DNA of 55,037 nt from a virus: IMG/VR virus record IMGVR_UViG_3300005253_003498, positions 1-55,037 of that record; one strand, given 5' to 3'. Position 1 is the stretch's first letter. Each line of letters begins with the position of its first letter. Both the position numbers and the translations under genes were made by a program. Under the pieces are notes generated by a model. The model saw only the letters and a list, made by a program, of their open reading frames with translations, searched no databases and had not been told where the DNA came from. This document shows, piece by piece, positions 1 to 55,037 of the stretch.

Positions 1-84
1 GCCCATTCCTGAATTAGCAGCCTCCTTCGCATATTGTGCCAACTCTTCCACCTGAAAGACGTGTAATTGTTTCTCGCTATTCAT
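1..84 (-). CDS. hypothetical protein, N-terminal fragment (runs off left edge)
   Basis: The first 28 codons of a minus-strand gene are visible, beginning MNSEKQLHVFQVEEL. A GGGAG Shine-Dalgarno lies 8 bases before the ATG. It follows the preceding virion-region gene after a purine-rich spacer. Too little is present to name a function. Confidence 0.55.
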   Translation of the reverse strand, partial: MNSEKQLHVFQVEELAQYAKEAANSGMG

Positions 85-97
85 TACTGGATCTCCC

Positions 98-125
98 TTT
101 CTCTTTCTCTTTCTCTTTCTCTTTT
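98..125. repeat. TTTCTC hexanucleotide tract
   Basis: Four exact TTTCTC units (98-121) are followed by TTTT. On the minus strand this is a GAAAGA purine tract immediately upstream of the ribosome-binding site of the left-edge gene. Confidence 0.9.
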
Positions 126-145
126 CCTGCGGGCTGGTAAAACGG

Positions 146-340
146 TTAGGGTTTTTTAACTGGCAACTCTACTACTTCTGTTTTCCCCATTCTCCGCATC
201 CAGTTCACTAAATTAGCAATCTTCTGTCCTTTGAATTTCCTAATAATAGGTGAGGTGTCCATAATAGTTTCATTGTTGATTTGTGCAAACACCGTCATTC
301 GCTTATTAGATAACCAGAGCCTTTGCCCTTGCTTTTTCAT
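146..340 (-). CDS. small protein, paralogue of the 36.0 kb gene
   Basis: This 64-residue basic protein starts in a 4-base ATGA overlap with the gene before it, so the two are probably translationally coupled. Its core (LSNKRMTV, then SPIIRKF, then RMGKTE) aligns almost without gaps with the 69-residue product at 35863-36072 (LSNNRMTV, APIVRRF, RMGKTD). The two are duplicated copies in distant operons. No known domain was recognised. Shape and charge would fit a small nucleic-acid- or virion-associated protein, but that is a guess. Confidence 0.75.
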   Translation of the reverse strand: MKKQGQRLWLSNKRMTVFAQINNETIMDTSPIIRKFKGQKIANLVNWMRRMGKTEVVELPVKKP

Positions 341-735
341 AAGTTCTTTGTGTTTACTGTGCCCCGGGCATTCAGACTCTTGGTTTTTACTGGCTGTGTC
401 GTTGTAATATCCCTAGTCCTTGCTGTTCCCAATGTAGTTAACCTTCTGGTATTCGGCTGCTCGGCAGCATGTAGGCCTACTGTGTTAACTCTACCATCGG
501 CCTCTAGCCTTTTAGTCTGTACGTTGGTTCCGATTGGTAGGGATCGAGTAGGGAGATCGGTAAAGATTGGGGTTACTTTATTAGCCGGAGGAAAGTAGCT
601 ACCAGGGAAGTAGGATATTGGAAAGTAGTGGGGCGGGAATGGACCGCCTACTATTATTACTATTACTGCTAGATAATTACCTGGGAAGTAGCGGGGCGCA
701 AAGTAATGGGAAGGAAAGTATCGAACTGGGAACAT
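337..735 (-). CDS. YFP-repeat virion-region protein
   Basis: This is a 132-residue protein. Its N-terminal half is built from repeated Tyr-Phe-Pro steps (RYFPSHYF, RYFPGNYL, HYFPISYFPGSYFPP) around a hydrophobic stretch near residues 22-32. The C-terminal half is Thr/Arg-rich with short imperfect repeats (LTTLGTARTRD, LNARGTVNTKN). Similar short proteins beginning with aromatic-proline repeats are common among phage structural genes, but their role is not established. It overlaps the downstream gene by four bases. Confidence 0.7.
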   Translation of the reverse strand: MFPVRYFPSHYFAPRYFPGNYLAVIVIIVGGPFPPHYFPISYFPGSYFPPANKVTPIFTDLPTRSLPIGTNVQTKRLEADGRVNTVGLHAAEQPNTRRLTTLGTARTRDITTTQPVKTKSLNARGTVNTKNL

Positions 736-738
736 GGG

Positions 739-975
739 TTAGTTGAGCTTGCTGAGTACCTTAATATCAGTGAGTAATACCCATAGGGTTTTTTGTCCAC
801 ACCAATCCCCCTTGAGTTTTACAGCTCGACCATCCAGGCTCCACTCCACGATTATTGCATCTAGATATCGCCACCACCCAATGAATTTCTTACATCGTAT
901 CAATACTTTGGTCCCTGCTGGATAGAACGCAGGTGCATCCTGTATTCGAGGTGGCCTGCCTTTTTCATATATCAT
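739..975 (-). CDS. hypothetical protein, tandem paralogue of next gene
   Basis: This 78-residue protein has predicted beta-rich character (WSLDGRAVKLKGDW, TLWVLLTDIKVL). The core matches the neighbouring gene (WSADGKAVLLG, DTWEFAKIF), so the two appear to be a tandem duplication. It starts in an ATGA overlap with the upstream gene, indicating one operon. No function can be assigned. Confidence 0.7.
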   Translation of the reverse strand: MIYEKGRPPRIQDAPAFYPAGTKVLIRCKKFIGWWRYLDAIIVEWSLDGRAVKLKGDWCGQKTLWVLLTDIKVLSKLN

Positions 976-1226
976 CTATCTTCTATCTTCCTCGGGCTGT
1001 TGTTGGGTGTAGTTAATATCGAAAAATTAGTGAATATCTTGGCAAATTCCCATGTATCTTTCGTTTGCCCTACATATCCTAACAACACAGCCTTGCCATC
1101 AGCAGACCATGCTTTGACTACACTGAGCCGCCGTTCGTTTCTGCTAATACAATTCCACTGGTTTACCGTTAGGATATGGGTCAAAAGGCTTGAGCCAACA
1201 GGAGCAATTTTCCAATGAAGCTTCAT
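972..1226 (-). CDS. hypothetical protein, tandem paralogue
   Basis: This 84-residue protein shares a W-S-x-D-G-x-A-V core with the gene immediately downstream. The upstream start is preceded by GGGAAGGGGAAGA, a plausible ribosome-binding site. It sits in the tail/virion appendage end of the late operon. Function unknown. Confidence 0.7.
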   Translation of the reverse strand: MKLHWKIAPVGSSLLTHILTVNQWNCISRNERRLSVVKAWSADGKAVLLGYVGQTKDTWEFAKIFTNFSILTTPNNSPRKIEDR

Positions 1227-1245
1227 ATTCTTCCCCTTCCCTCTA

Positions 1246-2163
1246 TTAGGTTGATGGATTCACAACCACACTGGTACGATTACCTGCGCTGTCCACTGTA
1301 GCTGTAATCCTGTTGGTGCCGGCATTATCCATAGCTGCGATGGTAACTGTATTAGTAGCTGCCCCTGCTAGCTTGCCGGCCATAGCAGAGCCCATTAACT
1401 GTACAGATTGTCTAGCGTCTAACCCAGTTTCAATTATCTGGGTCCACACTGCCTTTGCTACAGAAGCCGCGATCACATCTACTGTATCACCTACTGCCAT
1501 GGTGAATACTCCAGGGTCTTTAATTAACACTACCGTTTTGGATGACCCAGTATAGGCAGAGCATAAACCTACAGCTTTTTGAGTAGCAGTAATAGAGTCT
1601 TCAATGATAATTAGACAACCGATATAGGCATTATCATCTGCTGAACCGGCCGTTAGTGTGAAACTGGTTTGCGATGCCAATGTAGCAATGGTAGTATTTT
1701 GTAAGGTGGTGGGTACTGATGTTGTACCTAGGAGGGTATCGAGATCCAACCCGCCCACATCGCTTATTGGTAACCCTCCAGCAGCATCGGCCGCGGCATT
1801 AGGTAGAGCCGTCATTCCACCACGAACAGCATCATCCAGATCCATTGCGTGCTGTGCCGCGGCATTACCATACGTCTCAATTACAAGCACTTTGTCCAGC
1901 CACACCTTCGTCGCGGTTTGGTCTACAACGTAAACGACGATCTCTGCGGCCTGCATCTCGCCCGCAGTTAGGGTGATAGAGTAGCCCTTGCCCTCATCAG
2001 CAAACCCGTTGGTAGTGTTTTGCTCGGCCCCCCCGTCTTTCACTCTCGTGGAGTCCCCCGCTGCATGAACGGCATCCACGCGGAAGTCCACGCCGTCCAC
2101 CTCATACAACTCGAAGGGGATCGTAGCCGCAACGCCGTACTTGCGTAGATGCACACCTTGCAT
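1246..2163 (-). CDS. probable virion appendage/tail protein
   Basis: This 305-residue protein begins with a short conserved-looking domain (MQGVHLRKYGVAATIPFEL; beta-rich, residues 1-105). A linker rich in Ala/Asp/Leu follows (NAAADAAGGLPISDVGGLDLD). The C-terminal region is Thr/Ala/Val-rich beta (about 150-305). This architecture of head domain, short linker and beta-rich shaft is typical of phage tail or baseplate appendage proteins. The ATG lies in a TAATG overlap with the upstream beta-helix gene, which supplies the GAGGTGG Shine-Dalgarno. Naming as tail protein is inference from position and composition. Confidence 0.7.
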   Translation of the reverse strand: MQGVHLRKYGVAATIPFELYEVDGVDFRVDAVHAAGDSTRVKDGGAEQNTTNGFADEGKGYSITLTAGEMQAAEIVVYVVDQTATKVWLDKVLVIETYGNAAAQHAMDLDDAVRGGMTALPNAAADAAGGLPISDVGGLDLDTLLGTTSVPTTLQNTTIATLASQTSFTLTAGSADDNAYIGCLIIIEDSITATQKAVGLCSAYTGSSKTVVLIKDPGVFTMAVGDTVDVIAASVAKAVWTQIIETGLDARQSVQLMGSAMAGKLAGAATNTVTIAAMDNAGTNRITATVDSAGNRTSVVVNPST

Positions 2164-3158
2164 TATGCCACCTCCATTCGTCGCCGGAGAACTGCGATGC
2201 TGGCCGCCGGCGGCGCTGACAACTCATCGGCTCCAATATCCGGCGTCGTCCCGTCCCGCGCTTCCCCGTCGATGTCCGTGCCGCTACCGAGCGACGCGAT
2301 CCCGCCGGCTAGAGCGACGTTGTTGTACGTGCCGTGCTCCAGGTCGACGAGGTGATAGTCTTCGCTGCCTGCTGTTTTGTTGACGAAGGCGACGTAATCC
2401 TTGGTCGGCGTATCGCCCGTTTCTAGAAATTCAGCATCGTTAACACCCCCGCCAACATCATCCCACTCGGTAACCGCCGTCAGGTCTTCAGCAATGTTCG
2501 CTCCGTGGTTGCCGGTGCCAGCGGACGCATCGAAGTAATCCTCGCTCGAAGTGTTCACCGAGATATTGTTGGCGGCCGTCCCGTTATCTTCGGGGAGGAT
2601 GCCAAAGGAGCCGCCGATCACGGTATTGTGGACAATCGTGTTGTTGGAGAGCCTGGCATCTATGCCGAATGTCGTGTGACCGTAGATGAAACAATCTTGC
2701 ACGACCATGGTGATACCGGCCGTGGCAATCTCGATGTTTCGACTAGTTGCCGTGCCCCGCTTCTCAAAGATGCTCCGTGTCAGGGTATACACAGATCCCG
2801 TATCCTGTCCCAACGTATTCTGATCGCTGCCGGCGGTTTGCTCGAGCACCATATCTTCGATGGTGAAATTCGCCCCGTTGGCGTTGTACCAAAAGATCAC
2901 TCTATCGGTGTGCTTCAGGGCGGCACCTGATCCGGCGACGTTCCGCGACGTGCCGTTGTGCCCGGCACTCGCCTGCGGCTTGATGATGAAGGCCGTCGCC
3001 ACCATCGTTCCATCGTTAGCGAGCAACTGTCCGTCAATGTATTCATCCGCTACCAGAGCGGTATGAATACCCGTCACGGACTTCTTGGCGTCGAGCCACG
3101 CCTGCATGGTGGTGTAATCGCCACCGGATGCCTGGATGTCAGAGGTAGAGTCAGCCAC
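2163..3158 (-). CDS. right-handed beta-helix tailspike-like protein
   Basis: This is a 331-residue protein. Residues about 60-230 have the periodic N/G/V-rich turns of a parallel beta-helix (FTIEDMVLEQT, NIEIATAGITMVVQDCFIYG, NNTIVHNTVIGG). The C-terminus carries a DIDGEARDG ... DIGADE motif, typical of choice-of-anchor/parallel beta-helix surface proteins. A GTG start follows GGAGAGAAA and overlaps the upstream gene by 8 bases. It most likely binds or degrades host surface glycan as part of the virion. The substrate cannot be read from sequence. Confidence 0.8.
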   Translation of the reverse strand: MADSTSDIQASGGDYTTMQAWLDAKKSVTGIHTALVADEYIDGQLLANDGTMVATAFIIKPQASAGHNGTSRNVAGSGAALKHTDRVIFWYNANGANFTIEDMVLEQTAGSDQNTLGQDTGSVYTLTRSIFEKRGTATSRNIEIATAGITMVVQDCFIYGHTTFGIDARLSNNTIVHNTVIGGSFGILPEDNGTAANNISVNTSSEDYFDASAGTGNHGANIAEDLTAVTEWDDVGGGVNDAEFLETGDTPTKDYVAFVNKTAGSEDYHLVDLEHGTYNNVALAGGIASLGSGTDIDGEARDGTTPDIGADELSAPPAASIAVLRRRMEVA

Positions 3159-3561
3159 TCTTTCTCTCCACTATGTGCGCTCGGACCTCGCCGACGTTCC
3201 GTTGAACCTTTCCATCGTCTGCCAACTCGGCTATCCTTGTGCCCGTGTTCACCATGGCATCGAAGTCAATCAGCCCCTTGCTGTTGTGGTGAATGGTGAT
3301 TATTTGCTTGGGCAATCCATCAGCGAGGTCGATCGGTCCATCGCGATAGGTCACGATCGGGTCGGCAAGCGCCGTAGCCTCTTCAATGCTCAACCCCTCC
3401 AAGTCAACAATCACGAACGTGTCCGGCCAATCGTCGACGTTGCCGTGTTTGAGGCGATACTGTGCCTTGTCCTCCATTGTCCCGAACACCCAGCCATCCG
3501 GCTTGGCGACGGAAATCTGACCCAGGTCCGGGCCGTTGGCGAATACTAATAAACGTGCCAT
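3151..3561 (-). CDS. conserved virion-region hypothetical protein
   Basis: This 136-residue mixed alpha/beta protein starts MARLLVFANGPDLGQISV. It contains DTFVIVDLEGLSIEEA and HHNSKGLIDFDAMV. It lies between the tailspike-like gene and a small membrane gene. I recognise the type as a recurrent phage structural-region hypothetical protein but cannot name a function. Confidence 0.7.
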   Translation of the reverse strand: MARLLVFANGPDLGQISVAKPDGWVFGTMEDKAQYRLKHGNVDDWPDTFVIVDLEGLSIEEATALADPIVTYRDGPIDLADGLPKQIITIHHNSKGLIDFDAMVNTGTRIAELADDGKVQRNVGEVRAHIVERKSG

Positions 3562-3612
3562 CTGTCTGAGAATTGTCCTATTTGCGTGTGCTTTTCAGCT
3601 TCCCAACTTGCG

Positions 3613-3840
3613 TCACTCGCTTGTCAGTTGTGCGACCTTGACAGTCAATTTAGCAATCTCCACGCTATGCTCATCCAGCCTTTCCCAGATTCGCAAACGC
3701 TCATTGTAATTGCGATCCACACGATCTGACAGGCTTTCGACCTGTGTACACAACGAGCGAAGTTTACCGTAGACGGCTCCAAATCCGACAACCAAGAACA
3801 AGCCGGCGGCAACCCATTCGCCCCAAGGCTCCAGTCCCAT
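3613..3840 (-). CDS. single-pass membrane protein with coiled coil (holin/spanin-like candidate)
   Basis: In this 75-residue protein residues 9-26 (WVAAGLFLVVGFGAVYG) form one transmembrane helix. Residues 30-73 form a heptad-like coiled coil (LSDRVDRNYNERLRIWERLDEH). The ATG follows GAGAGGG. One helix plus a soluble coiled coil, placed beside peptidase and lipoprotein genes, would suit a holin or an inner-membrane spanin, but no diagnostic motif is present. A late-gene anchor for the adjacent thioredoxin lipoprotein is another option. Confidence 0.65.
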   Translation of the reverse strand: MGLEPWGEWVAAGLFLVVGFGAVYGKLRSLCTQVESLSDRVDRNYNERLRIWERLDEHSVEIAKLTVKVAQLTSE

Positions 3841-3857
3841 GACACAACCCTCTCTTG

Positions 3858-5093
3858 TTACTTGCCGTCAAGCGACTTCTTTAGCTGGTCGACCGCGGCG
3901 GCTTCCGTCTTGATCTCCGCACTGAGGTCTTCGGCGCTCCGCTTGGCCCCCATTTCGGACGCGGCCGCCTGGGCCCGCGACTCTCTGACTCGCTCGACTG
4001 CACGTCCAAGAAATACGGACGGCCGAAAGCGGTGCAAGGCGCTCTCCTCGCCATTGCCGGCTTGCTTGCGTCGACGGGCCATACCACGCAACAGCAGCAC
4101 GCCACCGGCCACTGCCAACACGATCCAACCGGAGGCTGCGGTACCCGTGGCCACCAAGCCGCCGGTAGTAGAATGCTCCCCGCGCATGGCCGACATCACA
4201 CCGATCGACAGAAAGCCGACCAGTCGTTTATCGCGAGTGACCACGATCGCAGGGGTGTCGGAACGGCGAACGAACGGATACTGCTCAATCGAATCTTCCC
4301 ACTTCACCGTGCGGATCTTCAGTTGTAGATCGTATTTCTCACGCAGCCGCTCGATCATTTTCTCGGCGGCCTTGGCCTTGAGCTTCTCACCGAGACCTTC
4401 CGGGTCGATGATCAAAATCACTTCGGGATACTCAGCGTATTCACCGGCGTCCGGTGCGTCATCGGGAGCCAAGTCAGGTACGTCGGGGATCAGCGGCGAG
4501 AGGTCCGGGATGTACGGCGAAAGGTCTGGTCGATAAGGCGGCGGTGTTGGCCGATAACGATCATCCGGCGGCCCCCGGAAAAACCGTTTCACGAACGCCC
4601 GAATCTTCGCGAGCAGTCGCTTCACCAGACCCTTGGCATCCCCGTCGTAGCCGGTCATCCTATCGACGGTTTGAAACGGGAAGACGTTTGATCCTTGCGG
4701 CGGATACAAAACCAACGTCGGGTAGCCACTGATCTTGAATCTCTGAAACCGAAACCGCTGGCTTCGGCTACTGGTCGAGTAGACATTGAAATGACACCAG
4801 TCCGAAATGGCTTTCAGTGACGGGTCCTCCTGAAGGTCTCGTTTCAGCCGCTCGCAGGCGGAACAACCCGACTGCGTAAAAAGCGCCAGGTGCCACTTTC
4901 CGGAGTCGTCCAGAGGAACACTCTGAAGAACCGCTCCAACGTCCGGATAGTTCTCAATCCCGGCCACCCCCAGGACCTCGACACCATTGCCGTAGCTTTT
5001 CACGTCATCGAAATCAACGCCTTGACTGTAGCAGTCGTGCGAGTGGCAACCGATGAGTAACATCACTGCTACCACAAAAACGATTCTCTTCAT
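3858..5093 (-). CDS. lipoprotein with thioredoxin-like domain and C-terminal membrane helix
   Basis: The start chosen is the ATG 8 bases after AAGGAGG; an upstream in-frame ATG lacks this. The 411-residue product opens with a lipoprotein signal (KRIVFVVAVMLLIGC, lipobox Cys16). It then has a thioredoxin-like domain with a CSAC redox motif (Cys77/Cys80) and the cis-proline region SGYPTLVLYP. A Pro/Asp-rich linker (PDLSPYIPDLSPLIPDVPD) and a second alpha/beta domain (about 225-300) follow. A transmembrane helix (WIVLAVAGGVLLLRG, about 318-335) and a charged coiled-coil tail complete it. It probably acts at the envelope as a disulfide-active or redox-sensing protein. Such a protein is unusual in a phage late operon. 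Confidence 0.85.
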   Translation of the reverse strand: MKRIVFVVAVMLLIGCHSHDCYSQGVDFDDVKSYGNGVEVLGVAGIENYPDVGAVLQSVPLDDSGKWHLALFTQSGCSACERLKRDLQEDPSLKAISDWCHFNVYSTSSRSQRFRFQRFKISGYPTLVLYPPQGSNVFPFQTVDRMTGYDGDAKGLVKRLLAKIRAFVKRFFRGPPDDRYRPTPPPYRPDLSPYIPDLSPLIPDVPDLAPDDAPDAGEYAEYPEVILIIDPEGLGEKLKAKAAEKMIERLREKYDLQLKIRTVKWEDSIEQYPFVRRSDTPAIVVTRDKRLVGFLSIGVMSAMRGEHSTTGGLVATGTAASGWIVLAVAGGVLLLRGMARRRKQAGNGEESALHRFRPSVFLGRAVERVRESRAQAAASEMGAKRSAEDLSAEIKTEAAAVDQLKKSLDGK

Positions 5094-5106
5094 CGCTTCA
5101 TCCTCC

Positions 5107-5316
5107 TTAAGGTCTTGGTGCATTTGTTGACTTGTCGCAATCTATTTCCAACTGCGCTGTTCTTGACTCTAATCTCATCAATCTATCTTCTATTTCTTCT
5201 TTTTGCGCTCCAAGATCACTACCAATTCTAGGACCACAACAGAAGAACAGTACTACCACCAGCAGCAGCAGACGCTCCACCATTAGAAACACTAAGTACG
5301 TCTTTCTCACAATCAC
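5107..5316 (-). CDS. small membrane-anchored coiled-coil protein
   Basis: The same frame is open far upstream, but the likely start is the GTG overlapping the upstream stop (GTGA), giving 69 residues. Residues 8-27 are a strongly hydrophobic helix ending LFFCC, which could be a lipobox. A short coiled coil follows (KEEIEDRLMRLESRTAQLE). The length and layout resemble an Rz/Rz1 or unimolecular spanin, and it sits among envelope-acting genes. The lysis role is only inference. Confidence 0.6.
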   Translation of the reverse strand: MIVRKTYLVFLMVERLLLLVVVLFFCCGPRIGSDLGAQKEEIEDRLMRLESRTAQLEIDCDKSTNAPRP

Positions 5317-5978
5317 TTCTCCCACCACGGATAGTACACCGGCGGTTGATTGGCCGGGATCGGTCCTCGCAGGATCACCACCCATGGATAATGCTTTTGA
5401 GTAAACTCGGCCCGCGAATACCAATCCACTCGTTGTGGAGTGTTGTTGTCGCAAACCGCGAATCTCTGACCGTCCGTAGACATCCCCACGGCGGTGACCA
5501 TGTGACCCTTCCCCCATTGAACCGCACAACCACGACCGGTCTTCAAGGCCCACTCAATCCACGGCATTGTGTTACCAGTGACGTTGTACGCTGGGATCCC
5601 GCGCGCGTTGCAGTACGCCCGCACACGCGAGGGCCCAGCCCCGCCACGGACGCGCGAGCCGTATTGAGAATTCCACAACAGCATTTCGGCTGCTCCGATA
5701 TTCATGTTCACGCCAACCATTCCGATTGCACACTGAACACAAGAGCCGTCGGAGTTCCAGAATCGCTGACGTTGTTCTACCGGGATGTCAAGTGCTAGAA
5801 AGTCAGCGCCAAAGCACTGCCCAGCCAGAACCGCCACAAGCAGCAGTACGACGGTGGCGGTAGCCAGACTATGCCGCCACTTTAGGCCGCAAGCCCGCGA
5901 CAAAATCACCGCCGCAGCAACGAGAAGTACCGCGTCGAACAACATAGATAAAACCAGCCATCTGTGGTTATCCATCAT
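5313..5978 (-). CDS. membrane-anchored papain-like (C39-like) cysteine peptidase
   Basis: The ATGA overlap with the upstream gene fixes the start and gives 221 residues. Two hydrophobic helices occupy about 8-28 and 40-57. The soluble domain has GSCVQCAIGM (candidate catalytic Cys80 or Cys83), KGHMVTAVG (His159) and CDNNTP (Asp177/Asn178). Order and spacing match a papain/C39-type Cys-His-Asn/Asp triad. Substrates may be peptidoglycan peptides or a proprotein. Its neighbour on the operon is another papain-fold candidate, suggesting a peptidase pair for entry or lysis. Confidence 0.75.
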   Translation of the reverse strand: MMDNHRWLVLSMLFDAVLLVAAAVILSRACGLKWRHSLATATVVLLLVAVLAGQCFGADFLALDIPVEQRQRFWNSDGSCVQCAIGMVGVNMNIGAAEMLLWNSQYGSRVRGGAGPSRVRAYCNARGIPAYNVTGNTMPWIEWALKTGRGCAVQWGKGHMVTAVGMSTDGQRFAVCDNNTPQRVDWYSRAEFTQKHYPWVVILRGPIPANQPPVYYPWWEK

Positions 5979-6595
5979 TGCATCCTCTTGATACACTTAA
6001 CAACTTGTTCGGTGGTGAAATAGAGCGTATACAGATACCTGAAAAACAACGATCTTGCCAAGTCACCGGGTGTCGTTGCATACGCCGGCGTATTACAGAC
6101 TGGATCAACTCCGCCGGCCGTATCAGCTATAACTCTTGCCATTGAGCAGTGAGGGGCGCAATAGCCGTTGGCTTCGTCGTCAAGTGATGGGGTCACCAGC
6201 AACCGTACAAGCGGAACGTAGGATAGACCCACGTGGAGGATGTTACCGTAACCATACGGCCTGGAGATCAGCTTTCGCATCTCAGCAACAGCCAGATCCG
6301 GCTTGTAAGAGAATCTCCCGCCAGCGTTTGGAAAAAAGACATCCATACGGCCTGGATAATCTTGGACATACCTCCAAAGCGGGTAACGAAGACCGCCCTT
6401 CCATTGAAGCATTTCGAGCGACCAGACAGACCCTGCATCATCAACCTCAACAGTTCCTGCATGACAGTAGATTGTGCGGTCTCCTCCAGAGATGATGCGA
6501 TTTATCGGTTCCCAGCGGCCGCGCCGCCATAGCAACAGAGACGCATTAGGAATCGCATCACGAATCGCACTGAATACTACGGGATTGACTATCAT
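5975..6595 (-). CDS. NlpC/P60-superfamily (YiiX-like, permuted papain fold) candidate
   Basis: In this 206-residue protein TIYCHAGTVEV (His45) comes first, followed by RPYGYGNI and then GYCAPHCSMARVIADTAG (Cys146 or Cys150). His before Cys is the order seen in circularly permuted NlpC/P60 or YiiX-type enzymes, which hydrolyse amide or acyl bonds in cell-wall peptides or lipids. The CS-x2-R-V pattern matches the usual CS-x2-V helix start. Location between head-completion genes and the C39-like gene suggests a virion-associated wall hydrolase. Confidence 0.65.
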   Translation of the reverse strand: MIVNPVVFSAIRDAIPNASLLLWRRGRWEPINRIISGGDRTIYCHAGTVEVDDAGSVWSLEMLQWKGGLRYPLWRYVQDYPGRMDVFFPNAGGRFSYKPDLAVAEMRKLISRPYGYGNILHVGLSYVPLVRLLVTPSLDDEANGYCAPHCSMARVIADTAGGVDPVCNTPAYATTPGDLARSLFFRYLYTLYFTTEQVVKCIKRMQ

Positions 6596-6597
6596 AG

Positions 6598-6963
6598 CTA
6601 AGCCAGTGCCGGGAGTTCATTGCTGTATCGAATCAGTCCTACCTTCCGCCGAAAAACTCTACCCTTCACGTCAGGTATTTTGCTGAAGGAAACCACTTGC
6701 TTGAGATCTACCGGCGGAGAAGCCAAGTCATCCTTCTTCCCGAGCCACATAATGCTTCCTACCGTCACGTCTTGATTAACAACAACAACAGCATCCAGCG
6801 CTATTGTGTTACCATTCGGATCTACAGCCTCCTGCAGTCCTTCTTGCCACCGCACAGTTATCTCCGTAGCGGCGTCTACCTTCGGCTCGCCGAAGTCGTC
6901 GAATCCATTTGCAGCCCACAAGACCGCTTTCTGATGCCGAGATATAGTCTCTATTGGAGGCAC
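6598..6963 (-). CDS. head-completion/closure-type protein
   Basis: This 121-residue, mostly beta protein starts with GTG in a TAGTG overlap with the small upstream coiled-coil gene. It contains EITVRWQEG, DAVVVVNQDVTVGSIMWLG and a C-terminal KVGLIRYSNELP. Proteins of this size and fold in this position, two genes after a head-tail connector, are usually stoppers or head-closure proteins. Assignment is by synteny. Confidence 0.65.
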   Translation of the reverse strand: MPPIETISRHQKAVLWAANGFDDFGEPKVDAATEITVRWQEGLQEAVDPNGNTIALDAVVVVNQDVTVGSIMWLGKKDDLASPPVDLKQVVSFSKIPDVKGRVFRRKVGLIRYSNELPALA

Positions 6964-7127
6964 TACTTTGCTCCCTCGATCTCTTGTTTCAGAGTGTATA
7001 GCGCAGCAGCTTGATTGTTAATCACCTGCCCTAAGTGCTCAACCTGTCTCCTCAGACTCTCCATCTGGTTGGTCAGGTTGTAGATCCCTGATTTCAAACT
7101 CTGTTCCTCTTCCTCAGTCAAGGGCAT
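6963..7127 (-). CDS. 54-residue coiled-coil protein
   Basis: A short ORF begins MPLTEEEEQSLKSGIYNL. It has heptad-spaced hydrophobics (LTNQMESLRRQVEHLGQVI) and ends EIEGAK. Start and stop are each shared by one-base overlaps with neighbours (TGATG upstream, TAGTG downstream), which argues strongly that it is real. Function unknown. Confidence 0.75.
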   Translation of the reverse strand: MPLTEEEEQSLKSGIYNLTNQMESLRRQVEHLGQVINNQAAALYTLKQEIEGAK

Positions 7128-7531
7128 CAGTCTCTATCCCTATAGGCTGTCTGCTCGCTTGGAGGCAAGCCTGCCCAGACCAAACTAGGCACCGTCTTAC
7201 CAAGCGCCGCAAGCGTTCCTGAAACATCTAACTGCTTTGCCGTCTGCCCCCAGTAAGTTGAGTCCAGGGCCATTGCCGTCTGGCCTTGGAACTTCGCACT
7301 TGCATCTTCAGTTTTCTTCTCGATGTACTGAGGGTCTTTGATTGCGTAGAAATGTGCGGCCAGCCACTTCTCAATCTCAACCAACAGCGCGGCATTCAGC
7401 ACGCCGCCAGAATCCTGAGCAGAAACATGATCCGTCAGGGCTGTAGCTATGTTAAGAAACGGGGCAATACTGATAGCCTCATCAGTATCAACTATGCCTC
7501 TAACATCTTCCTCCGTCACGCGCCAAGCCAT
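7127..7531 (-). CDS. head-tail connector/adaptor protein
   Basis: This 134-residue, mostly alpha-helical protein contains the pattern HFYAIKDPQYIEKKTEDASAK then GMALDSTYWGQ-like residues (TAMALDSTYWGQTA) and a WAGLPPSEQ tail. This layout is common in phage head-tail adaptor proteins encoded just downstream of the major capsid gene. It probably binds the portal ring after packaging. Confidence 0.75.
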   Translation of the reverse strand: MAWRVTEEDVRGIVDTDEAISIAPFLNIATALTDHVSAQDSGGVLNAALLVEIEKWLAAHFYAIKDPQYIEKKTEDASAKFQGQTAMALDSTYWGQTAKQLDVSGTLAALGKTVPSLVWAGLPPSEQTAYRDRD

Positions 7532-7563
7532 CAGAAGTGCTCCTATGGAACGTGTGAAGGGGG

Positions 7564-8118
7564 TCAGGCATACGTCGTCCGAATTGCCTCTATGATTTCA
7601 TCCTTCAAGTGGGCGTCACCTAAGTCGATTTCCTCTTGCTCCGCAAGCGCCCTAAGATCAGCAACAGTCATACGATTCAGGTTGCTAACAGGATCGTCAA
7701 TAGACTGAATCGTAGACAGCATCTCAAACTTCTGCCCTGAAGGGGTATTGTGCTTACTCAGGTCCTTATCCGTCTCGATGATATCACCGGTATAGTAGAC
7801 TCCATCACCCTCGACACGTTCTATACCAGGAACCTCAACAAGCGCGATGGGTTTCACAGTCTTGTCCTGCAAAACTCCCCTGAGAATCTTCCACGTAGTC
7901 TTAGCAGACTTGTCGATGGGTTGAAACGTAGATACCCTTTCAAACCTTTGCCCTCCAGGGGTATTGTGTTGACTCAGATCCTTATCCGTCTCAACAACAT
8001 CCCCTGCGTAATACTCCCCATCGCCCTCTACCCGCTTCACACCAGGAACATCAACCAACGAAACAGGCTTTACAGTCTTATCCTGCATGACCCCTCTAAG
8101 AACTTTCCACTCAGCCAT
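7564..8118 (-). CDS. duplicated-domain protein with C-terminal SAP/HeH-like helix pair
   Basis: The start is the ATG 7 bases after TTGGAG (an upstream in-frame ATG has no such site), giving 184 residues. Residues 2-66 and 72-136 are two copies of one beta domain: WKVLRGVMQDKTVKPVSL against WKILRGVLQDKTVKPIAL, then QHNTPGGQRFE against KHNTPSGQKFE. The C-terminal 40 residues (MTVADLRALAEQEEIDLGDA) form a helix-extension-helix of the SAP/Rho-N type often found at the ends of phage head proteins. Its location after the capsid gene suggests a minor head component. Confidence 0.75.
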   Translation of the reverse strand: MAEWKVLRGVMQDKTVKPVSLVDVPGVKRVEGDGEYYAGDVVETDKDLSQHNTPGGQRFERVSTFQPIDKSAKTTWKILRGVLQDKTVKPIALVEVPGIERVEGDGVYYTGDIIETDKDLSKHNTPSGQKFEMLSTIQSIDDPVSNLNRMTVADLRALAEQEEIDLGDAHLKDEIIEAIRTTYA

Positions 8119-8202
8119 GGTATTGCTCCAATTACTAAAAGACAAGTCAACAGAAAATTCCCTTGTAGCTGCTACCCCGAGCCAGCTACAAGAGGGGTGA
8201 TA

Positions 8203-9435
8203 TTACGCAATCGTTCCGTGAACGATAGCGCACTTACGGCTTGACGTGCTCTGCCCAACATACTGAGATCGTAGATCAGGGACCTTGATCCCCATGACCC
8301 TCAACATCGTTTGAGCACCACCGTCCTTTGTCCATTGCACGGTCATGAAATCCATTCCATTCACGGCTCGTACAGTTTCACTGGTCATCTGCACTAGCAG
8401 CAGCTCATTAGCGCTCGTGAACATGTCAAGGGACACAACTCGTTTGATCTTCTTGATCTGCTCAACTCGCTGTAACACCGTCATCGTCGGAGCCGCAGCA
8501 TAACCCGTGTCAGCAAAAACGAAGTAATCCCTTGCCAGAAACTGATCCCAAGTAGTCGAGTAGTAGAGCACGAAGGGACCAAAATACTTCTGAGCTCTTG
8601 CAAGCTCGATCATCGCGATGATTTCATTCACGAACGTTTGAGCTACAAAGGACCCGCTAGTTGTAATGTCCGTCTTCGTGATTCTATCCGGCTGCGTCCT
8701 GAAGCCATAGATACCACGGTTAGAGAAGTCCGTTGACGACCCAATCTTCAGAGTGGAGTAGTCGACCATACCGATAGTCATCTTCTCCAAAGTCTCGGAA
8801 CACCTACGACCGGATGCCTCAATAAGAGAAGTGTCCAGAGGCATACTACCGTTACGAGACTGGGCCAGTCGACGCTGGGAGATACTAGCTCCAGCGTGGA
8901 TGATGGGCAGCGGCAGAATATCCGGGGTGAAGAGAGGGGCATCAGACATGTCATCCGATAGCGTGTCCATGTCCACCTTAGCATCTCCGGGATCAGTCAT
9001 CGTATCCTTAATCAAGGCCGTGACTGCCATACCATCGAAGCCACCGTATGTATTCGCAGCAGCAAGGTCATTCCAGGCATTAAGCCTATCCCTTGAAGCC
9101 TTGATGACGGCCCTATCGATCCGTTGCCAAGTGTGGTGGGGCAACGCCGAAGCGTTGAACGTAAACGGAACCATCCCGTTGTTGACGAGCGTTCGCAAAG
9201 GGATGTGCTTGCTCTCGGGCTCTTGTTCTCCGGCTTTGTTCGTGATAAACCGCCCGGTCTTTATCACACAATACTTATTCCCATCATTCTGAATGACGGG
9301 TCGTAGGATACCCGGATCGAATCCTACTCTCGATTCCAAGGTGAGTTGACCAGAAGCAATGCCTTTCGCGAGACTACCATGGCCCTCACCGTTGACAATA
9401 AAGTCAATCTCTACCTGATCAATGAATCCTGACAT
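8203..9435 (-). CDS. major capsid protein (HK97-fold)
   Basis: This 410-residue protein has the strongest ribosome-binding site in the region (AGAAGGAG, 8 bases before ATG). The N-terminal 100 residues are beta/loop. A helix-rich P-domain follows (ASRDRLNAWNDLAAANTYGG), with PLFTPDILPLPIIHAGASIS and a C-terminal A-domain-like part (LARDYFVFADTGYAAAPTM, DLRSQYVGQSTSSRK). It sits downstream of a protease/scaffold and a decoration-like gene, the canonical order for HK97-type capsids. I am confident of the role but not of the precise subfamily. Confidence 0.85.
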   Translation of the reverse strand: MSGFIDQVEIDFIVNGEGHGSLAKGIASGQLTLESRVGFDPGILRPVIQNDGNKYCVIKTGRFITNKAGEQEPESKHIPLRTLVNNGMVPFTFNASALPHHTWQRIDRAVIKASRDRLNAWNDLAAANTYGGFDGMAVTALIKDTMTDPGDAKVDMDTLSDDMSDAPLFTPDILPLPIIHAGASISQRRLAQSRNGSMPLDTSLIEASGRRCSETLEKMTIGMVDYSTLKIGSSTDFSNRGIYGFRTQPDRITKTDITTSGSFVAQTFVNEIIAMIELARAQKYFGPFVLYYSTTWDQFLARDYFVFADTGYAAAPTMTVLQRVEQIKKIKRVVSLDMFTSANELLLVQMTSETVRAVNGMDFMTVQWTKDGGAQTMLRVMGIKVPDLRSQYVGQSTSSRKCAIVHGTIA

Positions 9436-9494
9436 CGTTTCTTTCTCCTTCTGGAGGTTAGTTCTCCGTGAAGCTGATTGCTAGCTATATGAGG

Positions 9495-10004
9495 TTACGC
9501 GCCACCCTCACCGTTGAACCGACACCAAATCCAGTGATCTGCCGTGGGATCGGTCACAACTTCCAAAGCGGTGAACGGGTGCGCTTCCGCATTGGAATCA
9601 GCGGTTAGAAGTTTACCAGTGCCGTCGTCAACCATCATCTCTTCCCCGATGGCAAAATCGTCGCCAGTGCCAGCAACATCCTCAACGAGGATATTAAATT
9701 GCTCACCCATGACGGGCCAGTAGATCCTGCCCAGCTCGTCGTCTACGTAGGACCGCGAGTAGATGCCACCCTGCTGATCGTACTCAAGCAGAATCGCGAT
9801 GGCCTTGCGGTCACCGTCGTTTGAGACGTACTGACCACTACTTGCGGCCTGCGTACCGTAGACGGCATAGTGGAAGAGGCCACCGACTTCAGCCGTAGTC
9901 GGCTCAATCTCCATTATCGTTCCAGGCTTTGGGGTGCCGACGACATACACGTCCTCAAATACACCGCGCGGCTTTGACGTAACAAGAATTCGTGTCCCCT
10001 TCAT
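9495..10004 (-). CDS. capsid decoration/stabilisation-like protein
   Basis: This 169-residue beta-rich protein contains EDVYVVGTPKPGTIMEIEP, a central RKAIAILLEYDQQGG and a C-terminal GTDDxA-like acidic patch (GTGDDFAIGEEMMVDDGTG). AGGAG lies 7 bases before the ATG. Small beta-barrel proteins between prohead protease and major capsid are usually head-decoration proteins binding capsid three-folds. The assignment rests on fold composition and gene order. Confidence 0.7.
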   Translation of the reverse strand: MKGTRILVTSKPRGVFEDVYVVGTPKPGTIMEIEPTTAEVGGLFHYAVYGTQAASSGQYVSNDGDRKAIAILLEYDQQGGIYSRSYVDDELGRIYWPVMGEQFNILVEDVAGTGDDFAIGEEMMVDDGTGKLLTADSNAEAHPFTALEVVTDPTADHWIWCRFNGEGGA

Positions 10005-10066
10005 GGGATTCTCCTATTTGAAAGTCATGTTTGTTTCGATAAGTGAGTCCTGGCCGCCAGAGGCTC

Positions 10067-11575
10067 TCAGTTCTTGTCCGACTCATCTTTGATGTAGTCG
10101 TTAGGCAAACCGAACGGCGCAAAGTTTTCCTCTGCGTTAGATGAAGATGACCCGGGAGCCGGTGACCCAGACCAGTTGGCTACGGGCACTTGCTTGTCCT
10201 CAGGTAGAATGGCAACCATGTCTTGAAGATCACCGAGGCTCTTCTTCAGGAACCTATCAGACAATCGTGCTTGGTGCTGTTCGTCCTTGACGTTTGCCAC
10301 GAGTTGCTTGACAAGCGCACTCTTCTGCTTGCTCTTCTCAGCACGCGCAAACTCCAGATCCTCTCGCACGCTCTCAGGCGCCGTCGCCAACCACTCAGCC
10401 TCAGTCGGTGGAGCGTTCTGGTTTGCTACGGGTTCCTTCTCCTTTTCCTTCGGCTTCATCACCCAATCGTTCTTCTCCTCGCTCCAGACATGGTTGTTGC
10501 CACCCGGATCGGTAACCCCCTTCTTCATGGCGTTCGTGAGAACCTCGTGCCGCTTCTTTTCAGCGACCTCCTTTTCGCCGTGCTCCTTCATCGCAGTCAG
10601 CTTGTTATCACTGAGAGCACTGAGCATCTCCCGATCCTCTTCTTCCCAACAGCATGTATTGGCAATGAGGTCATCCACGATCTTTTTCTTTTGGTTGTCG
10701 CTAAGAGACATCTTCTGTCCTCCAGTGTTTGTAGTTACCTTCCACTGAGTAATTCTTGTAACTTCAACAGGAAGCAGATCACTCAGGGACACTTTGTCTT
10801 TTGCTCTTGAAAACCCTAACCGAAAATGCTTTCCGTTGAAAGCATAGATCACTTTATTCTGGAATGTATCGACCACCCAGGGATCTTCCACGTCAGTTGA
10901 TCCACTACCAAATCGCTCCTTGAGCTTCACACTAAGACTTGTGCGTAGGTCATCGTGCGACAGCTCATTATCGGTAATCCCCAACAACTGATTGATCTTC
11001 CCAATCGCGCTTGCGTTGATGGAGTTTGCTAACACCCCACAACCATCTTCTAGCGAGCAGGCTCCAACCTGATCAAGTAGAATCGCTAGATGGTCTGGAC
11101 GGTAGTTGCGAGCAATGAAGGAATAAGGAGTTCCATTGAAAGCTGCTCCTTTGTCTACCGGCTCACTCGTGGCAATCAGCCCCGTGCTCAATTCAATCGG
11201 CTTTCCTGCCTCAAGAGATTGCATGATACGATCATCTACCTGCGACGTCTTCTCAACATCAAACCAACCTTCGGCAGTCAACTTGCCGTTGGCGTTAGCT
11301 TGAAACAGATGCCCAACACCTTGCGCATCAAGTATACTAGGACTACGAGCGGAGACGAATTGACCACTATCGTCTACCGGATGGTCAACCACCAACGGAA
11401 TGCCATTCCAGGCATCTACGTTCTTGGCAATCTCATCAGACGAATATAGCAGTGGACCACAAGAACCGTTGAGAACTCCCGGAACGATAAGCGTTACAGG
11501 AGCTACGAGAAATTGCCTACCGTCGAACGTCTCTCGACGGGTTTTCCCAGCTAGGTTAGATACGAGCGTTTCCAT
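10067..11575 (-). CDS. DUF2213-type prohead protease fused to scaffold
   Basis: This is a 502-residue protein. Residues 15-200 match the DUF2213 pattern: TFDGRQFLVAPVTLIVPGVL, GIPLVVDHPVDDSGQF, GWFDVEKTSQVDDRI, IELSTGLI and ARNYRPDHLAILLDQVGACS. This family is taken to be a phage prohead serine protease. The C-terminal half is charged and helical (KKKIVDDLIANT, EVAEKKRHEVLTNAM), as expected of an internal scaffold cleaved during maturation. No Shine-Dalgarno precedes the ATG; a promoter -10 ends 9 bases upstream, suggesting a leaderless mRNA. It heads the capsid operon. Confidence 0.85.
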   Translation of the reverse strand: METLVSNLAGKTRRETFDGRQFLVAPVTLIVPGVLNGSCGPLLYSSDEIAKNVDAWNGIPLVVDHPVDDSGQFVSARSPSILDAQGVGHLFQANANGKLTAEGWFDVEKTSQVDDRIMQSLEAGKPIELSTGLIATSEPVDKGAAFNGTPYSFIARNYRPDHLAILLDQVGACSLEDGCGVLANSINASAIGKINQLLGITDNELSHDDLRTSLSVKLKERFGSGSTDVEDPWVVDTFQNKVIYAFNGKHFRLGFSRAKDKVSLSDLLPVEVTRITQWKVTTNTGGQKMSLSDNQKKKIVDDLIANTCCWEEEDREMLSALSDNKLTAMKEHGEKEVAEKKRHEVLTNAMKKGVTDPGGNNHVWSEEKNDWVMKPKEKEKEPVANQNAPPTEAEWLATAPESVREDLEFARAEKSKQKSALVKQLVANVKDEQHQARLSDRFLKKSLGDLQDMVAILPEDKQVPVANWSGSPAPGSSSSNAEENFAPFGLPNDYIKDESDKN

Positions 11576-11583
11576 GCCCGAAG

Positions 11584-11611
11584 TTTATAGCTTATCCTCA
11601 ACCCGTGTAAA
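11584..11611 (-). promoter_or_regulatory. sigma70-like promoter of capsid operon, apparently leaderless
   Basis: On the minus strand TTTACA (11611-11606), a 16-base spacer and TATAAA (11589-11584) are seen. The start codon of the protease/scaffold gene begins 9 bases after the -10, so transcription would start about at the ATG. Confidence 0.6.
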
Positions 11612-11672
11612 GGCCAACCTGTAAGGTTTAACGCTTATACGTTAAGGACCTAAGCCCATACACAGCGGCAAC

Positions 11673-11957
11673 TTAGGTGCGGCGGGAGATTATTTTGACG
11701 TGGCGGTAGTGAATAGCTCTTTTGTGCAATTCGCAGATGATGTCTTCTCCCCTTAGCCGCAGCGTCTTACGGATGTTGCAGATATGGACTCTCACCGCAG
11801 ACAGCTCAGTCATCTCATCTGGCAAGCATCCATGTAACTCCTTGCGCGTGTGCGGCTGCCCGTCTGCGAGCACACAGAGGATAGCGTTCTGAGTCTTCGT
11901 AAAACTGTTGTCAGTCACGCTAGTAGATCCTATCTGGAAGGTGTTCGGGGGGATCAT
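11673..11957 (-). CDS. winged-helix (OmpR-type) DNA-binding protein
   Basis: This 94-residue protein has FTKTQNAILCVLADGQPHTRKEL, then a helix and SAVRVHICNIRKTLRLRGEDI, ending with a beta wing (CELHKRAIHYRHVKI). This is the Trans_reg_C winged-helix layout of response-regulator effector domains, without a receiver domain. It lies just upstream of the capsid operon promoter and could be a late-gene regulator. The operon position and fold are visible; the target is inference. Confidence 0.75.
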   Translation of the reverse strand: MIPPNTFQIGSTSVTDNSFTKTQNAILCVLADGQPHTRKELHGCLPDEMTELSAVRVHICNIRKTLRLRGEDIICELHKRAIHYRHVKIISRRT

Positions 11958-12153
11958 CTTGAAAGATTACCGTTCCACCTAGCAGATCGATAGCCCTCTC
12001 CGCGATCGTCAGGTCCGGATTTGGATACTCAGGGCCGATGTCCTCCGTGGGTATCTCAGTGTTCAGTCTCTTAGCCAGTTGCTTGTCATCTGAGTCCCAA
12101 CGTCTATCCTCGACTATTGCAAGGCTCCCCCCAAAATCAACTACAACTCTCAT
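11920..12153 (-). CDS. hypothetical protein
   Basis: This 77-residue acidic protein (MRVVVDFGGSLAIVEDRRW ... AERAIDLLGGTVIF) is joined to the head-morphogenesis gene by an ATGA overlap. It overlaps the winged-helix gene by 38 bases. A single beta-alpha unit is predicted. Function unknown. If the upstream giant protein is toxin-like, an immunity or chaperone role for this coupled small gene is possible but untested. Confidence 0.65.
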   Translation of the reverse strand: MRVVVDFGGSLAIVEDRRWDSDDKQLAKRLNTEIPTEDIGPEYPNPDLTIAERAIDLLGGTVIFQDDPPEHLPDRIY

Positions 12154-15100
12154 AGGAAATCTCCTCTTACAATACTAGCTATAAAATCAAATAGCCCTTT
12201 GTCGTCCTTAGCCAACTTCAATGGGTTCGTCGCGTATTCCGCCAGCCCCATCGACACTACTTCAGTGCTTCCATAACTGTACACCTTCCCTATATAGTTA
12301 CTCGTCCACTTCCCTCCATCAGTTCTAGGCTTATAGAATTCAGTAAGACCATAATTTTCTCCTAGGTGTATTTGCTCCGCCCCCTTAGTTCTCCTGTGGA
12401 GGAAATCTTGAGCAGCTTTCGTATTCTTGCGTTTACGTCCTTCTAACCAGTGACCCATCTCATGTATCATCGTCTTTTTGTTAGCAGCCGTGTCAACACT
12501 AGCACCAAAAGCATTATAATGGCTACGGCCTTTGATGTCATTCACAACGAGCGTCGTGTTGTCCAACACCTCTTTTGTCACCACATCTTCAAACGCCTTT
12601 ACACCATCCTTGACAGTTTTCTGAGCGCCCTTGTAACTGATCTTAACTTTTGACCGAGCGTCCGGGTTCAGTCGTACCAGCTTCTTCATCGCTAGCTCAT
12701 CTACCTTGTTTAGTTTCCTGATGCCTGCCTCAAAGTTCCCAAGAGCTTTACCATGTTTTTGCAACTCTTGCTTAGCTGCTTTCGTAGCTATAGGGTCCTT
12801 GACTGCTGCCAAAGTTTTCATTTTGTTCCTAGCCGCAACGACCTCAGGATGATCCCAAGCAGATCCTCTCAAGACAACATGAAGATCCACCTTAGCAGCC
12901 ACGTACGCCTTCTTATCCACCATATCTCTTACCAGATCATTGTACCTAGCCTTCGCCTTTCCGTGAGCAGTATTCAGTCCTCTTCTTGTAGCTCTCTCCT
13001 TGATCCCTCTAGCAACACCCTTGTCAACTATCAATGTCGCCTCATCCGCCACGGCCTGCCCTGTTAGATATCCTTTAGGGCTAGGTAACTTCGTATCCGG
13101 CACAAACGGCTTAGGCTTAGGCTTGACTGCAATCCCTGCAGGCTCAGGCTTAGTCCTAGGTTTTGGTCCAGGCTTAGGGGGCTTTGGCTTAGGCTTAGGC
13201 TTAGGCTTGACTCCACCACCCTTTGCTCGCTTTTTAGCTATAGCCTTGAGTTCAGCCAGCCGTTTACGAACTTGCTCAACTTCCAAGACTTCCACATTAG
13301 TTGCCGCCCCTAGTTTGATCTTCTTGTTCAACGAAGTACGAATCTTCGCGAGCCGACCAAACTCCAATCTCTCGGCCTTAGTGAACTGTTCAGTAATCTC
13401 CCGTGGAAGACTCTTTACAACACCAGGGCCAATCTTCCTTGTCAATCTTAACGGTGGCTTCTCAATAGGAACCCAAGCCTTGATTTTTTCTTGCCCCCGG
13501 GATCTTGCTAATGCTGCCCTATGCCTACCATCGTAGATAGTCCCGTCTCTACCAACGATAATTTCTCCCTTTCGTAGATTAGCTCTACCGGCTATCACGT
13601 CAATATCGTCCAAACCCTTCAGGTCCGCTATACTGACTTCAGCAGACACAAAGAACTCCGACTCCTTCGCTAAGTCCCGCTTGATAGCTTGTATATCAAG
13701 CGCAGCATCCGTATTCTGGTCCATAATTTCGGCCACTCGACCAGACGGAAGTTTCTTCCCAGGTGTATTTGTAGGTAAAATCAAATCAGGCTTTACTCTC
13801 GTAGGAGCTTCTTCTTTAACCTTCACCTTTGGAGCGTCTAACACACTCTTCGGCCGTACCTTTACAATTCTCTTATCCGCTCCAGGCCATGGCGACCTAT
13901 CCTTCTGTTCCGCTAGAGTGCGCCTACTGCGCTTTGGCATCTCAGCCCGGATTGAGTCGTTGCGCGCTTTCTGCACCTTCGCCTTACCACGAATCTGACC
14001 CTTCTTAGACTCACCGACGTTCGCCGGGATGAAACTACACCTACAATTCGGATGTCTCGGGAGGATACCTCTAGCCTCCTTGATCTTCAGCACGGTGCTC
14101 TCAAGTGGTTGACAGAGCTGGCACACACGGTCATCACCAGCCGTGCTCCACTCCACCATCACACCAACCTCAGTCACACCCAACGACTCTAAGGCATCTA
14201 ATTGGCCCTCTGCGTGCGCGCGTATGGTCTCAGTCCTGGCTATCGTCAATGCCCTAGATTGTATGCCGCGCCTCTTTGTAAATCCGATACCCTCCTTGAT
14301 CATCGTCCTAGCTATACCACGAGGGTTCTGACCCATAGCAAGTCCCTGAGCCAGAGCCTGCGTCATTTTCGTGCTTATCGTGCTAGAAATACCCTCCAGG
14401 CTGGTAAACACTCTTCCTGCAAGGAGCTTAACCTTTTGAATTGCAACAGGTCTACCAAACGATTGCCGTAGAAACTCCTCACGAGTGCCTCGAAAGAACT
14501 CCCCCTCTTTACCGCTCCAAAGAGCAGGCTTACGCACGTCGTCAAACGCTCTACCCGCCCCCTTCTTGTAAGCCTCTTCAACGAAGCTGGTCCAGTAGGC
14601 ATCCTCTAGACTAGTCTGAGCCACCAAAATGTCGGCTTCGACTTGCGTACCTATCCACTTACGAAACGACTCAACCTTTTGTGGATCAGTCTGAAAAGCC
14701 CATCGCGTATTGCCGACTATCTCTCTAGGGGTATATACTTCTCCAGCAGCGCTACCAGCTCCGACATCTTCTCGGTTGTTCTTTTCTTCATCTCGCCTAT
14801 CTCCGTTAATTGGTTTCCTACTGTTTCCAATGCTCCTAACCTCTTCTTTTCCAATGTCGCAACACTCATCTCCGTTAGTTGGTCTACCTTCTTCTCCAAC
14901 TCCTCCAGCTTCACCCACAGATCCAGCGTTGAATAGGTCATCGCCTTGCTCCTTGTTACTTACTGTAAATTCACCTGTTCTGGTCTTCAGACCGAACGCA
15001 TCTTCTACTTCCACTAGCTGCCGTACTTTCCTGGCAATTATAATCAAGCGCCTACGGATCTCCGTCTCGAACATTCTACGGAGCGTAGTCGTCCTTGTAG

Positions 15101-15281
15101 GATCGGCTTTCAGCGGATTGCCCGGAACGATTGTAGTACGGTTTTCAACGAAGCCGGATGCGCGTATCGCACTACCTTGTTTTGCAGCACGTGCTCGCGC
15201 GCCTACGCCAGTGTAACACTTGCCGGACTTCCCCCACTTCCAGCCTGGCTTACCGCCGATCTGGCATGATTGGACAGGCAT
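12150..15281 (-). CDS. giant MuF-type head morphogenesis protein with ParB-like and zinc-metallopeptidase domains
   Basis: This is a 1043-residue protein. Residues about 200-420 are a phage Mu F/SPP1 gp7 head-morphogenesis domain (LTIARTETIRAHAEGQ, then DDRVCQLCQPLE and HPNCRCSF, a CxxC/CxC pair). Residues about 510-610 resemble a ParB/sulfiredoxin-like fold (DLKGLDDIDV, TIYDGRHRAALARSRGQ). A Lys-Pro repeat linker occupies about 685-735. The C-terminus has a HEMGHWLEG zincin motif near 940 and a downstream STEVVSMGLAEY that could give the third zinc ligand. MuF proteins enter the capsid and can carry effector domains, so the peptidase may be packaged and delivered. Confidence 0.85.
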   Translation of the reverse strand: MPVQSCQIGGKPGWKWGKSGKCYTGVGARARAAKQGSAIRASGFVENRTTIVPGNPLKADPTRTTTLRRMFETEIRRRLIIIARKVRQLVEVEDAFGLKTRTGEFTVSNKEQGDDLFNAGSVGEAGGVGEEGRPTNGDECCDIGKEEVRSIGNSRKPINGDRRDEEKNNREDVGAGSAAGEVYTPREIVGNTRWAFQTDPQKVESFRKWIGTQVEADILVAQTSLEDAYWTSFVEEAYKKGAGRAFDDVRKPALWSGKEGEFFRGTREEFLRQSFGRPVAIQKVKLLAGRVFTSLEGISSTISTKMTQALAQGLAMGQNPRGIARTMIKEGIGFTKRRGIQSRALTIARTETIRAHAEGQLDALESLGVTEVGVMVEWSTAGDDRVCQLCQPLESTVLKIKEARGILPRHPNCRCSFIPANVGESKKGQIRGKAKVQKARNDSIRAEMPKRSRRTLAEQKDRSPWPGADKRIVKVRPKSVLDAPKVKVKEEAPTRVKPDLILPTNTPGKKLPSGRVAEIMDQNTDAALDIQAIKRDLAKESEFFVSAEVSIADLKGLDDIDVIAGRANLRKGEIIVGRDGTIYDGRHRAALARSRGQEKIKAWVPIEKPPLRLTRKIGPGVVKSLPREITEQFTKAERLEFGRLAKIRTSLNKKIKLGAATNVEVLEVEQVRKRLAELKAIAKKRAKGGGVKPKPKPKPKPPKPGPKPRTKPEPAGIAVKPKPKPFVPDTKLPSPKGYLTGQAVADEATLIVDKGVARGIKERATRRGLNTAHGKAKARYNDLVRDMVDKKAYVAAKVDLHVVLRGSAWDHPEVVAARNKMKTLAAVKDPIATKAAKQELQKHGKALGNFEAGIRKLNKVDELAMKKLVRLNPDARSKVKISYKGAQKTVKDGVKAFEDVVTKEVLDNTTLVVNDIKGRSHYNAFGASVDTAANKKTMIHEMGHWLEGRKRKNTKAAQDFLHRRTKGAEQIHLGENYGLTEFYKPRTDGGKWTSNYIGKVYSYGSTEVVSMGLAEYATNPLKLAKDDKGLFDFIASIVRGDFL
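13184..13208. repeat. TTAGGC-type codon repeat
   Basis: Tandem GGCTTA units (with a second cluster at 13109-13124) are codon repeats encoding Lys-Pro steps in the linker of the head-morphogenesis protein. Confidence 0.8.
14717..14941 (-). CDS. nested coiled-coil gene inside the MuF gene (different frame)
   Basis: A 74-residue ORF lies wholly within the head-morphogenesis gene in another frame on the same strand. It has a strong AAGGAG 7 bases before its ATG. The product is a clean heptad coiled coil (LWVKLEELEKKVDQLTEM, then LTEIGEMKKRTTEKMSELV). In the same stretch the large protein (residues about 114-188) is low-complexity Gly/Glu/Asn and looks like the passive frame. An overlapping gene is the simplest reading. 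A frameshift or an inserted gene that kept the outer frame open are alternatives. Confidence 0.6.
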   Translation of the reverse strand: MTYSTLDLWVKLEELEKKVDQLTEMSVATLEKKRLGALETVGNQLTEIGEMKKRTTEKMSELVALLEKYIPLER

Positions 15282-15601
15282 CAGTCTACTCTTTCAAGTA
15301 ATTCTTCTGATTCAAGAATTTCTTTTACCAAAGAAGGGATACGATTAATATAATGAATGATCCCCCATCTTATACGAAATCTAATAAGTAAATCCGTTTG
15401 GTAATCCAACACAGCACCTTCTCTCGTGAATTCAGCTTTTCTACGTCCCTTGAATACTTTAGAAGGTAAGGTGTCTAATGACCTCCAATGTATAGAACTC
15501 CCAGTTGGAGACATTCCTACCACTTCCATACGACTCAAATAGACACCATCCAATCCTTTGAATACTCGCCAACCGATATCTCCAATCCTTATTTCAGGCA
15601 T
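15281..15601 (-). CDS. hypothetical protein between portal and head protein
   Basis: In this 106-residue protein the first half is beta (EIRIGDIGWRVFKGLDGVYL) and the second half helical (FRIRWGIIHYINRIPSLVKE). Both its start and its stop lie in TGATG overlaps, and the two junctions share an 18-base sequence. Function unknown; position suggests a minor head or portal-associated factor. Confidence 0.7.
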   Translation of the reverse strand: MPEIRIGDIGWRVFKGLDGVYLSRMEVVGMSPTGSSIHWRSLDTLPSKVFKGRRKAEFTREGAVLDYQTDLLIRFRIRWGIIHYINRIPSLVKEILESEELLERVD

Positions 15602-15828
15602 CAGTCTACTCTCTCAAAAAAGAAACCTTTGAGCTTCTGCAAACTCAACTTATACACTCGAGGCGCATAGCCCTTTTTGGCTCTTGGATTTCGTTTAGAA
15701 GGCTTCCGCTGAAGACGATCCTTCCACCTATCTCTGATCTTCGCAGTCTCTTCTGCTATCTGATCAGGCGTCGGTAGGTACGTCCCGCGCTTTTCTCCAC
15801 TGTCACTATCACCTTTTAGATCCACCAC
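15601..15828 (-). CDS. small basic protein downstream of portal
   Basis: The start chosen is GTG at 15828, 5 bases after GGGAGG; a longer ATG version from 15891 would overlap the portal gene by 83 bases. The ~75-residue product is Lys/Arg-rich (DRWKDRLQRKPSKRNPRAKK) and ends FFFERVD. It is tightly packed between portal and the next gene. A nucleic-acid- or scaffold-binding role is possible from charge only. Confidence 0.65.
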   Translation of the reverse strand: MVDLKGDSDSGEKRGTYLPTPDQIAEETAKIRDRWKDRLQRKPSKRNPRAKKGYAPRVYKLSLQKLKGFFFERVD

Positions 15829-17326
15829 GACTACCTCCCTGCTTTCCCTTTTCAAGCTCCTTACCCTCGTCGTCTTCGTCATCATCATCATCTAAGATAG
15901 GATCAGCATCAGCAGCAGCTTCTAGTATAGCTGTTGCCTCTTCCGTAGTCAGTCCTAATATGTTAGTGTAGAACTCCATTGGGCGTAGCATCGCCTCAAC
16001 ACCACCCTGCACATACTTCGACAGTGCTTCAGTCTGCTTCACCGCAACAGTCGCCTTTTCATCAGCGCCCAGTGCGTCTAAGTCAGGCCAGACTACGTTG
16101 TAGCCTTTCGACGGCTTCGGGAGCACTCCTGTTACAATCAAGCGGTTAATGAACGGAACTATGATTCGCGGCGTAATGTACATCGCCTGCCGGAACCTCA
16201 GGCGGCCGTTCCAAGCCTTCATGTCTTGAGTAGACGCTAGTTGACCGCGCTCAGAACCCTCAAACACACGCTTCGGAATACCAATACGAATACAGATTGC
16301 TTTGATCTGCGCGTCAATCTGCGGCGTAGGATCAACTACTTGCGGAGCTAACGTGTTAGCCGTCACGCCAGACAGAGCCAGGTACCGCTGAAGGCCGTTC
16401 ATGTAGTTCTCTAGTTGAGACCGCGTATCCGCCGGATTAAGCCTTACATCACCACCTAACGACGGATGGGTTTCAATGCTCAGCCCCATGAAAGCACCGC
16501 GCCAGTACATTTCAGCAGAACCACCGTAGAGTTTGCGGAGATCAAGTAACCGATTCCACACAGGACGTTGTCTAGGTACTCCTATCGTCTCACTGCTACC
16601 GAGGTTGTCCGCTAAGTGAATGATCCTGGTCCAATGTACTCTTACTGTACCTAACAAAAGTCCACCACCACCCCTTGGATTGTTGAGCGTGATGCTGTAC
16701 ATCATAGGCTGCCCGAACCTAGAACTCGCAGGATCAGGGTCGTAGTCACTTGGAGAAATCTCAACCAGCGACTCATCGAATGCCCGCAAAAACAACAACT
16801 CCATGTTCTTACGTAGTTCAACAGGCTCGTTCAGCTCTTTCCCGTCATTGAATCCCAGCAATAGTACCCCGAAGGTACCAATACCGCTGAGCTCGTCAGC
16901 ACGGAGCAGATACTGCCAAACCGCGTTGTCTTCTTTGTCCTTATACCAGTTGTCACCACGCAATTTGTCCCCTACATCTGCCCATGCCTGCTCAAATGTC
17001 GTATCCTCAGTCTCAACCACAACCGGTGGAGACTGCCAGCACTCCTGTGAAAGCACTTGCACGACTCGTGTAGCAACAGGCTCACGGTCATACATCCTCT
17101 TGTACATCCCGCTCGTAATATCGTGAGTTTCAGGATAACCACAGTCATCGTTGATACTGCGCCGCGGGTCCATCATCTGCTTCATCATCTGCGTGCGTGA
17201 CAACAACAAGTTCGTTATCAGCTCCCGGTCAAAGTTACCGTTAGCAGAACTAGCCTGCTTCGTGCCACGGAATACTGACCCCGTTCTACTAGCAGACAGT
17301 GCAATAGATCGTGCTTTTCGCATCAT
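15809..17326 (-). CDS. portal protein
   Basis: This 505-residue protein contains DREPVATRVVQVLSQECW near 73, a wing region with DYDPDPASSRFGQPMMYSI and VHWTRIIHLADNL, then RIGIPKRVFEGSERGQLAST and a long C-terminal helix region. These are hallmarks of the DUF1073-like phage portal group, the dodecameric ring for DNA entry. It follows the terminase genes in the canonical order. The C-terminal acidic run (DPILDDDDDEDDEGK) is notable. Two adjacent ATGs follow AAGGACT. Confidence 0.85.
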   Translation of the reverse strand: MMRKARSIALSASRTGSVFRGTKQASSANGNFDRELITNLLLSRTQMMKQMMDPRRSINDDCGYPETHDITSGMYKRMYDREPVATRVVQVLSQECWQSPPVVVETEDTTFEQAWADVGDKLRGDNWYKDKEDNAVWQYLLRADELSGIGTFGVLLLGFNDGKELNEPVELRKNMELLFLRAFDESLVEISPSDYDPDPASSRFGQPMMYSITLNNPRGGGGLLLGTVRVHWTRIIHLADNLGSSETIGVPRQRPVWNRLLDLRKLYGGSAEMYWRGAFMGLSIETHPSLGGDVRLNPADTRSQLENYMNGLQRYLALSGVTANTLAPQVVDPTPQIDAQIKAICIRIGIPKRVFEGSERGQLASTQDMKAWNGRLRFRQAMYITPRIIVPFINRLIVTGVLPKPSKGYNVVWPDLDALGADEKATVAVKQTEALSKYVQGGVEAMLRPMEFYTNILGLTTEEATAILEAAADADPILDDDDDEDDEGKELEKGKQGGSRGGSKR

Positions 17327-17362
17327 AGTCCTTTTTCCTTCTAGCTCCTACGCTAACTCTAG

Positions 17363-18925
17363 TTAAACCATAGACTGAACTTTGAACGCTTGCTGCTTAT
17401 GCACCAATCCGAACACTCCCAACACAAGCGCATCCATCTCATCTGGGCTACATCCTAGCAGACTTATCATCGTAGGCTTGTCGCTCTTGGGATCTTTGTT
17501 TCGCTTTGGCAACAACCATAATCGACCTTCCTCGTCATACGTTCTAGGAACCGGAGCCATCTGTCTCCGCAACTCCGTGTATATCATAGGTATTGCAAAT
17601 CCACCACTACCTACGGAAGGATCCAGTTTGAGGCTAGTCAATCCATACATCTGTGCTCTGCGGTTTTTGTAGATAGCTTTCGTTTCGTCGTTCAGCTTGC
17701 GCTGCTCCAATATCGTCATCCCGCGCTTCTTCTCCGGAACCGCAGACTCACCGAAATGAACCGTCCTCACATTGTAGCCCTTCGCCCGTAACGCATCTGC
17801 AATCTGCTTACCACCGCCTCCCCTGTCAAACAATACATTCTCGGCTTCAACGCCGTGCTTTTTCATAAATGCAATAACCTCTCCTACGATTATCCACGTG
17901 TTAGGGGTCTTTTTAGATACCATCTCAATCACGCCAAGGTCATCCATGGCAATCATCACCGTATCGTCGCCGCCTTCAGCAGGATCAACGCCGATCGTCT
18001 TTGCCATTCTGCGCTTATTTCCTAGATTCCTTGCCAACCGCTCGGCTTCGTTGAGCCACTCAGGTGGAAACAGTAGTACCTCAGCGCCTTTATAGAACTC
18101 CGCTTCTAGGCTCACGCATCGTTGAACGTTGTCCCATCTACTCTTATTCTTGAGGTACTCGTCGTACGGCTTTACACCAGGAATAATGATTTCGCCGGTA
18201 GGCTTTTTCCCATTCCTAATTTGAGCCAGCGCTAAGCGCACGTTCGGACTATCGACAGCCTTGATCTTTATAATACGCCGCTCATAGTGACAGTTTCCTT
18301 TAGCGCGGATGTTCCCTCCTTTATCTTCCGTTCCAGGCTTACCCTCAACTGCATGACGAAAAAAGTTATCGCAAGGCCAAGGATTACCTATGATCAGTAT
18401 CCGGCTTGCCCAGGTGCTCGCCATCTTGTAGTACTCGTCTGGAACGCTACTAGCTTCATCCACAACGAACAGCGTCCTCGGTACGCCATCACCAGTCCTT
18501 GCTACGTGATGCCCTTGGAAGGCTGCCGATCTCTCAGGGCTTGCTACCATCCCTATCGCGTAACTGAATCCATCAGGCTCACCTTTCACAACCTTGCGCA
18601 GCTCTCTCTGATTCACTACCAGCGGACCACCGCGATTATGGTCAAGCGGGTACTCGCTGCTCGTAATGAACCGGTGGATTTCTCCCCACAGTACCCGCAA
18701 GTGATCATCCTTCGCGCTGGTAGTCACAATGCGGCACGGATGCCTACTCAGAAAGAACCATATTACAATAAACGCCGCCACGTAGTCCTTTCCCAGCATG
18801 TTGCCGGCTGGCACGACCGTCTCTTGATCATCTCGAACGCTGTAGATAGTCTCCCGTTGCTTATCATAGAAATTCGTACCAGGCCACAGCTTCTTTTGGA
18901 ATTGGATAGGATCAATTACAAGCAT
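17363..18925 (-). CDS. terL: terminase large subunit
   Basis: This is a 520-residue packaging motor. The N-terminal ATPase has an atypical Walker A (VPAGNMLGKD), a TTSAKD motif near 70 and Walker B/catalytic Glu in TLFVVDEAS. The C-terminal RNase H-like nuclease shows IGVDPAEGGDDTVMI, VLFDRGGGGKQIAD and a late acidic GCSPDEMDALVLG. It acts with the small subunit and portal at the procapsid vertex. Length and motif order are normal for TerL. Confidence 0.92.
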   Translation of the reverse strand: MLVIDPIQFQKKLWPGTNFYDKQRETIYSVRDDQETVVPAGNMLGKDYVAAFIVIWFFLSRHPCRIVTTSAKDDHLRVLWGEIHRFITSSEYPLDHNRGGPLVVNQRELRKVVKGEPDGFSYAIGMVASPERSAAFQGHHVARTGDGVPRTLFVVDEASSVPDEYYKMASTWASRILIIGNPWPCDNFFRHAVEGKPGTEDKGGNIRAKGNCHYERRIIKIKAVDSPNVRLALAQIRNGKKPTGEIIIPGVKPYDEYLKNKSRWDNVQRCVSLEAEFYKGAEVLLFPPEWLNEAERLARNLGNKRRMAKTIGVDPAEGGDDTVMIAMDDLGVIEMVSKKTPNTWIIVGEVIAFMKKHGVEAENVLFDRGGGGKQIADALRAKGYNVRTVHFGESAVPEKKRGMTILEQRKLNDETKAIYKNRRAQMYGLTSLKLDPSVGSGGFAIPMIYTELRRQMAPVPRTYDEEGRLWLLPKRNKDPKSDKPTMISLLGCSPDEMDALVLGVFGLVHKQQAFKVQSMV

Positions 18926-18936
18926 GACAACATTCT

Positions 18937-19287
18937 CTACGGTCCTTCAACCATAACCCTTTCCTCTTCTATCGCCGTCAGCGCCTCGCCTACCACCCGA
19001 GTTAGAAGCTCGATGTTTCCATCCCCCATATACTTCACTTCTTTCTTCATCTCTTCGAAGTTCACATCTGCTAGGTCTTTAATGTAGAGGAATCCCAGAT
19101 CCTCTAACTTATTGACCAGCCTCAGAGGCAACGGAAGCTCAGCTATAGCCTCCCTAGGCGCCACCTTCTTCCGTGCAATCAATTCCTGCTCAATAGTATC
19201 CAAGATGATATGACAGATTGCGAAGTTGTTCTTTCGCAAGTGAATTGCTAAGCGCCTCCCAGTAGATTCCGCGTCAAATCCAGTCAT
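18937..19287 (-). CDS. RNA polymerase alpha-CTD-like protein
   Basis: In this 116-residue protein residues about 48-105 (LPLPLRLVNKLEDLGFLYIK, then DLADVNFEEM, then ELLTRVVGEAL) follow the pattern of the bacterial RNA polymerase alpha C-terminal domain. That is a pair of helix-hairpin-helix-like motifs beginning with L-x-L-x-x-R and I-x-D-L. The N-terminal 45 residues are helical. It could bind DNA or compete with host alpha CTD at promoters. The similarity is by eye, and an unrelated HhH domain is possible. Confidence 0.6.
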   Translation of the reverse strand: MTGFDAESTGRRLAIHLRKNNFAICHIILDTIEQELIARKKVAPREAIAELPLPLRLVNKLEDLGFLYIKDLADVNFEEMKKEVKYMGDGNIELLTRVVGEALTAIEEERVMVEGP

Positions 19288-19308
19288 CCTTCAAGACCCT
19301 CAAGTTCA

Positions 19309-19494
19309 TTACACGAATCTAAAAGAGAACAAGCGATTCCCACTAGAATCAGTAATCTCAAAGAACCTATTCTCTTTAGCACCCTTCACTATACAACCTA
19401 GAATCCTTTCCTCCTCAAATGTTTGCGCGCGCAGCGAAAGGATTTCCGTTCTCTTAGTCAGCTTATTCAACTCAGCTAGGACTTTCACTACCAT
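19309..19494 (-). CDS. hypothetical small protein between terminase genes
   Basis: This 61-residue protein (MVVKVLAELNKLTKRTEIL ... ITDSSGNRLFSFRFV) overlaps the terminase small subunit gene by 23 bases. GAGGAGA precedes the ATG closely; an in-frame GTG two codons on is better spaced. Function unknown. Confidence 0.6.
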   Translation of the reverse strand: MVVKVLAELNKLTKRTEILSLRAQTFEEERILGCIVKGAKENRFFEITDSSGNRLFSFRFV

Positions 19495-20092
19495 TCTCCT
19501 CTAGCTGCAGCCTTTCCTCTATCGGATCTGCTGAGTTCTTCTGATCCAAAACCATCGCGTCAAAGTCAAGCGGCAGCACTCTCACATCAAGCTTCTGCGG
19601 ACCAATCAACCCGAAATGCCGTGCAGCTAGTTCTAGCGCAGACATCTTAGACACCAACTTCATCTCCATAGTCTCTGTTACGTCCCCCGTCTCTGCATCT
19701 ACATACCGTTTCAACTTAATGCCATCGATGCAACGCCTTATCCGCTCGGGAAGCTTGCGCATATCGTCCATTATGATCTTGCCGTTCTCGTCACACAGAT
19801 CAAGCGGATCACGCAAGGCACAGTAAGCGACCTCTTCCAGGATTCTATCAGCACTCAACTTTGTACGATCAATCCTCTCCTCCATCTCCTTCTTAAGTAT
19901 CAACGCTACCCGCTTGATCTTCATCAGCTTGTTAGCTGCCTGTGCAGGATTATGATAGCCTGCGTTCCTTGCAGCCTCCGCAGCGTTCATCATTTTAGAA
20001 GCTAACATTTCCAAGCAGAACATATACTGTCCAGAAGTGAGGTACTTCCAATTTCCTCCCCTCTTCCTCGGCTTAATCAACTTCGTACCCAT
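19472..20092 (-). CDS. terS: terminase small subunit
   Basis: In this 206-residue protein residues 15-65 are a helix-turn-helix with YMFCLEMLASKMMNAAEAAR then AGYHNPAQAANKLMK. DRILEEVAYCALRDPLDLCD and SALELAARHFGLI follow, the recurrent core of the Terminase_2 family. It binds the packaging site and regulates TerL. GGAGG lies 6 bases before the ATG. Confidence 0.88.
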   Translation of the reverse strand: MGTKLIKPRKRGGNWKYLTSGQYMFCLEMLASKMMNAAEAARNAGYHNPAQAANKLMKIKRVALILKKEMEERIDRTKLSADRILEEVAYCALRDPLDLCDENGKIIMDDMRKLPERIRRCIDGIKLKRYVDAETGDVTETMEMKLVSKMSALELAARHFGLIGPQKLDVRVLPLDFDAMVLDQKNSADPIEERLQLEENGSESPS

Positions 20093-20138
20093 CCTTAACC
20101 TCCTAGTACAGTATACCCCTAATACTCAGTTTTCACTA

Positions 20139-20693
20139 CTACTCAGTCAACTCAGTCCACTTAGGCTCCTCTCTCTGAAGCTCTCTAAGCCTGTCTTCAC
20201 TAATCTCGAGCTTAGCCTCACAACCTCTGAGCTCATCCCTCAACTCTTTGGTCTCTTCTATCAACGCTCTGAGCTTAGTCTCATGTTCTATAAGATCAGT
20301 CTCATGTTCCCCTACAGCCACAATTTTATACGCTTTGAACGCAGCCTGATACGCTTTGATCTTCCTTCCATACTTCTGTTCACAATCTCGGCAAACTCCA
20401 GCCACTCGGTCCAGGTATGCCAATCGGTTACACATCGGCACAGCATCTACTAGGGACAGTTGATAACGAAACAAGAAAGAGCTAACAAATCCCGGTCCTT
20501 GAACATCACCCTTCGGCGCGTCTTCCGACTCAAACACCTTCAGTCGTTTCTCCAATGATGCTATAGACACCTTTACCCCCGCAACTACTTCTATGGTACC
20601 CATCATTACCTCATTCAACGACGCTAGCATCTCCTCTAGATCTTTCACTGCTCCTGCCGTTGCTTCTACATCGTCTGTAGGTTTACAACCCAT
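20139..20693 (-). CDS. coiled-coil protein with central zinc-like cysteines
   Basis: Two tandem ATGs follow GGAGCGC and the second is better spaced, giving about 184 residues. The N-terminal segment (VKDLEEMLASLNEVMMGT) and the C-terminal segment (KLRALIEETKELRDELRG, KLEISEDRLRELQRE) are coiled coils. The middle has CNRLAYLDRVAGVCRDC, a possible zinc site. It lies upstream of terminase in the packaging operon. Function unknown. Confidence 0.7.
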   Translation of the reverse strand: MGCKPTDDVEATAGAVKDLEEMLASLNEVMMGTIEVVAGVKVSIASLEKRLKVFESEDAPKGDVQGPGFVSSFLFRYQLSLVDAVPMCNRLAYLDRVAGVCRDCEQKYGRKIKAYQAAFKAYKIVAVGEHETDLIEHETKLRALIEETKELRDELRGCEAKLEISEDRLRELQREEPKWTELTE

Positions 20694-20734
20694 CATGCGC
20701 TCCTTTTCATCTAGCCCACTTCAGTTAAGCCCCT

Positions 20735-20971
20735 CTAATCCTCAATCCCAAGCGCCTTTCGATCTCTACAAACTATGCACTCAGGAACACGAATCCTTCT
20801 ACCACACCCCTCACACTTGTAGTCTTTAGGCTTCTCCCCTCTTGCATCTCTCAATACTCTATATACCGCGTTTCTAGCAACTCCTACAACCTCAGATATC
20901 ATGCGCTGAGAAACACCTTCCTCAGCGAGCCTCAAAACATGCGCCTCTTGCATCTCACTTAGCTTAGCCAT
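20735..20971 (-). CDS. helix-turn-helix protein with zinc ribbon
   Basis: In this 78-residue protein residues 5-45 form a Hin/resolvase-like HTH (HVLRLAEEGVSQRMISEVVG, then RNAVYRVLRD). Residues 53-70 form a CxxC...CxxC zinc knuckle (CEGCGRRIRVPECIVC). It is a small DNA-binding regulator at the head of the packaging operon. The operator-like palindrome at 21153-21176 lies about 180 bases upstream of its ATG. Autoregulation through that site is a reasonable but unproven guess. Confidence 0.8.
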   Translation of the reverse strand: MAKLSEMQEAHVLRLAEEGVSQRMISEVVGVARNAVYRVLRDARGEKPKDYKCEGCGRRIRVPECIVCRDRKALGIED

Positions 20972-21119
20972 CTGTCATTCTCCTCTACTACACGCGCTTA
21001 CCCCCAAACACTTGCCCCTTCTATATTACACGTCTAGACCTGAATAGGAAAGCCCTAAATTTTACAGGAAACTCTACCAAAATTTTCCTTAGGTAGCCCT
21101 TGCAATAGCCCGTCTAATA

Positions 21120-21176
21120 CATTATACTAAGTATACGGTAGGGTCTACTACTACTATACTACTACTGTAGTATAGT
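21120..21176 (-). promoter_or_regulatory. operator/promoter element, copy 1
   Basis: The 230-base gap between the methyltransferase and HTH genes holds this element. It contains CATTATACTAAGTATAC (minus strand -10-like TATAAT at 21126-21121) and a perfect 10-base inverted repeat, ACTATACTAC N4 GTAGTATAGT (21153-21176). The same arrangement recurs at 46234-46293, again upstream of minus-strand genes. No good -35 is visible, so an activator or repressor probably acts here. Confidence 0.65.
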
Positions 21177-21201
21177 ATGTAAGTGCTTACCAGTAAAAGG
21201 T

Positions 21202-22581
21202 TTACGAGATAAGCTCTCCCTCTTCAACTATAGCTACATCAACACCTGTTTGGTAAGTGAGTGCCGGCCTGGCCAGCAGCTCACTAATTATTCTTGGTAC
21301 AGCATTTTCCCTAAGGTACTCTTCGCTGAGGTCGATACCAATAGACCGTCTACCGCTTCCTAGCGCTACACAGCAGGTTGTACCGCTACCAATAAAGGGA
21401 TCGAGTACCGTGCAAGGGATTACCTTCCTAATAGTACAACAACAGCCAGGCTCCCATCCAACAGTCTTCACGTCTACCCCAGCAACGCTGTTTGCGATAG
21501 TGTTCATTTTGCCCACCCTAACCGCTAGCTGAGGAAGTTGCCCAGGTATACCAGACCTTCTGCCAACAACCATCTTTGGCTTACGCTTCACGTAATCCCT
21601 CAGCCGTTTCCTCTTCAACTTCTTCACCTTCGTTACTCTCTTCCAAGGCGCACCACACCTAACGCAACATCCCTTCTCAGAAGTCCCTGCCAACACACAA
21701 GGCAGTATCAGATTCTTAGGAAAGGTTGCGAAGTGCGCGCCGCTGAAAGACTCTGTGGCTACTCTCCAAACGTCCTTCTTGTTTTTGCACTGTCTCGCGA
21801 ACTCTCGTAAGGCTTCAGGGAAATTCTCGTTTAGCCAATCAACAAAGAATTGCTTGTCTTCTACCGTCCAGACAGAGCGTCTGTTGCAAGTACTGTGTTC
21901 TATATCTGGATGGTGTGTATTGTCTGCAAACTGAGTACGCTGCATATCTCTTTGTTTTGCCGTCATTGTGTTTGATTTAGGTCTCGGTTTAGAAAATGAT
22001 GATGTTGCGCTATTCCAGTTGCCTGACTTCAATTTTATCGCTTCCATATCACAGAAGTACCCGCTCCCCTTCTTAGTCAGCAGGAAAATGTAATCGTGAG
22101 ACTTAGTACAGCGGTTCCTTATGCTCTCAGGCATAGGATTTGGCTTCGCCCAGATAATATCCTGCCGCAGTACCCACCCGTCCTCTTGCAACGCCAGCGC
22201 TACCCGCCAAGGCATACCCACAAGGTTCCCGCCAGGCAACCCAGACTCCAGACCCGACTTGCCTCCACGGCTGTCCCCAAGATTCAGCCAAACCGTCCCG
22301 TCGTCCCTTAGCACGCGTCGCACCTCTTGGAATACCGCTACCATCTTTGCCACAAACTCGTCAGGAGTCTTCTCTGAACCGATCTCAACTCCTTTATCTC
22401 CATGATTTTCTTCCAGGTACGACCGCAATCCCCAGTACGGCGGACTAGTCACAACACAATGGACAGAACGAGACGGAAAACGCCGGAGCACCCGTATCAC
22501 GTCACCGTAATACAGCCGCACCAACCGTTTGTCTCTTGTAACCCAATACGGCTTCAGTTTCTTCTTAGGAATCTTTGGCAT
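21202..22581 (-). CDS. DNA (N4-cytosine or N6-adenine) methyltransferase
   Basis: This is a 459-residue, beta-class SAM-dependent methylase. Catalytic motif IV is TSPPYW (45-50) and the SAM-binding motif I is DPFIGSGTT (about 394-402), followed by IGIDLSEEYL. SPPY favours m4C but m6A is possible. A central insert carries CCVRCGAPWKRV, a zinc-knuckle seen in many phage orphan methylases. No cognate restriction enzyme is adjacent, so it probably protects phage DNA or marks it for packaging. It overlaps the small upstream gene by 17 bases. Confidence 0.9.
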   Translation of the reverse strand: MPKIPKKKLKPYWVTRDKRLVRLYYGDVIRVLRRFPSRSVHCVVTSPPYWGLRSYLEENHGDKGVEIGSEKTPDEFVAKMVAVFQEVRRVLRDDGTVWLNLGDSRGGKSGLESGLPGGNLVGMPWRVALALQEDGWVLRQDIIWAKPNPMPESIRNRCTKSHDYIFLLTKKGSGYFCDMEAIKLKSGNWNSATSSFSKPRPKSNTMTAKQRDMQRTQFADNTHHPDIEHSTCNRRSVWTVEDKQFFVDWLNENFPEALREFARQCKNKKDVWRVATESFSGAHFATFPKNLILPCVLAGTSEKGCCVRCGAPWKRVTKVKKLKRKRLRDYVKRKPKMVVGRRSGIPGQLPQLAVRVGKMNTIANSVAGVDVKTVGWEPGCCCTIRKVIPCTVLDPFIGSGTTCCVALGSGRRSIGIDLSEEYLRENAVPRIISELLARPALTYQTGVDVAIVEEGELIS

Positions 22582-22801
22582 TACCGATTACCTTAATCAT
22601 CTCTAAAAGTATTTCAACAAGGTTGTTATGCACGCTCTTCTTTTCGTCGTACACTATACCTAGATAAAACAACTGTTGACCAACTCGGCAATTGACTTGA
22701 AGTGTAGCTCGTATCACGCGTAGCTCCATGCTATTGCCCTCAAGCCTACCGAATTCTTTCCTGATCTCAGCAAACGTCATGTCCTCTAGCTCAGTCTTCA
22801 T
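22565..22801 (-). CDS. hypothetical protein
   Basis: This 78-residue protein (MKTELEDMTFAEIRKEFGRL ... NLVEILLEMIKVIGNAKDS) is alpha-helical with a central beta hairpin. AGAGG precedes the ATG. It sits in overlaps between the replicative ATPase and the methyltransferase. Function unknown. Confidence 0.65.
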   Translation of the reverse strand: MKTELEDMTFAEIRKEFGRLEGNSMELRVIRATLQVNCRVGQQLFYLGIVYDEKKSVHNNLVEILLEMIKVIGNAKDS

Positions 22802-24176
22802 GTGATACCTCTTTATAAAGTTCTCTCATGCGCCTAGTCAACCTCCACCTTGTAACGCCGCTTGCCACCCTGCTGGTCTTTTTTGTTTTGAATCGCTCAA
22901 CTACACCGATCTCCCGTAAGAATGCAAGTAAGGAGCTAACCTTCTGCGTACTCAGGTTGACCCTTACAGAAATAGCCCGCGACTCAGAGCCCTCTACCCT
23001 CCCGTACAGGTGGGTAACAATTTTCAACGTCTGACCACGACTGGTATCCAAGGCCACGCGCCTGACTCTACTCATTACAGATTCATCTACGCTTTCCCTA
23101 TTAAGCACCAGCGCCAAACACTTTGCCAGTCTAACTAATTGACTGACCAGTCTGGCTGCAAACTCCCTTTCAGCAGTTCCTTCTTGCCTATTGCTAGGAC
23201 GCGCTCGCATGTGAGCAATGAACTTCCCCAGCCTGGTACACGCTCTTTTAGCTTCATCAGAGTTTTCTACCAGTGGCAACAAATCCATCGCGTTAGAACG
23301 CAGGTAACCCACATAGCCGCCAGTCAACTGCATTGCTTTTGCTAACTCAGGCGCATACTGCTTTTCAGCCTCTCCTTCTGACTCGATGACCGCGTCACGA
23401 TCCGCGCGGTTAGCCACCCTCCACAATACCTCGTCTTCTAACTCGTCGTCTATCTTGTGCATAAGCACACAATCTAAGAACCGCTCGCCTAGTTCGCTCT
23501 CATCTATCTTTTGCAACGACTTGGTTCCACACAATATCCAAGTCATCCGCAATCCCTCGTAGTCTTTCGACTTCGCATTACGGTAGTGTGTCCGACTGGT
23601 TCCATCATAGATGTCTCTGGCCTCTGCAAGTATCTGTGCTAAGTTCGGTGATTGCAACAGTGTGTCACCATCCTTCGTAACCAGCGTCTTGCCGTAGAGC
23701 CTTGCGATGAGACTGTGGTCCTCTTTTTCGCTACCATCCAACACAAAGCCAGAATGAAATCCTCTGATAGTGCTCTTAGGAAAGACGTACTTCTTGTTGA
23801 CGCTGACTGCCTCGCAAAGCGTAGACTTCCCGCAAGAGGCTGGTCCAATGACCTTAACCCACAACTGATCGCCTACAGACTTCGTCGACGCGATGCTAGC
23901 CAGCATTACAGTCAGCGCATAATCCAGTCCGTTAGTCCATTCCATCGCTTGCTGCCAAGTCAGTACAAGTTCCTTGTAGCTCTCACAGGGTAGGCATTCT
24001 AGGTTAGCCGACCCCCCACCTGTAGACTTGGTTTTTTTCGACGGCTTATGATTGCCATACGCAGCCAGTGTAGCGGCGGGTACCAACATGCCAAGCAGCC
24101 CCTCCAAGGCCACTATACGGGCAGCTAGGGGGCTAATTTCGGGTGTTTGGGCAGTAGGCCAATGTAGCTTGGGCAT
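22791..24176 (-). CDS. replication AAA+/helicase-like ATPase with winged-helix C-terminus
   Basis: In this 461-residue protein a P-loop (VIGPASCGKSTL, about 109-120) is followed by a Walker B-like GKTLVTKDGDTLL and an arginine-finger candidate (ELGERFLDCVLM). MTWILCGTKSL matches a sensor strand. The C-terminal 80 residues (VRVNLSTQKVSSLLAFLREI) form a winged helix. Position next to a CHC2-type primase suggests the phage replicative helicase or loader. It does not have DnaB motifs, so the exact class is open. Confidence 0.75.
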   Translation of the reverse strand: MPKLHWPTAQTPEISPLAARIVALEGLLGMLVPAATLAAYGNHKPSKKTKSTGGGSANLECLPCESYKELVLTWQQAMEWTNGLDYALTVMLASIASTKSVGDQLWVKVIGPASCGKSTLCEAVSVNKKYVFPKSTIRGFHSGFVLDGSEKEDHSLIARLYGKTLVTKDGDTLLQSPNLAQILAEARDIYDGTSRTHYRNAKSKDYEGLRMTWILCGTKSLQKIDESELGERFLDCVLMHKIDDELEDEVLWRVANRADRDAVIESEGEAEKQYAPELAKAMQLTGGYVGYLRSNAMDLLPLVENSDEAKRACTRLGKFIAHMRARPSNRQEGTAEREFAARLVSQLVRLAKCLALVLNRESVDESVMSRVRRVALDTSRGQTLKIVTHLYGRVEGSESRAISVRVNLSTQKVSSLLAFLREIGVVERFKTKKTSRVASGVTRWRLTRRMRELYKEVSHED

Positions 24177-24244
24177 GGCAGTTTAATAGCCTTTCGATTG
24201 TTTATATTTTGTAGGTTTATATACCTTTTAGGGGGTATTACTTA

Positions 24245-25138
24245 CTACTTAGCACCGCTCAGGCGATCCCTCACATCATACCCGCTTGGCAGTTCCAAGT
24301 CGTAACCGTCAGTTGCGCCCCAACATAAGCAGTTGACTTCTTTCGGTGGATGTTTTGCGCCAAGCAACATGTCACTCAGTCTCTGCATCGATTTCAACCC
24401 GGTTGCAGGAATACGCTTCTTCGTTGTAGGATGCCGTTTCGGGTGGTCGTTGTCATACATCAGGTTTACGACCTTGTCGGTGAACAACGGTAGCCATGCT
24501 TCGTTGAATACGGTGCATCCCGGGACAGCCAGTACGTTTGCATCCCTCAACATACTAGCTTCCGGGTTTGCAGTCTCCTGCAACCCTCTCTCAGTTTCCT
24601 TAGTGTGGCTCAGTATTTCCCATAGCACCATCGCATCCCACGGACCTTCACAGAGATAGACTATAGACTTGCCCTCGCTATAGAGGTTTACGCCGTGAAG
24701 GTGATGACCTAGCGTAGGGGTAGGTAGCAGAATGCTACGATCCGACCCTACTACAAGCCTGTATAGCTGCCGCAACTTGCCGTCTACATTATAGCCCGGC
24801 ACCATCCAGCAACGAGTAAGCGCAGAGAAGACTACTCCCCAGTGCATCAATGTATTTGGGTAGAGCAGATTGCGGTCCTGTTGTAGCTCAGAATACTTCG
24901 TGGTCAACTCATTACTGTACTCCCAGAGTTTAAGCAGAAACGCAGAAGTGTTTCCCTTTGCCTCACACCGGAAGCAGTACCACTTCGTAGTAGCTACGTT
25001 TATAGAAAAGTGATCGTGACCGCACCACGGACACTCGTCGGCTGCTGCCTCTTCACTGTCTTCTTGCCAGTCTAAGTTAAGTCCGTGAAAAATGAATGGT
25101 CTTAGGTTTTTGGGTGGTAAGTCTTTGACCTTCGGCAT
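24245..25138 (-). CDS. DNA primase (zinc finger + Toprim)
   Basis: The start is taken at the ATG following ATAGGAACT. The 297-residue product has a CHC2-like zinc finger (CPWCGHDHFSIN then WYCFRCEAKG, Cys36/39/55/58). A Toprim-type core follows (IVYLCEGPWDAMVLW, then VVNLMYDNDHP). It would lay primers for phage replication with the adjacent ATPase and the phage family A polymerase. Size and domain order fit the T7/DnaG-type primase without helicase. Confidence 0.85.
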   Translation of the reverse strand: MPKVKDLPPKNLRPFIFHGLNLDWQEDSEEAAADECPWCGHDHFSINVATTKWYCFRCEAKGNTSAFLLKLWEYSNELTTKYSELQQDRNLLYPNTLMHWGVVFSALTRCWMVPGYNVDGKLRQLYRLVVGSDRSILLPTPTLGHHLHGVNLYSEGKSIVYLCEGPWDAMVLWEILSHTKETERGLQETANPEASMLRDANVLAVPGCTVFNEAWLPLFTDKVVNLMYDNDHPKRHPTTKKRIPATGLKSMQRLSDMLLGAKHPPKEVNCLCWGATDGYDLELPSGYDVRDRLSGAK

Positions 25139-25204
25139 AGTTCCTATCACATCCCTGTCGTTGTTACTCTAAAGTATCCAGCTCCTTAACGCCGCTACGA
25201 ATGG

Positions 25205-25612
25205 TTAGTGCATCTCCTCTCGAAACTCTTCTAATTGTTTTCGTTCTGCCTGGCGATCGCGGTTTTCTTCAGCAGCTTGCCGATCTGTGTATTTCTCAGG
25301 GTACCATTTACACAGCTTGCTGATGTTAGCCTCCATAACGCTTCCAAGGTCTACGCCAATAACATTACAAGTCAGTGCAATATACCACAAACAGTCACCG
25401 AGCTCCTCGATCAGGTTTATTCGATCCAGTCCTTGACCATAATAAATCCACTTCTCTATTGCACTACACAACTCGCCAACTTCTCCGGTCAACCCTAATG
25501 CTGCATGGTTAAGCCGTATAGAAGTAAGTGAGAAAGTATCCATACGAACTCTTGCATCTCTTTGGTTACACTCGGTACGCCCTGCTAGCTTCTGGTATTC
25601 TGTAGGGTTCAT
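25205..25612 (-). CDS. MazG-like nucleotide pyrophosphohydrolase
   Basis: This 135-residue all-alpha NTP pyrophosphatase has the paired metal-binding motifs GLTGEVGEL (ExxE) and IEELGDCLWY (ExxD). Such enzymes hydrolyse dNTPs to dNMP and pyrophosphate. Beside a thymidylate-synthase homologue it may remove dTTP or dUTP so that a modified base is used instead. ATGA overlap with the upstream gene shows coupling. Confidence 0.85.
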   Translation of the reverse strand: MNPTEYQKLAGRTECNQRDARVRMDTFSLTSIRLNHAALGLTGEVGELCSAIEKWIYYGQGLDRINLIEELGDCLWYIALTCNVIGVDLGSVMEANISKLCKWYPEKYTDRQAAEENRDRQAERKQLEEFREEMH

Positions 25613-25920
25613 GTCTCTTTCTTCTTGTTTGTCTCTGTGTTTGGAATACGAACCTGAATTGGCACTGTCTCGTATGAGCGATGTGGCACACGCTGCTCCC
25701 GGAGTATTTTCTCGTGTACTTCGGCGTCATGTGCGTTCGCGAAGCGGGCTACCACCTCTACTGACCGGATATTGTCCCAGCCATCTAGGTCTGGGTCTCC
25801 TTCCCATACTTTTCGCTGGACTTCAAATCCAACGATTACATAGCCAGGGGCAAACGGTGCCCATGGATTATCACCACAGAGAATCTGGTTGACTTGAGCT
25901 TGGAGGTCTATCGTTGGCAT
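25609..25920 (-). CDS. hypothetical protein coupled to MazG-like gene
   Basis: This 103-residue protein has a beta-alpha-beta feel: PGYVIVGFEVQRKVW, SVEVVARFANAHDAEVHEKI and SYETVPIQVRIP. AGAGGG precedes the ATG and the stop overlaps the MazG-like start. It could be an accessory to nucleotide metabolism but no family was recognised. Confidence 0.65.
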   Translation of the reverse strand: MPTIDLQAQVNQILCGDNPWAPFAPGYVIVGFEVQRKVWEGDPDLDGWDNIRSVEVVARFANAHDAEVHEKILREQRVPHRSYETVPIQVRIPNTETNKKKET

Positions 25921-25933
25921 ATAACTTGTCCCT

Positions 25934-26521
25934 CTAATAGAGGCGAACCTCCCAGAAAACTGTATTGAATCCCGGGACGGTTCCCCACTGGACAGAGTAC
26001 GTCGAAAACTCGACTACATGATCTTGATAGGTATCAAGTAAGTGCTCCAACCACTCATAGCTATTTAGACAAAGGAATCGGGATAGCAACGTCTTTGCTA
26101 CCAGCCCATAGGCAGAAAGACACTGATCGGCTAGTGCATCGCGCATCGGCTTAACTACAAACGTGTAAGTCAAATCCAACCCCCAGATACCTCGCTGCAC
26201 TTCTCCCTGGAAAATTGTCTTCTCAGTAGGTGCCATAGCACTGATGTAAAGCAACGACCTGTCAAACTTACTTGTAGCCTCAATCCATTTTGCACCTGAT
26301 TCTTGCTGAGTTACATTATACCAGGTCTCTGCCCCAACCACTCGGTTGCGGATATGAATCAGTCCCGCATAGCCTGCGCAGCGGTAGGCTGCATAGTTAT
26401 CCCAAGTAGGCGAAGCGTTGCCGAATTCTCCAGCGGCATAGCGTGCAACGAAGTCACGCTTCGTTAGCACCGGTCTTGGATTGTCTGTGTTTTTCGCAGG
26501 CGGTATAGGGGTTACTGTCAT
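25934..26521 (-). CDS. hypothetical protein in hypermodification cluster
   Basis: The ORF is open further upstream, but the ATG at 26521 after GGGAGAAG keeps the overlap with the thymidylate-synthase homologue to 68 bases. The ~195-residue product contains FVARYAAGEFGNASPTWDNY, IHIRNRVVGAETWYNV and a long helical C-terminal part. No signature was recognised. Its placement between the MazG-like and TS-like genes makes it a candidate factor in modified-nucleotide handling. Confidence 0.65.
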   Translation of the reverse strand: MTVTPIPPAKNTDNPRPVLTKRDFVARYAAGEFGNASPTWDNYAAYRCAGYAGLIHIRNRVVGAETWYNVTQQESGAKWIEATSKFDRSLLYISAMAPTEKTIFQGEVQRGIWGLDLTYTFVVKPMRDALADQCLSAYGLVAKTLLSRFLCLNSYEWLEHLLDTYQDHVVEFSTYSVQWGTVPGFNTVFWEVRLY

Positions 26522-27566
26522 TCTTCTTCTTCTCCCAATTTTGCTGACGTTTCCTGAGCCAGAGCGTGCCTGCAATTCTCCAATCGTCTGCCCATACACG
26601 GTCGATGTGATTAAAAGCGCTAGCACTACTACCAATATACCTTCGCTCCTTATGAGCCCGGAATGCCATCATCATCGGCTGAGCCACACTTTTTAGGAAT
26701 GGTTCCTCGAAGGATCTGTCGATAGAATCAATGAATGCCTTACATTCCGCGTCAAAACGCTTTGGATGAGCAACCAGCTGCGGACCTAGGTTTACTCGCT
26801 GACTTTGGTCGTAGCTCATAGTAGGCTCGTCTGTACTGGCTCGCGTGTAATCATCTATCCACTCGCTTGGATGCCATCTACTCACATAAGCGTGAAGGTT
26901 ATTCGTGAGTTGGTGATAAACACCTACATCAACACCAATACAAGCTGCCAGATATTCCTGTAAGAAAGAGAAGTGGACAACATTTGCACCGAGCATCCCC
27001 CAGATCAGGTCGTTGCTGCGATTGCAAACAGTCATGTCTAGCCGCTTGTTTTGAACTGAGAAATAAGCATGAGTGTTACAAGGCTTGTCCTTGGTAAGCG
27101 CCCCTGCTCCAAGATCAGCTAACGAAGACCACATTTGCAAAACACAACGCCGGCTGTCTGGATCCTTTCTCAGCTCATCTGTAATCTCTTGCAACTGGTC
27201 AAACGAAGTTGGAGAACTTCCATGAGCAAAGAACTGTCGCCAGCGGTAGCCATAGGCGCCGTTCAGCGTTTTACCATCGTCGCTGTAGTCTTTTATCTGA
27301 CTATTGTAGTATGCCAACGGCGCTACATCATTCCGGCCAGCAAGCATCCACAGTGACTCGAACAGATGAAAGAACGGGTTACAGTCGCGCGCCTGATTGA
27401 ACAGCACCCGCTCGCGAGGATGAGTGTAAGTCACAATTACTGGCTCGACAACCTTGATAACATCTCCGTTCCTGCTAGAGGATGTTGCTGTAGGGATTCT
27501 GTGGGTCTGAATACCTGAAACAATTCCTCGGAAAGCTTGGTTGACGTTACGATAGAACAGGTGCAT
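26454..27566 (-). CDS. thymidylate synthase homologue (candidate dUMP hydroxymethylase)
   Basis: This 370-residue protein has a complete TS fold: GAYGYRWR (104-109), phosphate-binding DSRRCVLQMW (138-147), catalytic Cys163 in DKPCNTHAYF, and NRSNDLIWGMLGANVVHFSF (182-201). Cellular ThyA has PCH and QRSxDxxLG at these places, so the active site is altered (CN, W-G-M). The same is true of the deoxypyrimidine hydroxymethylases of phages. With the DNA kinase nearby, dUMP hydroxymethylation to hmdUMP is the more likely reaction, but ordinary TS activity is not excluded. Confidence 0.85.
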   Translation of the reverse strand: MHLFYRNVNQAFRGIVSGIQTHRIPTATSSSRNGDVIKVVEPVIVTYTHPRERVLFNQARDCNPFFHLFESLWMLAGRNDVAPLAYYNSQIKDYSDDGKTLNGAYGYRWRQFFAHGSSPTSFDQLQEITDELRKDPDSRRCVLQMWSSLADLGAGALTKDKPCNTHAYFSVQNKRLDMTVCNRSNDLIWGMLGANVVHFSFLQEYLAACIGVDVGVYHQLTNNLHAYVSRWHPSEWIDDYTRASTDEPTMSYDQSQRVNLGPQLVAHPKRFDAECKAFIDSIDRSFEEPFLKSVAQPMMMAFRAHKERRYIGSSASAFNHIDRVWADDWRIAGTLWLRKRQQNWEKKKNDSNPYTACEKHRQSKTGANEA

Positions 27567-28125
27567 TGGATTGGTCCTTGAAAATGAAGTTTCTGACCAG
27601 ATAGCCTACCGGATCATAGGCCTCACGATACAGATTGTTGTTCGGGGATGGAAACAGGACTCCTGTACCATCACTACGGTCAAACAGCCTTACGTTTTCT
27701 TTCTTGTCGTCTATAAGCATAACTCCTTTCTTGGCAAGTATGCGCTTGTGTTGGACAGGCACGTACCTATTGTAAGCAAACGACTTACCAAAAACTTTCT
27801 CTACCCAGCGTAACTTGCCAGTCCAGCACTCCTCGAATGGTTGCGGCGTGCTCGCAATGATCCAGTTATCTGTAACCGAGGCTACTAATCCCAACAGGTC
27901 TTGGAGCCAGGGGAACGGCTTTATAGATTCCCACCAGTCAGGTCCAGCCCGCTTAATTGGTTGCCAGAAATTGGTTGTGGACATCCCCATCGGCGTTATT
28001 ATATCCCAGGTGCCAATAGGTCTCACCGCATCCAGCTGCTCCCTGGTCCAGCCGTGGATTTCTAGGACAGCTCCTACAAAGTCACCCAAAACGTCGTCCA
28101 AATCAATTACTGCAAGCGAAATCAT
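27547..28125 (-). CDS. HAD-type 5'(3')-deoxyribonucleotidase-like phosphatase
   Basis: In this 192-residue protein the HAD motif I is DLDDVLG (Asp8 and Asp10), motif II IIASTPQ and motif IV MLIDDKKEN. A small cap (FWQPIKRAGPDWWESIKPF) matches the NT5C/deoxyribonucleotidase group. It could dephosphorylate dTMP or dUMP and so steer the pool toward the modified base. It starts after GGAGAAAC and overlaps the TS-like gene by 20 bases. Confidence 0.8.
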   Translation of the reverse strand: MISLAVIDLDDVLGDFVGAVLEIHGWTREQLDAVRPIGTWDIITPMGMSTTNFWQPIKRAGPDWWESIKPFPWLQDLLGLVASVTDNWIIASTPQPFEECWTGKLRWVEKVFGKSFAYNRYVPVQHKRILAKKGVMLIDDKKENVRLFDRSDGTGVLFPSPNNNLYREAYDPVGYLVRNFIFKDQSNAPVLS

Positions 28126-28223
28126 AAAAAGTTTCTCCTGATGTAAGTGCCTGATATAGAGGGAGTTACGTCAATTATTACAAGACTGGTAGGGATTATT
28201 TTGGCTAAATTTCCATTTTCCGC

Positions 28224-28251
28224 TTGCAATCTGCCAGGAACGTGCCATAAT
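28224..28251 (+). promoter_or_regulatory. sigma70-like promoter of the H1-like cassette
   Basis: TTGCAA (28224-28229), a 16-base spacer and CATAAT (28246-28251) lie in the 322-base gap between the divergent HAD and H1-like genes. A leader of about 190 bases with small hairpins (CGTAT...ATACG, TGGGG...CCCCA) precedes the plus-strand gene. The same TTGCAA-N16 layout occurs at 48188-48215. Confidence 0.55.
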
Positions 28252-28447
28252 GATCGTATTGAGGTTGAATGGCTGATTGGAGACGACAGTGTTCCCTGCG
28301 GACCACAAGCACACACCCGTATCCGTCGAATACGACTGTCAAGGTGGTAGACGCAGCAGAACATTCGACTATCCTCACAAGGCCAAGCGATTTTACGTTT
28401 CCAAGTCCAGGTTGGGGAAGAACCCCACAATCAAAAGGAGCGACACG

Positions 28448-28816
28448 ATGGCTACTACGAAGAAAACGGCCAAGAAGAAGGCAACCCCCAAGAAGAAGTC
28501 CGTGAAGAAGACCCCCGGGAAGAAAGAGGGTCTCAGCAAGATGCAGGTCAGAATTCTCACCGCCCTCAAAGGGACCAGTATTGGAGGCAAGGAAGTCACC
28601 CGCGAGCAGTTGAGATCAAAGATGCGCATTGACGCTGAAACCAAGATCGGATGGTCCAAGCTGCTCGGCGCTGCTACTCGGGAAGGCGACGGTGTCCAAG
28701 GCGGTGGGCTGTTGGGTATGGGGTTCATTAAGAGCACCAAGAACGAGGGCAGCCGAGTGCTGGTCTACGCCATCACCGCCAGCGGACAGAAAGCTGCAGA
28801 AGCATCTTCAAAGTAA
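28448..28816 (+). CDS. histone H1-like lysine-rich protein with winged-helix-like domain (moron)
   Basis: The ATG 7 bases after AAAGGAG gives 122 residues. Residues 1-27 are Lys/Ala/Pro/Thr repeats (KKTAKKKATPKKKSVKKT), as in histone H1 tails. Residues 28-122 form a compact domain (MQVRILTALKGTSIGGKEVT ... MGFIKSTKNEGSRVLVYAIT) with a winged-helix look. It is the only plus-strand gene within 46 kb of minus-strand genes and has its own promoter and terminator. It probably binds DNA, phage or host. Confidence 0.85.
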   Translation: MATTKKTAKKKATPKKKSVKKTPGKKEGLSKMQVRILTALKGTSIGGKEVTREQLRSKMRIDAETKIGWSKLLGAATREGDGVQGGGLLGMGFIKSTKNEGSRVLVYAITASGQKAAEASSK

Positions 28817-28854
28817 GTAAGTAGCAACACACGGCACACCCCCCCTCATTTGCT

Positions 28855-28883
28855 AACTCCCAGCTTGTCGCCGGGAGTTTTTT
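28855..28883 (+). terminator. intrinsic terminator of H1-like cassette
   Basis: AACTCCC (28855-28861) and GGGAGTT (28873-28879) form a 7-bp stem with an 11-base loop, followed by a T run to 28883. It ends plus-strand transcription 40 bases after the gene. Confidence 0.85.
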
Positions 28884-28970
28884 GTGCGCCATACGGACAC
28901 CGTAGCAGACCTGTAGGCTCCAGGGGTAGCCTTGGCTGCCCTAGGCTGCAAACGGCCGCTACAGGACGCT

Positions 28971-29765
28971 CTAGGGGCCTACAATCGCCTGTTGCGGGCA
29001 AGGCCCAGGCTGCTGCTGGCACCTACAACCAAATCCGGTACAAAACGGCCTGTGCTTTGGTATCACTTTCCTTCTGCCACAATCGCACCTAACCAACCAG
29101 TCACCGCTTGCAGTCATACTTTCAATCTTGAGGTTGCCAATCTGCTGATTCACATACAGGGACGGGTTATTCTTCATGTGTACCAGACACGGTCTGTAGT
29201 GGCAAGATACACACTCCTTGAACATCGACCTGTCCCCGTAAACTATCGGGAATTGTTTAGCAAGTCGCCGCATTCGTCTAGCGCCAGCCTTTTCAATTGG
29301 GATCCCAGCGTATCTCAGGACATAGGTATACTCCTGTAGCGCCCAATCTACTCCCCAGTTAAGCACAATACCGAATTGAGCAATAGTGGCTGTCATGTCA
29401 ATCGCCCAGCTATCCAGGTGCTCCTTTGGACCCAAAACTCTGTAATCTGAGTGTAGAACCAAGAACTTGTCTACTACCTTCTGGAGTATCTTCCGCGCCG
29501 TAGCTTGCCAGTAAAGAATATTCCGCGCTTGGTAGATAGACCAGTCAGGATGAACTTTCAATTTATCTCGAACGTGGGTGCCAATTGGGTACTTGATCCA
29601 TATCAAATAGAAATCGTCCAGACAGATGCTTAGCGATTGCATAGTCGGTGGACATGACGGCCTGGTACAGAAGTTGTGACACCCCTTGGGATGACCATGG
29701 TATTGAGTACCACAAAGACCGATGAGTTTTTTGTTTGAGACAGGAACACATTTACCCCACGGCAT
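28971..29765 (-). CDS. cysteine-rich protein of hypermodification cluster
   Basis: In this 264-residue protein the N-terminal GCHNFCTRPSCPPTM (about 29-43) looks like a metal site. Helical segments with SWAIDMTATIAQFGIVLNWG follow, then CVSCHYRPCLVHM and CDCGRRKV and CTGFGCRC clusters. No radical-SAM CX3CX2C motif was found. It overlaps the start of the DNA kinase by 14 bases, so it probably serves the same pathway. Function unknown. Confidence 0.7.
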   Translation of the reverse strand: MPWGKCVPVSNKKLIGLCGTQYHGHPKGCHNFCTRPSCPPTMQSLSICLDDFYLIWIKYPIGTHVRDKLKVHPDWSIYQARNILYWQATARKILQKVVDKFLVLHSDYRVLGPKEHLDSWAIDMTATIAQFGIVLNWGVDWALQEYTYVLRYAGIPIEKAGARRMRRLAKQFPIVYGDRSMFKECVSCHYRPCLVHMKNNPSLYVNQQIGNLKIESMTASGDWLVRCDCGRRKVIPKHRPFCTGFGCRCQQQPGPCPQQAIVGP

Positions 29766-30309
29766 TTTTTAGCACTCCTACAATTCTAGGTAACGGGTTG
29801 CGCCGATCCAAAACAACAACATCATGACCTGCGGCGGTACACTTCTTCCTGACATTGCGCCAGATCTGCCGCCAATCGTGAGTGAGGTGAGTCGGGTTGA
29901 AAGGCTTCACGTTCCCCTTTCTGAACCTACGGGACTGGACTCTCGCAATACATTTTTTCAAAGAGGTATTCAAAAAGAAAAAGACATACCCGTATTCTGA
30001 CAACTCATTTGCAAGATCGCTATACCGTTTGAACGTGTGTGAGACTAAGATGCCTTCCAACAGTACGTGCCGGTATTGCTTAGCGAACAATCGTACTCTG
30101 TGAACTACCTCATCCGCCGTCTTTATACTATCGCAACCCCCGCAATCAGTCTTGTACTTCCCAAGCAAAGCCGCATCAAACTCAATTAAGTGGTATCCAA
30201 TATGACCAGTATCGTCTACAATATCAACATGGTCATATTCTTTCAAGAGCCAGTGCATTATCCAGCTCTTACCGCTTCCGTGCGTACCTCGAATATCTAA
30301 TACGGTCAT
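29752..30309 (-). CDS. P-loop kinase, candidate 5-hydroxymethyl-dU DNA kinase
   Basis: In this 185-residue protein Walker A is RGTHGSGKS (7-15). Next comes GKYKTDCGGCDSIKTADEVV, a signature I associate with phage 5-hmdU DNA kinases, followed by VLLEGILVSHTFKRY and a lid-like RRFRKGNVKPFNPTH. The reaction would be ATP-dependent phosphorylation of the 5-hydroxymethyl group in DNA. A generic nucleotide kinase is the alternative. Confidence 0.8.
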   Translation of the reverse strand: MTVLDIRGTHGSGKSWIMHWLLKEYDHVDIVDDTGHIGYHLIEFDAALLGKYKTDCGGCDSIKTADEVVHRVRLFAKQYRHVLLEGILVSHTFKRYSDLANELSEYGYVFFFLNTSLKKCIARVQSRRFRKGNVKPFNPTHLTHDWRQIWRNVRKKCTAAGHDVVVLDRRNPLPRIVGVLKNAVG

Positions 30310-30333
30310 TTCCGTCGCCTTTCTATCTTAAAA

Positions 30334-30540
30334 CTACACCTCTTCTAATGTCCCGGTAAACAGATGGGATCCGTTCTTCTCTTCAGTAAGAACACCGAGA
30401 GACCCGCCACAAGTGCAAACATATAAGAGCAGCTTTGTCACGGACTCTGACGAAACAAATTCGGCAGACTGTGCGCCAATAATCTCGTCAAGACACCAGT
30501 CCCACTCCCACTCCTTAGCACACCATGGACACTTAATCAT
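30334..30540 (-). CDS. zinc-ribbon small protein
   Basis: This 68-residue protein has CPWCAKEW at the N-terminus and CTCGG later, giving a four-cysteine zinc ribbon around an acidic middle. Overlaps of 8 bases with the upstream HMUDK-helical gene show coupling. Possibly a small DNA- or protein-binding adaptor. Confidence 0.65.
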   Translation of the reverse strand: MIKCPWCAKEWEWDWCLDEIIGAQSAEFVSSESVTKLLLYVCTCGGSLGVLTEEKNGSHLFTGTLEEV

Positions 30541-31441
30541 GTTCTACACTCCCAGGGTACTTGCGTTTCATTCTACCACTATCCTGCCATAGCGCGCGCT
30601 CGTACTTGTCCCATTCACAAAGTGAGTGTTCTACCTCACGCATCTCAAATACAGGCATCCCTTTGCCCTCAAAGCGAAACCGCTGTACTACCGCGAGCAG
30701 GTCTTGCATTACCTCAAGATAATTGCTGCTGACCTTGACACGGGTGGTTCTTCCTTTTTTGTTAAGACCTGGAGTCTCTCCCTGTAGTCTCAACAGCCCT
30801 CTACTAGCCCCTGGCCCGGGATTGCACCATGTATTCACATCTGATGCATCCTCTAGTAAGTAAGTATAACGCAAATCACAAACGATCTCGTAGGACATGA
30901 ATCCGCCAAGAAAGGAGAACTGTTTCAACTCTTGCCAGAGCGCTTTCAGTCGACAGTCGTCAAGACAGACCTGAACCAACCGCCCCCTCTGATTCCATAG
31001 GTTGTCAATAGCGTCGCAGACGTTCGGTATTTTACACCCTTTGGGACCATTGCCGGCTTTGATCATGTAAGCACCAGTAAATACTGGTGGCGGTAACCTT
31101 CTAAGCATTCGAATAGCAAATTTCTTGCGCCAGTTCTTCAGCAAGTTGTGTTCAACCAAAGCCTGACCTGTTGAGATACGATTGAACCACCGGAAGATCA
31201 CTGTCGCCATAAGTACTGTATGATGATCTCGTAACGGGTCTCGGATGTTCTCTCGGAACCAGACCGTTGTTTTGTCGTGCTCACGGTATGGATTTGTAAA
31301 GAAGTACGACTGAAGCACCTCATCATCCGTCCAAGGCTTAGGCTTCCCTGCCTTACGCTTCAGGTAGATGCTATGGCGCTCTTTGATCCAGTACAGAAAC
31401 CGTGCTTGCGGTGTCAGACTTGCTACTTTCCAGGTTTTCAT
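30533..31441 (-). CDS. HMUDK-helical / alpha-glutamyl-putrescinyl-thymine pyrophosphorylase-like protein
   Basis: The ATG overlaps the upstream stop (TAATG), giving 302 residues. The N-terminal pattern FLYWIKERHSIYLKRKAG, KPKPWTDDEVLQSYFFTN and YREHDKTTVWFRENIRDP is the signature I associate with the helical domain of phage 5-hmdU kinase/aGPT-pyrophosphorylase proteins. Proteins of this group help replace the phosphorylated hmdU intermediate in DNA with an amine or amino acid. Which final base is made cannot be told. Confidence 0.75.
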   Translation of the reverse strand: MKTWKVASLTPQARFLYWIKERHSIYLKRKAGKPKPWTDDEVLQSYFFTNPYREHDKTTVWFRENIRDPLRDHHTVLMATVIFRWFNRISTGQALVEHNLLKNWRKKFAIRMLRRLPPPVFTGAYMIKAGNGPKGCKIPNVCDAIDNLWNQRGRLVQVCLDDCRLKALWQELKQFSFLGGFMSYEIVCDLRYTYLLEDASDVNTWCNPGPGASRGLLRLQGETPGLNKKGRTTRVKVSSNYLEVMQDLLAVVQRFRFEGKGMPVFEMREVEHSLCEWDKYERALWQDSGRMKRKYPGSVEHD

Positions 31442-32067
31442 TAGATTTTTCGAGCGCGGCTCCAATCCTTCTGTATTTTCAAAATAAACTCCTCTGGATC
31501 CATCTCAAACTTTTCCCTGTTGCATCTAGGGCACGCGATACGTATATTATCTCGGCTGCCTCTACCACCGCGTTTCACAGGAATGTAGTGATCAGCCACA
31601 TAACCAGTGATCTTCAAGTCACACCCACGGTATTCGCATCTACCACCAGCAATTTCCAACCTCTCGTCAATCATGTCTTGCGTAAAGTCTTCACGGACAG
31701 GTCCCCCTATTACCTTCAAGTATGCACTCAAGACATAGTTGCGAAAGGGACCATATTCATTATTTCGTTTTAACTTATCACCTCGTTGCAACAGGGCATT
31801 TAACGAAAATTCACGGCCGTCTTGAGTTTCTCTTATATGATTGCGGACGTCTTCTAGTGTATATAAACGTCCTAGCACAATCTTCGAGATGGGTGCCAAC
31901 AGCTCCTCTACAGCAGAAGGAATTCCAGACTTCTTGATACCGTTCCCATCCCAGTGTTCGCTTACAACAGCACACAACTCGCGAGTTGTGCTCGTCACTG
32001 CGTCCTTCTTCCAGCCTACATACCTACACTTCTTTCTTTTTTTCTTCAGCTTAGGTATTTTAGGCAT
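31441..32067 (-). CDS. HNH endonuclease
   Basis: The ATG 4 bases after TTGGAGAG gives 208 residues. The C-terminal HNH module shows GGRCEYRGCD, ADHYIPVKRGGRGSRDNI and ACPRCNREK (zinc Cys plus DH...N...N). The N-terminus is Lys/Arg-rich (KLKKKRKKC). It may be a homing-type or packaging nuclease. Its neighbour position to hypermodification genes also fits a nuclease against unmodified DNA. Confidence 0.85.
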   Translation of the reverse strand: MPKIPKLKKKRKKCRYVGWKKDAVTSTTRELCAVVSEHWDGNGIKKSGIPSAVEELLAPISKIVLGRLYTLEDVRNHIRETQDGREFSLNALLQRGDKLKRNNEYGPFRNYVLSAYLKVIGGPVREDFTQDMIDERLEIAGGRCEYRGCDLKITGYVADHYIPVKRGGRGSRDNIRIACPRCNREKFEMDPEEFILKIQKDWSRARKI

Positions 32068-32281
32068 TAGTCTCTCCAAGGAGTGAGCTGTGATTCCCGC
32101 AGCCCATATCATCCAGCTTGACCGGCGGGTAGCCTGAGACTTTCTGGGCTTTCACTTGTCCAAGCGGACCTTGCATCGGCACTAGGAAGACCTTCGGGGG
32201 ATTTACATGACACTCCCCAGAGGTCACGTCACCAGCAGACTGATCGCAGTGGATGCAGGTCCTACATATCTCGTTGTTCAT
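32060..32281 (-). CDS. small cysteine-motif protein
   Basis: The ATG overlapping the upstream stop (ATGA) gives 73 residues. CRTCIHCDQS, GECHVNPP and GCGNH provide five or six cysteines that could hold zinc or an Fe-S cluster. It is translated between the PEP-CTERM and HNH genes. Function unknown. Confidence 0.65.
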   Translation of the reverse strand: MNNEICRTCIHCDQSAGDVTSGECHVNPPKVFLVPMQGPLGQVKAQKVSGYPPVKLDDMGCGNHSSLLGETNA

Positions 32282-33012
32282 GTTCTCGTTTCTGTTGGAA
32301 TCTGGTTGCGTCGCCAAGTGCAGACAAGAAGGCTGCTGGCGCCTATAATCAGTAGAACGAGGCTAGATGGTTCGGGAGCGACGTCGGCGTAGAAGTTGTC
32401 AAGCGCAACCTCCCATCTCGGGTTGGTATTTGAGTTGCTCGTAAACAGATACGGGTAAAGTAGCGTTTCACCAAAGTCGTGCTGTCCTTCAAACAGCATC
32501 TTCCAGGCCCCACCGTCAAGGTAACTAGCTTGGAAATTATCGCCGTCGCGTTCAATCATCAAAGACCCGGACGTGGGCACAGAATAGATAATCTGGTATC
32601 CCGCACTGGTGCCACCACCGTCAACAGCGTGTAGTCCGGTGCTTCTGTATCGAACGCCTTTGATATAGATACCATGTTGGTTGTTCGGATCGAAACCGGT
32701 CAAGGATGCGTCGGCAAGGATCAAGCCCACACGAGCCTTGTGACCGCTATAGGCAGTCCAGTTATAGTCGATGCAAACCGACCCCACGTCGTCAAAGGGT
32801 TGGTTATACCGCATAACCAGCTCGCCTACCTGACCGGATGATCCACCAACATTGAGGGTACCGCCAGACTCGTCCCACGATGTACCTCCGCTCTGTGTAA
32901 CCACTTGCCAGGCAGGACTTAGAATGCCGTCGTCAAAGTCATCCCTCAACGTCTCCGCCGACAACAAACTACCACTAACAAGCACCATCAAAACTACTGC
33001 ACACCTAAACAT
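32278..33012 (-). CDS. secreted protein with PEP-CTERM sorting signal
   Basis: The ATG 6 bases after AAGGAGG gives 244 residues. There is a Sec signal peptide (MFRCAVVLMVLVSGSLLSA), a beta-sandwich, lectin/glucanase-like body (DDFDDGILSPAWQVVTQSGG, FTSNSNTNPRWEVALDNFY) and a C-terminal PEP-CTERM tail. The tail is APEPSSLVLL, a hydrophobic helix, then TWRRNQ. PEP-CTERM proteins are sorted by bacterial exosortase, so this protein should be processed by a host that has one. It is very unusual in a phage. Confidence 0.85.
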   Translation of the reverse strand: MFRCAVVLMVLVSGSLLSAETLRDDFDDGILSPAWQVVTQSGGTSWDESGGTLNVGGSSGQVGELVMRYNQPFDDVGSVCIDYNWTAYSGHKARVGLILADASLTGFDPNNQHGIYIKGVRYRSTGLHAVDGGGTSAGYQIIYSVPTSGSLMIERDGDNFQASYLDGGAWKMLFEGQHDFGETLLYPYLFTSNSNTNPRWEVALDNFYADVAPEPSSLVLLIIGASSLLVCTWRRNQIPTETRT

Positions 33013-33037
33013 AACGCACCTCCTTCGTAAAAGAAAC

Positions 33038-33610
33038 TTAGACACTTACCCCTTCACTCCAGTTCTTAGGATGGTATTCAATCGAGACGGGGGTTGGTAT
33101 CCCGATGTCGTCTCCACCCTGCTCCATCAGTTTTTGTATCTTCCTGATCTTTGGTAAACTGCCTGGCACTCTAGGTTTTGCATACCTAGACATAACACAC
33201 CTCCCTTGTTCCGCTGGGAAGTCAAACACAAGTTCGTCGTGGATCTGCATCACCATATGGTAACCTCGCGACTTTGGCTTCGCATTCAATTCGTTGAGGT
33301 ATACCTGGCAACGAATCATCGCCTTCATCATCCACCAGCAGGCCGTCCCCTGCGACCAATAATTAAGCGGAACCGTAGGTAGAATTCTACCATAATTCGT
33401 GCGCGTACAAAGAAGTGGGTAACCGCGCTTAGGGTCTACCGTCTTGTCAGGCATTGTCTCAACATAGCCGTGCTTCTCAGCATACTCAATCAGCTTTTCA
33501 TTCAGTAGCTTGGACTTGCGGAATCTACCTGCTATTCTGCGCTGCGCGCCGGGTACGTGATAGGCTTTGTCTGCTGTTCTCAACATAGCCGTGCTTCTCA
33601 GCATACTCAA
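33038..33610 (-). pseudogene. DNA polymerase, C-terminal part (motif C)
   Basis: This 190-residue frame carries polymerase motif C (QIHDELVFDFP) and the end of the palm. Residues 13-51 repeat the end of the upstream ORF because of the 121-bp duplication. The first dozen residues are read from the wrong frame of the repeat. Removing one repeat unit joins this part in frame to the upstream ORF and gives a 701-residue polymerase. Confidence 0.85.
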
Positions 33611-33698
33611 TCAGCTTTTCATTCAGTAGCTTGGACTTGCGGAATCTACCTGCTATTCTGCGCTGCGCGCCGGGTACGTGATAGGCTTTGTCTGCTGT
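33457..33698. repeat. exact 121-bp tandem duplication inside DNA polymerase gene
   Basis: Copy 1 (33457-33577) and copy 2 (33578-33698) are identical by eye. The unit starts TCTCAACATAGCC and ends TTTGTCTGCTGT. 121 is not a multiple of three, so the duplication breaks the frame. Confidence 0.95.
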
Positions 33699-35264
33699 GC
33701 CACTCTGCTCTACTGCGCCATACTGCACGGCGAAGTTACCGTTCTTTGCCCACTGATACCATGTATCAGCGTACTCCTTCTTAGCCTTCAACAATCCCTT
33801 AGGATCGTTATGGTCCCATTTGTCAGGGTGCAGGATGGAAAACACCAGCAAGTGATTGCTGCCGAAGAATGGGGGCTCATCAGGCTTCTCGAATAGCTCG
33901 ATCTGCTCCGTCTCTCCTGACTTGTAAGCCGGCAATCGCAGCTCTATGTTCTGTGCATCAAGGCTCCACCATTCCCGTCCAGGTGCAGGACCAAAGCAGT
34001 ACCGCAGATTGGATCCTTTCTGCTTCGAGATGTTCTGTTCGTTCGGATTCTGACTGCTCCACCGTAGCGTATCAGTACCAGTCGGGTTCAAGGACGGATG
34101 AAGACGGAACCAATCAGCTTCCTTAGTATAATTTGTTCCCCCGGAAGCAGATGGGGAGGTTACGATTAAAGGCAACCAAAATCTTCTATATCCTTCCATA
34201 TAAGCAAGTGCGGTGTCTCGCTTGCGCTTTGTCAGCAACGAGTCGATAAAGAGCTTGGCTTTGCTGCGTCTTGGCAAACTGACTTGATAATCCTCCATGA
34301 CTTTCTTGTCTAAAGAAGGCTTACCTGTCTTCTGGCTCTTTCTTAACACACTCAGCTTCAACACGTCAAAGATGAATGTCGTAAGTGACTTGTTATTACT
34401 AGACTTCGGGAGCTGTAAGTCGTAATCGTAACTCTTGGCAAGATTAGTGCAAACCCTTCCAGCCTCTCCAGACTCTCTTGTGTACTTATGCTGTAGTTCA
34501 GTTAGTCGACTACCGCTGATGGTTACTCCATGGCTTTCCATCTGGCTCACGATAGGGAGGATTTTCAATCTCTCCTGGTAAATTTTCCATAGATTACGCC
34601 TTCGTAGGACTTTTTGTTGCTCCTTGAAAAGCAAGATCGTCACTTCACTATCACTGTTGCCATACTCCGCACACACTTCCCACCACGGATGTTGCTGATT
34701 TCCCGTCCATATATAACTTTCTTCTTTTGCAATTGCTCGTGGAAGCCACATATCGTTCTTCCAAACGGTCCCTCTTGCGCTCGGCATCTGAGGCAGTCCA
34801 ACTCTTGCGATTTGCCAGTTAGGGTATTTACTCTTAGCAATGCGGCGCGCTTCGTTTGTTGCCTCTTTAATTGCATCCTCGAACGGCTTGACGTTGATTC
34901 CAAGGTACATCAAGGCCATTGTAGTAAGATCATGAGGGCGGTTGCTGGCTAGAAGATGACCTGCCAGTAGAGTATCATAGACTTTACCCCAATCCCAATT
35001 TAGCTCCATACTATGAAACGCAAACACGGTTCGCAGGGCGGCTACGTCGAACTTGGGATTTTGTAGAACGATCTTGTCAGCCCAATCAATCTTAGCCTGG
35101 ATTTCTTTCAAGTCGTTCCTAGGCACTCGCGGTTGTCTTGTTACCGGGTTTACGTTCCATGTCCAGTAGGTCTGGAGGCCATCATCATCAGTTAATTGGA
35201 CCATAAACGGTTTGGCGCCATGACAGAAGTCAAGTCCAGTAGTTTCAACGTCTAAGCCAATCAT
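33525..35264 (-). pseudogene. family A DNA polymerase, N-terminal part (3'-5' exonuclease + motifs A and B)
   Basis: This is a 579-residue frame. The exonuclease motifs are GLDVETTGLD (Exo I), QNPKFDVAA (Exo II) and YGNSDSEV (Exo III). The polymerase part has TDTLRWSSQNPNEQNI, motif A WWSLDAQNIELRLPAY and motif B WAKNGNFAVQYG (Lys, Phe and Tyr kept; the usual Arg four residues before Lys is Tyr). The last 17 residues are out-of-frame nonsense from the duplication. The enzyme lacks motif C here and would be inactive for synthesis unless the duplication is removed or bypassed. Confidence 0.9.
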
Positions 35265-35281
35265 ACCCTCAACTCCTAGTG

Positions 35282-35527
35282 CTAAAGCTTATTACAGTTC
35301 TCTTCAGCTACCAAGACCCTTTCGTCGTCAACGTCTAATGCAACATGATATACCCATCCATCGCACTTCGGACTATATCTACCCAGATTGTTGCCATCCT
35401 CGTAACCGATTATCGTGCCAACATATATACCGGAAGTCCTTCCTCGGTTACTCTTAATCTTTATCTGGACCCTCTCACTCAGATTGAACTTTCTAGGTGC
35501 CATGCGGTTAGTAGTATCATGGCTCAT
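35282..35527 (-). CDS. small SH3/KOW-like protein
   Basis: In this 81-residue protein RVQIKIKSNRGRTSGIYVGT and WVYHVALDVDDERVLVAEEN suggest a small beta-barrel of the KOW/SH3 type. GGAGGTGACC precedes the ATG, which overlaps the upstream stop. Possible RNA- or protein-binding accessory to the polymerase operon. Confidence 0.65.
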   Translation of the reverse strand: MSHDTTNRMAPRKFNLSERVQIKIKSNRGRTSGIYVGTIIGYEDGNNLGRYSPKCDGWVYHVALDVDDERVLVAEENCNKL

Positions 35528-35858
35528 TGGTCACCTCCATTTTGTAAGTGATGGCCTGCTCGCCGATAAAATAGGGCAATGCCTCCAAACAGAATGTCTC
35601 AATATCTCCCTTCGGAAAATTGGAAAGTGGGTCCATCCACCTAGCTCCAAAACATTCAGCAAGTCCCGTCACCGTGGTAGGCTGCTCTGATTTGATCCTT
35701 GATGCTATTTGCAACACTTCTTTAAAGAAGCCTTGGCTGACAATGTGCCCGCGCCTCCACAGCAAGTACAGCGTTTGGGCAACCTCGCCTCGAAAGGTCG
35801 CTACTACATCCGGGTCGGCGCTTTTGCTAGGATCGAAATGTAGTTTCATGGTTATCAC
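35517..35858 (-). CDS. hypothetical protein of small-gene operon
   Basis: The GTG start, 7 bases after GGAGG, is preferred, giving 113 residues. It is alpha-helical with EVAQTLYLLWRRGHIVSQGF and DIETFCLEALPYFIGEQAIT. No family was recognised. Confidence 0.7.
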   Translation of the reverse strand: MITMKLHFDPSKSADPDVVATFRGEVAQTLYLLWRRGHIVSQGFFKEVLQIASRIKSEQPTTVTGLAECFGARWMDPLSNFPKGDIETFCLEALPYFIGEQAITYKMEVTNEP

Positions 35859-35862
35859 TTAC

Positions 35863-36072
35863 TCACCTCCCGCCGCGCGTGCGGTTTTCTGTTGGTTTAC
35901 CGATCAGTGTCAAATCAGTCTTTCCCATACGCTCCATCCAACGACTCAAATTGATCAATGGCTGCCCCCGAAAACGACGAACGATAGGTGCGGCGTCGAT
36001 TATGCGATGATCCTTACCAATCGTTACCTTGACGGTCATTCGGTTATTAGAGAGTCTCCAGACCGTACTCAT
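35863..36072 (-). CDS. paralogue of the 146-340 gene
   Basis: In this 69-residue protein LSNNRMTVKVTIGKDHRI, APIVRRFRGQPLINL and RMGKTDL match the left-end paralogue. The C-terminus (ENRTRGGR) is encoded by the junction element with hairpin CCGC GCGT GCGG and the SD of the next gene. GGAGGTGAGTGA precedes its own ATG. Confidence 0.75.
   Translation of the reverse strand: MSTVWRLSNNRMTVKVTIGKDHRIIDAAPIVRRFRGQPLINLSRWMERMGKTDLTLIGKPTENRTRGGR
35873..35884 (-). repeat. junction hairpin (variant)
   Basis: CCGC-GCGT-GCGG just before the GGAGGTGAG Shine-Dalgarno of the next gene. It is a diverged member of the junction family. Confidence 0.6.
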
Positions 36073-36405
36073 TCACTCACCTCCCTTCGCCGCTTGCGCG
36101 GCTTTGCGAGTCACTTTCTGTCCTGCTTCGATTAAACCTGGTGGTGCGGTGACTATCTTCACATCACCCGCCGCTTCAGCGGCTTTGGGATATTGGCCCT
36201 CGACGTCATCGCACTCGTGTCCCGCCTGGAGATTGATCCGGGCCGTGCATTCGATTTGCCATTTCGCTTGCCATTCATTACGCTCTTTCCGCAGCCGCTC
36301 GACCTCGGCACGCATCTGGCCAGCGTCCCTCAAGCACTCATTGATGGTAGCCGCGGCATTCACTGAATTCTTCAACACATCCTTTGCAGTCCAGTCCTGA
36401 CTCAT
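36073..36405 (-). CDS. coiled-coil protein with internal junction scar
   Basis: The start is the ATG overlapping the GTGATG junction (GTG at 36408 is possible), giving ~110 residues. Residues 30-50 are a coiled coil (MRAEVERLRKERNEWQAKW). The sequence KAAEAAG in the middle and KAAQAAKGGE at the end are both encoded by the hairpin-bearing junction element. The gene may therefore be a fusion of two former small genes. Function unknown. Confidence 0.65.
   Translation of the reverse strand: MSQDWTAKDVLKNSVNAAATINECLRDAGQMRAEVERLRKERNEWQAKWQIECTARINLQAGHECDDVEGQYPKAAEAAGDVKIVTAPPGLIEAGQKVTRKAAQAAKGGE
36089..36102 (-). repeat. junction hairpin GCCGC-TTGC-GCGGC
   Basis: A 5-bp stem with a 4-base loop, read on the minus strand as GCCGC GCAA GCGGC. 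It is followed by the GGAGGTGAG Shine-Dalgarno and encodes the AAQAA part of the upstream protein's C-terminus. Confidence 0.75.
36170..36183 (-). repeat. junction hairpin inside a gene
   Basis: GCCGC-TTCA-GCGGC, identical to the one at 38196-38209, but located inside a reading frame. The following GGGTGATGTG resembles a damaged GGAGGTGAGTGATG. Confidence 0.7.
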
Positions 36406-36408
36406 CAC

Positions 36409-36729
36409 TCACCTCGCTCCAGGGAATTTTTTAAGTAACTTGCTCAATAATTCAACCATTTGAGGGATATAGAGCTGCTTACAGCAAACTAGACCCACGC
36501 GTTTGATCTCTTCCGTTAGCCGTGCGACTTTATTATGTCGCTGTACGATACCTTTCAACACCTTCCGCGATCGCACGACGTATTGATCTCTGTCTGCCAC
36601 AGAAGGTAAACACAAGCCCTCAGGCACGTGGACACAATGATGTACCAACGCGACTACTCTCGAGCCCTCTATCACGAAGCCTCGATACGTGTTACCCACC
36701 AAGACCTCTTCATATTGCCACTCTGTCAT
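36409..36729 (-). CDS. hypothetical protein of small-gene operon
   Basis: This ~106-residue protein (TEWQYEEVLVGNTYRGFVIE ... VEELLSKLL-type helix at the end: PQMVELLSKLLKKFPGAR) starts in the TGATG overlap with the upstream gene. N-terminal beta, C-terminal basic helices. No family recognised. Confidence 0.65.
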   Translation of the reverse strand: MTEWQYEEVLVGNTYRGFVIEGSRVVALVHHCVHVPEGLCLPSVADRDQYVVRSRKVLKGIVQRHNKVARLTEEIKRVGLVCCKQLYIPQMVELLSKLLKKFPGAR

Positions 36730-36920
36730 CACTCACCTTCCATTCGTCTGATAACCCACGCCAGAATGTGGCATTGCCCCTCCGGGAAAGCTCCGGTGTT
36801 ACCCACCTCTATCTCATGGGTATGCCTTTTACAGCATTCCTTCCACTCGCGTTTGAACGCCTCCAACAGCTCCCGCCGCTGCTTCCGTAGGCGATTGGCG
36901 GCTTTCTTGTGCTTTCCCAT
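36729..36920 (-). CDS. small basic protein
   Basis: This 63-residue, Lys/Arg-rich N-terminal helix (KHKKAANRLRKQRRELLEAF) is followed by a short Cys/His segment. GGGAGGTGAG precedes the ATG. Function unknown. Confidence 0.65.
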   Translation of the reverse strand: MGKHKKAANRLRKQRRELLEAFKREWKECCKRHTHEIEVGNTGAFPEGQCHILAWVIRRMEGE

Positions 36921-37172
36921 CTACTCACCTCCCTCCGCTTGCGCGGCTTTCATTATAGTTGTTGACTGCTTAACAGTTCCTTCAACTCCAAATGGCGTTG
37001 CAATAGTTATGATGTTCGGCCGCTGCGGTACTTCTGCTACCATTACTAATTTCAACGATTCACCGTCCGTGAAATGAAATATAATTATCGCTCCGCCCGC
37101 CGGGGCTTCCAAGCAGTCTATTGTTTTTCCACGAACAAACTCTTGGATGTGCCCACAACTAGGAAATCCCAT
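36921..37172 (-). CDS. hypothetical beta-rich protein with junction tail
   Basis: This ~83-residue protein contains AIIIFHFTDGESLKLVMVAE and NIITIATPFGVEG, suggesting a small beta sheet. The tail MKAAQAEGGE is encoded by the hairpin junction. Function unknown. Confidence 0.65.
   Translation of the reverse strand: MGFPSCGHIQEFVRGKTIDCLEAPAGGAIIIFHFTDGESLKLVMVAEVPQRPNIITIATPFGVEGTVKQSTTIMKAAQAEGGE
36935..36946 (-). repeat. junction hairpin CCGC-TTGC-GCGG
   Basis: A 4-bp version of the junction hairpin, followed on the minus strand by GGAGGTGAGTAG and the next ATG. Confidence 0.7.
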
Positions 37173-37468
37173 CACTCACCTTCCTTTGCTTTCGCGGCTT
37201 CACGTTCTTTTGCCAGCAGGTATCGCATGACTTCAGGCCATTCCTTCTCAAACAACTCCCATGACACGCAACCAGAAATCATCCGTGGCTCGCCAAGCTT
37301 GCGGCTCTCCCGGTCGTCGCAGATATAGACGGTGCTATCCTTCTCTAAGCGAATCTGAATTGAATCACGATCGTTGTAACCGAATCCAATACAAAACGTA
37401 TTGAGCAACACATCGACGCTAACACGTTGCTGCTCAGATCGTGTTGTCTTTTCTGGAGTTGGCATCAT
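37172..37468 (-). CDS. hypothetical protein with junction tail
   Basis: This 98-residue protein (QRVSVDVLLNTFCIGFGYND, STVYICDDRESRKLG) ends REAAKAKEGE, the junction-type tail with a decayed hairpin. Start ATGATG overlaps the upstream stop. No family recognised. Confidence 0.65.
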   Translation of the reverse strand: MMPTPEKTTRSEQQRVSVDVLLNTFCIGFGYNDRDSIQIRLEKDSTVYICDDRESRKLGEPRMISGCVSWELFEKEWPEVMRYLLAKEREAAKAKEGE

Positions 37469-38179
37469 TCACTTCCTGCCACTTGTCGCGGCTGCTACAA
37501 GAGCTTCAAACGCTGTTCGACCCGACCCACCAGGCAGGTCACGTGCATACTCGCCAAGTTCGGCAATAGTCCGTTCCAGCCGCTCGACCTGGATCCGCTT
37601 GCCTGCGTCATCGTCATCGCGTCGCTGCAAGTATCTATTCAGCCAGACACCTTGTTCATCGCTACTCAGACCCTCCGGCATGGATCGCTGTATTAGTTGC
37701 TTGTATACCCCGTGTGAGACCGGCGGTGTTTGTTCTCCGGTTCCTAGCAGGTTGAGCACCTCCTGGCGGACATTCTCCAACTCCAGGCCCAGATTTATCA
37801 ACAGCAGGCCAGCGATGCCTCCAGACTCTCGCAACAGCCCTAACAGCAGGTGCTCGGTTCCCACGTATTTGTGGCCGAGGTCCCGAGATTCCTCCATGGC
37901 ATACGTGAGAACCCGCTTTGTTCGCGGCGTTTGTGGCAGCTTGCCCCAGTTGCTCCAGGCGGGCGCGATCAGCACCAGCTTCTCAACCTCGCGGCGAATG
38001 TCGTCCAGAGCAACGCCTGAATTTATAATGGCGATGATGCCATGGCCAATATCTCCTTTCCTACTAATCAGCCCGAGCAGGAGGTGTACGGTTCCGATAT
38101 ATTCGTGATTGAGCCGCCGAGCCTCCTGCTGGGCCAGTTGGAGGACTTTCCTTGCCCTATCCGTAAAACGCTCGTACAT
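37469..38179 (-). CDS. stand-alone ClpC/ClpA N-domain protein
   Basis: In this 236-residue protein residues 1-70 (YERFTDRARKVLQLAQQEAR, EYIGTVHLLLGLI) and 85-150 (TKRVLTYAMEESRDLG, KYVGTEHLLLGLLRESGG) are the two repeats of a Clp_N domain. A charged helical tail (QVERLERTIAELGEY) follows. There is no AAA+ ATPase, so it cannot be an unfoldase. It may act as a decoy or adaptor that binds host ClpC partners or substrates. Such domains regulate proteolysis in host cells. Confidence 0.9.
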   Translation of the reverse strand: MYERFTDRARKVLQLAQQEARRLNHEYIGTVHLLLGLISRKGDIGHGIIAIINSGVALDDIRREVEKLVLIAPAWSNWGKLPQTPRTKRVLTYAMEESRDLGHKYVGTEHLLLGLLRESGGIAGLLLINLGLELENVRQEVLNLLGTGEQTPPVSHGVYKQLIQRSMPEGLSSDEQGVWLNRYLQRRDDDDAGKRIQVERLERTIAELGEYARDLPGGSGRTAFEALVAAATSGRK

Positions 38180-38182
38180 AGT

Positions 38183-38548
38183 TCACTCCCCCCCCGCCGC
38201 TTCAGCGGCCAGTAATTTCCCCACAGATTGACGTGCATAACCGATTGCGGTGTCTCGGTTGTGCCTAACACGTTTTGATCCAAGATCATTATCGAGGATA
38301 TTCTGCAATCCATCGCGCAGCCGCTCGACCTCGGCTTCCGCTTTGCGAGCGATGACCACCACGTCTAGGTCGGCTATGTTCTTACCTGCCAACGCCCGCC
38401 TCCCCATCTCAATCGCTTGAGTTGGAACGCATTCTGCCGATGGGTGGGTCATCCAACGGGCAAGGGCCATCCGCAGCCGCTCGATCTCGGCTTGCTGTGA
38501 CTTGGCACCCGCCTCGAAATCTATGTCAGCACGATCAAGAAAAGTCAT
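38183..38548 (-). CDS. coiled-coil protein with junction tail
   Basis: This 122-residue protein contains KSQQAEIERLRMALARWM, a middle LDVVVIARKAEAEVERLRDG coiled coil and the tail LLAAEAAGGE. The AEVERLR words are shared with the gene at 36073, suggesting duplication. GGAGGTGAG precedes the ATG. Confidence 0.7.
   Translation of the reverse strand: MTFLDRADIDFEAGAKSQQAEIERLRMALARWMTHPSAECVPTQAIEMGRRALAGKNIADLDVVVIARKAEAEVERLRDGLQNILDNDLGSKRVRHNRDTAIGYARQSVGKLLAAEAAGGE
38196..38209 (-). repeat. junction hairpin GCCGC-TTCA-GCGGC
   Basis: A 5-bp stem at the end of the coiled-coil gene, followed by a G-rich Shine-Dalgarno for the ClpC N-domain gene. Confidence 0.75.
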
Positions 38549-38551
38549 CAC

Positions 38552-39148
38552 TCACCTCCTCTTCAAAAACGCTTTTTCCCATTGCTGAGGTGTTGCAAAC
38601 TTCGGTTTATACATTTTCCCCTTCAAGACCATCCTCCACTTCTTCCAACCTGCTACCTCTCCTTGCAAGCCCGCCTCAATCAATTCATCTCGTCTTTCAG
38701 CAAAACTCAAACGGCTCAGCCCAGCGGCAGATAACACACGATCTCCGTGTTGGATTATAGCCACAAATCTGCAATCAGTAATCTCGTGGTGCTCCAGCAT
38801 TGCTCTGAGTCTACCATCGTGGATGTAATTATGACAGCAGAAACAGAGCGGTACCGTCTCGATATAAGTCAGTCTGCCTAGCTTGTAGTCAACTTTGTAC
38901 AGCTCATGCCCTTCCAACCATTGCCTGAAAGCAGCGCTGAACTTGTAGATTCCACAAGCTAAACAACGATAGGCAGTTGACTTATAAGCAGCTTTACGAG
39001 TCTCGTTCCACCACTTAGGTCCTAGTATACTTCGAGGTGTTACACCGTGCATCGGTGACGGTATATTCGGACACAGCAAAATCTCGGGCCGAGTTTTTAG
39101 CTGTGGTTTTGGTCTAACCGTCTTCCGCAGTTTCTTGCTTAGACTCAC
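38552..39148 (-). CDS. HNH-like zinc protein
   Basis: In this 198-residue protein YRCLACGIYKF and ETVPLCFCCHNYIHDGRL supply two CxxC pairs. WLEGHELYKVDYKLGRLTYI is the His-containing strand of a divergent HNH fold. A GTG start is used and overlaps the upstream gene by 35 bases. Likely a DNA nuclease or a nuclease-derived DNA-binding protein. Confidence 0.75.
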   Translation of the reverse strand: MSLSKKLRKTVRPKPQLKTRPEILLCPNIPSPMHGVTPRSILGPKWWNETRKAAYKSTAYRCLACGIYKFSAAFRQWLEGHELYKVDYKLGRLTYIETVPLCFCCHNYIHDGRLRAMLEHHEITDCRFVAIIQHGDRVLSAAGLSRLSFAERRDELIEAGLQGEVAGWKKWRMVLKGKMYKPKFATPQQWEKAFLKRR

Positions 39149-39446
39149 TTGCTGTTCTCCCCCTTCCTTGGAAGAAACGCTCTGGCGCGCCTAAGTCAAT
39201 AAAGGACATTTCCTCTTCTCTGAATGTCACTGGTTGATCACCTCGAACAGGATTCAGAGTGTACATCACGCCATCATAGCGTACCGGCTTTCCTCCACTA
39301 CTCCGTAGCTGTCTTATAAATTCAGCATGAGCCTTATCTAGAATCTCCTTGTCTATTTTTAACATGGTCTCTGCTGATTTGACTCCCTTACGGCAAGTCA
39401 ACAGGGTCTTCAGCGCATTTCTCAGTTTATCATTTCGATTCATCAT
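39114..39446 (-). CDS. hypothetical protein
   Basis: In this 110-residue protein the first 55 residues are helical (LRNALKTLLTCRKGVKSAE) and the rest beta (KPVRYDGVMYTLNPVRGDQP). Its ATG lies in an ATGA overlap with the 43-residue zinc gene. Function unknown. Confidence 0.65.
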   Translation of the reverse strand: MMNRNDKLRNALKTLLTCRKGVKSAETMLKIDKEILDKAHAEFIRQLRSSGGKPVRYDGVMYTLNPVRGDQPVTFREEEMSFIDLGAPERFFQGRGRTASESKQETAEDG

Positions 39447-39574
39447 CTTCTCTTAGGTCTAAAGGTTGACGGTTGTTTCTTCCCAGTACCTCTACAAGGT
39501 ACACACTTCCCTTTTCGGCTACTAACACCAGATCCCCCGCAGGCTACACACTTCAACTTAGATATCTTCGGCAT
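39443..39574 (-). CDS. 43-residue DnaJ-type zinc-finger protein
   Basis: A very short ORF, MPKISKLKCVACGGSGVSSR then KGKCVPCRGTGKKQ. It has two CxxCxGxG-like units as in the DnaJ zinc finger and a basic tail. Its stop overlaps the next ATG. Probably a tiny zinc protein binding RNA or protein. Confidence 0.7.
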   Translation of the reverse strand: MPKISKLKCVACGGSGVSSRKGKCVPCRGTGKKQPSTFRPKRR

Positions 39575-39607
39575 CGTCTACTTCTCTCCGATTACTACAA
39601 TGAAAAT

Positions 39608-39642
39608 TGCCACTCGCCGCCGATGAACTATCCGGAGTGGCA
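39608..39642. other. hairpin TGCCACTC...GAGTGGCA
   Basis: An 8-bp perfect stem with a 19-base loop in the 145-base gap between the zinc gene and the gene at 39720. Confidence 0.5.
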
Positions 39643-39697
39643 CGAATAAGTCTAGCGAGAAGTGCATCGAGCAATGAGTGAACTCGATTGGTTCATT

Positions 39698-39713
39698 TAG
39701 CGCTGTAGCGCTA
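39698..39713. other. hairpin TAGCGC-TGTA-GCGCTA
   Basis: A 6-bp stem with a tetraloop just after the stop of the 39720-40028 gene. It may be a processing or pausing site; no T run follows on either strand. Confidence 0.5.
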
Positions 39714-39719
39714 GGAGCT

Positions 39720-40028
39720 CTAGCGGCTTACCCCCTTCTCATCTGTAATCCCTTTCTGCTTTCCCCGCAATTCACGGTAGCGTCCAGGCCATAGCATCCT
39801 TGATTCCTCCCCAGGAACGAATCCACATTCAATTGCCCGAAACCGCATCATCTTGTGATTACGTAGAATTGGTCTCACTGTTAGAATATCACAGATAATA
39901 CGTTTCCGTGATACTCCAAACAATGAATCGAAGGGAGCCGTCCATTTGTTATTGACTCCAAACCGTCTTGTCCGGAACAACAGATGAACTCCTAGCTTCC
40001 AATTCTGCACAAAGTAGGTTATCACCAA
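39720..40028 (-). CDS. hypothetical protein after structured region
   Basis: A GTG start 6 bases after GAGAGGAG gives 102 residues: VITYFVQNWKLGVHLLFRTR, ILTVRPILRNHKMMRFRAIE and a Gly/Arg-rich C-terminus. Basic, mixed alpha/beta. Function unknown. Confidence 0.65.
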   Translation of the reverse strand: MVITYFVQNWKLGVHLLFRTRRFGVNNKWTAPFDSLFGVSRKRIICDILTVRPILRNHKMMRFRAIECGFVPGEESRMLWPGRYRELRGKQKGITDEKGVSR

Positions 40029-40048
40029 CTACTCCTCTCGTGTTTGAA

Positions 40049-40254
40049 AACCATCGCGGCGACCCGACTTGCCATTTCGGCGGGCGACGTCCCCGCGTGT
40101 CTCGCATGGCTGCGTTGCGGTAAATCCACCGCATAAACCTCGGGAGTGCTGCTTCCCGGTCGGGCTCCAAGGGATGATTCACGACCCGGGGCTGCGTACA
40201 GCCGGTTTCGGGTCGCAGCAGTTTGTGGAGCGGTACGCCGCCGCCGCGATGGTT
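40049..40254 (-). ncRNA. GC-rich structured element, candidate ncRNA
   Basis: A 206-base stretch is closed by a 13-base inverted repeat (AACCATCGCGGCG 40049-40061, CGCCGCGATGGTT 40242-40254). It holds several perfect internal hairpins: GCGGG/CCCGC (40080-40096), TGCGGT/ACCGCA (40116-40133), and CGACCCG/CGGGTCG (40182-40215) enclosing GGCTG CGTA CAGCC. GC content far exceeds that of its neighbours. The strand is guessed from the flanking minus-strand tRNA-like genes. A reading frame crosses it but looks non-coding. Confidence 0.5.
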
Positions 40255-40264
40255 GTGTTGTAAG

Positions 40265-40384
40265 TGGCTCCGACCGGACTTGAACCGGCACGATCGTTCG
40301 CATGTTTTCTGTCATAATTTCAGACAATGGCTTTTCCAACGATCTCAAGCCAATATCAGCGTCTACCAATTCCGCCACGGAACC
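40265..40384 (-). tRNA. tRNA-Leu-like gene with aberrant anticodon arm (120 nt)
   Basis: A perfect class II frame is present. The acceptor stem is GGTTCCG/CGGAGCC (one G-U), followed by D-arm GGCGGAATTGGTAGACGC, T-arm CCGG TTCAAGT CCGG and discriminator A. Between them are 69 bases, about 34 more than a normal tRNA-Leu. The anticodon arm GATAT TGGCTTG AGATC has a mismatch and no U33. GATCGTT/AACGATC and TGTC/GACA stems compete with it. It may be a decayed or specialised tRNA. Confidence 0.65.
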
Positions 40385-40457
40385 GTTGCCGGCCTCTTAC
40401 CGGCCCGAAGGTTTCTGTTGATTTGTGAGAATGCTGAACCTTTAAGTAGTTTCTCAG

Positions 40458-40571
40458 TGGCTCCGACGGGAGTCGAACCCGCAACCAGCGTTTCTCTTGC
40501 AACGCGGCTTCTGTTCCTGCTGATCGCCAATTTGCCACAAGCGATGCGTCTACCAATTTCGCCACGGAGCC
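40458..40571 (-). tRNA. tRNA-Leu-like gene with aberrant anticodon arm (114 nt)
   Basis: The acceptor stem is a perfect GGCTCCG/CGGAGCC, the D-arm GGCGAAATTGGTAGACGC, the T-arm GCGGG TTCGACT CCCGT, with discriminator A. The anticodon stem can only form as ATCGC/GCGAT around a 13-base loop or TCGCT/GGCGA around an 11-base loop. An extra hairpin GCGTT/AACGC sits in a 38-base variable region. CCA is not encoded. A 7-bp hairpin (TGCTCGG/CCGAGCA) lies just upstream of the 5' end. Confidence 0.65.
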
Positions 40572-40651
40572 AAACTGCTCGGCTTTCTGATTCCTGGTAC
40601 CGAGCAAACCAGGGTCTCTTTCTTAATGAGATGAGAAGCAGTGGAGCGGTC

Positions 40652-41608
40652 CTAAACGTCCTTCAGGTCATCCCAACTAACGGACCTGTAGAGCTTGTTG
40701 GTATCGAGATTCTTCGCATTGCAGGTGCGCTTGCCCGTAAAGATAGCTGTGATCTCTACATTTACCGCCTTACGCGCTTTAGGCGGCTTAAAAGAGAAGA
40801 CGTCACCCTTTTGAGGCGGCTCAACTTCCTCTCCTTCCTCTTCCGGAGCATTCCTAATAGCCTCGACCAATCCAGGCCAAGTATCAATCGCCTCAGCAGC
40901 TTCTTCATCAATGCCAACTGCTTCAGCTAGTTCACCTAGTCGAGCCTGCGCAGCCTTGGCAGACTTTTCGTCCTCCTCGTTCTCAGCAGCAGCCGCCAAG
41001 TCGTCTAAGGACTCCCCCTCTTCTGCCTCTTCCTCCTCTTCTGTAGTCTCGTCAACTACATCATCCTCTCCTTCCTCTTCTTCAAACTCACAGGCACCTC
41101 GCCAGTCGCTGTTGACTCTTGGGTTCGGGAACTGTTTACTAGGCTTACCCTGCCAAGTACGGAATCTGAAGTGAGGTCGCTCTTCCTTAACAGCCTCTAC
41201 GGCCGCCTCAATATCTTCAAACTCTAACTCGCTGGTATCCACGCCCAACTTGCGTAGTTCATTGAGTACCCAACCATAGTGGTCCTCAACAGTCTCACGA
41301 GCCCGACCTGGAGTATCACACATAGGTTCTGTAATACTCGTTCTGAGTCCTTCGACGTGCATCCCCCCGAACTCCTTCGGAGACTTTGCTACTCCTGCTG
41401 CATAGAAGTAGTACTCGCCTTTATTATCCCCTTTCTTGAAAACGTCGAACTTTAAATCAACGAGCTGTGCAACACCCCCAACGATACCCGCTGGTAAGTC
41501 GCCTCCTGCGCTGTAAGTAGTGGTATCATCCTTATGCGCATCATGCGAGCTTTTCGCTCGTTTCCCTATCTTCGCAGCCAATCCACTCTTTCTCGTTCTT
41601 CTGACCAT
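40652..41608 (-). CDS. acidic-linker protein, candidate ssDNA-binding/annealing partner
   Basis: In this 318-residue protein the N-terminal domain (about 45-175) is beta-rich (LVDLKFDVFKKGDNKGEYYF, HFRFRTWQGKPSKQ), as in an OB-fold. Residues 175-220 are a Glu-rich run (TTEEEEEAEEGESLDD). A C-terminal small beta domain (DVFSFKPPKARKAVNVEITA) completes it. Placed next to Sak4-like ATPase and PD-(D/E)XK nuclease, an SSB role is likely, since phage Sak4 proteins are often paired with one. No SSB motif proves this. Confidence 0.65.
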   Translation of the reverse strand: MVRRTRKSGLAAKIGKRAKSSHDAHKDDTTTYSAGGDLPAGIVGGVAQLVDLKFDVFKKGDNKGEYYFYAAGVAKSPKEFGGMHVEGLRTSITEPMCDTPGRARETVEDHYGWVLNELRKLGVDTSELEFEDIEAAVEAVKEERPHFRFRTWQGKPSKQFPNPRVNSDWRGACEFEEEEGEDDVVDETTEEEEEAEEGESLDDLAAAAENEEDEKSAKAAQARLGELAEAVGIDEEAAEAIDTWPGLVEAIRNAPEEEGEEVEPPQKGDVFSFKPPKARKAVNVEITAIFTGKRTCNAKNLDTNKLYRSVSWDDLKDV

Positions 41609-41675
41609 TACAGTCGTCCTTTTCAGTTTGGAAACAAGTTTTGTTAATCTACAACCTCTACAGTCGCAACCTCAA

Positions 41676-41858
41676 TCATTCCTCCTTTCGTTTTCCGTCT
41701 CTCTGAATTGCGTCATATACCTCACGGCGATGAACCGAAACTTCCTTTGGCGCTTCGATACCTAAACGGACCTTGTCCCCCCGAATCTCCACGACCACGA
41801 TCGTAATGTCATCGTTGATGACAATACTTTCGTTCTTCTTCCGCGATAGAACTAGCAT
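41676..41858 (-). CDS. csrA: CsrA/RsmA translational regulator
   Basis: The ATG 7 bases after AAGGAGG gives 60 residues. [40 protein letters not shown] and HRREVYDAI match CsrA throughout, including the R44-type arginine and the VxLGIxAP signature. CsrA dimers bind ANGGA at ribosome-binding sites. Since phage SD sites (AAGGAG, GGAGG) look like its target, it may regulate the phage's own translation or take over host metabolism. Confidence 0.93.
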
Positions 41859-41861
41859 CAC

Positions 41862-42254
41862 TTAACCTCCTTGCCTTTGAATTTTTTGTTTCTTTTCAAC
41901 GCAGAGCTTATTGGCGTGTTCCTGAGATACGTAGGATTTTGAGCAAATATACCCTTCTGGGTGAGCTTCACAGACATAATCAGCATGGCCAACCTCTGCG
42001 ACCCGGGTCTTTGGGTCAGCTATTTCACAACCATTGTTGCGACAGTTTATAATCCCTGTAGCAATATCAAGTTCAGCTCCCCAATAAGGACAAATTCTGT
42101 CCTGGGACCGCTTATCTAGTTCCCAACTTTCTATACTCCGCATTATGTCCCTGCATCTCTCGACGAATTCTTCTGCCAACAGTTCTGATGAGAATACCCC
42201 ATCTATTTGATACCCCGAGTATTCTCCAGATGTAACTAAGTAGATTGTTGTCAT
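41862..42254 (-). CDS. zinc-ribbon-like hypothetical protein
   Basis: The ATG 6 bases after GGGGG gives 130 residues. MTTIYLVTSGEYSGYQIDGV resembles a recurrent phage domain with unknown function. A middle RICPYWGAELD and later CRNNGCEIAD may bind zinc. Its last codons (RQGG) contain the CsrA gene's Shine-Dalgarno. Confidence 0.65.
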   Translation of the reverse strand: MTTIYLVTSGEYSGYQIDGVFSSELLAEEFVERCRDIMRSIESWELDKRSQDRICPYWGAELDIATGIINCRNNGCEIADPKTRVAEVGHADYVCEAHPEGYICSKSYVSQEHANKLCVEKKQKIQRQGG

Positions 42255-42256
42255 TT

Positions 42257-43102
42257 TCAACCCCCTTGATCAATTAGAGCCTTGATCTTGTCGAACGTCG
42301 GATCGACTATTACGTCTGGTAAGTGTGTTCCCTTAACTGCTCTGAACCCTGTAGTATACACCTCGTCCGGTCCTGTTCTCAGGCAGTATTCTACTCCAGG
42401 CAGCCGCTTGACCTTGGTTATTGTTTTCTTACCAACCTTGACCTTAGTCCTGCCAACCTTGCTGCGGATGAAGGTCTGACATATATAATCGACGGATGAA
42501 TTCAGCCAGCCAACTACCGCAGGTGATAACGCACTCGCCACGAACGGCATCAACAACTCCTGGTTCCCTTCTCCATCAGTATTGAATTCGCGCTCTTGAG
42601 CGATGATTACTACGTTACACCTTAGACTCAGCATTGCTCGAATCGACTCTCTCATCCGCAACGAACAAATACCATACTGCTCCCGTGAGGCCATTCCCCA
42701 AGACTTCTGAGCTGGTAGCTCATCTAAATCTAAGACGTCTCGTAACGTGTGGTCTTGTAGTCCAGTTGCATGATCCAATACAATTGTCTGGAAGTTCTCT
42801 GCGAGCTCTAGCAACTCTGGTAGCTGATCGGCTTCACGAAGAATCTTCGGGTCAATTGTTTTGCGATACTCAGGCTTATCAATACTCCTAAGCTCACCCG
42901 GCCGCTTGCTCCCGCTGCATATTATCGCCATTATCGGCTTTGGGAACGTTGCCCATAGCGTCGTCTTCCCCGTCTTCGATCTACCATAGAGGTTGATTTT
43001 GATACCATCAGAAGCATCAGGCCAAGCAGAATCAAATTTCGGTTTTGCTGAACGCCGTCTCTTGGCTTTCTTACGAGGTATTTGTTTTTTGATGGTAGGC
43101 AC
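42257..43102 (-). CDS. Sak4-like RecA-fold ATPase (AAA_24)
   Basis: This 281-residue protein with a GTG start has Walker A LYGRSKTGKTTLW (38-50), Walker B QTIVLDHATG and a VVIIAQE strand typical of the Sak4 group of phage single-strand annealing ATPases. A basic N-terminus (KKAKRRRSAK) is present. It likely works with the neighbouring nuclease and SSB candidate in phage recombination. Confidence 0.85.
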   Translation of the reverse strand: MPTIKKQIPRKKAKRRRSAKPKFDSAWPDASDGIKINLYGRSKTGKTTLWATFPKPIMAIICSGSKRPGELRSIDKPEYRKTIDPKILREADQLPELLELAENFQTIVLDHATGLQDHTLRDVLDLDELPAQKSWGMASREQYGICSLRMRESIRAMLSLRCNVVIIAQEREFNTDGEGNQELLMPFVASALSPAVVGWLNSSVDYICQTFIRSKVGRTKVKVGKKTITKVKRLPGVEYCLRTGPDEVYTTGFRAVKGTHLPDVIVDPTFDKIKALIDQGG

Positions 43103-44286
43103 TATCCCAGCTCCCTAAACAAACTGTCAGCGTGTTCCAATCCAAGCGTACTACCAGTCGCGAGGTGCTCATCTAGGTCTGTAGCGCCGCCCTCTGCAAG
43201 CACATTATACATGCCAAAAGGAGTGCGCCAGTGGACAACTCTGCCATCATCCATGTTTCTACCGTATAAGTCGTTGTCGTTCGACACCCATGCCCACCAA
43301 TCACAGAGTTGCTCCAGGATTGGCGTAAGAAATTCTCGCTTGAACCGAAGCACATCCTGCTGCGTAACCTCTACCTTCCAGCGCATAAAATACGTTGCAG
43401 GCTCTTCGGCTATTATACCAGCTAACCGACTGTAGAAATGCTCTACGGTTTCTTCTGGTTTAGTCTTTGTTGCCTTGTGTCTGCGGATACTACCCTTACC
43501 ACCGCTGAGAGGCCGGCGGACCACATTGTACATGACACCTTTGATTGGGTAAGCGTCAGGCAAAAAACTGTCCGGTCGAGATGTAACGGCTTCTTGGTCA
43601 AGAGCAACCAGGTAAAACATCATCTGGAGGTCGAACTGAAACTGCTGCTTGATCTGCTCCTCATTGATGTCTCCCTTCGTCTTGTGCTCCACGAGGTAGA
43701 CGCCGGCATTCCTACCTTTGCCGATCAGGTCCACCCCGTCCCACTTCCCCCTGAGCTTCACGACGCGACCGCATGGTAACTGGTAAGGTACGCTAAACGT
43801 CTGCTCTTGGAGAAGAGAAACTCGATGTTCTGCAACTTTGTGCTTCGCCCAGTAGTCCAAATAGATTGGGAACTGTATCTTGCATACGTTGTACCAGTGC
43901 TGGATCTGCTCCTGCTGAAGGGGATATTTCCGGCAGAGTTTCTTTGCGTACTGTCTGAGTATTTCAGCCCAGTAGGACTTAAACACTTTGGCTTCAACAG
44001 GATTTTTAGTAAATGCTTCTTCGCAGATATGCCACATACTCCCGTACTCGATACGATGATTGAACGTATCGACGGGCCGTAGACCGTCCACTACTAAGAC
44101 ACGGAACCGCTCGCGGCACATCAGAAACCTACTAAGCATAGACTGAGTGATGCCGTCGACTTCCGGGCCTTTCCAAAGCAGTCCCCTGCGCTTCGCTTTG
44201 CGGCTTGCCTTGTGACTAGCGCTGAGCTTCGACAGTTTCATTACAACACTTCTCTTAGCTTTCTTTTTTGTCACCAGACTCTCCAT
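43102..44286 (-). CDS. PD-(D/E)XK nuclease (RecB/Cas4-like)
   Basis: In this 394-residue protein ITQSMLSRFLMCRERFRVLV starts the domain. HRIEYGSMWHICEEAF supplies the GxxxH motif, and GKWDGVDLIG (PD-type Asp) then VYLVEHKTKGD (ExK) form the active site. A C-terminal helix-rich part follows. It would act as a 5'-3' exonuclease or resolvase providing ssDNA for the Sak4-like ATPase. Confidence 0.87.
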   Translation of the reverse strand: MESLVTKKKAKRSVVMKLSKLSASHKASRKAKRRGLLWKGPEVDGITQSMLSRFLMCRERFRVLVVDGLRPVDTFNHRIEYGSMWHICEEAFTKNPVEAKVFKSYWAEILRQYAKKLCRKYPLQQEQIQHWYNVCKIQFPIYLDYWAKHKVAEHRVSLLQEQTFSVPYQLPCGRVVKLRGKWDGVDLIGKGRNAGVYLVEHKTKGDINEEQIKQQFQFDLQMMFYLVALDQEAVTSRPDSFLPDAYPIKGVMYNVVRRPLSGGKGSIRRHKATKTKPEETVEHFYSRLAGIIAEEPATYFMRWKVEVTQQDVLRFKREFLTPILEQLCDWWAWVSNDNDLYGRNMDDGRVVHWRTPFGMYNVLAEGGATDLDEHLATGSTLGLEHADSLFRELG

Positions 44287-44629
44287 TCTCCGAGTAATTA
44301 GAGATTGCTAACAACGTCGGCGAAACAGTCATCCCCAGCTCTCCCTTCAACTGCGCCAACTCCTTTGCCAATAAGCATATCACTGCTTGCACTTGACGCA
44401 ACGACTTCGTCGATTTCGCTTGACCGCGGGTTGCCGTGAATTGCACACCATCTACTGCCTTGACAGCCCCTGAGATGTTGCCAATTGTAACTGGCCGCTT
44501 GAGACGGCCTTCTACATAGGAGGCAAAGGATTTTACAGACCACTTACCAACCTTGATTTCTTCAGCGTGGTCTACAAGCAGGTCCTCAACAATCCTGCAC
44601 TCTTTCCGAGACAAACAGTTCTTTAACAT
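44255..44629 (-). CDS. hypothetical helical protein
   Basis: In this 124-residue protein CRIVEDLLVDHAEEIKVGKW and VKSFASYVEGRLKRPVTIGN suggest a winged-helix-like DNA-binding region. VQAVICLLAKELAQLKGEL forms a helix. AGGAG precedes the ATG. Function unknown. Confidence 0.65.
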   Translation of the reverse strand: MLKNCLSRKECRIVEDLLVDHAEEIKVGKWSVKSFASYVEGRLKRPVTIGNISGAVKAVDGVQFTATRGQAKSTKSLRQVQAVICLLAKELAQLKGELGMTVSPTLLAISNYSENGESGDKKES

Positions 44630-44690
44630 CAGTCAGCTCCTCTATCTTTCGGTTATACCCCTTGAAACTTGTATACTAGACCCTAAATTC

Positions 44691-45284
44691 TTAAAGGTTG
44701 TCTAAATCCTCAACAGCATCCTCTAATATCACAACAGACCTGCGGATTGCGAGTCCTCGTTGGGATATGTCCATCCTGAGTATAGCAGCAGGGTGGATAA
44801 TGCTGGCAAACCTCATGTAGTTATCCCCTGATAACCACTCTACCCCTTCAGGTTTACCATCCAGGCGAAACTGTGCCTCTCCAGAGATATGCTTTTCTGC
44901 TAGTCTGCCTACCAATACAATGAGTTTAGGTTTGCAGAGTCTTACAAACTCTACTAACCTGGGAGCACAGGCCTCTATAGCTTCCTTTGAAGGTTCTTGC
45001 GCCTTGTTACCATCACCACCAATAGGAATACAAGCAACTAGGTTGGTCAGTGCGTAATCACACTGTTCACCGATAGCTGCCTCAATAATCCTGTCTAACA
45101 GCTTACCCGCAGGTCCAAAAAAAGGTTTTCCAAACACGTCTTCTGAAACACCTGGAGCCTCTCCGATCAGCAGAACATCACAAGGGACTTTACCACGTGC
45201 CAATACTACACAGGTTCGGTTACGGTGCAGACAGCATCTAACACATCCAGACCATTTTGACTTGTGTTTTTTGTACGGCGTCAT
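44691..45284 (-). CDS. family 4-type uracil-DNA glycosylase
   Basis: In this 197-residue protein LLIGEAPGVSEDVFGKPFFG is the UDG motif 1, and TNLVACIP with a later EACAPRL supplies Fe-S cysteines together with the N-terminal CVRCC. SIIHPAAILR corresponds to the motif 2 His. The enzyme removes uracil from DNA. Carrying it beside a dUMP-modifying pathway makes sense for repair of misincorporated uracil. Confidence 0.9.
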   Translation of the reverse strand: MTPYKKHKSKWSGCVRCCLHRNRTCVVLARGKVPCDVLLIGEAPGVSEDVFGKPFFGPAGKLLDRIIEAAIGEQCDYALTNLVACIPIGGDGNKAQEPSKEAIEACAPRLVEFVRLCKPKLIVLVGRLAEKHISGEAQFRLDGKPEGVEWLSGDNYMRFASIIHPAAILRMDISQRGLAIRRSVVILEDAVEDLDNL

Positions 45285-45296
45285 TTACACTCCTCC

Positions 45297-45794
45297 TTAG
45301 CTGTTTTGCCGGCGGCAGAATTCCGCAATAAGCAGCGCATCTGCTACTGCTAGCTGCTTGCCTTTTGGACCATCCCAATAGTCTAACCTAGGAAACAACT
45401 GCTGAGCCTTTGCACGCAGTCGGTTCTTCCACTCACTCCGTCGCTCCGTTTTCTTCCTGGGAGAAATAGAAAGCGCACGCATCCAGACTTGTGGCGTAAT
45501 ATGTTCTGTCCTGATACCTCTTGCGGTTAGTGCCATCTCGATAGCACCGTACCCTCGACCGAAAGTGAACCCGGATTGCGCGGACTGCTTTGGCATTGAG
45601 TGGACTCTCTCGATGGTGGCCGTAGTCGTATCCCATTCCGGGTTAGACCAATTGAAGAACCAGTTCCAAATATCCATGTTTGTCAAGGGCATAGGAATTA
45701 CATCAATTACTCTACTGCGTGAAAGACACACCAGTCCACCATGCTTGCCAGGGTCTATCCCAATAAATTGATAACAACGGGTGGTGCGAGGCAC
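45297..45794 (-). CDS. RuvC-like Holliday junction resolvase
   Basis: In this 165-residue protein FIGIDPGKHGGLV (Asp14), ATIERVHSMP (Glu near 62) and KGKQLAVADALLIAEF (Asp near 152) are the RuvC acidic active-site motifs. It would process branched replication and recombination DNA before packaging. A GTG start follows GAGGAGTGG. Confidence 0.87.
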   Translation of the reverse strand: MPRTTRCYQFIGIDPGKHGGLVCLSRSRVIDVIPMPLTNMDIWNWFFNWSNPEWDTTTATIERVHSMPKQSAQSGFTFGRGYGAIEMALTARGIRTEHITPQVWMRALSISPRKKTERRSEWKNRLRAKAQQLFPRLDYWDGPKGKQLAVADALLIAEFCRRQNS

Positions 45795-45811
45795 TAGTCC
45801 ACTCCTCTTTG

Positions 45812-46150
45812 TTAGATTTCAAATTCATCGTCGGTTATGTCCTCACCACCGGTTAGGACTTCTACCTCAGGGGCTTCGCTTAGACAGTCTATTATGTCAG
45901 CCATTGCTGCACGCGCTTTGCGCCACAGCTTGGCTAGATGTGCATCAGCTACAGATTTTGTGGGTATAAATTCAAAGATGCAGAATCCCAGCCCTTCGTA
46001 GCTGACATACTCTTGTAACTCCTGCTTGGAAAGCTTCCTAGACGGTAGTGGTCCAGGAGGTACTATTTCTGGCATCCCGTGAGCAGTATCCAATACCCAT
46101 CTACCGGGCTCAGGATAAGTCAAGCGTTTCTTGGATAGTTGTTTTGGCAC
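45812..46150 (-). CDS. first gene of the leftward operon, hypothetical
   Basis: This 112-residue protein (PGRWVLDTAHGMPEIVPPGP, HLAKLWRKARAAMADIIDCL, acidic C-terminus) has a GTG start. It has no Shine-Dalgarno and begins 9 bases after a -10 TATAAT, so its mRNA appears leaderless. Function unknown; an early-expressed regulator is possible. Confidence 0.65.
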   Translation of the reverse strand: MPKQLSKKRLTYPEPGRWVLDTAHGMPEIVPPGPLPSRKLSKQELQEYVSYEGLGFCIFEFIPTKSVADAHLAKLWRKARAAMADIIDCLSEAPEVEVLTGGEDITDDEFEI

Positions 46151-46158
46151 GCCAGTCT

Positions 46159-46186
46159 ATTATAAGCAGCCAACCGCGTCGCACAA
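46159..46186 (-). promoter_or_regulatory. leftward promoter, apparently leaderless
   Basis: On the minus strand, TTGTGC (46186-46181), a 16-base spacer and TATAAT (46164-46159) precede the GTG start by 9 bases. This is the same spacing as the capsid promoter at 11584-11611. Confidence 0.55.
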
Positions 46187-46233
46187 AACAGCAAACTTTT
46201 TTTTGTTTTTGCCATTGCATTCGTCAGTTTTTG

Positions 46234-46293
46234 CATTATACTAAGTATACAGCAGGGTCTACTACTACTACTATACTACTATAGTAGTATAGT
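46234..46293. promoter_or_regulatory. operator/promoter element, copy 2
   Basis: CATTATACTAAGTATAC (46234-46250) is followed by AGGGTCTACTACT and ACTATACTAC TATA GTAGTATAGT (46270-46293). It matches the copy at 21120-21176. The 10-base arms are identical in the two copies and only the 4-base spacer differs. Confidence 0.7.
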
Positions 46294-46304
46294 GTATAGA
46301 GGGA

Positions 46305-46321
46305 GTATTACTTTGTAATAC
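46305..46321. promoter_or_regulatory. palindrome GTATTAC-TTT-GTAATAC
   Basis: A 7-base perfect inverted repeat between the operator copy and the rightward promoter. Possibly a second regulator site. Confidence 0.5.
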
Positions 46322-46349
46322 CAGACACAGAAAATTTGTGTGCAGCCTG

Positions 46350-46378
46350 TTTACATTGTGAGGCTCCGCGCTTATACT
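46350..46378 (+). promoter_or_regulatory. rightward sigma70-like promoter
   Basis: TTTACA (46350-46355), a 17-base spacer and TATACT (46373-46378) match 5 of 6 positions of each consensus hexamer. The start codon of the next gene is 58 bases downstream, with AAGGAGGAG. Confidence 0.75.
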
Positions 46379-46435
46379 AGCATCCGCCGCATGGCTAACC
46401 AGTAATCGTGAACCCGTTATTAAGGAGGAGTTGTA

Positions 46436-47935
46436 ATGCCGAAGACATTAAAGGAAAAGAAGTCTACCAAGAAATCAACCAATCACAAGAGACCAGTTAA
46501 GTATGACAGACCGTCTGTTAAGATGTTCGTCGGTGACAAATCTCTGACATCTAAGATAACCAAACAGCTCTTAGGGTGGCAAGAGGTCACTGACGGTCCA
46601 TATCTGCTGAAGGATCTGTATGGCAAGAAAATAGTGTGCCACAACAATATCACGAACCGTCCCTTCTCAATGAGTATTGTAGCTGTGCTCAAGCAGGAAA
46701 TACTAAGACGACGCTGGTACCTGAACCTTGAAAGCAGGATCATCGGTTGCAGCGGACTAGTGCTCAATGGCCAGCACACTTTCATTGCGCTTATACTAGC
46801 CGTTCAGGAATGGGAGTTGCATCCTGAGATCTGGAAGGAATTCTGGAAAACTGAGCCGGTTATAGAAACATCTATCGGCTTCGGAGTAGACGAGTCCGAC
46901 AAGGTAGTCAACACTATGGACACTCCGAAGCCGCGCACTCTTGCCCACGTAATCTACCGTAGTCCGTACTTCTCTGATTACCTTAGCAAGGACAGAGCCA
47001 AAATCGCTCGCTTCGCTCAGTTTGGCGTCCAGATGTTATGGAACCGTACAGGGGTTTCAAGTGACTGCGGGCTGCGCAAAACTCACAGCGAAATGATTGA
47101 CTTCATCGAGAGGCACAAACGCATTCTAGATTGCATCAGACATATCTATGAGGAGAATGGTACCGAAGGACGCGTAACAAAGTTCATCACAGCAGGATAT
47201 GCCTCTGCGTTGTTATACCTAATGGCTTCGAGTAACACTAAGTCTAAGGTATACTACGACTCAAGTAGTCCATCTGAAGACACAGTAGACTGGAGTAATT
47301 GGGACAAAGCTTGTGACTTCTGGGTCTGTCTTGCAGGAGGCGATCCCAAGCTGGATGCAATTGGAACGGCAATATCTAATCTGGTCGACGAAGAAGGCAG
47401 TTCGCCGGCAGAACGATGTGCTATAATCGTCAAAGGCTGGTTAATCTATTGCACGAAAGTGCCTATAACCGAGAAAGCCTTGTCTCTTGAATATCACGAA
47501 GAGGATGACGTACGTGAGCTGGTAGAGTTTCCAACAACCGGTGGAATTGACTTAGGCAAACCAGATAGCCTTGACACTCCTGCAAATGACGACCCTAGAG
47601 GTAGTGACCCATCCCAAGAAGAAATCGAGGAAAGGTCATCTAAGGTAAGAAGTTCAAAGGCTTCTAAGAAAGATGGTGAGGATGCTCCTGTAAAGTTATC
47701 CAAGTCTGCCGGCAAGCAAGATGGGAAAACAGACGCGCGGCACGGTACTACAGAATGGCTTTCTAGGATGGCGTGGGTAAGCGAAAAGGATGGGGAAACC
47801 TGGCGAGGTAAAGTAGTCGAGGTACTAGGCAAAAACGCTAGACTGAAAGTCGCTCAAGGATTTCAAGGCGCAAGTAGCATCCGCACCGTGCTGGTACACG
47901 ACCTACGCAGGGCTAACCCTACCGGAAAGGGGTAA
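46436..47935 (+). CDS. ParB/DGQHR-like regulator candidate
   Basis: This 499-residue protein has a ribosome-binding site AAGGAGG 8 bases before the ATG. The basic N-terminus (KKSTKKSTNHKRPVKYDR) leads to SGLVLNGQHTFIALILAVQE, which resembles the DGQHR/ParB fold. KVVNTMDTPKPRTLAHVIYR, a pattern I recognise from phage early proteins, follows. The C-terminal 120 residues are Asp/Glu/Ser-rich with a small beta domain (GKVVEVLGKNARLKVAQ). It may be a DNA-binding or ATP/GTP-handling regulator; function is unproven. Confidence 0.7.
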   Translation: MPKTLKEKKSTKKSTNHKRPVKYDRPSVKMFVGDKSLTSKITKQLLGWQEVTDGPYLLKDLYGKKIVCHNNITNRPFSMSIVAVLKQEILRRRWYLNLESRIIGCSGLVLNGQHTFIALILAVQEWELHPEIWKEFWKTEPVIETSIGFGVDESDKVVNTMDTPKPRTLAHVIYRSPYFSDYLSKDRAKIARFAQFGVQMLWNRTGVSSDCGLRKTHSEMIDFIERHKRILDCIRHIYEENGTEGRVTKFITAGYASALLYLMASSNTKSKVYYDSSSPSEDTVDWSNWDKACDFWVCLAGGDPKLDAIGTAISNLVDEEGSSPAERCAIIVKGWLIYCTKVPITEKALSLEYHEEDDVRELVEFPTTGGIDLGKPDSLDTPANDDPRGSDPSQEEIEERSSKVRSSKASKKDGEDAPVKLSKSAGKQDGKTDARHGTTEWLSRMAWVSEKDGETWRGKVVEVLGKNARLKVAQGFQGASSIRTVLVHDLRRANPTGKG

Positions 47936-48187
47936 GTCTTCTCCGTACCCCCTATTATGTGGCCTATGCGGCCCGTGTAGCCCCTATTACAGCCCTAGGG
48001 GCCTCGTGTAGCTAACACCTACTGCCAGGTGGCAATTGTAGGTGGTTCCCTGGTTGCAGCCCTTAAATGGCCCGAAAAACGGCCAAATTCTAGGGAATTC
48101 CAAAGTTTTTTGTCAACGTAACTCCTTGCCTGGTAAGGGGTTGTATAGTCGCCCCCGCTTATTGCCCACAATAATTGCCCCCGCCTA
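47936..48187. other. intergenic leader with hairpins
   Basis: The 337-base gap after the first rightward gene holds three hairpins: ACCTAC-TGCC-AGGT-GGCA-ATT-GTAGGT (48027-48053), TGGCC/GGCCA around CGAAAAAC, and an 8-bp stem AACTCCTT/AAGGGGTT (48119-48141). A T run follows GGAATTCC. These probably terminate or attenuate upstream transcription before the next promoter. Confidence 0.5.
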
Positions 48188-48191
48188 TTGC
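48151..48191. promoter_or_regulatory. two 15-bp direct repeats overlapping -35
   Basis: GCCCCCGCTTATTGC (48151-48165) and GCCCCCGCCTATTGC (48177-48191) differ in one base and start 26 bases apart. The second touches the -35 hexamer. Likely binding sites of a regulator. Confidence 0.6.
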
Positions 48192-48215
48192 AATTCGCCT
48201 AGTACCCTGTATAAT
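48188..48215 (+). promoter_or_regulatory. sigma70-like promoter for small-protein array
   Basis: TTGCAA (48188-48193), a 16-base spacer and consensus TATAAT (48210-48215) precede the 86-residue gene by about 58 bases. Confidence 0.75.
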
Positions 48216-48272
48216 ACAGTTGTAATGCAAAACACAACCACACCCCCTGAAACCCCTTACCGGAGTGCTACG

Positions 48273-48533
48273 ATGAAAAAGACTTGGACCGTCAAAGGCG
48301 ACTGGAAACCAGATGCCAGAAACCGGCTTGGCGTATTGCTGCTACAGCAAGAACAAGAAGCACGGAAGGCGCAAAGAAAAACACGCCATGCCAAGCCAAG
48401 CAGTTTTGCTGGTGTCCTACATACGTATAGGACTAAGAAAGAAGCCGAAGAAGGGCTACAGAAGTACCGCGCAGGACAGATGGGGCATACGGCCACGATG
48501 ATGGAAAACTTCCGCATCGTGCAAGTTGACTAA
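48273..48533 (+). CDS. small early protein 1
   Basis: The ATG 8 bases after CGGAG gives 86 residues. It is basic and helical (VLLLQQEQEARKAQRKTRHA) with a C-terminal MMENFRIVQVD. First member of the small-protein array, with leader CCCCCTGAAACCCCTTACCG similar to the repeated leader. Function unknown. Confidence 0.7.
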   Translation: MKKTWTVKGDWKPDARNRLGVLLLQQEQEARKAQRKTRHAKPSSFAGVLHTYRTKKEAEEGLQKYRAGQMGHTATMMENFRIVQVD

Positions 48534-48565
48534 TCCACCCTTTACCCAAACCTAGGAGCGAAACG

Positions 48566-48727
48566 ATGAAGGTCACACGAACTAGGATCGACGGTCGGAT
48601 GATTGAAGCTTGGAAAAAGGGCAACACTTTCTATTGTCAAGATGTGATGTGCGCAGGTATTGTAGGCCGTGGTCGAAGTGAAAAAGCGGCCCTAACTTCA
48701 CTACTTCGCAAGCTAGAAGAATTTTAG
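48566..48727 (+). CDS. small early protein 2
   Basis: A 53-residue ORF (MKVTRTRIDGRMIEAWKKGN ... GRGRSEKAALTSLLRKLEEF) has AGGAGCG before the ATG. It looks like a tiny beta-alpha domain. Function unknown. Confidence 0.65.
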   Translation: MKVTRTRIDGRMIEAWKKGNTFYCQDVMCAGIVGRGRSEKAALTSLLRKLEEF

Positions 48728-48770
48728 TAACCCCCACTCACCGCGCCGTCACCCTAGCCGGCGCGCTAGC

Positions 48771-48813
48771 GGTTACACTACCCCCTAAACCCTACTACAG
48801 GAGTGTTACGATG
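48771..48813 (+). repeat. repeated leader, copy A
   Basis: GGTTACACTA, then CCCCCTAAACCCTACTACAG, then GAGTGTTACGATG. It is identical over at least 43 bases to copy B at 49450-49492. Related leaders occur at 49840-49881 and 50061-50106; GCGCTAGCGGTTACACTAC precedes both copy A and the 50.06 kb leader. Confidence 0.8.
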
Positions 48814-48996
48814 ACAGGTTATGCAATCTACGATTACGATACAAAACTCTACTTCGTAACAGACATGGTCTGGAATAGTGACCCGCAACCCCAATCCATC
48901 TGGGATACAGAAGCAGAAGCGCAAGACGCATTATCAATCGGTACCCGGGTGGGTGTCATGTCGGGTGATCTAGGAATCTGTGTGGTTGTAGTTTAG
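48811..48996 (+). CDS. small early protein 3
   Basis: This 61-residue acidic protein (YAIYDYDTKLYFVTDMVWNS, EAEAQDALSIGTRVGVMSGD) is preceded by the repeated leader with CAGGAG. Upstream, GCGCCG and CGGCGC form a hairpin. Function unknown. Confidence 0.7.
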   Translation: MTGYAIYDYDTKLYFVTDMVWNSDPQPQSIWDTEAEAQDALSIGTRVGVMSGDLGICVVVV

Positions 48997-49092
48997 TAAC
49001 CTGGTCCCAAGATCGGCCCCGATAGCGCAACCAGGTGTCGCAACCCGGCGGGGCACTGTTTACACGATACCCGCAACCCCATAGGTGACGTG

Positions 49093-49413
49093 ATGAAAAC
49101 CTACCAAGTCGAAAAAGAAATTACCCTGCATGTTAGTGCTGAAGGCTCAGGCAAGGACTGGTACTGGTCCTTCCTAAATTGGGAAGGGCTTGGGGCTGAC
49201 GAAATGGATGCTATCGCCAACTCCAATGGGGACGAATTTATAATCTGGGACGCCGTCGTTACTCGAGACGGTGACGACTTTCTGATCCAAGGTTGTACAG
49301 AATGTAGTGGCGACGGTGAAGCCTGCGAAGTGCGGATTGACAAAAGCCTTGTGACCTTCGATTACAACTACGGTTGTCGAGATAGTACGTTCTTGCAAGA
49401 ACTGGGCGACTAG
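49093..49413 (+). CDS. small early protein 4, tandem paralogue
   Basis: This 106-residue acidic protein (KTYQVEKEITLHVSAEGSGK, DWYWSFLNWEG, RDGDDFLIQGCTECSGDGEA) is closely paralogous to the next gene. ATG with AGGTGA before it. Mimicry of nucleic acid by acidic surface is a possible role, but unproven. Confidence 0.75.
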   Translation: MKTYQVEKEITLHVSAEGSGKDWYWSFLNWEGLGADEMDAIANSNGDEFIIWDAVVTRDGDDFLIQGCTECSGDGEACEVRIDKSLVTFDYNYGCRDSTFLQELGD

Positions 49414-49449
49414 TGTCCCCGTTACCGCGCCCTACAGGGGCGTGGACCC

Positions 49450-49492
49450 GGTTACACTACCCCCTAAACCCTACTACAGGAGTGTTACGATG
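49450..49492 (+). repeat. repeated leader, copy B
   Basis: Identical to copy A over 43 bases, ending in the ATG. Preceded by the hairpin CGCCC TACAG GGGCG. Confidence 0.8.
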
Positions 49493-49831
49493 AAGACTTA
49501 CCGAATTGAAAAAGCGGTTGCCCTGTTTGTTAGTGCTGAAGGCGCAGGCAAGGATTGGTACTGGTCCTTTCTGAACTGGGAAGGGCCTGGAGGTGCTGCT
49601 ATGGATACACTAGCCGCAGCCGATGACGAACCCGTAGTCGTTGACGCCGTCGTTACCCGAGACGGTGACGACTTTCTGATCCAAGGCAGTACAGATTACC
49701 ATGGCTGCGGCGAAGCCGTCGAGGTACGAGTCGACAAACGATTCGTAACTGCTGTTGGCTACAACTACGAAGACGAAGACGACGGGTCCCTAGGCGACAG
49801 CCACACGTTCCTGCCAGAACTGACATCCTAA
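49490..49831 (+). CDS. small early protein 5, tandem paralogue
   Basis: This 113-residue protein has KTYRIEKAVALFVSAEGAGK, DWYWSFLNWEGPGG and VTRDGDDFLIQGSTDYHGCG. Very acidic C-terminal (YEDEDDGSLGD). Same fold as the upstream paralogue. Confidence 0.75.
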   Translation: MKTYRIEKAVALFVSAEGAGKDWYWSFLNWEGPGGAAMDTLAAADDEPVVVDAVVTRDGDDFLIQGSTDYHGCGEAVEVRVDKRFVTAVGYNYEDEDDGSLGDSHTFLPELTS

Positions 49832-49877
49832 GGTACGCCGTTCACTACCCCCTTAACCCTACAAGAGGAGTGCTATC

Positions 49878-50039
49878 ATGAAAGAAAAAGTCAAGTTTCA
49901 GTCTGGTACCCACACGGTCACCGTCAAGATCGACAAGCAACTAGGCAAGATCGCCTACCTACCCGGTTCAGGCTGGCACTGTGTAGACAAGCACAATGTG
50001 GCCTACGCCGCTTGCGGCATACGTCTGTCCAGCAAGTGA
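49878..50039 (+). CDS. small early protein 6
   Basis: This 53-residue protein (MKEKVKFQSGTHTVTVKID, KIAYLPGSGWHCVDKHNV) has the leader with AGAGGAGTGCTATC before its ATG. Small beta domain. Function unknown. Confidence 0.65.
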   Translation: MKEKVKFQSGTHTVTVKIDKQLGKIAYLPGSGWHCVDKHNVAYAACGIRLSSK

Positions 50040-50103
50040 TCCCCTCATGCCTCGATAGCGCTAGCGGTTACACTACTCTCCAACCCACAGAGGAGTCAAG
50101 ACG

Positions 50104-51270
50104 ATGGCTTACCGTATTAAGGACTACGTTGACACCCTTATGGATATACTATCCCGAAAGGACCGTTCATGGGACAAGGACAGGCTGATCAAGGAAGCTC
50201 GTCGAGAGCGGAACTTTCCGAACGACCGCAAACTCATTATGATATTAGACGTCTTGGTAGCTACCGGCAATGTGACTCAGTATGGGACTGGGACCTACGC
50301 ATCCTTCGTACTCAATAAAGAGACCGTAAGACTAGACGATCACACTGAGCAGCGGATCAAACGTCTACAGGACCAGGTCGCGATTGGAGCCGCAGAAGTC
50401 GAACGGTTTGGGAAGGTTGCCCGCGAACAGGTTGCCGCCGCCGAAGAATGGGTGAATAAAGCATCGTCTAGTATTGCAGTCGTCCAACTGAAGATGGGCA
50501 GCAAAGTCGTCAAGCAGACGAAAGGACTGTTCCACAATCAGTTCGACAAAATACTGAAGCTGGCAATGGCCCGGATGAACATTTTCATCTACGGCCCAAC
50601 CGGGTGCGGCAAGAGCCACATCTGCGCCCAGCTTGCTGAAGCGCTGAATCTATCGTTCTCATTCGTTTCCTGCACGAGTGGTATGAGCGAGGGTATCTTA
50701 GGTGGTCGACTACTACCAGTCGGCAAGCAGGGAACCTTCGAGTACGTCATTAGTGAGTTCATCCGTGCCTACGAAAACGGTGGAGTGTTCTTGCTGGACG
50801 AGATTGATGCGGCTGACCCGAACGTCCTGCTACTGGTCAACGCAGCGTTGACCAACGGCAAAGTCGCCGTGAGCAACCGCCCCGAAGAACCGTACGCTAC
50901 ACGGCACGCAGACTTCGTGTGCATCGCAGCGGCTAACACGGTAGGCACGGGGGCCGACCGCCTCTATTCTGGCCGGAACAAGCTAGACGCCGCAACCCTT
51001 GACCGGTTCCAGATCGGTAAGATGGTGATGGACTATGACGAGAGGGTCGAGGTTATTCTCTGTCCGAACAAACAGCTCCGCACGAGGCTTCTAGGATACC
51101 GTAAAGCCATTATGGCTCACCGCCTGGAACGAGTTATGAGTACGCGGTTCATGCGGGACGCCCACAAGATGGTAGGTGATCACGGCTGGTCAGATGCAGA
51201 TGTGGACAGGGCATTCTTTTCTGGGTGGCGTGAAGACGAGGTAAACAAAGTCAAGAGCTACCGTAGCTAG
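50104..51270 (+). CDS. MoxR/CbbQ-type AAA+ ATPase
   Basis: In this 388-residue protein Walker A is YGPTGCGKSH (163-172), Walker B GGVFLLDEIDAAD (226-238) and sensor 1 VCIAAANTVG, all of the AAA_5/MoxR type. The N-terminal 130 residues are a helical extension with a small winged-helix-like part. It is followed by a vWA-like gene, the normal MoxR partner. Such pairs remodel or activate metalloenzymes and other complexes. Confidence 0.9.
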   Translation: MAYRIKDYVDTLMDILSRKDRSWDKDRLIKEARRERNFPNDRKLIMILDVLVATGNVTQYGTGTYASFVLNKETVRLDDHTEQRIKRLQDQVAIGAAEVERFGKVAREQVAAAEEWVNKASSSIAVVQLKMGSKVVKQTKGLFHNQFDKILKLAMARMNIFIYGPTGCGKSHICAQLAEALNLSFSFVSCTSGMSEGILGGRLLPVGKQGTFEYVISEFIRAYENGGVFLLDEIDAADPNVLLLVNAALTNGKVAVSNRPEEPYATRHADFVCIAAANTVGTGADRLYSGRNKLDAATLDRFQIGKMVMDYDERVEVILCPNKQLRTRLLGYRKAIMAHRLERVMSTRFMRDAHKMVGDHGWSDADVDRAFFSGWREDEVNKVKSYRS

Positions 51271-51301
51271 CGAACAACCAACTTTCCAAGGAGTTATTAT
51301 C

Positions 51302-52132
51302 ATGCGTCTGATCGAGCTAAAGAACGGTGGAGAGATCTGGCAGTTTGACTCGGTTGCCGAGGTAACTGGGTTCAGCACAGCCGCGAAGTTCATGTCCCTC
51401 AGCGAAGGATTCGTTGGTGAGGACTTACAGTCCTGGGATGCAGTACAGAAGCGCACTGAACGGGACTGGGCAGAAGGGATGTACACCCTGAACCAGTTTG
51501 TTGAACGTCTGCGCAAGATGGAGATTCCAGAGATCAAGAGCCACAAGCGCAAGGTCCAGTTCAACGATCACGAAGGTGACGAAGTAGACTATGATCGCTT
51601 GTATTCAGGACAAGCATTCTACCGCAAATCTGAGCGGGAGTCCGTCGAGGGCTCTACGATCGTAACGGTCGTTATAGACACTACCACCCCAGCGCATAAA
51701 GATAGCACGAACATCCTGTGGCGCGGGGCAGCGGCAATCGCGCTTACAGAGATACTTGAAGAGAAGGGCTACAGTGTAAACCTATGGGTTGTCAACGGCA
51801 CTGAGCTATATGAGGGTAGCAGTCGACCTATTATGACTGCGTGCTGCCTCAAGCGATGCAGCGATCCACTAGACAGCAGCACGCTGATCAACACGGTCGC
51901 CGGCTGGTTCTACCGCACGGTTACATTCACGTTACTCTTTACCATCTGCGGCAAGCAAGGCAAGAAGCCGGCCATGGGTCTAGGCAAATGCCACACACCT
52001 AGTCAAGACGAGCTAGATTACATCACACCTGATGAGCTCCGTATGTATCTGGCAGGGGTATTCTCCTTCGACGGTACCATCAGCGCTATCCGACACGAGC
52101 TGAACCGTATCAACGAGCACAACCATAGCTAG
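51302..52132 (+). CDS. vWA-like partner of the MoxR ATPase
   Basis: This 276-residue protein contains TIVTVVIDTTTPAHKDSTNI (a D-x-T/S-type metal-site start), AAIALTEILEEKGYSVNLWV and LINTVAGWFYRTVTFTLLF, with the alternating strands and helices of a von Willebrand A fold. The classic DxSxS is altered to DTT. Its gene begins 30 bases after the ATPase gene, so they are likely one unit. Confidence 0.7.
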   Translation: MRLIELKNGGEIWQFDSVAEVTGFSTAAKFMSLSEGFVGEDLQSWDAVQKRTERDWAEGMYTLNQFVERLRKMEIPEIKSHKRKVQFNDHEGDEVDYDRLYSGQAFYRKSERESVEGSTIVTVVIDTTTPAHKDSTNILWRGAAAIALTEILEEKGYSVNLWVVNGTELYEGSSRPIMTACCLKRCSDPLDSSTLINTVAGWFYRTVTFTLLFTICGKQGKKPAMGLGKCHTPSQDELDYITPDELRMYLAGVFSFDGTISAIRHELNRINEHNHS

Positions 52133-52150
52133 ACAGAAAAGGAGAAGCAA

Positions 52151-52363
52151 GTGACCGCAACAGAAGCGGCAGCGCTGATTGGGTGTAGCCCAGCGCAAGT
52201 CAGAGTCTTGATTCGCACGGGTAAGATCAAGGCGATAAAGCGCAAGATGCCCGGAGGCTACTACTACGTTGTCTCAGTCGCAGAAGCCAAGCGCTACCGT
52301 GACACTCCACAGAAGCACGGCGGCTGGCCACGTGGTCAGTCTTGGGAGTACGAAAAACCCTAA
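52151..52363 (+). CDS. excisionase-like helix-turn-helix protein
   Basis: This 70-residue protein with a GTG start after AAAAGGAG has ATEAAALIGCSPAQVRVLIR, then TGKIKAIKRKMPGGYYYVVS. This matches the MerR/Xis-type winged HTH_17 domain. No integrase gene lies nearby in the window, so it is more likely a transcriptional regulator than an excisionase. Confidence 0.85.
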   Translation: MTATEAAALIGCSPAQVRVLIRTGKIKAIKRKMPGGYYYVVSVAEAKRYRDTPQKHGGWPRGQSWEYEKP

Positions 52364-52380
52364 CCTCGAGAGGTGAGAAG

Positions 52381-52557
52381 ATGCCTATCATAGACGGCAA
52401 GCGAGTAGAGCACCTGGGCGATAGTGCCTACATTTCAGAGGACGGAAACGGCGGCTATATTCTGACCGCCAACCACCACGATCCCTGCGAAGCAACCGAT
52501 CGGGTGTACATTGACCCCTATGCGGCTGTTGCCCTACTAAGATTCTTAAGACCCTAA
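52381..52557 (+). CDS. small hypothetical protein
   Basis: This 58-residue protein (MPIIDGKRVEHLGDSAYISE, YIDPYAAVALLRFLRP) has GAGAGGTGAG before the ATG. Function unknown. Confidence 0.65.
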   Translation: MPIIDGKRVEHLGDSAYISEDGNGGYILTANHHDPCEATDRVYIDPYAAVALLRFLRP

Positions 52558-52581
52558 TCACCCAATCCAAGGAGCGTAATC

Positions 52582-52797
52582 ATGAAAACTTCAACAGCAG
52601 AAGCCCACAGTATTTCGGAAGCTAATGCATTCAGCACGAGCTACACCGTGTTCAGCGAATTGGCTGCCCATTTTCAGGAGCGACAGCGTACCCAACATTT
52701 CATGGTACAAGACTGCGACGTATTTAACGCGATGGTTGGGCTGAATACGTTGCTAACCCAAGCTCTAACCAGTTTGAGAGAAGGAGCGAAACTATGA
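52582..52797 (+). CDS. small hypothetical protein upstream of helicase
   Basis: This 71-residue alpha-helical protein (AHSISEANAFSTSYTVFSEL, GLNTLLTQALTSLREGAKL) overlaps the helicase start by 4 bases. Function unknown. Confidence 0.65.
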   Translation: MKTSTAEAHSISEANAFSTSYTVFSELAAHFQERQRTQHFMVQDCDVFNAMVGLNTLLTQALTSLREGAKL

Positions 52798-54497
52798 CGC
52801 GAAAACCTACCGATCTTGCTAGTCGGCTGCGTAGGACTAAGCAAGCAGCCTACCGTAAAGCGGTACCTCACCTGGTTATCATTGCGCGGGCAGGCACAGG
52901 CAAGACTACCACAAACATTGAAGGGATTAAGTATCTCAAAGATCTACCAGTATCCGTCACACCCTCTCCTCAACAGCAAGCTATCTGGGACTCAATCGCC
53001 AAGAGCCGGGGAATCGCGCATACAATCTGCTGTGTAGCGTTCAACGAGCCTATTGCTATAGAGCTACAAAGACGAGTTCCTCCCGGTTGCAATGCAATGA
53101 CGATGCACTCAATGGGGTTCAAAGCAGTAGCTCGGCACTTCGATCTCAGTGGCGACAACGTCGTCAACCAGTATCGTGTGCAAGACATAATCGCGGAACT
53201 GCTCGGCCGTAGCATCCACGAGATACGTCGCCGCGACTCCGATCTACTCAAGGCGACGGAAAAGTTGGTGTCGCTTTGCAAGATGAATCTAATATTGAGC
53301 AGTACAAATAGTTTGTCTACATTTAATGAACAACTCAGTCGTCTAGCCGCTCACTACGATGTGGACCTGAACGGACAAACGGATCGCATTTTCGATTTGG
53401 TTCCCCGTGTCTTGGAGCGTTGCAAGGACGTAACTAAAGACGGGTGTGTTGACTTTGCTGATAGGATCTGGCTTCCGATAGCGCTAGACCTCAACATCTT
53501 CTGCTACGACCTGTTGCTAGTCGATGAAGCGCAGGATCTGAACCGTTGTCAGCAAGCACTTGCACTGAAAGCCGGGCGGAGACTTATCCTCTGTGGCGAT
53601 GACAGGCAGGCCATCTACGGATGGACAGGGGCCGACAGTGACAGCATTCCACGTATGATGAAGCAACTAAGCCTGACTGATCAAGGATGTGAGTACCTTC
53701 ACCTGACCGTCACCCGGCGCTGCGGTAAGGCAATCGTCCGCGAGGCCCAGAAGATCGTACCCGACTTCGAGGCTCACGAGAGTTGCTGCGAGGGTCTAGT
53801 ATTACTTCGTCAATTCGAGGGATCTGAGGAAAAAACCAGTTACCATAGGGATGTAAAGGACGGCGACATGATCCTCTGCCGTTGCAATGCCCCGCTCGTC
53901 AGTGAGTGCTTCAAGTTCCTCCGTCAGGGCCGTAAGGCGAACATCCAGGGTAGAGACGTAGGGCAGGGGCTCATCAGCACGATCCGCAAGTTAATGAAAG
54001 GGCCAGGACCCGCTATAGGTAGCGGCCCTCAATCTCCACCAGTAAGTCACGCCTATAGTTCTTTTGAAATAGTAGACTTACTCGGTAGGCTTAGCAACTG
54101 GCTGCACCTTGAAACTCGGAAAGAACACGCCAAGCGCAACCCTAGTGAGTCCCATCTGATCGCCCTCCAGGACAAGCACGATTGCATAGAGTGCTTCTGT
54201 GAGACCAAAAATCACGACTGGCAGGGGAAAGATATACCCAATCAGAGTAACACAGTGGGGGATGTTATCAATAGGATCGAGAGCATCTTCACGGACGACA
54301 AGAACGGCGACGGCATTAAGCTCAGCTCCGTTCACAAGGCTAAGGGCCTTGAAGCAAAGCGCGTTTTTATCCTGCAACCAAAGGGAGCTGAGATGCCACA
54401 CAAAATGGCAAAATCAAAATGGCAAATCGAACAAGAATGGAATTGTCTCTATATTGCAATCACGCGAGCTATTGAAGAGCTCATCTACGTTTCCTAA
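52794..54497 (+). CDS. UvrD/Rep-like superfamily 1 helicase
   Basis: This 567-residue protein has all SF1A motifs: I ARAGTGKTTT (31-40), II LLVDEAQDLN, III CGDDRQAIYGW, IV TVTRRCGKAIVREAQ, V SSVHKAKGLEAKRVF and VI YIAITRAIEELIYVS. It probably unwinds DNA for phage replication or repair. A 3'-5' direction is expected for the family. Confidence 0.92.
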   Translation: MTRKPTDLASRLRRTKQAAYRKAVPHLVIIARAGTGKTTTNIEGIKYLKDLPVSVTPSPQQQAIWDSIAKSRGIAHTICCVAFNEPIAIELQRRVPPGCNAMTMHSMGFKAVARHFDLSGDNVVNQYRVQDIIAELLGRSIHEIRRRDSDLLKATEKLVSLCKMNLILSSTNSLSTFNEQLSRLAAHYDVDLNGQTDRIFDLVPRVLERCKDVTKDGCVDFADRIWLPIALDLNIFCYDLLLVDEAQDLNRCQQALALKAGRRLILCGDDRQAIYGWTGADSDSIPRMMKQLSLTDQGCEYLHLTVTRRCGKAIVREAQKIVPDFEAHESCCEGLVLLRQFEGSEEKTSYHRDVKDGDMILCRCNAPLVSECFKFLRQGRKANIQGRDVGQGLISTIRKLMKGPGPAIGSGPQSPPVSHAYSSFEIVDLLGRLSNWLHLETRKEHAKRNPSESHLIALQDKHDCIECFCETKNHDWQGKDIPNQSNTVGDVINRIESIFTDDKNGDGIKLSSVHKAKGLEAKRVFILQPKGAEMPHKMAKSKWQIEQEWNCLYIAITRAIEELIYVS

Positions 54498-54518
54498 AAC
54501 CCCTAGAGGAGAAAAACG

Positions 54519-54731
54519 ATGATTCAACTTATTGGGTTAATCATTGCAGTCTATGCAATGGTACGCCTTACTCAAGTGCCTTACGAGCACACGGCCTACG
54601 AGCGCTCGTGGGGTGGAATGCCATTCTGGGTACGATCCCTTCACGTCTCTTTTCTGTCTACAGTCGGTGTAATAATTCTGGCGCTGTTTGTCTATGCTTT
54701 GATAAACATAGACTTCAATCCGAGGTTCTAA
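54519..54731 (+). CDS. small two-helix membrane protein
   Basis: In this 70-residue protein one hydrophobic helix lies at 1-16 (MIQLIGLIIAVYAMVR) and another at 46-63 (VGVIILALFVYALINI). A short loop with WGGMPFWVRSLHV links them. GAGGAG precedes the ATG. Early inner-membrane protein of unknown role. Confidence 0.65.
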   Translation: MIQLIGLIIAVYAMVRLTQVPYEHTAYERSWGGMPFWVRSLHVSFLSTVGVIILALFVYALINIDFNPRF

Positions 54732-54761
54732 GTAAGAAAAACTCAAGGAGAGAAAGGTGTG

Positions 54762-55037
54762 ATGTCTACAATTAGAATGGACAAATCAATGGCCACTGCA
54801 CTGTTAAGGAGAAAAGCGATGTTCAAGATTGAGCTGAACAAAGAGGCTGCTGCCGTCCTGTTGCGCTGCTTGGCTTACGGCGGAGCATCCATCAGTAAAG
54901 AGGAGTATGATAGCGGTCTAGCAACCATTATCGAATCGAACGTCCAGATGATCCGCAAGAACATCTGCAACGGTCTAAGCGCAACACTTCTGGAGGAGTG
55001 CCTATCGTGCAAAACAACCTTGAAGAAAATGAATTGA
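54762..55037 (+). CDS. hypothetical protein with two in-frame starts
   Basis: The ATG at 54762 follows AAGGAGAGAAAGG. A second in-frame ATG at 54820 is preceded by its own AAGGAG at 8 bases. The long form has 91 residues, the short 72 (MFKIELNKEAAAVLLRCLAY). Both could be made. The stop is the last codon of the window. Confidence 0.7.
   Translation: MSTIRMDKSMATALLRRKAMFKIELNKEAAAVLLRCLAYGGASISKEEYDSGLATIIESNVQMIRKNICNGLSATLLEECLSCKTTLKKMN

What the first reader, a model, noticed from the sequence alone, without database searches (positions are those of the whole stretch)
33457..33698. DNA polymerase split by an exact 121-bp tandem duplication
The two 121-base copies (33457-33577, 33578-33698) are identical. 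Because 121 is not divisible by three, motifs A/B and the exonuclease lie in one ORF and motif C (HDE) in another. The span 33038-35264 minus 121 is exactly 702 codons, so deleting one unit restores a 701-residue family A polymerase. Options are a real recent duplication, a reversible recombination switch, or an assembly join (an untrimmed k-mer overlap of a circularised contig would look just like this).
Basis: seen in the sequence. Interest (0 to 1): 0.8.

Follow-up and report, generated by a model that had tools for sequence, protein, structure and literature searches.

The report
Probable assembly duplication splitting phage polymerase
A phage DNA polymerase gene reads as two pieces because 121 bases are written twice in a row, and the most likely cause is an assembler that joined two contigs without removing their shared 121-base overlap, not a new kind of split polymerase.

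Summary
Two identical 121-base copies lie at 33457-33577 and 33578-33698, with no match beyond 242 bases, and they shift the frame of a family A DNA polymerase (ORFs 33525-35264 and 33038-33610, minus strand). All 31 relatives found (24 distinct) have one open polymerase here. The split exists only in this record.

In 80 Microviridae contigs of the same collection, exact end repeats pile up at assembler k-mer lengths, and 121 is one of them (127 x8, 123 x6, 121 x4). The window repeats exactly one 121-mer and no 122-mer, and its junction has no microhomology.

The record has no end repeat, probably cuts a lysin gene at base 1, and lacks the tape measure gene. Closed relatives are 60-70 kb. An untrimmed overlap at an internal contig-contig join is more likely.

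A real, recent, gene-breaking duplication remains possible (about 0.23). A functional split polymerase or recombination switch has no support: no SD-like sequence before ORF 2, no integrase or resolvase, no recurrence. Reads, or the assembler's k, would settle it.

The parts
33457..33577 (.). copy 1 of the 121-base unit
33578..33698 (.). copy 2 of the 121-base unit, identical and directly adjacent; junction 33577/33578 is the only sequence without a counterpart in relatives
33525..35264 (-). polymerase ORF 1 (579 aa): exonuclease, motifs A and B, then 17 frameshifted residues
33038..33610 (-). polymerase ORF 2 (190 aa, TTG): unit encoded again, then motif C (HDE) and C-terminus; no SD-like sequence before the candidate starts
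1..84 (-). first 28 residues of a probable CHAP lysin gene cut by the record's left end
   Evidence: weak match, E = 2
54759..55037 (+). 92-aa ORF whose stop codon is the last three bases of the record

Best explanation
The second 121-base copy is most likely an assembly artefact. In an assembly whose final k-mer length was 121, neighbouring contigs share exactly 121 bases. Here two contigs meeting inside the polymerase gene were joined without removing that overlap, so the shared 121-mer was written twice. The phage in the sample would then carry one uninterrupted family A polymerase of about 701 residues, as all its relatives do. Shown here: the exact duplication, its restriction to this record, the use of k = 121 in this collection, zero microhomology, and the intact gene in relatives. 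Inferred: that this record's sample was assembled with k = 121, and that the join was made by the software.
For: Exact end-repeat lengths of 80 Microviridae contigs of the same collection pile up at 127 (8), 123 (6), 121 (4), 55 (3); the 121s are L109 and L140 (3300020043), L155 (3300020044) and L166 (3300020017). The CheckV paper explains such lengths as assembler k (PMC8116208). The window holds exactly one repeated 121-mer and no repeated 122-mer, and the array has zero extension. All 31 polymerase relatives have a single open frame; 24 are distinct. The gene order on both sides of the site agrees with relatives, so the join is in the right place and only the copy is extra. T4 tandem amplifications arise at 6-10 bp microhomologies (PMC9391042); there is none here.
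Against: The assembler of this record is unknown. The k = 121 contigs come from only three datasets. No internal tandem repeat with a period equal to a k was found in roughly 2.5 Mb of other sequence from the collection, so such internal joins are rare. A contig made only of observed k-mers would need reads across 33577/33578. The usual JGI settings are k = 123 or 127, which do not give 121.
Confidence: 0.7

Rival explanations
1. A real, recent tandem duplication in the sequenced phage population, by replication slippage or illegitimate recombination, which breaks the polymerase gene. The carriers are defective, or are complemented by intact genomes in the same cells, or revert by recombination between the copies.
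For: Exact identity fits a recent event. Assemblers with k of 122 or more would resolve such a repeat without trouble. Tandem amplification is well known in phages (PMC9391042). One relative, G004, has an exact in-frame 93-base tandem duplication.
Against: No microhomology at the ends. The length equals a k used in the collection. It destroys a gene intact in all 31 relatives, yet would have to be the majority form to enter the consensus.
Confidence: 0.23
2. Untrimmed k-mer overlap of a circularised contig that was later rotated.
For: Period equals a k in use; the last three bases of the record are a stop codon.
Against: No end repeat; probable lysin gene cut at base 1 and not continued by the 55037|1 join; no tape measure gene; closed relatives are 60-70 kb; in G004 the homologues of the two window ends are about 17 kb apart.
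Confidence: 0.03
3. A functional arrangement: a two-protein polymerase, a +1 frameshift that fuses the parts, or a reversible recombination switch.
For: The two ORFs overlap by 86 bases, and the split falls between motif B and motif C, so in principle both halves could fold together or be fused by a +1 shift.
Against: No SD-like sequence before ORF 2. No relative shows it. The window encodes no detectable integrase or serine recombinase. The boundaries are blunt and without inverted repeats of 40 bases or more. ORF 1 ends in frameshifted residues.
Confidence: 0.03

Closest known systems
k-mer-length repeats left by de Bruijn graph assemblers at contig ends (CheckV, PMC8116208)
   Same: Exact repeat whose length equals a k in use in the collection; no match beyond k
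   Different: Here it is internal and in tandem, not at the two ends of a closed contig
Phage segmental tandem duplications, as in T4 (PMC9391042)
   Same: Head-to-tail copies in a phage genome
   Different: T4 cases begin and end at 6-10 bp microhomologies and are under selection; here there is no microhomology and the gene is broken
Family A DNA polymerases of related uncultivated phages (L003-L008, L045-L073)
   Same: Colinear at about 46-62% identity; same exonuclease, motifs A, B, C
   Different: Relatives have one uninterrupted reading frame

Membership tests
Family A DNA polymerase | DNA_pol_A domain with motifs A, B and C | tested here: met
   Present, but spread over two ORFs
Family A DNA polymerase | Motifs A, B and C in one reading frame | tested here: not met
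   Motif C is in ORF 2 only; relatives all have one frame
k-mer overlap artefact | Length equals a k-mer length used in the collection | tested here: met
   121 among end-repeat lengths, 4 of 31
k-mer overlap artefact | No match beyond k and no repeated (k+1)-mer | tested here: met
k-mer overlap artefact | No reads cross the copy-copy junction; source assembled at k = 121 | not testable with these tools
   Reads and assembly log are not held
Untrimmed end of a circularised contig | Record closes as a complete circle at 55037|1 | tested here: not met
Microhomology-mediated tandem duplication | Short shared sequence at both ends of the unit | tested here: not met
   Zero shared bases
Site-specific recombination switch | Recombinase gene and crossover sites | tested here: not met
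   No PF00589 or PF00239 match in the window; no inverted repeats of 40 bases or more. The record is incomplete, so a recombinase outside it is not excluded

The most novel reading that the evidence does not exclude
The duplication is real and common in the phage population, and its gain and loss by recombination between the copies toggles the replicative polymerase between an intact and a split form.
Probability: 0.02. Interest if true: 0.75.

Novelty: not a real feature. Interest (0 to 1): 0.12.

Why it matters
It is a caution more than a discovery. A gene that looks split in an uncultivated virus record can be a k-mer-length join, and comparing the duplication length with end-repeat lengths in the same collection is a cheap way to recognise this. 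If the duplication were real it would be a phage population carrying a broken replicative polymerase, which would be worth following.

Tried and rejected
Exact-pattern scans for the unit and for the 55037|1 join in viral contigs: no match, so no near-identical record (the tool may leave such records out). Near DNA match in phages and distant match in plasmids: none. Pfam and PHROGs on the 28-residue left-end peptide: none; it was placed only by a weak tblastn match (E = 2) to the N-terminus of a Streptococcus phage CHAP lysin, and no related record shows a similar lysin by a pattern search. A 12-residue match in L035 was noise. Genome contigs holds no polymerase relative. A scan of 0.8 Mb of T4-like contigs for internal exact tandem repeats found none. 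One literature search for a phage polymerase split by a tandem duplication listed two papers, neither opened nor evidently about this; only open-access papers are held. Structure prediction was not used: it would not separate the explanations.

Full report
Observation. The duplication is exactly as described: 33457-33577 and 33578-33698 are identical, period 121, 2.0 copies, with no further matching base on either side. The polymerase is read on the minus strand. ORF 1 (33525-35264, 579 aa) and ORF 2 (33038-33610, 190 aa) match complementary parts of Pfam DNA_pol_A and of Taq polymerase.

What relatives show. Two searches of the viral collection found 31 relatives of the polymerase. All 31, representing 24 distinct sequences, have one tblastn segment in one frame with no stop inside; one of them (L073) covers only the C-terminal part. 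In the alignment of the nearest six, ORF 1 follows the relatives up to GYVE, the last residues encoded by copy 2, and then departs, while ORF 2 follows them from the unit onwards through motif C. The extra copy is therefore an insertion peculiar to this record, and the flanking sequence on both sides is joined correctly.

Is the record a rotated circle? The evidence is against this. The record has no end repeat. Four relatives with exact end repeats of 144, 99, 123 and 127 bases are 60.6, 68.2, 70.2 and 66.4 kb long, against 55.0 kb here. The tape measure protein of G004 (PhageMin_Tail) has a match in 9 of 18 other related records searched, and is absent from the window both by direct search and by a profile of the relatives. 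In G004 the homologues of the window's two ends are about 17 kb apart, with tail genes between. At base 1 the window cuts a reading frame whose 17 residues VEELAQYAKEAANSGMG resemble the start of a CHAP lysin of Streptococcus phage Javan291 (VEEVVQYAIDLANSGMG); the E-value is weak (2), but both lie at the N-terminus. The record is therefore most likely a fragment.

Is 121 an assembler length? I used small circular viruses of the same collection as a ruler. Of 80 whole Microviridae contigs, 31 have exact end repeats, and the lengths pile up at 127 (8), 123 (6), 121 (4) and 55 (3). The CheckV authors explain such lengths as the k-mer of the assembler, and a JGI study states SPAdes k up to 127 (PMC9789639). 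The four contigs with 121 come from datasets 3300020043, 3300020044 and 3300020017. So k = 121 was used for some contigs here. This was a prediction of the artefact reading that could have failed. In the window one 121-mer is repeated and no 122-mer is.

Weighing. Under a log-uniform length prior from 10 to 2000, a real duplication has a length of exactly 121 with a probability near 0.0016; an artefact drawn from the observed k spectrum has it with a probability near 0.13 (4 of 31). Zero microhomology occurs in 56% of random endpoints but is not what T4 duplications show. A real duplication would also have to have become the consensus while breaking a conserved gene. Against this, internal artefacts of this kind are rare: in roughly 2.5 Mb of other IMG/VR sequence I found no internal tandem repeat with a period equal to a k, and only two other exact cases, 93 bases in frame in G004 and 32 bases in G020. 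An assembly with k of 122 or more would also resolve a real 121-base duplication without trouble. I put the artefact at about 0.7, a real gene-breaking duplication at about 0.23, the circular form at 0.03 and any functional reading at 0.03. These are judgements, not computed posteriors.

Function. Nothing supports a working split polymerase or a switch: no SD-like sequence before the candidate starts of ORF 2, no integrase or serine recombinase in the record, blunt boundaries, no recurrence in relatives. The decisive tests are the sample's reads and its assembly log, neither of which can be reached from here.

Noticed in passing
26454-27566 and 30533-31465 (minus): A thymidylate synthase homologue (phrog_5131) and a 5-hmdU DNA kinase domain (PF18723, E = 3e-47) suggest that this phage hypermodifies thymine through 5-hydroxymethyl-dU.
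   Followed up: no
48232-49881: Four copies of a 45-base leader, two of them identical, ending in a GGAGTG...ATGA start-site sequence, before small plus-strand ORFs, plus a 125-base repeat at 75% identity.
   Followed up: no
L020:197-383 (G004:60197-60383): An exact in-frame 93-base tandem duplication in a methyltransferase gene near the end of a related contig; real or artefact not decided.
   Followed up: partly
L127, L170, L172 (dataset 3300020043): Microviridae contigs of 7.9-8.8 kb, about twice the usual size, in which two genome copies about 82-87% alike are strung together, probably strain chimeras of the assembly.
   Followed up: partly
1-84 (minus) and 55035-55037: The record begins inside a probable CHAP lysin gene and ends exactly on the stop codon of a 92-aa ORF.
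   Followed up: partly
3858-5123 (minus), 50104-51270 (plus): A thioredoxin-like domain in a 421-aa protein among the late genes, and an AAA-type ATPase matching phrog_249, listed as porphyrin biosynthesis.
   Followed up: no
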